A DNA stretch of 24,577 bases from a virus. Below the pieces are notes generated by a model, which was not told the origin of the DNA, searched no databases, and saw nothing but the letters and a program-made list of their open reading frames with translations. Positions within the stretch are counted from its first letter, which is position 1, and each line of letters opens with the position of its first letter. Of the stretch, positions 1 through 24,577 are shown piece after piece. The position numbers were made by a program, and so were the translations under genes. Location: IMG/VR virus record IMGVR_UViG_3300044712_001809, positions 1 to 24,577 of that record. One strand, 5' to 3'.

Positions 1-474
1 GGTCGCGAGCGTCGTAATGGATAGGATGTCATCCGGGCAGTAAAAGCAGTCAAACCACTCGGGCGTATAGGTGCGGCTTTCGTCCTGGCTGTTCGCCCAG
101 AAGCGCCGGTGGGTGAAATGGTCTACCGCCCGGGATGCCGCTTCGATCTGAATTTCAATGGTGGCATCGTCTTCCGCGTTAGACACATCCGTCAGGGTGA
201 TCGCCGTGCCGATAGCCGCATCGGTGAGCGTGCCGCTGACCACAATCGCCTCATTGCTGACCGAGACCACCACGAAGACGCCGTTATTGCCGGCGTTGGA
301 TGCGCCGGCGACCTGAATGAGGGTCGCGCTTTGGAAACGCCCCAGCCGCTTGAGGCTGTCAGTGATGGTGGAAGTCGACTGGGTGAAGCTAATCGTCGAG
401 GCGACGTAGCTTCGCTTGCGCAGCAGGTAGTCCTTGAATTCGGCCAGTGTGCAGTATCCATTGGTGATCGTCAT
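1..474 (-). CDS. Phage head-tail connector (gp6/gp15-like), partial at left edge
   Basis: The reading frame opens at ATG 474 and runs off the left edge after 158 codons without a stop. The start (MTITNGYCTLAEFKDYL) and the later segment IEIQIEAASRAVDHFTHRRFW are typical of head-tail connector/adaptor proteins of HK97-like phages, which form a ring under the portal and close the head for tail joining. A beta-rich stretch between these two helices (roughly residues 28-95, with the repeat-like VVVSVSNEAIVVSG) looks like an inserted domain compared with the usual short connector. The start is fixed by an ATGA overlap with the preceding gene, implying translational coupling. Its position after the capsid gene fits the usual head-to-tail order, so tail genes are expected to the left. 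The family call comes from motif resemblance, not from a search. Confidence 0.7.
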   Translation of the reverse strand, partial: MTITNGYCTLAEFKDYLLRKRSYVASTISFTQSTSTITDSLKRLGRFQSATLIQVAGASNAGNNGVFVVVSVSNEAIVVSGTLTDAAIGTAITLTDVSNAEDDATIEIQIEAASRAVDHFTHRRFWANSQDESRTYTPEWFDCFYCPDDILSITTLAT

Positions 475-989
475 AGTCGCTTGTACTCCACCGGAAGCCG
501 GGCGTAGCGCTGCACCAGCGCGCCGTGCATCAGGTAATTGGCCGGGTAGGTCGGCGGCTGGCCATAGGCGCGGGTGTCGCCGTCGGTGGTTGCATCGCAG
601 CACAGGAACACAACGCGCTCGCAGCCCCACAGTTCTGCCAGCCCCAGGCAGGCCACGACCGATGGCACATTCCAGGGATAGCCAAAGGCTTCGCAGTCGA
701 ACAGCAGCGCCCCGTCCCGCTCCAGTTCCGCGCCTGACCAGGCTGCGCTTTCATGCTTATGAGCCAGCACCAATGCTTTCCGCGGCTTGCCAAAATAACG
801 GTCTTTCTGCATCGAAAATACAGGATTTGGCAGATGGAGGTTTTCCACCAGCTCGATCGCCTGGTTGATAGCCACAACCGGTCCAGGGCCGATATCCCCG
901 GCGCTCAGACGCGCAAGGGAAGCCCCGCGCCCGATCACCCAGAGCGGCATCCCGGCAAATCGACCTGCAAGTGAAGCAACCGTTTCCAT
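471..989 (-). CDS. DUF115/CST-I-like phage protein (possible sugar-related enzyme)
   Basis: This is a 172-aa protein started at ATG 989, with GGAAGG about 5 bases upstream; an in-frame extension further upstream would overlap the capsid gene and has poor coding character. Residues 15-25 (PLWVIGRGASL) match the nucleotide-sugar-binding style motif VxGxGxSL seen at the start of DUF115/MAF and CST-I-type sialyltransferase-like proteins. Residues 38-42 (VVAIN) and the later segment VVFLCCDATTDGD are compatible with a Rossmann-like fold. It sits between the major capsid gene and the head-tail connector. With the glycosyltransferase and methyltransferase in the same late block it may take part in glycan decoration of virions; that role is inference. 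It could equally be a non-catalytic relative. Confidence 0.6.
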   Translation of the reverse strand: METVASLAGRFAGMPLWVIGRGASLARLSAGDIGPGPVVAINQAIELVENLHLPNPVFSMQKDRYFGKPRKALVLAHKHESAAWSGAELERDGALLFDCEAFGYPWNVPSVVACLGLAELWGCERVVFLCCDATTDGDTRAYGQPPTYPANYLMHGALVQRYARLPVEYKRL

Positions 990-1005
990 TGGATCCTTCC
1001 GGTTC

Positions 1006-1032
1006 GGCCCGGGGAAGGAGAGACCCCGGGCC
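1006..1032 (-). other. GC-rich perfect hairpin between capsid gene and the next gene
   Basis: A 9-bp perfect inverted repeat (GGCCCGGGG at 1006-1014, CCCCGGGCC at 1024-1032) encloses a 9-base purine loop, 20 bases after the capsid stop. No T-run follows on the minus strand, so it is not a classical terminator. It may stabilise the capsid mRNA 3' end or act as a partial stop that lowers expression of the genes beyond the capsid. Confidence 0.6.
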
Positions 1033-1051
1033 ACAACCGATAAGAGGGAGA

Positions 1052-2371
1052 CTAGATCCCGGTGATTTTGGTGAACATCGCCGGGCGATACACGACGAAG
1101 GCGGCCCGCAGTTCCGCCAGGATGGTCTGCATGTTGCGCACGAACTGATCGTCGATCGTGCCGACCCGGATGGCAGCCTGTTCGCGATCGAACAGCGAGC
1201 AGCCCATGCCGAAGTCGCCAACCAACCCGGTGTTTTCGGTCAAGGCTTCCGCTTCGACCACCGGCATACCCCACAGGGTTACGGCGCCAACCTGGGAAGG
1301 CGGGCCCATCAGATAGCCGCCCAGCGTGCCGGTCGCGGCGTTTTCGCGGGACAGCCGGATGGCTTCCCAGTCGTTCGGGTTGAGCACGGCTGCCGAGGGG
1401 CGGCCTTTGCCGGTCACGCGCACTTTGGTGCGGCCCTTGAAGATCGCATCCACCACGCTATCCGTGCCCTTGCCGACGATGTTGATGCCAGCGCCCAGCA
1501 GGCCGGTCAGGTGTTCGCCGGTCCCAGCGCCGGTCACGATTTCGCTTTCCAGGGTCAGATCCAACCCCAGCAGCAGCCGGCCGTTGATGGTGCCGCGGAT
1601 CGCGGGAGCATCCGCCAGCATGCGGTTGGTGACCGGGATCCAGTGCGCGATGGTTCGCACGGGGCTGGTTGCCACGCTGTAGGCGAGCGTGCTTTCGGGC
1701 TTCAGGCCCGAGGTGCCGGTGGTGGCGCTTGCTTCCGCCACGGCCGCGGCGGCATTGGTGAAGGTGTCTTCCTTCACGTATTCGACCACATCGCTTTCGG
1801 TCGTGACCCGTGGGATCAGGTCGAGCAGGGTCAGCTCACGCTGGCGCACGTCCACCAGGCCCGAGAGGTGCTCGTTGACGACGAAGGCGCCGCCGGAAGT
1901 GGCAGAGCCGCCGCGCAGCAGGGCTTTTGATTCCATCTGCATGCGCTTTGACCACTGGATCAGGCTGGTGCCATCTTTCAGGGAGACGGCGAACTGCACC
2001 CGGGCCAGGGAAGAATTGAAGTGGCCGGCCAGTTTCAGCTCGCGGTATTCGCGGGCCTGGAGGAACTGATCGCCGGGGCTGAGGGTCTGGCCCTCCTGGA
2101 TGTCCTTGACCTGCTGGCCAGGGAGCGTTGCGCCGGGCGCCGGCTTGGTATAGCGGTCCATGCCAGCCAGGATGCGAGCGCGCCGGGATTCGGCGTCTTC
2201 CAGCCCGGCCAGTTTGGCTTCCAGACCATCGACTTCGGTCAGGCAGCGCTTGACTTCGGCCAGGTCTTCGTTATTGGTGATTACCCCATCGGGGTAGCGC
2301 TTCTCAATCAGGTCGGCTTTTTCAAACAGCGACTTGATCTCCGCACGGGCTTCGGCAACTGTCATAGCCAT
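1052..2371 (-). CDS. Major capsid protein, HK97 family
   Basis: This 439-aa protein builds the icosahedral head shell. The first ~90 residues are charged and helical (AEARAEIKSLFEKADLIEKRY, then DGLEAKLAGLEDAESRRARIL), like the scaffolding delta-domain that the prohead protease removes. The body carries HK97-fold hallmarks: GGSATSGGAFVVNEHLSGLV, LLDLIPRVTT, SVATSPVRTIAHWIPVTNRMLAD, then ETVTGAGTGEHLTGLL-like and AAVLNPNDWEAI segments, and the ending FVRNMQTILAELRAAFVVYRPAMFTKI. The start at ATG 2371 has AAGGAG 7 bases upstream, formed by the last codons of the protease gene; a second in-frame ATG lies two codons later. It directly follows the protease gene, the standard HK97 order. Confidence 0.93.
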   Translation of the reverse strand: MAMTVAEARAEIKSLFEKADLIEKRYPDGVITNNEDLAEVKRCLTEVDGLEAKLAGLEDAESRRARILAGMDRYTKPAPGATLPGQQVKDIQEGQTLSPGDQFLQAREYRELKLAGHFNSSLARVQFAVSLKDGTSLIQWSKRMQMESKALLRGGSATSGGAFVVNEHLSGLVDVRQRELTLLDLIPRVTTESDVVEYVKEDTFTNAAAAVAEASATTGTSGLKPESTLAYSVATSPVRTIAHWIPVTNRMLADAPAIRGTINGRLLLGLDLTLESEIVTGAGTGEHLTGLLGAGINIVGKGTDSVVDAIFKGRTKVRVTGKGRPSAAVLNPNDWEAIRLSRENAATGTLGGYLMGPPSQVGAVTLWGMPVVEAEALTENTGLVGDFGMGCSLFDREQAAIRVGTIDDQFVRNMQTILAELRAAFVVYRPAMFTKITGI

Positions 2372-2375
2372 GAGA

Positions 2376-3152
2376 TTACTCCTTGATACGCTGGGCCAGG
2401 CGCTTGCGGGCCTGGTCGAGCTCGAATTTGACCCGGCGGGCATCCGTCTGGGTCCGAGGCGCGGCGCTCAGAATTGTGTGGAGCGAGGAACGAACGTCGT
2501 CCAATCCCGAGAACATCTCAAGGAGTTCCGATAATTCTTGCCGCTTGACTTCATTCAGCGGGCGGTTATCTGCCAGCCCGCGAATTTCATCCATCAGTTG
2601 TTGCAGTCCCTTCCCATACATTTCCACTTTGGCCGCCAGGGTCATCTCAGGACTGGAAAGATAAGACAGGAAGTCTTTGACGCCGGTCACGACCGCTTCT
2701 TCATTCATCGGCATAGCCACGAGCGAGGATTCGTACAGCGTGACTTCGTTCAACTCGCGGACATTTTCCTTTTCGTCATAAGTCCAGACGTCCGTGTGGT
2801 AGCCCATTGAGAAGCTGTCCAGGGCCCCGTCTTTCAGCAGCTCGTGGGTGTCTTCGCCCAGGCGGGTCTTGGAGATGCGGAACTTTCCAAACAGCCCTTT
2901 GGAATCCTGGTGTAGCTTGAGCGGCGCGCCCAGGATCTGGCGCGGGTCGTGATCGCGCAGGAAACGCACCTTTGGCCCTTCCTTGAGGGTCTTGGTGAAG
3001 GCGCCTGGGCGAACGATATCGCGCCCGAGGTCCACATTGTCAAAGGTGGACACATACCCGGATACCTCCCACTCATCGCCGGCAGCCTTAAACTCGGCGA
3101 TCTGGATCGGGAAACTATACAGCGTGTTGGAATTGACGGTTTTGGGTGCCAT
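2376..3152 (-). CDS. Prohead (maturation) protease, HK97/U35 family
   Basis: This 258-aa serine protease would cleave the scaffolding domain of the capsid protein during head maturation. Landmarks are FPIQIAEFKAAGDEWEVSGYVSTFDNVDLGRDIVRPGAF (split over residues 14-52), a catalytic His candidate at 68 in RDHD, a catalytic Ser at 115 in DSFSMGY, and YESSLVAMPMNEEA at 140-153. All are conserved positions of the family. The C-terminal ~90 residues are helical and charged and may act as a scaffold. ATG 3152 was chosen for its AGAGG site; it overlaps the end of the glycosyltransferase gene by 38 bases. The capsid gene begins 4 bases after its stop, so the two are surely cotranscribed. Confidence 0.92.
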   Translation of the reverse strand: MAPKTVNSNTLYSFPIQIAEFKAAGDEWEVSGYVSTFDNVDLGRDIVRPGAFTKTLKEGPKVRFLRDHDPRQILGAPLKLHQDSKGLFGKFRISKTRLGEDTHELLKDGALDSFSMGYHTDVWTYDEKENVRELNEVTLYESSLVAMPMNEEAVVTGVKDFLSYLSSPEMTLAAKVEMYGKGLQQLMDEIRGLADNRPLNEVKRQELSELLEMFSGLDDVRSSLHTILSAAPRTQTDARRVKFELDQARKRLAQRIKE

Positions 3153-4245
3153 AGGCTGCCTCTTGATTTGGAATAGATCCGGGAGCATCCCCCCGGTAAT
3201 GAGCGGTAATTTCGTCCCAGGCCTCGACCCAGCGCCAGGCCTGGCGGGTGAGGGAGTGTTCGCGACGGACCTTTGCCAGCAGGCGCTTGCTCAGGTCACG
3301 GCGCAGGGTATAGCTTTCGACCAGCAGCGAGAGATAACCTTCCCACTCGTCCACGCTGGTCGCGAGATAGCCGTTCACGGTGGGGTCGATCAACTGGCTA
3401 TAAACCGTGGGGCTCGCCACAACCGCCGCGCCGGAAGCGGCATATTCCATCGCCTTGATGTAGGTTTTGGCCCGGTTGAATTTCGTATCCCCCAGCGGAC
3501 AGCAGCCGATATCGATGTTGACCAACCCGGCCGGATACTGGTCGATCGGCATCCAGTCCAGCATGGCGATGCGCTCGTTAGGAACTAGGTCATATAAAAC
3601 TTTGGCGTGATGGCCCTGGATGACGAAGGTCACCTGCGGATAGCGTTTGGCAATCCGTGCCCAGGCCCGCGCCATGATTTCGACGTCCGCGTCGGGGCGA
3701 TTTCCGCCGGCCCAGCCGATGGTGAGACCTGGCACCTGGCGCTGTGCCGCTTTCTGGACCTTATGGAACCAGGTCAGGTCAATGAAATTGGGCACGACCT
3801 TGACCGGCTGGTCGGTGTATTCGCGCACCATCGTTGCCAGGCGCTGGCCAGAGACCGTCACGCCGTCGCAGGAGCGCAGCGCGTGCAGGATGCAGCTCTG
3901 GCGCTCTTTGGCTTCCGCCGGGCTCTTGCCATGCTGGACGACCAGCCGCCGGACAAAATCCTCACTGAACAGGTCGTCGTCTACCTCGTAGATCACGGCG
4001 AGGCCGGCCCGGTGAAGGGCCTTGAACCACTGATCAGCTTTGGCGCGCTCTTCGATGGGCCAGTGCAGGCGGGGCAGGATCACGGCGTCAAACTGGTGGA
4101 CGATTTGCGCGAGCCGGTTATCCTCGCGCATGCCCCACTCGATGCCGCGGTAGCCCTGGCGCTGCAGCTCGGTGAAGGGGAGTGCAATTCTCCAGAGGAA
4201 GCATCCATCTTGTTCGCCCACAAGTGCGAGAACTTTAGCGTGCAT
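3115..4245 (-). CDS. GT4-like (GT-B fold) glycosyltransferase
   Basis: This 376-aa protein resembles GT-B family 4 transferases that move a sugar from an activated donor to an acceptor. The N-terminal half has MHAKVLALVGEQDGCFLWRI, a segment FDAVILPRL and IYEVDDDLF, then VTVSGQRLATMV and VKVVPNFIDL. The C-terminal donor domain starts at LTIGWAGGN and contains KTYIKAMEYAASGAAVVASP, the E-containing motif (x7-E-like) of the family. The start at ATG 4245 has GAGAGGG close upstream; the longer in-frame start would run into the divergent HNH gene. It lies immediately before the prohead protease gene, so virion or capsid glycosylation is a reasonable guess. A near-copy of its first codons sits 700 bases upstream behind the HNH gene (see the relic at 4922-4951). 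Confidence 0.85.
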   Translation of the reverse strand: MHAKVLALVGEQDGCFLWRIALPFTELQRQGYRGIEWGMREDNRLAQIVHQFDAVILPRLHWPIEERAKADQWFKALHRAGLAVIYEVDDDLFSEDFVRRLVVQHGKSPAEAKERQSCILHALRSCDGVTVSGQRLATMVREYTDQPVKVVPNFIDLTWFHKVQKAAQRQVPGLTIGWAGGNRPDADVEIMARAWARIAKRYPQVTFVIQGHHAKVLYDLVPNERIAMLDWMPIDQYPAGLVNIDIGCCPLGDTKFNRAKTYIKAMEYAASGAAVVASPTVYSQLIDPTVNGYLATSVDEWEGYLSLLVESYTLRRDLSKRLLAKVRREHSLTRQAWRWVEAWDEITAHYRGDAPGSIPNQEAAYGTQNRQFQHAV

Positions 4246-4267
4246 ATTCCCTCTCGATGGTTGAGGG

Positions 4268-4276
4268 TGGTATAAT
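4268..4276 (+). promoter_or_regulatory. Extended -10 promoter for the first HNH gene
   Basis: TGG followed by TATAAT (4271-4276) forms an extended -10 element. No good -35 is seen at 16-18 bases upstream. It lies 31 bases before the HNH start and only 23 bases upstream of the divergent glycosyltransferase ATG, so the HNH gene appears to carry its own promoter. Confidence 0.5.
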
Positions 4277-4306
4277 GCTATTACTATCGACATGGGGAGA
4301 CGCATC

Positions 4307-4930
4307 ATGCCACAAAAGAAAACTATTCAACGAACATGCGGAATTTGCGGGAAATTTTTCTTTACCTCTCAATACGAGATTGACAAGGGGCGAGGTAAAT
4401 ATTGCTCGAAAACATGTCGCAATGCTGGGAATAAACGCCCTGCAGAAGCCCGCTTTTGGAACAAGGTTGATAAAACCAATGAAACCGGTTGTTGGATTTG
4501 GATCGGTGCAAAAAGACACGCTCTTGGTTATGGCGGCTTTTACTTCAACGGTCGCTGGTCTCACGCTCATCGGGTTTCTTACGAAATTGCCAACGGGCCA
4601 ATACCAGAGGGCGAAGAAATTCTTCACCTTTGTGACAATCCAGCGTGTGTTAACCCGGCGCATCTTGTGGCTGGAACACACGCGGAAAATATGGCTGATG
4701 CCCACAAAAAAGGCCGTATAGTAGGCGGTTTTTATAATATTCTTGAAGGAAATCGCCCATTGGGAGAGAAGCACGGCCAGTCTAAATTGACAGATGATGA
4801 TGTGCGTGAGATAAGACGAAAATACGAAGTTGAAGGTATCAAAGTCACTGAGTTGGCCAGACAGTATGAAATGACCCATGCTCAAATCGGCGCGATTGCC
4901 AGAAGAAAAGCATGGACTCATATCACTTAG
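4307..4930 (+). CDS. HNH homing-type endonuclease with zinc finger and C-terminal HTH
   Basis: This 207-aa protein has three parts. Residues ~8-38 form a treble-clef-like zinc finger (CGIC and YCSKTC). The centre is an HNH_3 nuclease ([35 protein letters not shown], then THAENMADA). The C-terminus is a resolvase-like HTH ([40 protein letters not shown]). Such free-standing nucleases cut phage DNA at a site and are copied by repair. ATG 4307 was chosen over ATG 4292 because GGGGAGA precedes it by 6 bases. It is antisense to the late operon, AT-richer than its neighbours and has its own -10 element, all signs of a mobile gene. It is related to the second HNH gene in the core only. Confidence 0.9.
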
Positions 4931-4951
4931 TGCCAACACCCGAGCATTCAT
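4922..4951 (-). pseudogene. Orphan glycosyltransferase start behind the HNH gene (insertion scar)
   Basis: On the minus strand a strong GGAGG and an ATG at 4951 are followed by codons reading [10 protein letters not shown]. The intact glycosyltransferase 700 bases downstream begins MHAKVLALVG, identical or similar at M, A, R/K, V, L, A, L. Only about seven codons lie outside the HNH gene; the rest overlap its last codons. The simplest reading is that the HNH gene entered the 5' end of a glycosyltransferase gene and that a new start was supplied on the other side. An alternative is loss of most of a tandem second glycosyltransferase gene. Confidence 0.5.
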
Positions 4952-4959
4952 AAGCCTCC

Positions 4960-5020
4960 ATCGGAAAACAAAAAAGGCGGCGTGTCACCCCTGATTTCTC
5001 AGAGATCACACGCCGCCTTT
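4960..5020 (-). terminator. Intrinsic terminator in leader of the capsid operon (also ends HNH gene)
   Basis: A 13-bp perfect stem (4973-4985 with 5008-5020, AAAGGCGGCGTGT type) encloses 22 bases that contain a smaller stem. On the minus strand the stem is followed directly by TTTTTTGTTTTCC, a canonical U-tract. On the plus strand only short T-runs follow, so it is a weaker terminator for the first HNH gene. In the minus direction it lies between a strong promoter (5111-5138) and the ribosome binding site at 4951-4959, which is the position of an attenuator. Confidence 0.8.
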
Positions 5021-5110
5021 ACATGCCTTTTGCGTCTCGCCCGTTTCCCTTTTCGCCCGCGCTCACCGCGCCTATGGGGTAGCCTGGAATTGGGCTATTT
5101 GATTAAAATT

Positions 5111-5138
5111 ATTATAGTCCAAATAGACTTTCAGTCAA
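5111..5138 (-). promoter_or_regulatory. Strong sigma70-type promoter toward the capsid operon (leader 2)
   Basis: On the minus strand TTGACT (5138-5133), a 16-base spacer and TATAAT (5116-5111) give a near-consensus promoter with a start point near 5104. The transcript leader (about 5104 to 4952) can form TAGCC/GGCTA and GCGC/GCGC hairpins, has a purine-rich stretch with two GGGCGA copies, and then meets the terminator at 4960-5020. Its first 25 bases from the -10 box match leader 1 (13172) at 18 positions. Confidence 0.7.
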
Positions 5139-5149
5139 GCACCCAGTAG

Positions 5150-5155
5150 TATAAT
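5150..5155 (+). promoter_or_regulatory. Candidate -10 box for the second HNH gene
   Basis: A perfect TATAAT would place the transcript start at about 5162, exactly where the interleaved inverted repeats of the leader begin. The -35 region is weak and overlaps the -35 of the divergent minus-strand promoter, so the two may compete. Confidence 0.4.
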
Positions 5156-5160
5156 TGTTC

Positions 5161-5274
5161 TGTCTAGGGAAGTTTGGCAGTTTTTATTTGTCAGTAGAGG
5201 TCCGCTATTTTGTGGTTTAACTGCCCTTCCCTAGACAAGAAGCGCAAAGCCATAAGATAGCGGGCCTCTACTGA
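5161..5274 (+). ncRNA. Candidate structured leader RNA: interleaved A-B-A'-B' inverted repeats
   Basis: Two long inverted repeats are interleaved. Repeat A pairs 5161-5172 with 5226-5237 (12 bp, TGTCTAGGGAAG) and, after a 3-base bulge, 5176-5182 with 5219-5225 (7 bp). Repeat B pairs 5191-5208 with 5257-5274 (18 bp, with one G-U pair). B's first arm lies in the loop of A and its second arm lies outside. Both cannot easily form together, because the stems are too long for the 8-10 base linkers. The structure is therefore either a two-state RNA or a DNA cruciform element. It fills the space between the HNH promoter and the HNH ribosome binding site (AAGGA near 5277). I know no named RNA family with this layout. 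Confidence 0.55.
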
Positions 5275-5289
5275 TTAAGGAAAAACAAT

Positions 5290-5757
5290 ATGGATACACC
5301 ATCCAATCAAAAGATTTTCAAAACACCAGGTGAAATTTTAGAAATTTATAACTCTGGATATAGTCTCAAAAAAATCGGGGAAATGTTTGGCGTAAGCCAG
5401 GAAAGAATTCGGCAATTACTCAATAAGACAAAGGAATACGTTAGTCATCCTACATACAGACCAAGTATTGTCCGATTTTGGTCTAAAGTAGAAAAATCCG
5501 ATAATTGCTGGATTTGGATTGGGGCCAAAACTCCAGAAGGATACGGAAGAATGCGCTGGATGAAAGGATATGAATACGCCCACAGAATTTCGTGGGTTAT
5601 TCAAAACGGAACTATAGCAGACGATTTATGTGTCTGCCATAGTTGCGATAACCCTTCATGTGTTCGACCAGATCATTTATTTATCGGCACGATTGCTGAT
5701 AACATGCACGATAGAGATACTAAGGGTCGAGGAAGAAAACCAAAAGTAAACAATTAA
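5290..5757 (+). CDS. HNH homing-type endonuclease with N-terminal HTH
   Basis: This 155-aa protein starts with a sigma-region-4-like helix-turn-helix (residues ~12-45, LEIYNSGYSLKKIGEMFGVS then QERIRQLL). The HNH_3 nuclease core follows ([40 protein letters not shown], then ADNMHDRDTKGR). The core is clearly homologous to that of the first HNH gene, but the DNA-binding attachments differ, so the two would recognise different sites. AAGGA lies 9 bases before the ATG. The gene is strongly AT-rich against its surroundings, is antisense to the late operon, and ends one base before the methyltransferase stop, which suggests a recent, precise insertion between genes. Confidence 0.9.
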   Translation: MDTPSNQKIFKTPGEILEIYNSGYSLKKIGEMFGVSQERIRQLLNKTKEYVSHPTYRPSIVRFWSKVEKSDNCWIWIGAKTPEGYGRMRWMKGYEYAHRISWVIQNGTIADDLCVCHSCDNPSCVRPDHLFIGTIADNMHDRDTKGRGRKPKVNN

Positions 5758-5758
5758 A

Positions 5759-6517
5759 TCACATGTTCTTTTTGGTCTTTTTGGCCTTTGCCGGTGGTTG
5801 AAACTCGGCATGGTCAAGGGCGTCAATATATTCAGGGGGTAAAACCGGAGCGACAAATTCCGGCTCCTCGGTCTCAACAGGATCCGGCAGCGGAGTGATG
5901 CGGGTAAACACGCGCTTGATCGTGGTCTTTGGAAATGGGGCATAGGCTTCGCAGGAATGAGCTTCGACCTGCTGCCACCCTTCAGCCTCGATGATCTTTT
6001 GATAATCATGTGGCCAGGCGTGGAAAGAAGGCGGTCGTTCGCCTTCGATGGTGATGATCAACCGGCGCGCCTTTTTTGCCATTTCCTGGATCACCCATTC
6101 TTGATCGGGAGGCAGGTGCATCAGGAGGCCCTGGGTAAACACCACATCAGCTTTCACAAAGTCGATGTAATTCGCGATCGCGTCTTCTACCGGCGCAACC
6201 AGAACCGGAATTTCGCGAAACTCTGGAAAGGTTGCATTGCCCAGATTGACTGCGTCCTGGTTGATCTCAAGTCCACAAAGATATTTATACCCAGCTTGAT
6301 GGAGACTAGCCAGGTTACGCCCGGTGCCCGAGCCCAGCTCAAGAATGTGCATTTCAGGTGAGGCATACTTGTTCAGCGTTTCCACCACCAGCCGGGTCAC
6401 ATTGACCAGGTCAAGGTAAAACTCTGGGCGGCAGTGCGAGATCACATTCTCACCGTAAGCATCGACGTTTGCCGGCGCGCCTGGATTTTTCCAAAATGCT
6501 TGACGATCGAATTTCAT
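5759..6517 (-). CDS. SAM-dependent class I methyltransferase
   Basis: This 252-aa protein has a class I Rossmann methyltransferase core. Motif I is HILELGSGTGRNLASL (residues 57-72), the acidic loop GLEINQDAV (82-90) would hold the ribose of SAM, and the segment ADVVFTQGLLMHLPP (about 123-137) is motif IV/V-like. There is no NPPY or PC motif of a DNA methylase; the layout is closer to methyltransferases that act on small molecules, sugars or proteins. The last ~50 residues are a Pro/Glu-rich tail ending in a Lys-rich patch. The RBS AAGGAGG overlaps the stop of the preceding gene. Given the nearby glycosyltransferase, methylation of a virion glycan is one possibility; the substrate cannot be read from the sequence. 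Confidence 0.82.
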   Translation of the reverse strand: MKFDRQAFWKNPGAPANVDAYGENVISHCRPEFYLDLVNVTRLVVETLNKYASPEMHILELGSGTGRNLASLHQAGYKYLCGLEINQDAVNLGNATFPEFREIPVLVAPVEDAIANYIDFVKADVVFTQGLLMHLPPDQEWVIQEMAKKARRLIITIEGERPPSFHAWPHDYQKIIEAEGWQQVEAHSCEAYAPFPKTTIKRVFTRITPLPDPVETEEPEFVAPVLPPEYIDALDHAEFQPPAKAKKTKKNM

Positions 6518-6527
6518 GACAACCTCC

Positions 6528-7034
6528 TTATTGCAATCCTAAATCGCGGATGGCCTTTTTGGCTCCGCGCATGAATGAATCATAGATATTCTTCTCGTAT
6601 TGTTTAAGAATAACCGTGATCTTCTTCCATCCCACCAACGCGAGTTGCTTGGCTTGGCGCTGGGAGTAAACCCAGACCGCGGAAGGCTCGGTATTGGTCA
6701 GGGTGCGCGCCTGGCCAGAGCCCAAGATTTTCCAGGCGGCTGCCAGCCCGCCGGCCGGCGAGCGGCGCACGTAATGGATGGGGAAGAGGATCTTGCCGGT
6801 CTTGACCGCCCACCAGAACCAGCGGCGCTGCTTGTCGCTCTGAAAGGTTTGACCGTAGGCTGCCTTGCGCGACACGTATTGATAGGGTGGCATTTCCTTG
6901 TTGACCAATACGCCGATCAGGTAGTTCGAGCCCTGTTCCACGCCGGCATCACCCACGGCTTTGGGCAGTTGGGCCAGCTTCTTCTGGATGCGCTCCAGGT
7001 CGGTGATGGAAATTGGATCGATTTGCAGGTCCAC
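6528..7034 (-). CDS. Phage head-module protein of unknown function
   Basis: The 168-aa product starts at GTG 7034, preceded by GAGAGGA; an ATG further upstream would lie inside the preceding gene. The N-terminus (VDLQIDPISITDLERIQKKLAQLPKAV, split here) is an amphipathic helix like the opening of phage neck or tail-completion proteins. A conserved-looking centre reads SDKQRRWFWWAVKTGKI and YVRRSPAGGLAAAW, and the C-terminus is basic and helical. I do not recognise the family securely. The position between the Ntn hydrolase and the methyltransferase, with a 1-base gap to the former, makes a structural or assembly role likely. Confidence 0.75.
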   Translation of the reverse strand: MDLQIDPISITDLERIQKKLAQLPKAVGDAGVEQGSNYLIGVLVNKEMPPYQYVSRKAAYGQTFQSDKQRRWFWWAVKTGKILFPIHYVRRSPAGGLAAAWKILGSGQARTLTNTEPSAVWVYSQRQAKQLALVGWKKITVILKQYEKNIYDSFMRGAKKAIRDLGLQ

Positions 7035-7035
7035 G

Positions 7036-7578
7036 TTATTTCCTCTCGCTGAAAACAACTTCCGTAAAAGGTGGAGTGACGCCGTTGCTGAATGTCGCGG
7101 CCGAGGTCAGGCCCATCCGCAGGAGTGCGCGCGGTTCCAGCGTCGGATGCCCGCAGAACATGGCACCCAGGGCGTAAGGCGCGCCGCAGCCCACGGCATA
7201 AAAGCCATTTCTATAGCGGTTGACCTGGAAATCATTGGAAATATGGAATAACCTGCCCCAAACCATCACCAGAAAGTCGCCGCCTGATTCCTGATTATTG
7301 TTGACCTGAGAATAGCCGAAATCCTTGAGCGCCTTGCGGACCGTCTCGACAAAGGTCCCTACCATAAAGCCTTCGGATGGATCATCGCAGAGCGGGTACT
7401 CCACCAGGTGCTGGAGGATCTGGCCCATGCGGAAAGAGGAGGTATAGCCGATGGTGTACTGGCCCACCGTGAAGACTTTGCTCAATGCAGTCTGACGGAT
7501 GTCCCGACCCGTTGCGGCCGCGCTGTCGCCGGCCATCCAGGCGCCCCGCTCGTTCTCAATTCCCACAATACAGGTCAT
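7036..7578 (-). CDS. Proteasome beta/HslV-like Ntn-hydrolase peptidase
   Basis: The 180-aa protein begins MTCIVGIENERGAWMAGDSA. If the initiator Met is removed, Thr1 becomes the N-terminal nucleophile. Counting from it, Asp17 (GDSA) and Lys33 (SKVF) fall at exactly the canonical proteasome beta positions. IGYTSSFRMGQIL and FYAVGCGAPYALGAM correspond to later conserved strands and the GSG-like loop. The start at ATG 7578 has AAGAGG just upstream; the in-frame upstream extension is shadow of the next gene. Small stand-alone relatives occur in phage genomes beside head genes, where they may process head proteins. No ATPase partner is visible, and a separate HK97 prohead protease exists in the same operon, so its substrate is unclear. 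Confidence 0.85.
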   Translation of the reverse strand: MTCIVGIENERGAWMAGDSAAATGRDIRQTALSKVFTVGQYTIGYTSSFRMGQILQHLVEYPLCDDPSEGFMVGTFVETVRKALKDFGYSQVNNNQESGGDFLVMVWGRLFHISNDFQVNRYRNGFYAVGCGAPYALGAMFCGHPTLEPRALLRMGLTSAATFSNGVTPPFTEVVFSERK

Positions 7579-7579
7579 C

Positions 7580-8257
7580 TTACCTCTTGGCGATATACGC
7601 CAGCTTCTCTGCGGCGCGCGGTGTGCGCGGTTTGCTGGTAGGTCGCTGCTCGCACTGGCAGTGCCAGCCTTCGCACTCCAGGCGTTTGTTAGGCGGGTTC
7701 TGGGGACGCAGTCCCGATCGCTCCCACTCATATCCGTAAGCCACGATCCCATTCAGAGCCTGGCAGGTCGAGCAGGATTCTTCAGTCGGTCCTACCACCC
7801 ATTCAAACTTGAGCTTCGAGCCAAACAGCATCCGGGCCTGGTTGCGCACGTCGTTATAGCGATTGGCCCAGACATCGCAGCGCGTCCCGTATTTCGCCTC
7901 GAACTGCGCGCTGGGCAGCTTGTTGACCCGGTCCACCTGGATCTCGTCGGCGATGCCGCGGGCGTAATTGATCTCGTTGAGGATGACCGTGCGCAGGACG
8001 TTCAGATCCTCGTTGGTCATCTCGTCCGGATCGACATTCACGTCTTTCGCGCCCTTGTTCCAGGCCTCGGTCAGCTGCTGATCGATCGAGCGCGAAAAGG
8101 TGGCCATGAAGGCGCCATCGTTGCCGCTCTCAAACATGCGGACCATCGCTCCCCACAACCGTGCCCGATATTGGGCATAGGTTTTCCGCTCCAGATAGGC
8201 CTCGATCGCCGGGGCGGCCTGGGCGAGCAGATCGTACAACCGGCGCAGCTCAGACAT
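7580..8257 (-). CDS. Minor head/head morphogenesis protein (SPP1 gp7/Mu F-like)
   Basis: The 225-aa protein starts at ATG 8257 inside the end of the small upstream gene. The N-terminal two thirds are helical (ELRRLYDLLAQAAPAIEAYL and SRSIDQQLTEAWNKGAKDV). The C-terminus carries the family signature: WVVGPTEESCSTCQALNG, then VAYGYEWERSGLRPQNPPN and LECEGWHCQCEQR, a Cys-rich segment seen in the Mu F-like domain. Such proteins bind the portal and enter the head in small numbers, where they affect DNA packaging and ejection. The position right after the portal gene is standard. About 40 basic residues follow the Cys-rich end. Confidence 0.85.
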   Translation of the reverse strand: MSELRRLYDLLAQAAPAIEAYLERKTYAQYRARLWGAMVRMFESGNDGAFMATFSRSIDQQLTEAWNKGAKDVNVDPDEMTNEDLNVLRTVILNEINYARGIADEIQVDRVNKLPSAQFEAKYGTRCDVWANRYNDVRNQARMLFGSKLKFEWVVGPTEESCSTCQALNGIVAYGYEWERSGLRPQNPPNKRLECEGWHCQCEQRPTSKPRTPRAAEKLAYIAKR

Positions 8258-8423
8258 TCTTGCTCTCGTCCTCAAGATCCATGAAATTCTTGGCGATATC
8301 GGAAAAGAATTCTTCGGGCGATTTTCCCATGATCGCCTCGAAATCCTTCCTTGTTTCCTCAATGACGACGTCAGGAACGATGATGACTTTCGTATAACTT
8401 TGCACTTGGATCTGATCGCTCAT
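8250..8423 (-). CDS. 57-aa protein between portal and minor head genes
   Basis: A short frame (MSDQIQVQSYTKVIIVPDVV at the start, ...DLEDESKNV at the end) is linked to both neighbours: its ATG overlaps the portal stop as ATGA, and its TGA overlaps the start of the minor head gene by 8 bases. This tight coupling on both sides argues that it is translated. It has a short beta-prone N-terminus and an acidic helical C-terminus (ETRKDFEAIMGKSPEEFFSD). No family is recognised; a small chaperone or portal accessory role is a guess from position. Confidence 0.75.
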   Translation of the reverse strand: MSDQIQVQSYTKVIIVPDVVIEETRKDFEAIMGKSPEEFFSDIAKNFMDLEDESKNV

Positions 8424-9982
8424 TTCGCCAGCCCTTCGATCGCGGCGGCCAGGCGGTTGGCGGCTTCGACAACGGGAATATCTTCAACGCTTACGTTGTA
8501 GTCTCTGACATACATCAACTGCTCGATATCGTACATCGTCTTGCAATCGGGCAGACCGGCCGATATTTCACTGGCCATTTTCTCAGGGATGAAGTCACTC
8601 TCAAAGTTGCAGGCGGCGGATCCGGTTTTGTGCAAGGCTTTGTAGGCCTTGCGGAACCAGCGTTCCAGGTCCTTGCGAACCGGGTTCTCGTTTTTATCAG
8701 TAGGCTGTTTTTGCGGCTGGGCTTCGGCCGGCTGGGCAACAACGGCAGGCGGCGGGGCAGGCGGCTCGGGCTTCGCGATATCCTCTTCATCCCAGCCGTC
8801 GACCGGCTCCAGTCCGGTATCCGTGCGGGCCTCGTTGCGGGTAATCCAGGGCTTGCCTACCGCGCCTTGCAGCCGGCGGTATTTCGCATCCTCGTCTTCC
8901 TGCAGTGCGCGCACGTCGGTCAGGTCGTGTTCGATGTACACCCGGCGGTCGGTGGTAAAATCCGGGCGCAGCGAGTTGGTCATTTTGCGGCCATCCGCCC
9001 GCCACTGCGGGATCATCTTGCTCTCGGTGAACATCTCGCGGGCTTCCTTGAAATTAGCATAGGTGGCCCGATCGAGCCCAGCGCCCAGACCGGCTACGAT
9101 TGCAGGAACGCCGATCACCGCGGAGATCCGCTCTTCCGGGATGCGGTGCAGGATGCTCATATCCAGGTCTTTGGGCGAGAAGCCAAAGGCCTGGACGTCG
9201 ACCTTCTTGGACATGACCGCCACGTTGCCGCGGTTGCTGCTGCCGAATTTCCGGCGCAGGCGATCGGTCATATCGTCGGCGTCCTCCTGGTTTAAGTCGG
9301 TGGTCTCATCGGGCACCACGACCAACCCGGGCACAGCGTAGTTTTTGAGCAGCGCATCCACGAAGCGATCGGCTTCGTCATCGGTAGAAATCTGGCGGAC
9401 CAACGCCTTCAGCGGCGCCAGGCCTTTGCGCATGTCCCGGTCATCCAGGCCCAGGCGGAAATGGATGATGTTGTTGACCGGCACTTCTTTGAACTTGCCG
9501 GATTCGTACTGGTACTCGTAATAGCTGATCCAGTCGTCTGAGCCTTTGAGTGTCATCGGCTTGATCAGTGTCGGCGAGATTGGCCAGAGCTGCACCACGT
9601 TGCCGGTCAGCGCATCGCCCGAACGGACCTTGAGCCAGTAGGCGTTACCGTCGACGTGTTTTGCCCAGGCCTTCCAGAAGCGCATTTCCTCCATCGTCAG
9701 CTCGCTGTTAGGGGTCGGCTGGTCTAGGAGTTTCTGCAGGGGGGATTCAGGCAGCTTCTCGGATTTGCCCGCGCTGGTTTGGCGCTTGACCTGTAAGGGC
9801 GGCTCAGGTTCGGCCATCGCCAGCGCCATCAGACAGGCGAAAACCGCGCTGTTGAGGTCATCACCATTACTTGCGCTGGCGCCGGGCCCATGCACCAGGG
9901 TTTCCACCCGGCTCCAGTTGACCTCAGCAGACGCCGGAGTGAACTTACGCTCACGCGGTAGGAGTTGTTTGATCAGGCTCAT
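8420..9982 (-). CDS. Portal protein, HK97 family
   Basis: The 520-aa protein forms the dodecameric channel at one head vertex through which DNA is packaged. Family features are the N-terminal NSAVFACLMALA, EEMRFWKAWAKHVDGNAYW, VVQLWPISPTLIKPM, NIIHFRLGLDDRD.RKGLAPL, and the region AFGFSPKDLDMSILHRIPEERISAVIGVPA with NFKEAREMFTESKMIP, followed by WITRNEARTDTGLEPVDGWDE. A Pro/Gln-rich linker (about residues 395-430) leads to a ~90-residue C-terminal domain not typical of the family. The ATG at 9982 follows AGGGAG and lies 32 bases inside the preceding small gene. Confidence 0.93.
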   Translation of the reverse strand: MSLIKQLLPRERKFTPASAEVNWSRVETLVHGPGASASNGDDLNSAVFACLMALAMAEPEPPLQVKRQTSAGKSEKLPESPLQKLLDQPTPNSELTMEEMRFWKAWAKHVDGNAYWLKVRSGDALTGNVVQLWPISPTLIKPMTLKGSDDWISYYEYQYESGKFKEVPVNNIIHFRLGLDDRDMRKGLAPLKALVRQISTDDEADRFVDALLKNYAVPGLVVVPDETTDLNQEDADDMTDRLRRKFGSSNRGNVAVMSKKVDVQAFGFSPKDLDMSILHRIPEERISAVIGVPAIVAGLGAGLDRATYANFKEAREMFTESKMIPQWRADGRKMTNSLRPDFTTDRRVYIEHDLTDVRALQEDEDAKYRRLQGAVGKPWITRNEARTDTGLEPVDGWDEEDIAKPEPPAPPPAVVAQPAEAQPQKQPTDKNENPVRKDLERWFRKAYKALHKTGSAACNFESDFIPEKMASEISAGLPDCKTMYDIEQLMYVRDYNVSVEDIPVVEAANRLAAAIEGLAK

Positions 9983-10145
9983 GCTCGCTCCCTGGCGCCA
10001 GTTCGAAGCGGGCGCCGATATACATCATTACCAGGCCTAAGACCATCAGGGGCGCGGCCAGGCCCAGCCATACATACAGGCCGATCAGAAATAAAATCAG
10101 GCCTATGAATGCAATGAAGGTATCCAGTTCTTGCCTAAAAAACAC
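9951..10145 (-). CDS. 64-aa two-TM membrane protein between TerL and portal
   Basis: The start is GTG 10145 with AGGAGGA 5 bases upstream, inside the last codons of the terminase gene. Two hydrophobic segments (TFIAFIGLILFLIGLYVWL, then AAPLMVLGLVMMYIGARF) are separated by a short turn, giving a small hairpin membrane protein with an acidic tail. It overlaps both neighbours, so it is coupled to the packaging genes. The function is unknown; small membrane proteins here could help lysis or anchor assembly at the membrane. Confidence 0.75.
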   Translation of the reverse strand: MFFRQELDTFIAFIGLILFLIGLYVWLGLAAPLMVLGLVMMYIGARFELAPGSEHEPDQTTPTA

Positions 10146-11610
10146 TCAATCCTCCTCGACCCGGCATATTCGCCAGCATCAGCGCCTCGCCCACATCAGG
10201 GGATCGTCCAATTCGTTCTTTGATTTCCGACTTCTCTTCGATCAGCACCCCGGCAGAGGTCAGCTTGTAGCGCGCCGCGCACAGGTCCGCCAGGATCTCG
10301 GGATCATTGGGCAGCGCCAGCTCATCGCCGCCGGCCGGATCCAGGGCGTCGCGCATGCGCCAGTGCATCTCCGCCCGGATATTGCGCATCTTGAGCGCTT
10401 TGGATTTGTCGCGGTAGACCGAGCCTTCCGAGGCGTTGACAGGATAGGTCCGCTTGTAGACCGGCTTCAGGTGATCGTAGGTGGAAGACCCAACCCCAAT
10501 CACGTCCACGTTGATATAGGCTGCGGTTTCCGGGCCCAACACCGCATGCACGAGGGTGGCCGCCGTGCCGCCGTCTGGAGCCTTTGCACCGGGCCACTTG
10601 AGCACCTCATCGAACCAGTTATCGTACCGGCGCGCCAGGGTCATGCTGTCGTTCCCTCCCCGGGCCGCGTCGATCCCAACCGCGGTGAGCGGTGTGGTTG
10701 GGCGAGTTCGCTCCATCCAGCGCTTTTGCGCCAGTCGGACCCATTCGGTCGGGATGACCTGGAAGGGATCCGGTGAGCTGCTTGCCTGGAAGTCGCCATA
10801 TAGAAACATGGAGCGCAGCGGCTCAGGCAGCGATTGGAGCACCGAGAGGTAGCGCCGGTCGTTGGCGTAGTAGGGGTTATCCTTGACAGTCGCGCGGATG
10901 AAGGTGCGCGAGCGGGGGTAAATCGTCTCGCTGCCGACCTGGATCGGCGTACCCGAACCGCAATCCTGCTCTTTGCCGTTGAGCGTGGCGTACCAGCGCA
11001 GCTCGCCTTCTTTGGCCGGGCGGGGATGCTTGGGGTCGAGCCAGGGGCCCCAGCGCCGGACGATCCAGGAGCCGGCTTCGTCGATCGGCGGGTTGCCGGT
11101 CGCCAGCACCCGCACGCGCTGGTTAGGGTCGACTGAGCGGTTCCAGCCGCAGATGAATTCATACTGGCTCTCGGTGAATTCGGGCAGCTCATCAAATCCT
11201 TTGAGGTCGTGGGCCCGGCCCTGCCAGTTGGATTTGTCTTCCTCGTACTGGACGGCGCCAAATTCGATGGTACGTCCGCCGGGCCAGGTCCAGGTTTTGT
11301 CGGATTTGTTTTCTTGGGCAGTGGATTTGATGATCTCGCGGGCCCGGCGCAGGATGCCTTGCAGGTTGGGGTAGACACGGCGAAAGATGGCCGAATGCTG
11401 GTGCGCTTCGCTGGCCATCCCGATAAGCAGATCTGTTTTTCCTCCGCCGGCTGCGCCGCCATAGAAGACCTCATCCGCCCGGCTGAGAAACGCCGCCCAC
11501 TGGGGTTTGCTTTGCGGCATCCACAGGGCCTGGTGTTTCTGTACCCGTTCCAGGTATGAGATCTCGGAGGGCGTCAGCGAGCGAAGATACTGCTCGATCA
11601 TATCGTTCAT
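10135..11610 (-). CDS. Terminase large subunit
   Basis: The 491-aa motor-nuclease packages phage DNA. Walker A is GGAAGGGKT (residues 51-59), Walker B is LKGFDE (136-141), and the coupling motif is ATGNPP (170-175). The RNase H-like nuclease domain has Asp314 (VGIDAARGGND), Asp369 (INVDVIGVGSSTYD) and Asp472 (RSPDVGEALMLA). ATG 11610 has only a modest GGGTAG site; a later ATG at 11520 also precedes the ATPase core. With the upstream start the gene overlaps the small-subunit gene by 140 bases, and both frames look genuinely coding there. Confidence 0.95.
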   Translation of the reverse strand: MNDMIEQYLRSLTPSEISYLERVQKHQALWMPQSKPQWAAFLSRADEVFYGGAAGGGKTDLLIGMASEAHQHSAIFRRVYPNLQGILRRAREIIKSTAQENKSDKTWTWPGGRTIEFGAVQYEEDKSNWQGRAHDLKGFDELPEFTESQYEFICGWNRSVDPNQRVRVLATGNPPIDEAGSWIVRRWGPWLDPKHPRPAKEGELRWYATLNGKEQDCGSGTPIQVGSETIYPRSRTFIRATVKDNPYYANDRRYLSVLQSLPEPLRSMFLYGDFQASSSPDPFQVIPTEWVRLAQKRWMERTRPTTPLTAVGIDAARGGNDSMTLARRYDNWFDEVLKWPGAKAPDGGTAATLVHAVLGPETAAYINVDVIGVGSSTYDHLKPVYKRTYPVNASEGSVYRDKSKALKMRNIRAEMHWRMRDALDPAGGDELALPNDPEILADLCAARYKLTSAGVLIEEKSEIKERIGRSPDVGEALMLANMPGRGGLSVF

Positions 11611-12076
11611 CGCTACCCGCTTGAATGGGTTTCCCGCCGCTGGTCAGGTCGGTTTTCTTGGGGGCGTCCAGGCCCAACAGCTCACAGCGCTTCTGGATGC
11701 ACTTCAAAACGCCTTCCAGGAAGGCCGGGTTGCCGGATTGGCCGACGCTCTTGTGTTCGTGGACATGGCCCAGCGGAGTATCCCGGCTGATCTCGGTTTC
11801 GGCGTTTTCCTGGCTGCGATCCCAGGCATTCCAGTACGTGACTTCAAGCCGATCCAATTTCGCAAGTTCGATCGCCTTCTTTTGATCGACGTGATTGATC
11901 GAACGTTCCAGCCATTCCTTGCGCAATTCCGTCAGATCACGTGACACCGTCGCCTGATCGCAGCTTAACGCCTCGCCGATCTCCGCCTGTGATCGCCCCT
12001 GCAAATACATCTCTGCCACCTGTTGCCGGCGAGATGCGATTTCCGTTTTCCGTTTGGGGGTTTGCTCAGGGTTCAT
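11471..12076 (-). CDS. Terminase small subunit (HTH)
   Basis: The 201-aa protein has an N-terminal helix-turn-helix (residues ~15-50, RRQQVAEMYLQGRSQAEIGE then ALSCDQATVSRDL) that would recognise the packaging start site. A long helical oligomerisation region follows (KKAIELAKLDRLEVTYWNAWDR). The C-terminal segment DERYDRAVSSLADALRDL resembles the ends of other TerS proteins, which contact TerL. ATG 12076 is used; an in-frame TTG three codons earlier sits too close to the AAGG site. It lies directly upstream of and overlaps TerL, the canonical arrangement. Confidence 0.85.
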   Translation of the reverse strand: MNPEQTPKRKTEIASRRQQVAEMYLQGRSQAEIGEALSCDQATVSRDLTELRKEWLERSINHVDQKKAIELAKLDRLEVTYWNAWDRSQENAETEISRDTPLGHVHEHKSVGQSGNPAFLEGVLKCIQKRCELLGLDAPKKTDLTSGGKPIQAGSDERYDRAVSSLADALRDLIPGTGTETPGPVDAAKQTPVGGVSQPGG

Positions 12077-12107
12077 AATATGCAAGCCTTATTATGCAAA
12101 TAAGCCT
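12074..12107 (-). repeat. Imperfect tandem repeat at the TerS start
   Basis: Two units of 18 and 16 bases (AGGCTTATTTGCATAATA and AGGCTTGCATATTATG on the minus strand) lie side by side over the TerS ribosome binding site. They share AGGCTT and TTGCATA. They could bind TerS (autoregulation or a pac/cos element) or be chance. Confidence 0.45.
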
Positions 12108-12543
12108 ATGATGGAGCCGGACTTTTAGGCGCCAGCTTCAGCAGCTCGTTCCGGATCTCAGACACCAGCGCCTTGATCTCTTTGGCCTGCAGGTCGTGGT
12201 TGGCATAATTGAGCAGCAGGGCGTCCAGGGCTTTGGTGATCCGATCGGAGACCCCTCTCATGTCATCGATATCGCTCTTGGTGCCTTCGGTAATGGCCAG
12301 GTAAAACTCGCGCATGAGCCGGTCGCGCTCGTTTTGTGCGGTTTCATGCTTCGCGCTCTGTTCTTCTTTCCACTTGCGATCAGCAGCCGCTTCCTTCTTG
12401 TAATCATTCCAAAACCAGCGAACGGCCAGACCCACCAGCACGAAACAGGCAACGATCAGGAACACGACTGGGAATTCGTTCCAGGCTTTGTTAGAGAATA
12501 ACCAGGTCCAGAAATCAGGGGGAGGGGCGACTTCGGGCATCAT
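12106..12543 (-). CDS. Membrane-anchored helical protein
   Basis: The 145-aa protein starts by ATGA overlap with the preceding gene. Residues ~20-45 form one membrane segment (FPVVFLIVACFVLVGLAVRW). The rest is a charged coiled coil (NDYKKEAAADRKWKEEQSAK, ETAQNERDRLMREFYLAI) ending in an amphipathic helix (KEIKALVSEIRNELLKL) and a Pro/Ser tail. The topology (short N-terminal part, one TM, long helical domain) resembles spanin-like or membrane-tethered assembly factors, but no conserved motif proves it. Its partner is probably the adjacent multi-TM protein. Being ahead of the terminase genes, it is expressed at the head of the late operon. Confidence 0.75.
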   Translation of the reverse strand: MMPEVAPPPDFWTWLFSNKAWNEFPVVFLIVACFVLVGLAVRWFWNDYKKEAAADRKWKEEQSAKHETAQNERDRLMREFYLAITEGTKSDIDDMRGVSDRITKALDALLLNYANHDLQAKEIKALVSEIRNELLKLAPKSPAPS

Positions 12544-13055
12544 GCGGTGGCTTCCGGCTTTGGCTTCAGAATCCGGTCGAAGATCAGGTCGTGCAGGTAG
12601 TTCGAGCCCTTGCCGATCGCCAGCCCGGTCAGGATCACCCCGAACATCGTCACCGGGATAGGCTGCTTGAAATACATGCCCACCAAATAGATCACATCGA
12701 ATTGGTAGATATTCGAGCCCAGCACCCCAATCCCCAGGGCGATGTACATCTGGATCCATTTGAACCGTGATAGTGTTGGAATGTTGTCAAATAATGGGGC
12801 AAAGAAAAATTCTACGGTGCTTTCTACGATGAATGCAATTACCAGGATGATGGCCAGGATCGCCAATGGGTCCAGGATAACCAGTTCTGACTGAGGTAGA
12901 CTGTGGAGCTGGACGGCCGGCAGAAACACCACCGATCTGGCCGTGGGGGATGCCATCGCGTTGATGGGTCTGGCCGTGGTAAGGATCAGGACGGCCGTTA
13001 AGACCAGTAGAACAATGATGAAGAAAGTCAGTAACCTTACGAAGTTGAATTTCAT
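12540..13055 (-). CDS. Holin-like multi-spanning membrane protein
   Basis: The 171-aa protein has an N-terminal hydrophobic segment or signal (LLTFFIIVLLVLTAVLIL), a ~45-residue outer loop, then three more membrane segments: LAILAIILVIAFIVESTVEF, WIQMYIALGIGVLGSNIYQF, and VTMFGVILTGLAIGKGSNYLH followed by a basic tail. The GxGKGSNYLHDLI motif recurs in small phage membrane proteins often guessed to be holins. ATG 13055 has GGAGG 8 bases upstream. It is the first gene after a strong promoter and terminator leader, so its expression is probably set by read-through of that terminator. No lysin gene is seen in the window, so the holin role is not proven. Confidence 0.75.
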   Translation of the reverse strand: MKFNFVRLLTFFIIVLLVLTAVLILTTARPINAMASPTARSVVFLPAVQLHSLPQSELVILDPLAILAIILVIAFIVESTVEFFFAPLFDNIPTLSRFKWIQMYIALGIGVLGSNIYQFDVIYLVGMYFKQPIPVTMFGVILTGLAIGKGSNYLHDLIFDRILKPKPEATA

Positions 13056-13069
13056 AACCCCCACCTCCA

Positions 13070-13127
13070 GGGGAAAACAAAAAGCGCCTCGGCAGCATGA
13101 TCCGTCAGATCAGGTACCGAGGCGCTT
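13070..13127 (-). terminator. Intrinsic terminator in the leader of the late operon (leader 1)
   Basis: An 11-bp perfect stem (13082-13092 with 13117-13127, AAGCGCCTCGG type) encloses 24 bases with an inner TGATC/GATCA stem. On the minus strand it is followed by TTTTTGTTTTCC, then two bases and TGGAGG, the ribosome binding site of the holin-like gene. It can end the integrase transcript and also attenuate the promoter at 13172-13200. Upstream in the leader, GCGCT (within 13152-13157) can pair with AGCGC of the terminator's first arm, a possible antiterminator. Confidence 0.8.
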
Positions 13128-13137
13128 ATCTCTCTTC

Positions 13138-13151
13138 GCCGGTTGCCCGGC
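13138..13151 (-). other. Leader hairpin with GNRA tetraloop
   Basis: On the minus strand GCCGG, GCAA, CCGGC form a 5-bp stem closed by a GNRA tetraloop. It lies between the promoter start point (about 13165) and the terminator of leader 1, where a regulator or RNA polymerase could sense it. Confidence 0.55.
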
Positions 13152-13171
13152 AGCGCTATTGAACTATGATC

Positions 13172-13200
13172 ATTATACGCACATTAGAGGGCGGGTACAA
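13172..13200 (-). promoter_or_regulatory. Late promoter toward holin-like gene and terminase (leader 1)
   Basis: On the minus strand TTGTAC (13200-13195), a 17-base spacer and a perfect TATAAT (13177-13172) predict a start near 13165. The leader to the first ATG is about 110 bases and contains a GNRA hairpin and a strong terminator. It resembles leader 2 (5111-5138) in sequence after the -10 box and around the U-tract and ribosome binding site. Confidence 0.65.
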
Positions 13201-13241
13201 GCACAAGCCGCCTTGAAACAGCCCTGAGCGGTCTGCCGGGC

Positions 13242-13364
13242 TTATTTTGCCACCAGGATCGCCATGCTCACCAGCAGACAGATCATCAAGATGGCCATTA
13301 ACAAAATGATCAGCGTGCGCGGTCCGGGCCTCTTTCGCTTTGGGACGATCCGAAACTCTGCCAT
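13242..13364 (-). CDS. 40-aa single-TM peptide downstream of integrase
   Basis: A short frame starts MAEFRIVPKRKRPGPR and continues with the hydrophobic run TLIILLMAILMICLLVSMAI, ending in LVAK. A basic N-terminus before one membrane helix predicts an inner-membrane peptide with its N-terminus inside. It starts 7 bases after the integrase stop with no Shine-Dalgarno; instead a TATAAT (overlapping the integrase stop) lies only 6 bases before the ATG, as in leaderless genes. The late promoter follows its stop. Confidence 0.55.
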   Translation of the reverse strand: MAEFRIVPKRKRPGPRTLIILLMAILMICLLVSMAILVAK

Positions 13365-13371
13365 TGCGTGA

Positions 13372-14322
13372 TTATAACCGCCAGTTGTCAACCGGCGAGG
13401 CCCGGCGGTGACCTTCTTTCACGTCGCACTGGGCAATCGCCAGGTACTTACGGCACATATCCAGGCTGGTGTGCCCCAAATTGCGCTGCAGGGTAAAAAT
13501 ATTTCCACCATTCCTGAGATACTGGATGGCAAAGGTGTGCCTGAAGCGATGAGCGTGAACCCGGTTGATCCCGGTCCGTTCGGTCAGGCGCTGGAACATG
13601 CTCTGAATGGCGCCTTCCTCGACCGGGAAGAACGGGTCTTCGGGCTCTGCCTCGTGGCGCTCGTCCTTGATATACCGCCACAGCGCCTTCTTACAGCCCT
13701 TCTCGAATGGGATGAAGCGCGGCTTCGACTTCTTGCCATTCCGAAAGGGTCGTACCCGGATCTCGGAGCTCTCCAGGTCCACGTCCTCGATCTTCAGCCG
13801 GATCATCTCACCCAACCGCACGCCCGTATCCAGCAGCAGCAAGATAATCGCCCGGTCGCGGATCGCCGTAGGCCGGTGCATCTTGAAGGCCTTGCGGTTG
13901 GCCGGCCTGGCCTCGCGGGTAAAGTCGCAGGCGGCCAGGATCTTCTTCAGCTCGGCTTCATCGTAAGGGTCCACGTCTTCGGGCGTCACGATCGGCCGCG
14001 GGATGTGGATATCGACGCGCAGTAACCCAAGCTCTTTTGAGCCCCAATGGAAGAAGCTGCGGATGGCCTTATAGTAATTGTCACGGGCATAGCCGGACAG
14101 GCGCTTTTTGCCGGGCGAGCGCGGCACATACTCGCGCTCAAGCCAGTCCATGAAGCGCGTCAGGTCCTTTTCGGTGATGGATTTGACATCCGGGTCACCC
14201 AAAAAGGCAGAAACCTGGGTCAGGAGCTTGCGATACAGGGCCAGCGTGTGGGGAGAAAGGTCGGTGGTCGAGTTCCCGTCCCGATCCAACAAAAAACCTG
14301 CCATTGCATCAGAAAAAACCAT
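13372..14322 (-). CDS. int: Tyrosine-type site-specific integrase
   Basis: The 316-aa recombinase inserts phage DNA into the host chromosome. An N-terminal SAM-like core-binding domain covers residues ~5-100 (SPHTLALYRKLLTQVSAFL and YYKAIRSFFHWGSKELGLL). The catalytic domain has Arg169 (TGVRLGEM), a Lys in NGKKSKP (~198), His258-x-x-Arg261 (HRFRHTFA), His284 (LGHTSL) and the nucleophile Tyr293 (RKYLAIA). The full catalytic set is present, so the enzyme should be active. ATG 14322 follows GGAGG at 8 bases. A tRNA-like sequence, the likely attP, lies 80 bases upstream of its start. Its transcript probably ends at the terminator at 13070-13127. Confidence 0.95.
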   Translation of the reverse strand: MVFSDAMAGFLLDRDGNSTTDLSPHTLALYRKLLTQVSAFLGDPDVKSITEKDLTRFMDWLEREYVPRSPGKKRLSGYARDNYYKAIRSFFHWGSKELGLLRVDIHIPRPIVTPEDVDPYDEAELKKILAACDFTREARPANRKAFKMHRPTAIRDRAIILLLLDTGVRLGEMIRLKIEDVDLESSEIRVRPFRNGKKSKPRFIPFEKGCKKALWRYIKDERHEAEPEDPFFPVEEGAIQSMFQRLTERTGINRVHAHRFRHTFAIQYLRNGGNIFTLQRNLGHTSLDMCRKYLAIAQCDVKEGHRRASPVDNWRL

Positions 14323-14382
14323 GTTACTATCCTCCGTGTCATTCGTCCTATCTACCGGAGAGTAATAACCCGATGCGTTTGG

Positions 14383-14500
14383 CAGGTTAGTCGTTCTGTA
14401 GAGCGGGCGACCGGATTCGGACCGGCGAATAGTAGCTTGGAAGGCTACAAGAATGATCCGATTTACTCTCGCACGCTAACCTACTCGATTGTTCAGGTTA
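14383..14500 (-). other. Candidate attP region with flanking repeats
   Basis: The tRNA-like segment is flanked by an inverted pair AGGTTAG (14384-14390) and CTAACCT (14476-14482), and CAGGTTA occurs directly at 14383-14389 and 14494-14500. Such short repeats around a tRNA 3' half beside an integrase start are typical of integrase arm or core sites. The crossover point cannot be fixed without the host site. Confidence 0.45.
14402..14476 (-). tRNA. Degenerate tRNA-Gly(UCC)-like sequence (attP core candidate)
   Basis: Read on the minus strand, 75 bases fold as a tRNA. The anticodon arm is perfect (GTAGC, CTTCCAA, GCTAC; anticodon TCC at 14441-14439). The variable loop is 5 bases, the T-arm pairs GCCGG with CCGGT around TCCGAAT (one change from TTCGAAT), and the acceptor strand is CGCCCGC. 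The 5' half is poor: one acceptor mismatch, a one-base linker without U8, and a weak D-stem. No CCA is encoded. A good 3' half and decayed 5' half is what an attP copied from a host tRNA-Gly gene looks like; it may not be a working tRNA. Confidence 0.5.
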
Positions 14501-14676
14501 TCTATCCTCCGACTGGCCCATTTTCGGGAATGGGTTACTCCGTTTCGATTCTTCGACTTCCATCAGCCATGCTGCCGGCTTGCACCATTACATCTGTCAT
14601 ATAAAGTTTTGCTCAAACTAATTTCTGTCTATAATGATCTCAACCAATTTTTTCTGACAAATTGTTTGCAAGGTTT
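14501..14676. other. Non-coding stretch between attP region and SHOCT gene
   Basis: No gene is seen. It holds a 6-bp hairpin (CCCATT/AATGGG, 14517-14534) and a plus-strand promoter-like pair TTGCTC (14609-14614) and TATAAT (14630-14635) with a 15-base spacer that would read antisense into the SHOCT gene. A CAATTT/AAATTG stem follows the SHOCT stop. Confidence 0.4.
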
Positions 14677-15303
14677 TCACCGCAGCAGCGCCCGCTTCTT
14701 GGCTTGAAACTCATCTTCAGTCAAAATGCCACGATCGCGCAGGCTGGCTAATTTCTCGATTTCGTCCGCACTGGATATGGGGGTGGCAATGGCTTGGGGC
14801 TGGCGCTGTGCCATAATTCGATCTTCGATCGCTTTCTTGATCGCGATGAACTGCGGCGTTTGCGCAGCACTAAACATCACCGTGTTTTCATCCTGGGTGG
14901 CGTCGAACACGCCGGCTTTATTTTCCTGGCCCCCTAAAAATGCAATTTGGAGATATCCGTTGACCATACCGGGCATTTTCATTTGAAGGGAAGATATTTG
15001 ATGCAGCCAGATTTCTTTTTCGCCCTTGAGCCCTTGCGAAGCGAACGCCAAAAAACCGCGCCGCAGGATTTTCACTTTGTTTTCAAAAAGCTGCATGCTC
15101 CCGTTTACCCCCACGGCTTCGATCAAGAAAGGCTCGGCAGGCGCGCTCGGATACAACGTTTCTCTCACATGGGCTTGAAATGCGGGATCGGGTTGCCTGG
15201 CTGCTTCGGTTTGACTGTCTTGCGGTTTTCGGACCAGCCGGTACAGCAGGTATCCCAACAGAAAAACTGCAACTGCTGCCAAGAGGCAAACGAATGATTC
15301 CAA
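14677..15303 (-). CDS. Membrane-anchored PH-like (DUF4429-type) protein with C-terminal SHOCT domain
   Basis: The 208-aa protein has an N-terminal membrane helix (CLLAAVAVFLLGYLLYRLV), a linker, a PH-like beta domain (VNGSMQLFENKVKILRRG, then EIWLHQISSLQMKMPG, GYLQIAFLGG) and a short C-terminal SHOCT domain (DEIEKLASLRDRGILTEDEF then QAKKRALL). Such combinations are common in membrane-linked proteins of unknown role. The start is TTG 15303 with AGGGAGG 6 bases upstream; no ATG fits. It lies between integrase and repressor, in the lysogeny block, so expression from the prophage (lysogenic conversion or superinfection exclusion) is a fair guess. A strong hairpin precedes its ribosome binding site. 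Confidence 0.78.
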   Translation of the reverse strand: MESFVCLLAAVAVFLLGYLLYRLVRKPQDSQTEAARQPDPAFQAHVRETLYPSAPAEPFLIEAVGVNGSMQLFENKVKILRRGFLAFASQGLKGEKEIWLHQISSLQMKMPGMVNGYLQIAFLGGQENKAGVFDATQDENTVMFSAAQTPQFIAIKKAIEDRIMAQRQPQAIATPISSADEIEKLASLRDRGILTEDEFQAKKRALLR

Positions 15304-15323
15304 GATGACCTCCCTTTCAACCA

Positions 15324-15367
15324 GGTAGATATTTCTCCCACCCTCCAGGGTGGTCGAAACTTCTACC
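15324..15367 (-). promoter_or_regulatory. Long symmetrical hairpin in the SHOCT gene leader
   Basis: On the minus strand a 44-base element folds nearly end to end: GGTAGA/TCTACC, an A-A mismatch, GTTTC/GAAAT, a tandem GA/GA internal loop, and CCACCC/GGGTGG with a TGGA loop. It ends about 7 bases before the AGGGAGG ribosome binding site. Tandem G-A pairs are typical of folded RNA motifs, so it may be an RNA control element or protein-binding site. Confidence 0.5.
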
Positions 15368-15400
15368 TTGCAATTTCAAATTTCCTACCTTTTCCCCCCT

Positions 15401-15428
15401 TTGATAACGAAGGAAAAAGTGCTATCCT
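15401..15428 (+). promoter_or_regulatory. Candidate plus-strand promoter antisense to the repressor gene
   Basis: TTGATA (15401-15406), a 16-base spacer and TATCCT (15423-15428) form a moderate promoter. Its start point (about 15435) falls just before the 24-bp palindrome, and the transcript would run antisense through the repressor gene. No convincing plus-strand gene follows. Confidence 0.35.
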
Positions 15429-15439
15429 ATGCTTAGTTT

Positions 15440-15463
15440 GTTCTACTAATTAATTATTAGAAC
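15440..15463. repeat. 24-bp near-perfect palindrome
   Basis: The arms GTTCTA and TAGAAC flank a centre containing TAATTAATTA; only one symmetric base pair breaks the dyad. It lies in the gap between repressor and SHOCT gene, next to a candidate promoter, and is a good operator candidate for a dimeric regulator. Confidence 0.6.
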
Positions 15464-15535
15464 ATTACATTAAAATAAAAGGAGTGACTTACCTCTAATG
15501 ACCACACTGCCGACCGTACTTGACCCGGCCAATGG

Positions 15536-15916
15536 TTACGCTCTTTCTTTGCGTTTCGATATAAATTCATCGAGGATATCTTTGGCGATTTTCACGGCTT
15601 CCGGCGACTCAACGGAAAAGCCGGATTTTGAAATTGCCAGGGCGATCCGGTCCATCAAGTCTTCATACTCAGGGGGCAACACCGGCTCAGACTTCTTCCC
15701 CCCAAATACTTCTAAAACATCGGGATAGATTTCCGCAATCTTTTTTAGGCTGGCAGCACCTGGCGTATAGTTTCCGCTCAGCCAACCACTCAAACTAGGC
15801 TGCTTTACCCCCAGGTAAGCGGCAAATTCTACGACGCCTCGGTTTGTACCCTTGCGCCATTCATCGTATTTGCCCCACAACCAGTCCTTGAATTGCATGT
15901 AGTTAATTATAAGCAT
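15536..15916 (-). CDS. XRE-family (CI-like) repressor
   Basis: The 126-aa protein has a helix-turn-helix of the XRE type at residues ~28-55 (GVVEFAAYLGVKQPSLSGWL then SGNYTPGAASLKKIAEI), followed by a ~55-residue helical tail (EYEDLMDRIALAISKSGF) that probably dimerises. There is no LexA/S24 autoprotease domain, so induction would not be by RecA-triggered self-cleavage. ATG 15916 follows AGGGA at 5 bases; an internal ATG six codons on has no ribosome binding site. It faces the early operon across a ~100-base divergent control region with a consensus promoter and operator-like repeats, the classic repressor position. Confidence 0.88.
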   Translation of the reverse strand: MLIINYMQFKDWLWGKYDEWRKGTNRGVVEFAAYLGVKQPSLSGWLSGNYTPGAASLKKIAEIYPDVLEVFGGKKSEPVLPPEYEDLMDRIALAISKSGFSVESPEAVKIAKDILDEFISKRKERA

Positions 15917-15942
15917 TTTTCCCTATTTCTCATTGAAAACTA

Positions 15943-15970
15943 TTGACATCCATCAATTTATTGATATAAT
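15943..15970 (+). promoter_or_regulatory. Early rightward promoter
   Basis: A perfect TTGACA (15943-15948), a 16-base spacer and a perfect TATAAT (15965-15970) predict a start near 15977, 36 bases before the first early ATG. An operator palindrome fills the spacer, so repressor binding would block polymerase directly. Confidence 0.85.
15952..15965. promoter_or_regulatory. Operator O1 candidate
   Basis: ATCAAT, TT, ATTGAT is a perfect 6-bp dyad in the spacer of the early promoter. The half-site recurs at O2. The probable ligand is the divergent XRE repressor. Confidence 0.65.
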
Positions 15971-15989
15971 ATAAATAACTAGATGTTAC

Positions 15990-16003
15990 ATTGATAAGTT
16001 GAT
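15990..16003. promoter_or_regulatory. Operator O2 candidate
   Basis: ATTGATAAGTTGAT just before the first early ribosome binding site matches O1, read on the other strand, at 11 of 14 positions. A binding here would lie downstream of the transcription start. Confidence 0.5.
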
Positions 16004-16012
16004 GGAGGTCGA

Positions 16013-16216
16013 ATGACAGTTACCACCCTAACCCGTGCTTTTGTAATCGCAGAGACCGACCTGGAGCTCATCCAGAAAAAGGCCAGCGAACAGCGCTCTT
16101 CCGACAGCGCCGCACTCCGCGCCATTTTGCAAGAATGGGCCAAACTGACCCAGCAGGAAGAGCCGAACCAAACCCATCCGCTGCGCCGTGCTGAAGATCG
16201 CAAGATCGAAGCCTAG
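16013..16216 (+). CDS. Small early regulator candidate (ribbon-helix-helix-like)
   Basis: This 67-aa protein is the first gene of the early operon, with GGAGG 5 bases before ATG 16013. A short beta-prone N-terminus (TRAFVIAETD) followed by two helices (LELIQKKASEQRSSDSAALR, AILQEWAKL) matches the size and order of a ribbon-helix-helix DNA-binding domain, and the tail is charged. By position it would be the Cro-like counterpart of the repressor. The fold is inferred from pattern alone. Confidence 0.65.
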   Translation: MTVTTLTRAFVIAETDLELIQKKASEQRSSDSAALRAILQEWAKLTQQEEPNQTHPLRRAEDRKIEA

Positions 16217-16265
16217 CAATAGAGTAACCCGAAAGCAAACCGACGAAGCATAAATGGAGGATGCC

Positions 16266-16472
16266 ATGAAATCAGATGTCAACGGTTTTTCGACCTGTCC
16301 GAGGGGTGGCGAGCAGTTCGAGGAATTCTATTCCTCCATCGCCCGGGCTCAGCGCGTCCAGTACGACTACCGCACCCCGGCGGGCCAATTGTTTTCCACC
16401 ATCGCGCCGACCCTCGAAATCGCCCGCGCTCGCCGGGATACCTGGTTAGCCAAAGAGAAAGTCGCAGCATAA
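16266..16472 (+). CDS. Small early protein, unknown
   Basis: The 68-aa protein starts at ATG 16266, 5 bases after GGAGG; an ATG four codons earlier overlaps that site. The sequence (MKSDVNGFSTCPRGGEQFEE, then SIARAQRVQYDYRTPAGQLF, IARARRDTWLAKEK) has a CPxGG-like N-terminus and a basic C-terminal helix. No family is recognised. It is part of a run of short early genes. Confidence 0.65.
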   Translation: MKSDVNGFSTCPRGGEQFEEFYSSIARAQRVQYDYRTPAGQLFSTIAPTLEIARARRDTWLAKEKVAA

Positions 16473-16484
16473 ACAGAGAACCGC

Positions 16485-16727
16485 ATGAACAAAGAACTGT
16501 GGGAGCACATCAAGAGCTTAGGGCCGTCGCTTTTCCCGGTCATCCTTCCCCCCAAAGTCGCCCATCCCGGCGCAGTGCATGGGCCAAAGATCGGCAAACG
16601 CCGCCATGCCTTCAAAACAGGTCCGAAAAGCCGCTCCCCGCTCACCAATCACGAACGGATCATCCTGCGGCGCGCAGCCCGGATGAACATCTCCGTCGCC
16701 GAATACAAGCGCCGGTTTTGCCTGTAG
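16485..16727 (+). CDS. Small basic early protein, unknown
   Basis: The 80-aa product is rich in Lys, Arg and Pro (VILPPKVAHPGAVHGPKIGK) and ends in a helix-turn-helix-like stretch (ERIILRRAARMNISVAEYKR). It may bind DNA or RNA, but no family is recognised. The ribosome binding site is weak (GAGAA), and the frame follows the preceding stop by 12 bases. Confidence 0.6.
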   Translation: MNKELWEHIKSLGPSLFPVILPPKVAHPGAVHGPKIGKRRHAFKTGPKSRSPLTNHERIILRRAARMNISVAEYKRRFCL

Positions 16728-16745
16728 TTTTCCCTGGAGGGTGCA

Positions 16746-16838
16746 ATGGCAACCATCATCATCATTCTCGTGGTCCTGTGGGCGGTCTACTCGACCGGCA
16801 AAGACATCAACAGCATCAAGTGGGACGGCAAGCGATGA
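16746..16838 (+). CDS. 30-aa membrane peptide
   Basis: GGAGG lies 5-6 bases before ATG 16746. The peptide is MATIIIILVVLWAVYSTGKD then INSIKWDGKR: one short hydrophobic helix with a polar tail. Its TGA overlaps the next ATG as ATGA, which supports translation. The function is unknown. Confidence 0.65.
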   Translation: MATIIIILVVLWAVYSTGKDINSIKWDGKR

Positions 16839-17128
16839 GCCGCGGCTACAGCGCCTGGTGGCTCCAGGATCGCGGCGATAACCGCCAGTTCATCTCCAAG
16901 CGCACCGTCGTGCGCCAGATGATCGCGGCCGCCGACCCCAACAGCGCCGACTGGAAGGCCAAATCTCAGGCCGCCTCGCTCGAATTGGGCGACCGGATGG
17001 AAGCCAAACTTCCCACCAAACAAGAATGGGACGCCGCCTGGGAAGCCTTCTGGGCCACCGTTCCAGACGACGCCACCTGCAAGCAAATCGTCGAATTATG
17101 CACCGCGGAGTCTCTCAAATGGAAATAG
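16835..17128 (+). CDS. Small early protein, unknown
   Basis: The 97-aa protein starts by ATGA overlap with the 30-aa peptide. It is soluble and rich in Trp and Ala (SRGYSAWWLQDRGDN, DWKAKSQAASLELGDRMEAK, EWDAAWEAFWATVPDD). No domain is recognised. Its last codons carry the start of the next gene, so the small early genes are tightly chained. Confidence 0.65.
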   Translation: MSRGYSAWWLQDRGDNRQFISKRTVVRQMIAAADPNSADWKAKSQAASLELGDRMEAKLPTKQEWDAAWEAFWATVPDDATCKQIVELCTAESLKWK

Positions 17129-17439
17129 CGATTGTTGCGCTCGTGTCCGCCCTCATCCAAATCAGCCTGCATTGGTTCCCGTGGCGGGCGGCGCTGGGCA
17201 GAGAGCTGCCCCGCGTGTCCGCCTACATCCTGGGTGTGGCGGGCATGATGATCCCGTTCAGCGTTTTATTGGCAGCCTGGGCCGAATGGATGGCGCTGAT
17301 CGGTTTATGGGTAGTCATCCTCTCCAGCGGGCTGGCGGTCGTGATCGTCTACGCCATCGACAGCCTGCTGGCAGCCCGGGCCCGGGCCGCCGTCGCCGAG
17401 AAAGAAGGGGAGGTCTTACGTGCCCAAGATGAAGGTTGA
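17119..17439 (+). CDS. Three-TM membrane protein
   Basis: The 106-aa protein starts at ATG 17119, 8 bases after GGAG, and overlaps the preceding stop. Hydrophobic segments are IAIVALVSALIQISLHW, VSAYILGVAGMMIPFSVLLAAW, and MALIGLWVVILSSGLAVVIVY (the last two separated by a short loop), followed by a basic helix (AARARAAVAEKEGEVLRAQ). It may be a small phage membrane protein of the early region, for example for exclusion; nothing specific can be said. Confidence 0.7.
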   Translation: MEIAIVALVSALIQISLHWFPWRAALGRELPRVSAYILGVAGMMIPFSVLLAAWAEWMALIGLWVVILSSGLAVVIVYAIDSLLAARARAAVAEKEGEVLRAQDEG

Positions 17440-17662
17440 TTGCGAAGCCTCCCGGGAAACCCTGGAAAACGCGCAGGCGGCGCTGGCACACGCCGAAAAG
17501 CGCTTGCAGTTGGTGACGCTGCGGGTCGATACCGCCCGGCAGCACGGCCTGAGCGATTTGCTGGCCCCGGCGGTTAGCGACCTGGTCGCGGCGCGCCAAA
17601 AGATCCGGACCGCGCAGAAGGCGCTGGGCGAGTTGTGGAATAAGGAAATCTGGAAGGGGTAA
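17420..17662 (+). CDS. Coiled-coil early protein
   Basis: The 80-aa product begins at GTG 17420, 6 bases after GGGGAGG, overlapping the previous gene by 20 bases. Most of it is a heptad-like helix (ETLENAQAALAHAEKRLQLV, VAARQKIRTAQKALGELW). The family is unknown. It is the last gene before the hairpins that precede recT. Confidence 0.65.
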   Translation: MPKMKVDCEASRETLENAQAALAHAEKRLQLVTLRVDTARQHGLSDLLAPAVSDLVAARQKIRTAQKALGELWNKEIWKG

Positions 17663-17666
17663 TGAA

Positions 17667-17725
17667 AAATCCCCTGGTGCAAACAGGGGATTTACGGAGG
17701 GTGCTCTTTGCTCGTGAGCACCTCC
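17667..17725 (+). other. Two adjacent hairpins upstream of recT
   Basis: The first stem is AAATCCCCTG/CAGGGGATTT (17667-17676 with 17684-17693). The second is GGAGGGTGCTC/GAGCACCTCC (17696-17706 with 17716-17725, one bulged G). Neither is followed by a clear T-run. They may cause partial termination or RNA processing between the small early genes and the recombination genes. Confidence 0.55.
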
Positions 17726-17765
17726 AGTATAGCACAAATCATTTCAATATTTTGGAGGCATAGCA

Positions 17766-19058
17766 ATGGCAGATCAATCAGCAGCATTGGCAGGCCGACG
17801 TGAAACTGGCATGCAGAAAGTACGGAACTACATGCTTTCTCCGGAAGTCAAAGAACGGTTCACCGACATGATGGGGCCAGAGGCGATTTATTACCTCAAC
17901 CAGGTCCTGATCATCGTGGCAAATTCCGAAAAACTACAGGAATGCACGCCGCAATCTATCCTGATCGCTGCGATGCGCGCTGCCAGTTTGAAATTATCGC
18001 TCGACCCTGGCCAGGGGCAGGCCTGGATTATCCCATACGCCGGCGTTGCCACCTACCAGACAGGTTACAAGGGCATCTACGAACTTGCGCAGCGCACCAA
18101 CCTGTACCGCTTCATCAACGTCTTTGAGGTCTATGAGGGTGAGACCCTGGAAGAAAACCGTATGACCGGAATGCACACGCTCAAGGGCACGCGCACCGGA
18201 AATAAAGTCTTGGGCTACTGCCTGTATTTCCAACTTGTTACCGGGTTTGAAAAAACGTTTTATATGACCATTGCGGAAATCGAAAACCACGCAGAGCACT
18301 ACTCACCCGGCAATTACAGAAACCCCAAATCAGCATGGAATAAGGATGATCGCCGAGAACGGCCCAAGATGATGAAAAAGACCGTCTTGAGCAACGGGCT
18401 GCGCAAGTGGGGACGGTTCAACAAATCGGATCTCGAAACCCTGAACTCCATCGAAAACGAACAGGGTTTCATCGATCGCGGCGAGTTGCCAGACGAAAGC
18501 GAAGTCACTTCGCCTATCACAGTCACAAAGACGCCCGAGCAGATAAACCAGGATCTTGGCTTCGACCCCGAGACCGGTGAAGTCAAGCTTGAAGCGGCAA
18601 AGCCAGAGCCGGCCGCGCAGCCGCAGCCCGAAAAAGCGACCCAGCCCGATACCGCCCAGGCGATCAAAGACGCCGCCGCAAAGTTGGGCGGCAAGCCGCA
18701 GGCGCGTCCGGCAACTCGCCCCTACGACCCCGAAACCCTCAAGCGCCAGCTCGAGATGAAGGCCGAAAGCCTGCGCGGCCAGGTCGCCAACGGCCAGCGC
18801 AACCAGGTCGCGGCCTGCCTCGATCACGTCTTGGGGGGAGATGCCCGGCGCAAGGAACTGCAAATGTTCCTGTTCGGCAAGGCCTCGCTCAAGGATGCCC
18901 CGGATGCCTTCGTGGTCGCGATGTTTCAATGGCTCAAGCCGACCTACGACCAGAACCAGGGGGTTTTCCTGGCGGATGAAATCGCCGCGAAAGAAGCCGC
19001 GGCCGCGCACGCCTACGCCCAAAAGCACAACGGGCAGCAAGAGCTGCCGATCCAATAA
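17766..19058 (+). CDS. recT: RecT-family single-strand annealing protein
   Basis: The 430-aa protein pairs complementary single strands during phage recombination. The RecT core covers residues ~15-250: SILIAAMRAASLKLSLDPG, then QAWIIPYAGVATYQTGYKGI and YELAQRT, and IENHAEHYSPGN, all typical of the family, with MMKKTVLSNGLRKW near the end. After ~residue 265 an unusual Pro/Ala/Gln-rich linker leads to a ~110-residue C-terminal domain (DPETLKRQLEMKAESLRGQV, ELQMFLFGKASLKDAP), which makes it longer than a usual ~270-330-aa RecT. GGAGG lies 8 bases before the ATG. The following exonuclease could be its functional partner. Confidence 0.93.
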   Translation: MADQSAALAGRRETGMQKVRNYMLSPEVKERFTDMMGPEAIYYLNQVLIIVANSEKLQECTPQSILIAAMRAASLKLSLDPGQGQAWIIPYAGVATYQTGYKGIYELAQRTNLYRFINVFEVYEGETLEENRMTGMHTLKGTRTGNKVLGYCLYFQLVTGFEKTFYMTIAEIENHAEHYSPGNYRNPKSAWNKDDRRERPKMMKKTVLSNGLRKWGRFNKSDLETLNSIENEQGFIDRGELPDESEVTSPITVTKTPEQINQDLGFDPETGEVKLEAAKPEPAAQPQPEKATQPDTAQAIKDAAAKLGGKPQARPATRPYDPETLKRQLEMKAESLRGQVANGQRNQVAACLDHVLGGDARRKELQMFLFGKASLKDAPDAFVVAMFQWLKPTYDQNQGVFLADEIAAKEAAAAHAYAQKHNGQQELPIQ

Positions 19059-19080
19059 TCCACATTTCTCCCCCTGAGAC

Positions 19081-19104
19081 CCCTGGGCGGGCAACTGCCC
19101 AGGG
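19081..19104 (+). other. Hairpin between recT and the exonuclease gene
   Basis: CCCTGGGC (19081-19088) pairs perfectly with GCCCAGGG (19097-19104) around an 8-base loop. No T-run follows. Probably an mRNA structure rather than a full terminator. Confidence 0.5.
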
Positions 19105-19140
19105 CAAGGGAGAGGTTCATAAATTCAACGGAGGGAATGA

Positions 19141-19845
19141 ATGAGCTACGCAAATCAAGCACGTATTTTCATGGATATCGAGACCCAAGCGAACCCCGAA
19201 GCCTGCTCTTTGATGGCCGAACCCAAAGCGCCGGGCAACCTGAAGGATCCTGAGAAGATCGCCGCGGCGATCGAAGAGAAGAAGCGCGAGCTGATCGAAC
19301 AGGCCGCCCTCGATCCCGATTACGGCCGGGTGCTCTCGATCGGCTATGCCCTCTCAATCGATGGCCCCGTTCATGTGCGCATGGCGGGCGATGTGTACTT
19401 CGCCGAACAGATGCACGAGGCCGACACGGGCGAGCTCGTGATCGTTGAATACACCTACAGCGAGTGCGAACTCTTGAGCGGCTTCTGGAAGCTGTTTGCC
19501 GACGTGCGCGGCTACTGCGTGGGCTACAACATCCTGAGCTTCGACCTGCCCTACCTGCTGGCCCGCTCGATGTACCTGGGCGTCAAGGTCCCGTTTGTCC
19601 CGGCCCTGGCGAAATTCCGGACCGAGCCCGTGACCGACCTATACGCCATCCGCTACAACTGGGGCCCGGGCAAGGGCCTGAAGCAGGTCTGCAAGCTGCT
19701 GGGCATCCCCAACGACTGCCCGGACGTGGATGGCAGCAAGGTCAAGGACCTGACCCGTGAAGAGCTGTACGCCTACCAGGTCAGCGACGTGAAGCTGGTC
19801 CAGGCCCTGGCCAGCCGCATGAACAACGTGTATTTCTGCCTGTAG
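19141..19845 (+). CDS. DEDDy 3'-5' exonuclease (DnaQ/PolB-like)
   Basis: The 234-aa nuclease has the full DEDDy set: Asp12 and Glu14 (FMDIET), Asp135 (GYNILSFDLPYL), and Tyr212-x3-Asp216 (YQVSDVKL). It lacks a polymerase domain, so it is a stand-alone enzyme. The likely role is trimming 3' ends in recombination or replication with RecT, or in repair. GGAGGGAATGA precedes the ATG. The segment ACSLMAEPKAPGNLKDPEKI after the first motif is a longer insertion than in DnaQ. It belongs near the predicted PolB-like 3'-5' exonuclease family common in phages. Confidence 0.88.
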   Translation: MSYANQARIFMDIETQANPEACSLMAEPKAPGNLKDPEKIAAAIEEKKRELIEQAALDPDYGRVLSIGYALSIDGPVHVRMAGDVYFAEQMHEADTGELVIVEYTYSECELLSGFWKLFADVRGYCVGYNILSFDLPYLLARSMYLGVKVPFVPALAKFRTEPVTDLYAIRYNWGPGKGLKQVCKLLGIPNDCPDVDGSKVKDLTREELYAYQVSDVKLVQALASRMNNVYFCL

Positions 19846-19854
19846 GGGGATGCG

Positions 19855-20115
19855 ATGAACGAGAGCCAGAACGTAAAGGTGATCCCGTATTCGAACTTAA
19901 AGAAATTCCGCAAGACTGGCAAGCCCGGCCTGCGCCACCTGGCGCGCATTATCCACTTCGACTTCCCAGATGGATTGATGGGCTATGTGGCCGCAACCCA
20001 ATGCCGCCGCTTTATCTACAACTACACCGATGGGTCCAGTGACTTTTACACGGATGGCCAGCGCCATTCAGTTCCGTGCCCGACCTGCTTCCCGGATGAG
20101 GTGAAGAATGCCTGA
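19855..20115 (+). CDS. Small protein with CPTC motif, unknown
   Basis: The 86-aa product has a basic N-terminus (YSNLKKFRKTGKPGLRHLAR) and a Cys pair near the end (VPCPTCFPDE), plus Cys at ~50. A small zinc site is possible but incomplete. It follows the exonuclease by 9 bases with GGGGG as ribosome binding site, and its end overlaps the next start. Confidence 0.65.
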   Translation: MNESQNVKVIPYSNLKKFRKTGKPGLRHLARIIHFDFPDGLMGYVAATQCRRFIYNYTDGSSDFYTDGQRHSVPCPTCFPDEVKNA

Positions 20116-20521
20116 ACCCACTCCACAACCCCAAGAAAAAGGCAAATGGCAGCGTCTGGCAGAAACGTTGGATGCTCTGGCGCGCCGCGAAGAAACCTGG
20201 GATTTGACGCCCGTTTTCGAAGAGAAGGTCCGGCCGCTTATGGCCCAACTGCATCAAGCCGCGGTCGAAACCGGTCTCCCGATGCTGGTCGTGTTTCAAA
20301 CCGCGAATGATCAGGACGGCGGCCTGTTTTCTTCCAGTTCGCACCTGCCTGGCTCAAAGCTCCAGATCGGCGATCCGCTCTGGACGGTGTACAAGGCCGC
20401 CCGCAAGGCGCAGCTCTTCGATGAGGATGCGCCTGGCGAGCAGCGCAGCCCCGCGAAATGCGCGGCGTGCGAGATGAAAGACACCTGCCCGATCCGGGCG
20501 GATCGCGACGATACCCCTTAG
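20108..20521 (+). CDS. Hypothetical protein with C-terminal Cys cluster
   Basis: The 137-aa protein starts at ATG 20108, after GAGGTGAAGA in the preceding gene. Residues 10-60 are helical (QRLAETLDALARREETWDL, VRPLMAQLHQAAVETGLPML). The end has CAACEMKDTC (C-x2-C-x5-C), a possible metal site. No family is recognised. A promoter-free gap with a hairpin follows it. Confidence 0.65.
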   Translation: MPEPTPQPQEKGKWQRLAETLDALARREETWDLTPVFEEKVRPLMAQLHQAAVETGLPMLVVFQTANDQDGGLFSSSSHLPGSKLQIGDPLWTVYKAARKAQLFDEDAPGEQRSPAKCAACEMKDTCPIRADRDDTP

Positions 20522-20561
20522 TAGATCTTTTTATTTTTAGCTGAGTAGTGGCAAGACGCGG

Positions 20562-20587
20562 GGGGCAGGGCGTAGCGGCCCTGCCCC
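20562..20587 (+). other. GC-rich 10-bp hairpin
   Basis: GGGGCAGGGC and GCCCTGCCCC form a perfect stem with a 6-base loop (GTAGCG) in the 118-base gap after the 137-aa gene. No T-run follows on either strand, so termination would need Rho or another factor. Confidence 0.55.
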
Positions 20588-20615
20588 AAACCAGAAACCC
20601 CCAAAACATATTCAC

Positions 20616-20627
20616 GTTTGTACAAAC
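20616..20627. promoter_or_regulatory. 12-bp palindrome, operator candidate
   Basis: GTTTGTACAAAC is a perfect dyad 12 bases upstream of the ATG at 20640, next to the GAGG ribosome binding site. It could be an operator or could hide the ribosome binding site in a small hairpin. Confidence 0.4.
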
Positions 20628-20639
20628 CCGAGGTCCATT

Positions 20640-21113
20640 ATGAAAACCATCCTCAAACTTTTCCCGGTCGTTTTACTTTTGACCGTCCTCGCCCAACTCG
20701 CCATCCCGATGCTGGGTCTCAACCAGACGGTGAATGGCATGCGCGCCGCGGTCAACGGCCAGGCCGGCACATTCGTCTACTCCAAACCCGGCATCGATTA
20801 CGTTCTGTTGGGTTGGAGCCAGGGCAGCGACTACGGCTTTATCTTCGTCGATCAGGCCGGTAAGGTCCTCAAGGACTGGTCGCAGCTCTTCGGCACCCGC
20901 GCCTGCTGGAACGACGCGGCCTGTTTCCTGAAATCCATCGAGCTGGAAGGCTGGGGCTCCATCCCCGCCGGGCTCTTGCCGCGGGCATTGGTCTCCAGTG
21001 TGGGCCAGGTCGGTTTCATCCTGTCGCTGGCCAATACTGGTCTGCCCACCATTCTCCTCGTGCCCGCCGGCGTGCTGGATCTGAACCTGATCCGACTGGA
21101 GGTGAAGGGATGA
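20640..21113 (+). CDS. Membrane or secreted protein, unknown
   Basis: The 157-aa protein starts with a signal-like segment (MKTILKLFPVVLLLTVLAQL), has a polar middle with two Cys (TRACWNDAACF) that could form a disulfide outside the cytoplasm, and ends with a hydrophobic stretch (GFILSLANTGLPTILLVPAG). A surface role such as superinfection exclusion is possible but unproven. The GAGG site is 7 bases before the ATG. The region starts a new set of small membrane genes. Confidence 0.7.
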   Translation: MKTILKLFPVVLLLTVLAQLAIPMLGLNQTVNGMRAAVNGQAGTFVYSKPGIDYVLLGWSQGSDYGFIFVDQAGKVLKDWSQLFGTRACWNDAACFLKSIELEGWGSIPAGLLPRALVSSVGQVGFILSLANTGLPTILLVPAGVLDLNLIRLEVKG

Positions 21114-21277
21114 CCCGATTGAAATTTCTGTCGACCCACTTGAAATTGATCATTCGGATCGTATTGGCGGGCCTGCTGCCTCGACTGGCAGAACGGCTCC
21201 TGCCGGGAATAACGACGGGGGTGAAAACCTTGAAAGGAAGTGAGGTATGGAATGGCGACAGTCAACCAATGGCATAA
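21110..21277 (+). CDS. 55-aa small protein
   Basis: ATG 21110 overlaps the preceding TGA (ATGA) and follows GGAGGTGAAGGG, a very good ribosome binding site. The peptide (MTRLKFLSTHLKLIIRIVLA, GLLPRLAERLLPGITTGVK) is basic and amphipathic to hydrophobic, like membrane-active peptides. It overlaps the next gene by 31 bases. The function is unknown. Confidence 0.6.
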   Translation: MTRLKFLSTHLKLIIRIVLAGLLPRLAERLLPGITTGVKTLKGSEVWNGDSQPMA

Positions 21278-21435
21278 GGATGGACGTTCTGGGGATCGCA
21301 GCGCTTACCGGCCTGGTTTGGGGCGGGATCGCCAGCCTGCTCGGGGCGAATATCCTGCTGGCGGCAGCGATCGGGATCCTGGTCTTCTTTGTTGCGCTGC
21401 TGGCGATGGGTCTGTGCGCAGCGGCTTCCGGCTGA
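21247..21435 (+). CDS. 62-aa two-TM membrane protein
   Basis: AGGAAG lies 7 bases before ATG 21247. After ~12 polar residues come hydrophobic segments VLGIAALTGLVWGGIASLLG and ILLAAAIGILVFFVALLAMG, giving a small hairpin membrane protein. No family is recognised. A GTG start of the next gene follows 8 bases after its stop. Confidence 0.6.
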   Translation: MEWRQSTNGIRMDVLGIAALTGLVWGGIASLLGANILLAAAIGILVFFVALLAMGLCAAASG

Positions 21436-21443
21436 ACCAGATT

Positions 21444-21623
21444 GTGAATACCCCCAACGGCCGCGGCCGGGTGCAGGGCCGGCTCGAAATGAAGGGCCAG
21501 CCCGAGCGGATCCTGATCGCGCACACGCCCGAAGTGGGCGGCGAGTGGGTCAAAAAGGACCCGGATTGGATGGGCGGCGGCTGGGTGCTCAAACACTACG
21601 ATCCAAAGGACGTGACGGCATGA
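21444..21623 (+). CDS. 59-aa small soluble protein
   Basis: The coding part is VNTPNGRGRVQGRLEMKGQ, ERILIAHTPEVGGEW and GGWVLKHYDPKDVTA, a compact SH3-like beta pattern seen in small phage proteins. The frame is open further upstream, but that part is the shadow of the two-TM gene. GTG 21444 (or CTG 21432, overlapping the stop) is the likely start, with translation coupled to the upstream gene because no ribosome binding site is seen. Confidence 0.6.
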   Translation: MNTPNGRGRVQGRLEMKGQPERILIAHTPEVGGEWVKKDPDWMGGGWVLKHYDPKDVTA

Positions 21624-22027
21624 GCCAGACAGATTACTCCCACTGGTACCAGGAACTGCGCGACCGGGTCACCGATGAACTGCAGCGAAAAGTCTACGAC
21701 GAGCTGGACGGCCACTTCGATGAAGAGCATGCAGTGAATTTCAAGGCCTTAGTGGTCAAGGTGTGCGGTGAGTACAACATCTCGACCGAGCGCGAGGTTC
21801 GGATTGCGATCACCGAAATGCGAAACAACGGGATTGCGATCGGGTCCACCAGCGGCAAGCCCGGGCGCTGGCTGATCGTCACAGAGGAGCAGCGCCAGAA
21901 GTTCATCGCCGAGCATCAGAGCCGGATCGATGAGGAAACCACCACCATCCGGGCCGCCCGTACCTGGGTATTGCCGGCGAAGTGGAAGGATGCCTCGCGC
22001 AAGAAACAACTGGGATTGTGGGCATGA
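21620..22027 (+). CDS. Winged-helix-like early protein
   Basis: The 135-aa protein starts by ATGA overlap. Residues ~20-100 read as a winged helix: helix DRVTDELQRKVYDELDGHF, helix FKALVVKVCGEYNI, recognition-helix-like REVRIAITEMRNNG, then a wing GIAIGSTSGKPGRWLIVTEE. The tail is charged and basic. It lies immediately upstream of the initiator gene, so a replication accessory or DNA-binding regulator is likely. Confidence 0.68.
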   Translation: MSQTDYSHWYQELRDRVTDELQRKVYDELDGHFDEEHAVNFKALVVKVCGEYNISTEREVRIAITEMRNNGIAIGSTSGKPGRWLIVTEEQRQKFIAEHQSRIDEETTTIRAARTWVLPAKWKDASRKKQLGLWA

Positions 22028-22875
22028 GCAATAAGCACATCGACGCCGCGTGGAAGGTGACCTCGGTCAATGGCAGCGCCAAACTGCTGCTGGTAGCGTT
22101 GGCTGATATGGCCGATAAAGAGACCGGCCAATGCTACCCGGCTACACCTACCCTGGCGGCGAAGATTGGGGCGAGCGAACGCCAAACCCAACGCCTGATT
22201 GACAAACTGAGCGCTCTACACCTCATTGCAATCGAGCTGCGAGTGGGCACCAGCAGTCTCTATACGGTGTTAGGTGGTGACACCCATGTCACCACCCCAC
22301 CCCCAACCGGTGGTGACACCGGCGTCACCCCAGTGGTGACACCTATGTCACCAGGTGGTGACACCCATGTCACCCCAGTGGTGACACCCATGTCACCCAA
22401 ACCCTTAATTAACCCATTACCTAACCCTTCTTCGAACCGGGGGAGCGCGCCGGGAAAAAGTTCGAAGTCGAAACCGCTGGAATACCCGCTGGATTACGAC
22501 TGGGAAATGTTGATGCCGATCGATTACCAGCGGGTGCCGGAATTGAAGCTCTTTGCAAAGGTGACCGGCGGGCGGTATCCACCCCATGCGCTGCTGGGGG
22601 AAGTGGTGCAAACGATCCGAACTGGCTGTTTGAGCGAAAAGGATCTGAGCACCGCGTACCGAAAATGGGTCTGGAAGGGGTTCAAAACTGAGAACCTGGG
22701 TTGGCTGAGCGATTGGGCGCCGGCCGTAAAGAAAGGGGAACAACCCTGGGAATTCAAACGGCCCGGCGGCCAGGCTGAAACGGTTCCGAAGCCCCGACAG
22801 CCCAACCAGGTAAGCCCGGAGCAATCCTTAAAAGATCTACTGGCAGGTCAAAATGCTAAACCGAGTATGGCCTAA
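22024..22875 (+). CDS. Replication initiator, O-like, with N-terminal winged HTH and internal iterons
   Basis: The 283-aa protein starts by ATGA overlap at 22024. The N-terminus (KHIDAAWKVTSVNGSAKLLL, then VALADMADKETGQCYPATPT, LAAKIGASERQTQRLIDKL) is a winged helix of the phage replication protein O/DnaD-like type. Residues ~85-125 are a low-complexity linker encoded by the iterons. The C-terminal part (LFAKVTGGRYPPHALLGEVV, AYRKWVWKGFKTENLGWLSD) resembles initiator C-domains that contact the helicase loader. The gene for a DnaC-like loader follows directly, as in the lambda O-P or phage O/DnaC order. The protein probably binds the iterons inside its own gene. Confidence 0.82.
   Translation: MSNKHIDAAWKVTSVNGSAKLLLVALADMADKETGQCYPATPTLAAKIGASERQTQRLIDKLSALHLIAIELRVGTSSLYTVLGGDTHVTTPPPTGGDTGVTPVVTPMSPGGDTHVTPVVTPMSPKPLINPLPNPSSNRGSAPGKSSKSKPLEYPLDYDWEMLMPIDYQRVPELKLFAKVTGGRYPPHALLGEVVQTIRTGCLSEKDLSTAYRKWVWKGFKTENLGWLSDWAPAVKKGEQPWEFKRPGGQAETVPKPRQPNQVSPEQSLKDLLAGQNAKPSMA
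22276..22397 (+). repeat. Five iterons: probable replication origin inside the initiator gene
   Basis: Five copies of GGTGACACCCATGTCACC (each an inverted repeat GGTGAC/GTCACC) start at 22276, 22312, 22335, 22357 and 22380. Copies 1, 4 and 5 are identical; copy 2 has GGC for CAT and copy 3 has TAT. Spacing is 36, 23, 22 and 23, close to two helical turns for the last four. Copies 3 and 5 are read in another frame (VTPMSP) than copies 1, 2 and 4 (GDTHVT), so the DNA, not the peptide, is conserved. The arrangement parallels lambda ori inside gene O. Confidence 0.85.
22398..22432 (+). other. AT-richer segment next to the iterons (candidate unwinding element)
   Basis: Immediately after the last iteron the sequence becomes AT-richer and contains TTAATTAA (22405-22412) and three AACCC copies. 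In lambda-type origins such a segment beside the iterons is where the strands first open. Confidence 0.45.
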
Positions 22876-23722
22876 CGAATTGCAGGTGTACATGAACGAC
22901 CCGAAAGCGGTACCGCTCGCCTCTGGAGATATGCCCAACCTTTGCCCGAACTGTGGGGGTCATCAGATCCTGATGGTGTACGTGGTCAAGGATGGCCCGT
23001 TCCAGACACCGACCGGCGGCAAGGTCAAATGGCTGGATATGCCGGACGGCAAGAGCGGCTGGTATGCAGGCGAGCTGAAGGTGGCCTTCTGCCCGGCCTG
23101 CCGCGCGAGTGGATTGAATGAGTACCTGCTGAAAAACTGCGGGCTGGAAGGCAGCGACCTGAGCATCAGCCTGGGCGATTTCTCCGTTGTAGGCAGTTAT
23201 GCCAGGAAACAGGCTGCGAAAGAGATGGCCGGCCGGCTGCTGGGCATGAACGATAAGCCCGGCGGGTTCATCACCTTCTACGGCGCCTACGGCTGCGGCA
23301 AGAGCCACCTGTTGAAGGCGCTGGTCAACGGCTTTCGAGCGATCGGCGTGGTCGCGCAGTACCAGGTCATGAGCGAGATGCTGGCCTCCATCCGGGAGCG
23401 CTTTGGCAACGAGCAGGGCCAGGTCCGCGCGGAAGACGTGATCGAGCATCTGCAGCGCATCCGGGTGCTGTGCCTGGATGAGATCGAGCGTATCAACCTG
23501 ACCGGCTGGGCCAAAGAGACGGTCTTCCGGGTCATGGATACCCGCTACAACCGCACCGACCTGCTGACGGTCATGGCGACCAACTGCAATCCGGACGACC
23601 TGCCGCCAGAGTTTGGCTACCTGTCCAGCCGGATGCGCGCTGGCGTGATCGTCGAGGTGCCCGGTCCCGACGTGCGCGAAGCGCTGGGCATGCAGACCCG
23701 GCGGGTTTATGGGATGGAATAG
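22853..23722 (+). CDS. DnaC-like AAA+ helicase loader
   Basis: The 289-aa ATPase would load the replicative helicase at the origin. Two Cys pairs (Cys31/34 in LCPNCGG, Cys80/83 in FCPACR) form an N-terminal zinc site. Walker A is GAYGCGKS (residues 144-151), Walker B is VLCLDE (205-210), then a sensor (TVMATNC) and an arginine-finger region (YLSSRMRAGVIVEV). ATG 22853 overlaps the initiator gene by 23 bases; ATG 22892, after AGGTG, is an equally possible start. It is directly downstream of the O-like initiator. No replicative helicase gene is seen in the window, so the host DnaB may be recruited. Confidence 0.9.
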   Translation: MLNRVWPNELQVYMNDPKAVPLASGDMPNLCPNCGGHQILMVYVVKDGPFQTPTGGKVKWLDMPDGKSGWYAGELKVAFCPACRASGLNEYLLKNCGLEGSDLSISLGDFSVVGSYARKQAAKEMAGRLLGMNDKPGGFITFYGAYGCGKSHLLKALVNGFRAIGVVAQYQVMSEMLASIRERFGNEQGQVRAEDVIEHLQRIRVLCLDEIERINLTGWAKETVFRVMDTRYNRTDLLTVMATNCNPDDLPPEFGYLSSRMRAGVIVEVPGPDVREALGMQTRRVYGME

Positions 23723-23735
23723 CAGGAGAGCAGTG

Positions 23736-24577
23736 ATGGATTATCAAACCTTTTTGCAGAGCAAAATTACGGTCGCCGACCGTTCGGGCTTCGACATCGA
23801 CCCTGGGCTTCTGCCGGCCTCGAACAAGCCCCATCAAACCGCCGCGGTTCGCTGGGCGGCCGCGATGGGCCGGGCCCTGATCGCCGCGAACTTCGGCCTG
23901 GGCAAGACCCGCATCCAGTGCGAGCTCGCCAAAGCCATCCACGAGCGCACCGGGCAGCCGGTACTGGTCGTCTGCCCGCTGGGGGTCAAGGCGCAATTCT
24001 CCGAAGAGGACGGCCCGGCTTTGGGCACGCCCTGGAAGTACACCCGCAATGATGCCGAAGCCGCGCTCAATGGCCCCTACCTCATCACCAACTACGAGCG
24101 GGTGCGGGACGGCAATATCACCCCTGCGACCATCGACCAACTGGCCGCGGTCTTTCTGGACGAGGGCAGCATCCTGCGCAATATGGGCAGCGAGACCTCG
24201 GACGTCTTCAAACGGGTCTTCAAGCGCGTGCCCTACCGCTATGTCTGCACGGCCACGCCGGCGCCGAATGAGTTCAAAGAGTTGATCTACTACGCTGAGT
24301 TTTTGGGCATCATGGACCACGGCCAGGCCCTGACCCGCTTCTTCAAACGGGACTCCAACCACGCCGGGCACCTGACCCTGATGCCCTCGCAAGAAGAGAA
24401 CTTCTGGATGTGGATTGCGAGCTGGGCCCTGTTCCTGGCGAAACCGTCAGACCTGGGCTACTCGGATGAGGGCTACGACCTGCCCGAGCTGCGGGTGCAC
24501 TGGCAGAAGATTGCCGTCGATCAAACCCGGGCCTGGGAGCAGATGGACGACCGCGGCCAGCGCAAGCTGATTCTGGA
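23736..24577 (+). CDS. SNF2/DEAD-type superfamily 2 helicase, partial at right edge
   Basis: The first 280 codons are present and the gene runs off the right edge. The start MDYQTFLQSKITVADRSGFD follows AGGAGA. Walker A is ANFGLGKT (residues 51-58), with VLVVCPLGVKAQF (motif Ia), LITNYERVRDG, Walker B VFLDEGS (139-145) and TATPAPN (motif III, 172-178). This is the pattern of phage SNF2-like helicases, which often act with DNA methylases or in replication and repair. Helicase domain 2 and any further domains lie outside the window. Confidence 0.88.
   Translation, partial: MDYQTFLQSKITVADRSGFDIDPGLLPASNKPHQTAAVRWAAAMGRALIAANFGLGKTRIQCELAKAIHERTGQPVLVVCPLGVKAQFSEEDGPALGTPWKYTRNDAEAALNGPYLITNYERVRDGNITPATIDQLAAVFLDEGSILRNMGSETSDVFKRVFKRVPYRYVCTATPAPNEFKELIYYAEFLGIMDHGQALTRFFKRDSNHAGHLTLMPSQEENFWMWIASWALFLAKPSDLGYSDEGYDLPELRVHWQKIAVDQTRAWEQMDDRGQRKLIL

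Follow-up and report, generated by a model that had tools for sequence, protein, structure and literature searches.

Detailed knowledge of how antitermination controls late genes comes from a few cultured models, most of them proteobacterial. In the Q systems of phages lambda, 21 and 82, a sigma70 promoter, a short leader and an intrinsic terminator stand before the late genes (pR' to tR'), and the initial transcribed region holds a -10-like pause sequence (PMC6606751). The DNA site of the regulator is found between the -35 and -10 elements for the Q proteins of lambda and 21, and likewise for AlpA and GafZ (PMC6606751, PMC7969949, PMC11150451). In Pseudomonas aeruginosa, AlpA acts at two target promoters, and at each of them a terminator precedes the first gene; the terminator tB begins 54 nt downstream of the start site (PMC7969949). 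GafZ, which is unrelated to Q, antiterminates the phage-type structural cluster of the Caulobacter gene transfer agent (PMC11150451). The put RNA of HK022, a promoter-proximal structured RNA of ~70 nt with two stem-loops, suppresses terminators in the early genes (PMC9378689), and the ESAS/SAS elements of cluster K mycobacteriophages, which are repeated within one genome, place an inverted repeat directly upstream of a conserved, RBS-containing motif (PMC3203893).

We analysed a stretch of 24,577 bases (the window), which is the entire IMG/VR record IMGVR_UViG_3300044712_001809 and carries no completeness flag. Judged on its gene content (integrase, repressor, RecT, helicase loader, large terminase, portal, S78 protease and HK97-type capsid), the phage is temperate and siphovirus-like, and its late genes run on the minus strand. 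A first-pass annotation had described two regions of this strand with the same order of promoter, leader, terminator hairpin, RBS and start codon, and a base-by-base check at 13200-13055 (module 1) and 5138-4951 (module 2) found both in that order. As in the Q systems, a sigma70-type promoter, a short leader and an intrinsic terminator precede the late genes. Unlike in those systems, there are two such units in the genome and the terminator abuts the RBS. The layout resembles that of AlpA, where one regulator serves two promoters with their terminators, and differs from that of GafZ, where the terminator follows the first gene.

Module 1 begins with a promoter at 13172..13200 (minus strand), with TTGTAC at 13200-13195, a 17-nt spacer and TATAAT at 13177-13172. 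The inferred start is A13165, and the promoter is kept in two close relatives, L009 and L010. The initial-transcribed block TAGTTCAATA, which covers positions -1 to +9 (13157..13166) in a form common with module 2, is followed by a short 5' leader hairpin, GCCGG-GCAA-CCGGC (13138..13151), whose stem is kept in L009 with a GTAG loop. The intrinsic terminator (13079..13127) consists of a hairpin at 13127-13082, with a predicted energy of -30 kcal/mol, and T5 at 13083-13079, and the RBS TGGAGG (13064..13069) leads to an ATG at 13055. The first gene (12540..13055, minus strand) encodes a 171-aa membrane protein that the first-pass annotation had called holin-like and for which a PHROGs search returned no match. 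It is followed by a 144-aa gene with a weak Rz-like spanin match, an HTH (TerS-like) gene, the large terminase and the portal. Module 1 is the head of a lysis/packaging operon.

The promoter of module 2 (5111..5138, minus strand) has TTGACT at 5138-5133, a 16-nt spacer and TATAAT at 5116-5111, matching the consensus at 11 of 12 positions. The description of the promoters as near-consensus holds for module 2 only; the -35 element of module 1 is weak (3/6), so that this promoter is not near-consensus overall and was missed by a simple scan. With an inferred start at A5104, the block at -1 to +9 of module 2 is TAATCAAATA (5096..5105). The terminator (4970..5020) is formed by a hairpin at 5020-4973 with a GAAA loop, predicted at -37/-38 kcal/mol, and T6 at 4975-4970; the RBS TGGAGG lies at 4955..4960 and the ATG at 4951. 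From the inferred start, the RNA runs for 38 nt to the hairpin and ~110 nt to the ATG in module 1, and for 84 nt and ~153 nt in module 2, in line with the leader length of 110-155 given earlier.

The ATG at 4951 now opens a frame (4235..4951, minus strand) in which the glycosyltransferase part is limited to the first codons (MNARVLAL), the remainder being read-through after an insertion. The current glycosyltransferase frame (3115..4239, MHAKVLALVGE...) has its own RBS, AGAGGGA, and is separated from module 2 by an HNH endonuclease gene on the plus strand (4292..4930). This gene is missing at the site in L009 and L010, where the glycosyltransferase starts exactly at the module 2 ATG (ATGAATGCTCGGGTGTTGGCACTGGTGGGCGAG). 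The HNH gene has therefore split the copy in the window, and the proposal that 4951 was the original glycosyltransferase start was correct. The window diverges from the two relatives after GGCACT, into the HNH gene, and with the insertion the glycosyltransferase (start 4239) gained a new RBS and had its first codons recoded. The leader and the first eight codons were left ~0.7 kb upstream (4239-4951). Downstream of the glycosyltransferase lie the S78 prohead protease and then the HK97-type capsid gene. Module 2 stands at the head of the capsid operon, which consists of glycosyltransferase and protease/capsid genes or, in other phages, of the protease-capsid genes directly; each module opens one half of the late region, as had been suggested.

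We then compared the two modules with each other. A recount agreed with the 18 matches in 25 positions reported from the -10 box onwards. The sequence TTTTTGTTTTCCNNTGGAGG, with up to three mismatches allowed, occurs twice in the 24.6 kb, while shuffled sequences gave a mean of 0.02 and never two. Both leaders fold far better than shuffled sequences (z of -5.1 and -3.8), and the T-tracts of both modules are present on the minus strand only, which indicates that the hairpins are directional terminators. The hairpins themselves are unrelated in sequence. This differs from ESAS, which shares a 17-bp repeat and the 13-bp SAS GGGATAGGAGCCC, as the hairpins here differ and end in T-tracts; the SAS motif was not found at the RBS of module 1 or 2. 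The unit from T-tract to RBS, described as identical apart from two variable bases, is so within the window but not across relatives, since module 1 of L009 reads TTTTTATATTTTCCAGGAGG. A scan of the collection found this T-tract/RBS 20-mer in four contigs, namely the two close relatives as well as L005 and L008, which have a different leader. The exact 20-mer was ruled out as a conserved signal on account of its alteration in a relative as close as L009. What sequence comparison shows to be conserved is the layout, together with the block that comes right behind the -10 element.

To determine how far the layout extends, relatives were searched with a strict scan, used since a looser first scan gave mostly coding-region noise. 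It required a hairpin of -16 kcal/mol or lower directly before at least five T, a start codon no more than 45 nt away and, at most 180 nt upstream of the hairpin, a promoter that scored over threshold. In the phage group of the window (0.55 Mb), 14 of 20 pre-start terminators had a strong sigma70-type promoter upstream. The same was true of 9/46 terminators that do not precede starts in the same genomes (Fisher 2e-4) and of 0/17 pre-start terminators in more distant terminase relatives (2.2 Mb; Fisher 6e-6). Without the two L009 copies of the window's modules, the values were 7e-4 and 3e-5, respectively; all are indicative only, as the sequences of the group are related. Relatives do carry the layout, both L009/L010 and the wider group, and its frequency far exceeds chance. 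The module precedes orthologous glycosyltransferases of 59-92% identity in L029, L031 and L038, and by eye in L267, and in other, widely different relatives module 2 stands directly ahead of the protease/capsid genes. As far as the sequences go, the promoter-terminator-start structure is real and lineage-specific, and its layout is conserved.

The first-pass annotation had named relatives lacking hairpins or promoters as evidence against the module. The layout is widely kept, with some exceptions. Module 1 was detected in some relatives and not in several others, and neither module was detected in the stretch covered for L335 and others. In one phage, represented by the same sequence in several contigs (L033-L037, and L032 too), the module 2 terminator has decayed, with a mispaired stem foot and a broken T-run (TTATTGTTT), so that the terminator is dispensable or weakened in that lineage. 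A distant search by BLAST of the module 1 region against phage records gave no match, and a search for the host found TerL relatives in genome contigs at about 50% identity or less. Some variants of the arrangement were also seen. The capsid module lies behind the glycosyltransferase gene, not ahead of it, in L265 and L276, and its leader in L265 (~8040-8235) has a tRNA-like T-arm (GGTTCGAATCC) and matching acceptor-like ends. The genome of a more distant phage (L213/L008) contains three T5-6 GTTTTCC hairpins, at least two of which are preceded by a CAACYACATACCAACCGCTTG-like sequence; promoters are unclear there.

Analysis of 22 module promoters, largely non-redundant and aligned at the -10 element, showed T at -1 in 17 and a purine at +1 in 18. 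Neither criterion had been used in selection, and this start-site signature supports the module promoters as real. An extended -10 was common among them. Both late promoters of one phage share TARTYVAATA at -1 to +9, and AATA occurs at +6 in 6/22 modules, a number reached in 0/3000 shuffles. In L009 the two late promoters agree at 13 of the 18 bases between -6 and +12, which places them at the top of 249 pairs; background promoter pairs have a mean of 5.4 matches over this stretch, and none reaches 12. The block is clear in only 6 of the 22 modules and was chosen after inspection, and enrichment of the motif without regard to position is marginal (P 0.04-0.19). Since it was noticed before testing and is marginal without position, we consider the block a strong lead and not proof.

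The pattern TATAAT-N5-TARTNNAATAG has five distinct occurrences in 4.4 Mb, every one of them at a late promoter. That of L346 was missed by the first scan and found by the pattern alone, and is followed by a hairpin and a weaker T-tract. A scan of the whole collection gave mostly chance matches, and one of the 116 (L450) has promoter, block, terminator and start codon in order. This match, at 7617 on the minus strand of an AT-rich contig, consists of a promoter, TAATTGAATAGC, a hairpin with T8 and a start codon; the contig has no terminase that matches that of the window. Pause elements that resemble a -10 are found in E. coli ~11 bp downstream of the -10 element (PMC7876045), and the TARTYVAATA block begins where these elements sit, although it resembles TATAAT only partly. 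By this analogy, the block could plausibly act as a pause-and-load signal.

The position of the block sets these promoters apart from the known systems. The shared element lies in the same initial transcribed region as the pause sequence of the Q systems, while the binding element that Q uses in the spacer has no shared counterpart here. The -35/-10 spacers of paired late promoters are identical at 7-8 of 20 positions compared to a background of 5.8, and a Q-binding element in the spacer was ruled out as the spacer sequence is at background between late promoters. AlpA and GafZ differ in the same way, with their elements between -35 and -10 and the shared block here at -1 to +9. Searches of 14 records, mostly fragments, found no gene of the Q21 or lambda-Q type (PF06530, PF03589); the search for PF06323 (Q82) lacked a working control. 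No NusG-family protein was found in the 14 records, where the control was found in 11 of the 14 genomes. That no Q21, lambda-Q or NusG genes were found in the 14 records, together with the unshared spacer, argues against a plain lambda-Q reading.

The Q21, lambda-Q and NusG families were also absent from G001, a 41.7-kb contig that is probably complete, as its capsid gene runs over the contig ends. The genes at the end of its early operon were considered as Q candidates and set aside, as they gave no informative PHROGs or Pfam match; a weak RpoY match there was below the cut-off. Clustering of open reading frames over 17 phages for a shared early regulator returned structural genes, judged by position and size, and no recognised regulator. 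A protein factor outside the known families may be at work, since the Q families, AlpA and GafZ are themselves unrelated to one another.

That the RBS follows a strong terminator, itself placed behind a strong promoter, can be understood if termination is conditional, and we hold with moderate confidence that regulated read-through of the terminator, in the manner of lambda Q, AlpA or GafZ, best explains the modules. Each late unit would be served by its own sigma70-type promoter, and the transcript would normally halt in vivo at a terminator, of strength predicted from its sequence, 38-84 nt downstream and before the RBS. Short leader RNA alone would be produced in this off state. In the on state, a putative factor of phage or host origin would render RNA polymerase terminator-resistant soon after initiation, and read-through would express the lysis/packaging genes (module 1) and the capsid genes (module 2) together. 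The block that both promoters share at -1 to +9 would be the likely loading signal, perhaps in combination with the 5' leader hairpin; it would be recognised as DNA, in a complex paused close to the promoter, or in the nascent RNA. In this phage and in many relatives, the terminator between promoter and first gene thus probably keeps the packaging and capsid blocks off until a read-through factor acts.

More tentatively, and as a possibility that we regard as rather doubtful, the modules may represent an undescribed form of processive antitermination, in which a factor or leader RNA loaded via the first nine transcribed bases of each late promoter, and not via a spacer element, would release two terminators at once and turn on the packaging/lysis and capsid operons together in a widespread lineage of uncultivated temperate phages. 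In general terms, the logic of the cultured models appears here in a broad lineage known from environmental DNA alone, twice per genome, with a candidate recognition site in the initial transcribed sequence and with no protein of the Q21, lambda-Q or NusG type found. If regulated read-through holds true, a new antiterminator should be findable, which either the host or the early region of these phages would have to supply. The modules also give a sequence signature with which late promoters can be annotated in phage contigs.

The chief rival is that the hairpin and U-rich tract act as a 5' mRNA stabiliser or translation enhancer, with constitutive partial read-through and no regulated switch. 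Leaders of highly expressed phage genes, such as T7 gene 10, contain elements of this kind, and the capsid genes behind module 2 need high output. The hairpin stands directly ahead of the RBS in all modules, an extended tract, TTTTTTGTTTT, recurs among them, and in L026 the hairpin is almost at the 5' end of the RNA. However, T5-T6 directly abuts a GC-rich stem in most modules, which is the geometry of a strong terminator, and a stabiliser needs no T-tract. The same phage also offers a contrast, as its early promoter (15943..15970, plus strand; 12/12 consensus with an extended -10; first early gene from 16013) has a leader without such a terminator. We consider this explanation unlikely.

A promoter, an RNA of 80-150 nt and a terminator have the look of a small-RNA gene, and each module could encode a short stable phage RNA that lies by chance before late genes transcribed from upstream or by leakage. 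Most leaders have ~10 unpaired bases followed by one or two hairpins, and those of window module 1 and of L336/L339 are structured. In L336/L339, two leader hairpins and the terminator keep 100% of their pairs, three of which differ at both bases and two at one base, and sliding the partners breaks the pairing; with two sequences to compare, the shuffle control (62/500) falls short of being decisive. A covariance model built from them found its own two sequences and a weak match (E 0.74) at the L039 module. The leaders of L012 and L028, which are different phages, have a common hairpin (AGCTGGC...GCCTTGCTCA). With regard to put, which acts without any phage protein and through the zinc-binding domain of the RNA polymerase beta' subunit, two leader stem-loops were seen in L336/L339, and module 1 of the window showed a single short hairpin in its leader and nothing like the put pair. 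Against a small RNA, the leader bodies and hairpins show no sequence relationship, whether modules 1 and 2 or many of the relatives are compared, and it is position and gene context that are conserved; a phage would have two unrelated RNA bodies with only the promoter and the region after the start in common. This makes a small-RNA gene improbable.

A cis-acting attenuator or riboswitch, in which a ligand, peptide or protein would favour an alternative antiterminator hairpin, would have the typical order of leader, terminator and RBS. We found no Rfam riboswitch family in the window, and the leader sequences diverge. Pairing of the leader with the 5' arm of the terminator was no better than in shuffled leaders except in L045b, and was borderline in L026c and L342, which argues against a classical attenuator. 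As no Rfam family was found and only one of the leaders tested had a competing helix, a riboswitch or T-box type of attenuator was rejected as quite improbable. Least credible of all is an ordinary insulator, with a hairpin that ends upstream or antisense transcription and a fortuitous promoter match, for although intergenic terminators are common, the promoters lie on the same strand upstream of the hairpins, bear the start-site signature and are kept at orthologous sites in relatives, with 0/17 such cases in the distant phages.

A second HNH gene lies upstream of module 2 (5290-5757, plus strand). Beside it, the -35 element and spacer of module 2 differ from those of L009, and the -10 element and the block that follows are kept. 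Two long interleaved inverted repeats (5181-5218/5247-5284 and 5161-5182/5219-5237) form a pseudoknot-like element directly upstream of this gene, and a search of Rfam with the element (5161-5284) gave no group I intron match. A reading frame of ~40 codons for a basic/transmembrane product (13242-13365, minus strand), missed by length-limited ORF lists, lies between the integrase and module 1. A tRNA-like sequence is found 80 nt upstream of the integrase start (14402-14476, minus strand). It scored 34.2 bits with the Rfam tRNA model, over the cut-off, while ARAGORN was silent, and it is possibly a phage tRNA remnant or att-related.

Follow-up and report, generated by a model that had tools for sequence, protein, structure and literature searches.

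Origins of replication that lie inside initiator genes are known from lambda, and to our knowledge neither the origin nor the specificity is known for most phage initiators. The DNA analysed here, called the window below, is the whole of IMG/VR virus record IMGVR_UViG_3300044712_001809, which is 24,577 bases long and possibly a fragment. One of its genes carries an array of dyad repeats, whose function and relation to the encoded protein are considered here.

The replication block

Profile scans of the window revealed the tailed-phage genes for terminase, portal, integrase and RecT. Bordetella phage BPP-1 was among the closest named relatives of the terminase (44%). An early gene block on the + strand starts at about 16 kb and contains the array. 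GC skew tracked gene orientation; on a linear fragment whose gene blocks point in opposite directions, it could not locate an origin.

The gene with the array encodes a replication initiator (Table 1), and its start codon is ATG. The protein matched HTH_36 (PF13730) with 41.3 bits, compared with a curated cut-off of 25 (E=1.4e-10). This was its sole significant Pfam match, RepA_N (PF06970) being unmatched. Residues 1-83 form the winged helix (HTH_36), followed by the repeat-encoded linker. The C-terminal half had no profile match, including PHROG and known helicase-binding domains. The initiator gene overlaps both neighbours, the helicase-loader gene at its 3' end and the small gene on the other side at its start codon (ATGA). 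The two features that we looked for in an HTH_36 initiator, a palindromic array in the linker and a replication gene next to it, were both found.

Table 1 Features of the replication block, in window coordinates.
Feature	Position	Strand	Remarks
Small gene	21620..22027	+	phrog_2113, E=7.5e-8, unknown-function family; same operon as initiator
Replication initiator gene	22024..22875	+	283 aa; PF13730 match; PHROG replication initiation families
Recognition helix, residues 52-64 (E-R53-Q54-T55-Q56-R57-L...)	22177..22215	+	Predicted model; Arg57 codon 22192-22194
Iteron 1 GGTGACACCCATGTCACC	22276..22293	+	Frame GDTHVT
Iteron 2 GGTGACACCGGCGTCACC	22312..22329	+	Frame GDTGVT; most divergent copy
Iteron 3 GGTGACACCTATGTCACC	22335..22352	+	Frame VTPMSP
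Iteron 4 GGTGACACCCATGTCACC	22357..22374	+	Frame GDTHVT
Iteron 5 GGTGACACCCATGTCACC	22380..22397	+	Frame VTPMSP
AACC-repeat element	22400..22438	+	AACC at 22400, 22411, 22423, 22435; spacing 11/12/12
AAA+ helicase loader gene (DnaC/DnaA-like)	22853..23722	+	PHROG DnaC-like helicase loader E=1.2e-23; Pfam AAA, Bac_DnaA

Elsewhere in the window, two adjoining + strand ORFs (4292-4930 and 5290-5757) had HNH-endonuclease-like sequences and are probably homing endonucleases. They sit in a low-GC island (39-47%, compared with about 60%) amid - strand late genes. On the - strand, inside the structural gene block, two further ORFs looked by eye like a glycosyltransferase and a methyltransferase (3115-4308 and 5759-6517), and a role in sugar or other modification is possible.

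The iteron array

Five 18-bp dyads (GGTGACAcCnaTGTCACC) lie inside the initiator gene, spaced 36/23/22/23, and the array begins directly behind the winged-helix domain. Both the coordinates and the shuffle statistics agreed with the preliminary description of such an array. When up to three mismatches were allowed, the 18-mer had six matches in the window, compared with 0.01 expected per shuffled window. The dyad arms are 7+7 bp (GGTGACA/TGTCACC) in four copies and 6+6 bp in the copy at 22312.

Translation of the iterons in two frames, as GDTHVT or VTPMSP, had been noticed before and was found again. Counted from the start codon, the copies at 22276, 22312 and 22357 are in frame 0, and those at 22335 and 22380 are in frame 2. 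The third frame cannot be read through, since the TGA within the half-site (GG-TGA-C) puts a stop in every copy. In some relatives, for example L008 (603-640) and L009 (7380-7415), the TGA of the last iteron terminates the HTH ORF, that is, the gene stops within its own array.

The 5' copy had been described as standing one half-period apart. This holds only approximately, the first gap (36) being about 1.6 times the mean of the others (22.7 bp). Gaps of 33-36 recur in relatives, for which the preferred values were 19, 23-24 and 33-36. Helical-period analysis of the repeat spacing gave no sharp period.

The AACC element behind the array

The stretch that follows the repeats is richer in AT, as had been described (60% at 22398-22437, compared with 37% in the array). 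Inside it we found a feature absent from that description, an ordered run of AACC repeats. A run like this occurred in 1 of 200 random windows.

In relatives with arrays, a run of AACC copies 10-13 bp apart follows, on the coding strand. Of 48 arrays, 40 had the first AACC exactly 3 nt past the last GTG..CAC core, and the window is one of these. Runs of at least two AACC were found downstream of the array in 38 of the 48, and in none of them upstream or on the other strand. Among 176 relatives, 154 had at least two AACC within 41 nt, whereas codon shuffling predicted 59. In relatives AACC occurs in each of the three reading frames (88/46/20), and therefore it is the DNA and not the peptide that is conserved. 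The element is independent of the half-site class. In a more diverged set selected by DNA, the run was present in only 12 of 43, or in 17 of 43 when A[AT]CC was accepted (about 0.5 and 1 in shuffles). It is probably an unwinding element kept in register with the last iteron, and is weaker in distant relatives.

Repeats in related initiators

When the window protein itself was the query, neither viral nor genome contigs yielded a close relative. Fifteen diverse HTH_36 members shared about 30% identity with the domain of the window, and R53 and R57 were invariant among them. Because this 15-sequence alignment was too diverse, narrower alignments were used for a pattern scan. Scanning viral contigs for GGTGACACNNATGTCACC gave 110 stretches, about half of them in HTH_36 genes and mostly in arrays that follow the winged helix, like that of the window. 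Among the single GTGAC matches, about half fall outside HTH_36 genes, and these look like chance. The GTGAC array was present even in very diverged HTH_36 initiators, in the same position after the winged helix.

Relatives were also picked by protein alone, regardless of repeats, which gave 316 loci (184 non-redundant). The first batch comprised 102 non-redundant genes; in about 65 of these, de novo palindromic repeats behind the winged helix scored higher than in codon-shuffled controls. The repeat types included GGGTGACG..CGTCACCC, GGGTGTCG..CGACACCC, GGTGTCC..GGACACC, GGGTGAAG..CTTCACCC and others. The half-site, GTGxyz, varies among subfamilies, and its position in the gene is usually the same. 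Repeats inside the gene are therefore the rule, and their sequence diversifies. The preliminary description had staked its reading on conserved repeats in homologues; these were present in most relatives, with the refinement that they change with the recognition helix.

One subfamily (L270, L272, L274 and L276; helix EKQARR/EKQARV) had long arrays of up to 8 copies at 18 bp of a different, CCCGTGGACGGGAG-like repeat that encodes PPVDVTPPVDVTP.

Recognition helix and half-site change together

Covariation was examined in the 51 non-redundant genes whose GTGxyz-N4-x'y'z'CAC array was clear, with residues numbered as in the window. Of 27 genes with Arg57, 22 had GTGAC; of 19 with Lys57, 18 had GTGTC and one had GTGGC (Fisher p=1e-8). 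On a FastTree tree calculated from the domain minus the recognition helix, residue 57 and the base after GTG changed 14 times each, 10 of these on the same branches (p=5e-8). Position 57 was the best of all columns, far ahead of the runner-up, position 54 (p=1e-3). Relatives differing at residue 57 were grouped as twenty disjoint pairs. The closest pair, L129/L200, is 95% identical outside the helix, yet L129 combines PRNVQK with GTGTCG and L200 combines PRSVQR with GTGACG. In the reverse test, Arg57 was found in all 44 non-redundant HTH_36 genes that had been detected only via the DNA repeat. The window, with helix SERQTQR and GTGACA, obeys the Arg57 rule. Among named phages, Arg57 and GTGAC arrays were found in Curtobacterium phage Root and Vibrio phage 1.205.O.

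There were departures from the rule. The Arg57 genes L304 and L289 have other half-sites, and the Eesa/Daob clade (Arg57) had no clear GTG array. Three further Arg57 exceptions (L147, L149 and L404) were called GTGTCA; their register is ambiguous, since GTGTCAC is GTGACAC on the other strand. A rule by which an uncharged residue 57 goes with GTGAA was tried and rejected. It fits the Gln, Thr and Asn cases (L257, L349, L155, the Andrew-type Arthrobacter phages and Thermus phage Cumys, the last two having Asn/Gln57 and GTGAAC), but fails for Decurro and Kels, which have Ala57 and GTGTCG. When position 54 was included, Asn54 with Lys57 went with GTGTCG in 15 of 17 genes, and Ala/Ser54 with Lys57 went with GTGTCC. 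A two-residue rule is suggestive, from few independent cases.

That helix and repeat changed together points to a readable matching rule between them. We lean towards the view that HTH_36 phage initiators have a simple recognition code, in which mainly residue 57, helped by residue 54, would set GTGxyz. Helix and origin would switch together, which would sort otherwise near-identical phages into mutually compatible replication groups. The same view includes a family-specific unwinding element of AACC repeats at the end of the array, its distance from the last iteron being constant; the initiator or the loader might read it as single strand.

Predicted structure of the DNA-binding domain

Residues 1-83 of the initiator were modelled with a pLDDT of 91. 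Among solved structures, the best matches were RbkR in complex with its operator, with Z 10.8, and CRP, with Z about 9-10. Entry 4pql, described as the N-terminal domain of a DNA-binding protein and presumably a plasmid RepA domain, matched with Z 8.5 over 76 residues. We take SRETVGR to be the CRP helix motif and the counterpart of SERQTQR in the window. The CRP site TGTGA contains GTGA, and GTGA is found in the half-sites of both. By inference from the aligned ranges and these motifs, Arg57 would correspond to Arg185 of CRP, which is among the three CRP residues that contact bases (PMC12531629). The comparison agrees with a reading of the base pair after GTG by Arg57, and is no proof of it. 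Although the predicted fold is close to that of the CRP/FNR proteins, aligned identity is about 15% and CRP is a transcription factor with a cAMP domain. The likeness between CRP and the initiator may be convergence.

Comparison with known origins

The preliminary description had called the locus a lambda-like origin. The architecture agrees with this: an origin-like array lies in a winged-helix initiator gene, and a loader gene adjoins. The lambda ori in gene O (L432) likewise has four 18-bp dyad iterons with 20-24 bp spacing within the initiator gene, then an AT-rich stretch on the 3' side, then the helicase-loader gene. The protein, however, belongs to HTH_36 and not to the lambda O family. 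Lambda O matched PF04492 and TIGR01610 (5.7e-36 and 5.4e-39), whereas the window protein had no match to these profiles up to E=1 (Pfam) or 0.1 (NCBIfam). The AT-rich stretch of lambda differs too, being an A-rich purine tract without AACC repeats. The iterons were rightly described as unlike those of lambda (ATCCCTCAAAACGAGGGA), but the new specificity suspected for them is not peculiar to this phage, as GTGAC is a widespread HTH_36 specificity.

Residues 140-292 of lambda O matched phrog_391, while the C-terminal half of the window protein had no PHROG match. The N-terminal part of phrog_391 matches the window (HTH_36) and its C-terminal part matches lambda O. The composition of this family suggests that DNA-binding and loader-binding halves are exchanged between initiator families.

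Plasmids offer a second comparison. In pSK41, the RepA_N origin boxes are central in rep and encode a linker, and the N-terminal DNA-binding domain is a winged helix; the Rep of pPR9 has an HTH_36 (pfam13730) N-terminal domain, which was exchanged together with the origin region and gave autonomous replication (PMC5703833). Linker-coding origin boxes within rep and a winged-helix N-terminal domain are thus shared with the window. Unlike the window, these are plasmids, and their C-terminal domain binds primase. Decurrovirus and other small phages of Arthrobacter and Curtobacterium have the same HTH gene type, with in-gene repeats and the AACC element. Decurro and Kels differ from the window in their half-site, GTGTCG. 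No experimental origin mapping for Decurrovirus-type phages was found in the literature searched.

Probable origin function and its alternatives

Taken together, the sequence makes it highly probable that the array is the replication origin of a tailed phage, intragenic and lambda-like, inside its own initiator gene. The dyads could instead be operators, through which a winged-helix regulator represses the initiator/loader operon from within its own gene, with the origin elsewhere. Dyads bound by winged-helix proteins are commonly operators, the nearest folds (CRP, RbkR) are transcription factors, and autoregulation may well accompany origin binding. We nevertheless regard operators as unlikely: the repeats are found about 250 bp into the gene and number 3-5 per array, a strand-specific AACC/AT-rich element usually follows, a helicase loader adjoins, and relatives are assigned to replication initiation. 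In pPR9, moreover, an HTH_36 Rep and its intragenic region make a working replicon (PMC5703833).

Iteron arrays are also used for plasmid partition and copy control, and some relatives sit on extrachromosomal elements. On that account, the array might serve a plasmid prophage in partition, as a centromere-like site, or in incompatibility, and not be an origin. This is quite improbable, given an integrase gene in the window, no ParA/ParB seen among the ten proteins scanned, and an unwinding-like AACC element and a helicase loader that fit initiation. Least credible is selection on the protein, with a GDTHVT/VTPMSP linker kept as a flexible or binding segment and the similarity of the DNA left by recent duplication. 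The array does encode a Pro/Thr-rich linker, and identical sequence recurs in three of the five copies. The two frames, however, give unrelated peptides; linker peptides differ greatly among relatives while the palindromes are kept, and the repeat sequence tracks the recognition helix and not the linker. The proposal that selection acts on the DNA is supported by these same points.

Our analysis establishes the anatomy of the locus, a constraint at the level of DNA, the joint variation of helix and repeat among relatives, and the constant phase of the AACC element; binding, dimerisation, melting, helicase loading and origin function we infer. At such an origin, the winged-helix domain would bind to each 18-bp dyad, for which the covariation is indirect support, and would probably do so as a dimer. 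Each GGTGAC half-site would receive one recognition helix, whose Arg57 would read the base that follows GTG. Once all five phased sites were filled, the DNA would be remodelled. The adjoining AACC-repeat stretch would then melt, and the loader from the neighbouring gene would place the host replicative helicase on the opened strand.

Significance

That the window holds an intragenic phage origin of a known general kind is well supported by its sequence, and the window itself is an ordinary member of its family. The novelty lies in two features of the family, its helix-repeat covariation and its phased AACC element. No report of either was found in the open-licence literature searched, which is weak evidence of novelty. 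If the rule holds, origin and half-site would be readable from large numbers of unannotated HTH_36 genes, and it would be possible to predict which phages, prophages and plasmids in a co-infection have compatible origins. Natural pairs like L129/L200 would then allow direct tests of how initiator-origin specificity evolves. The fixed AACC element is a concrete candidate for where and how HTH_36 origins open.
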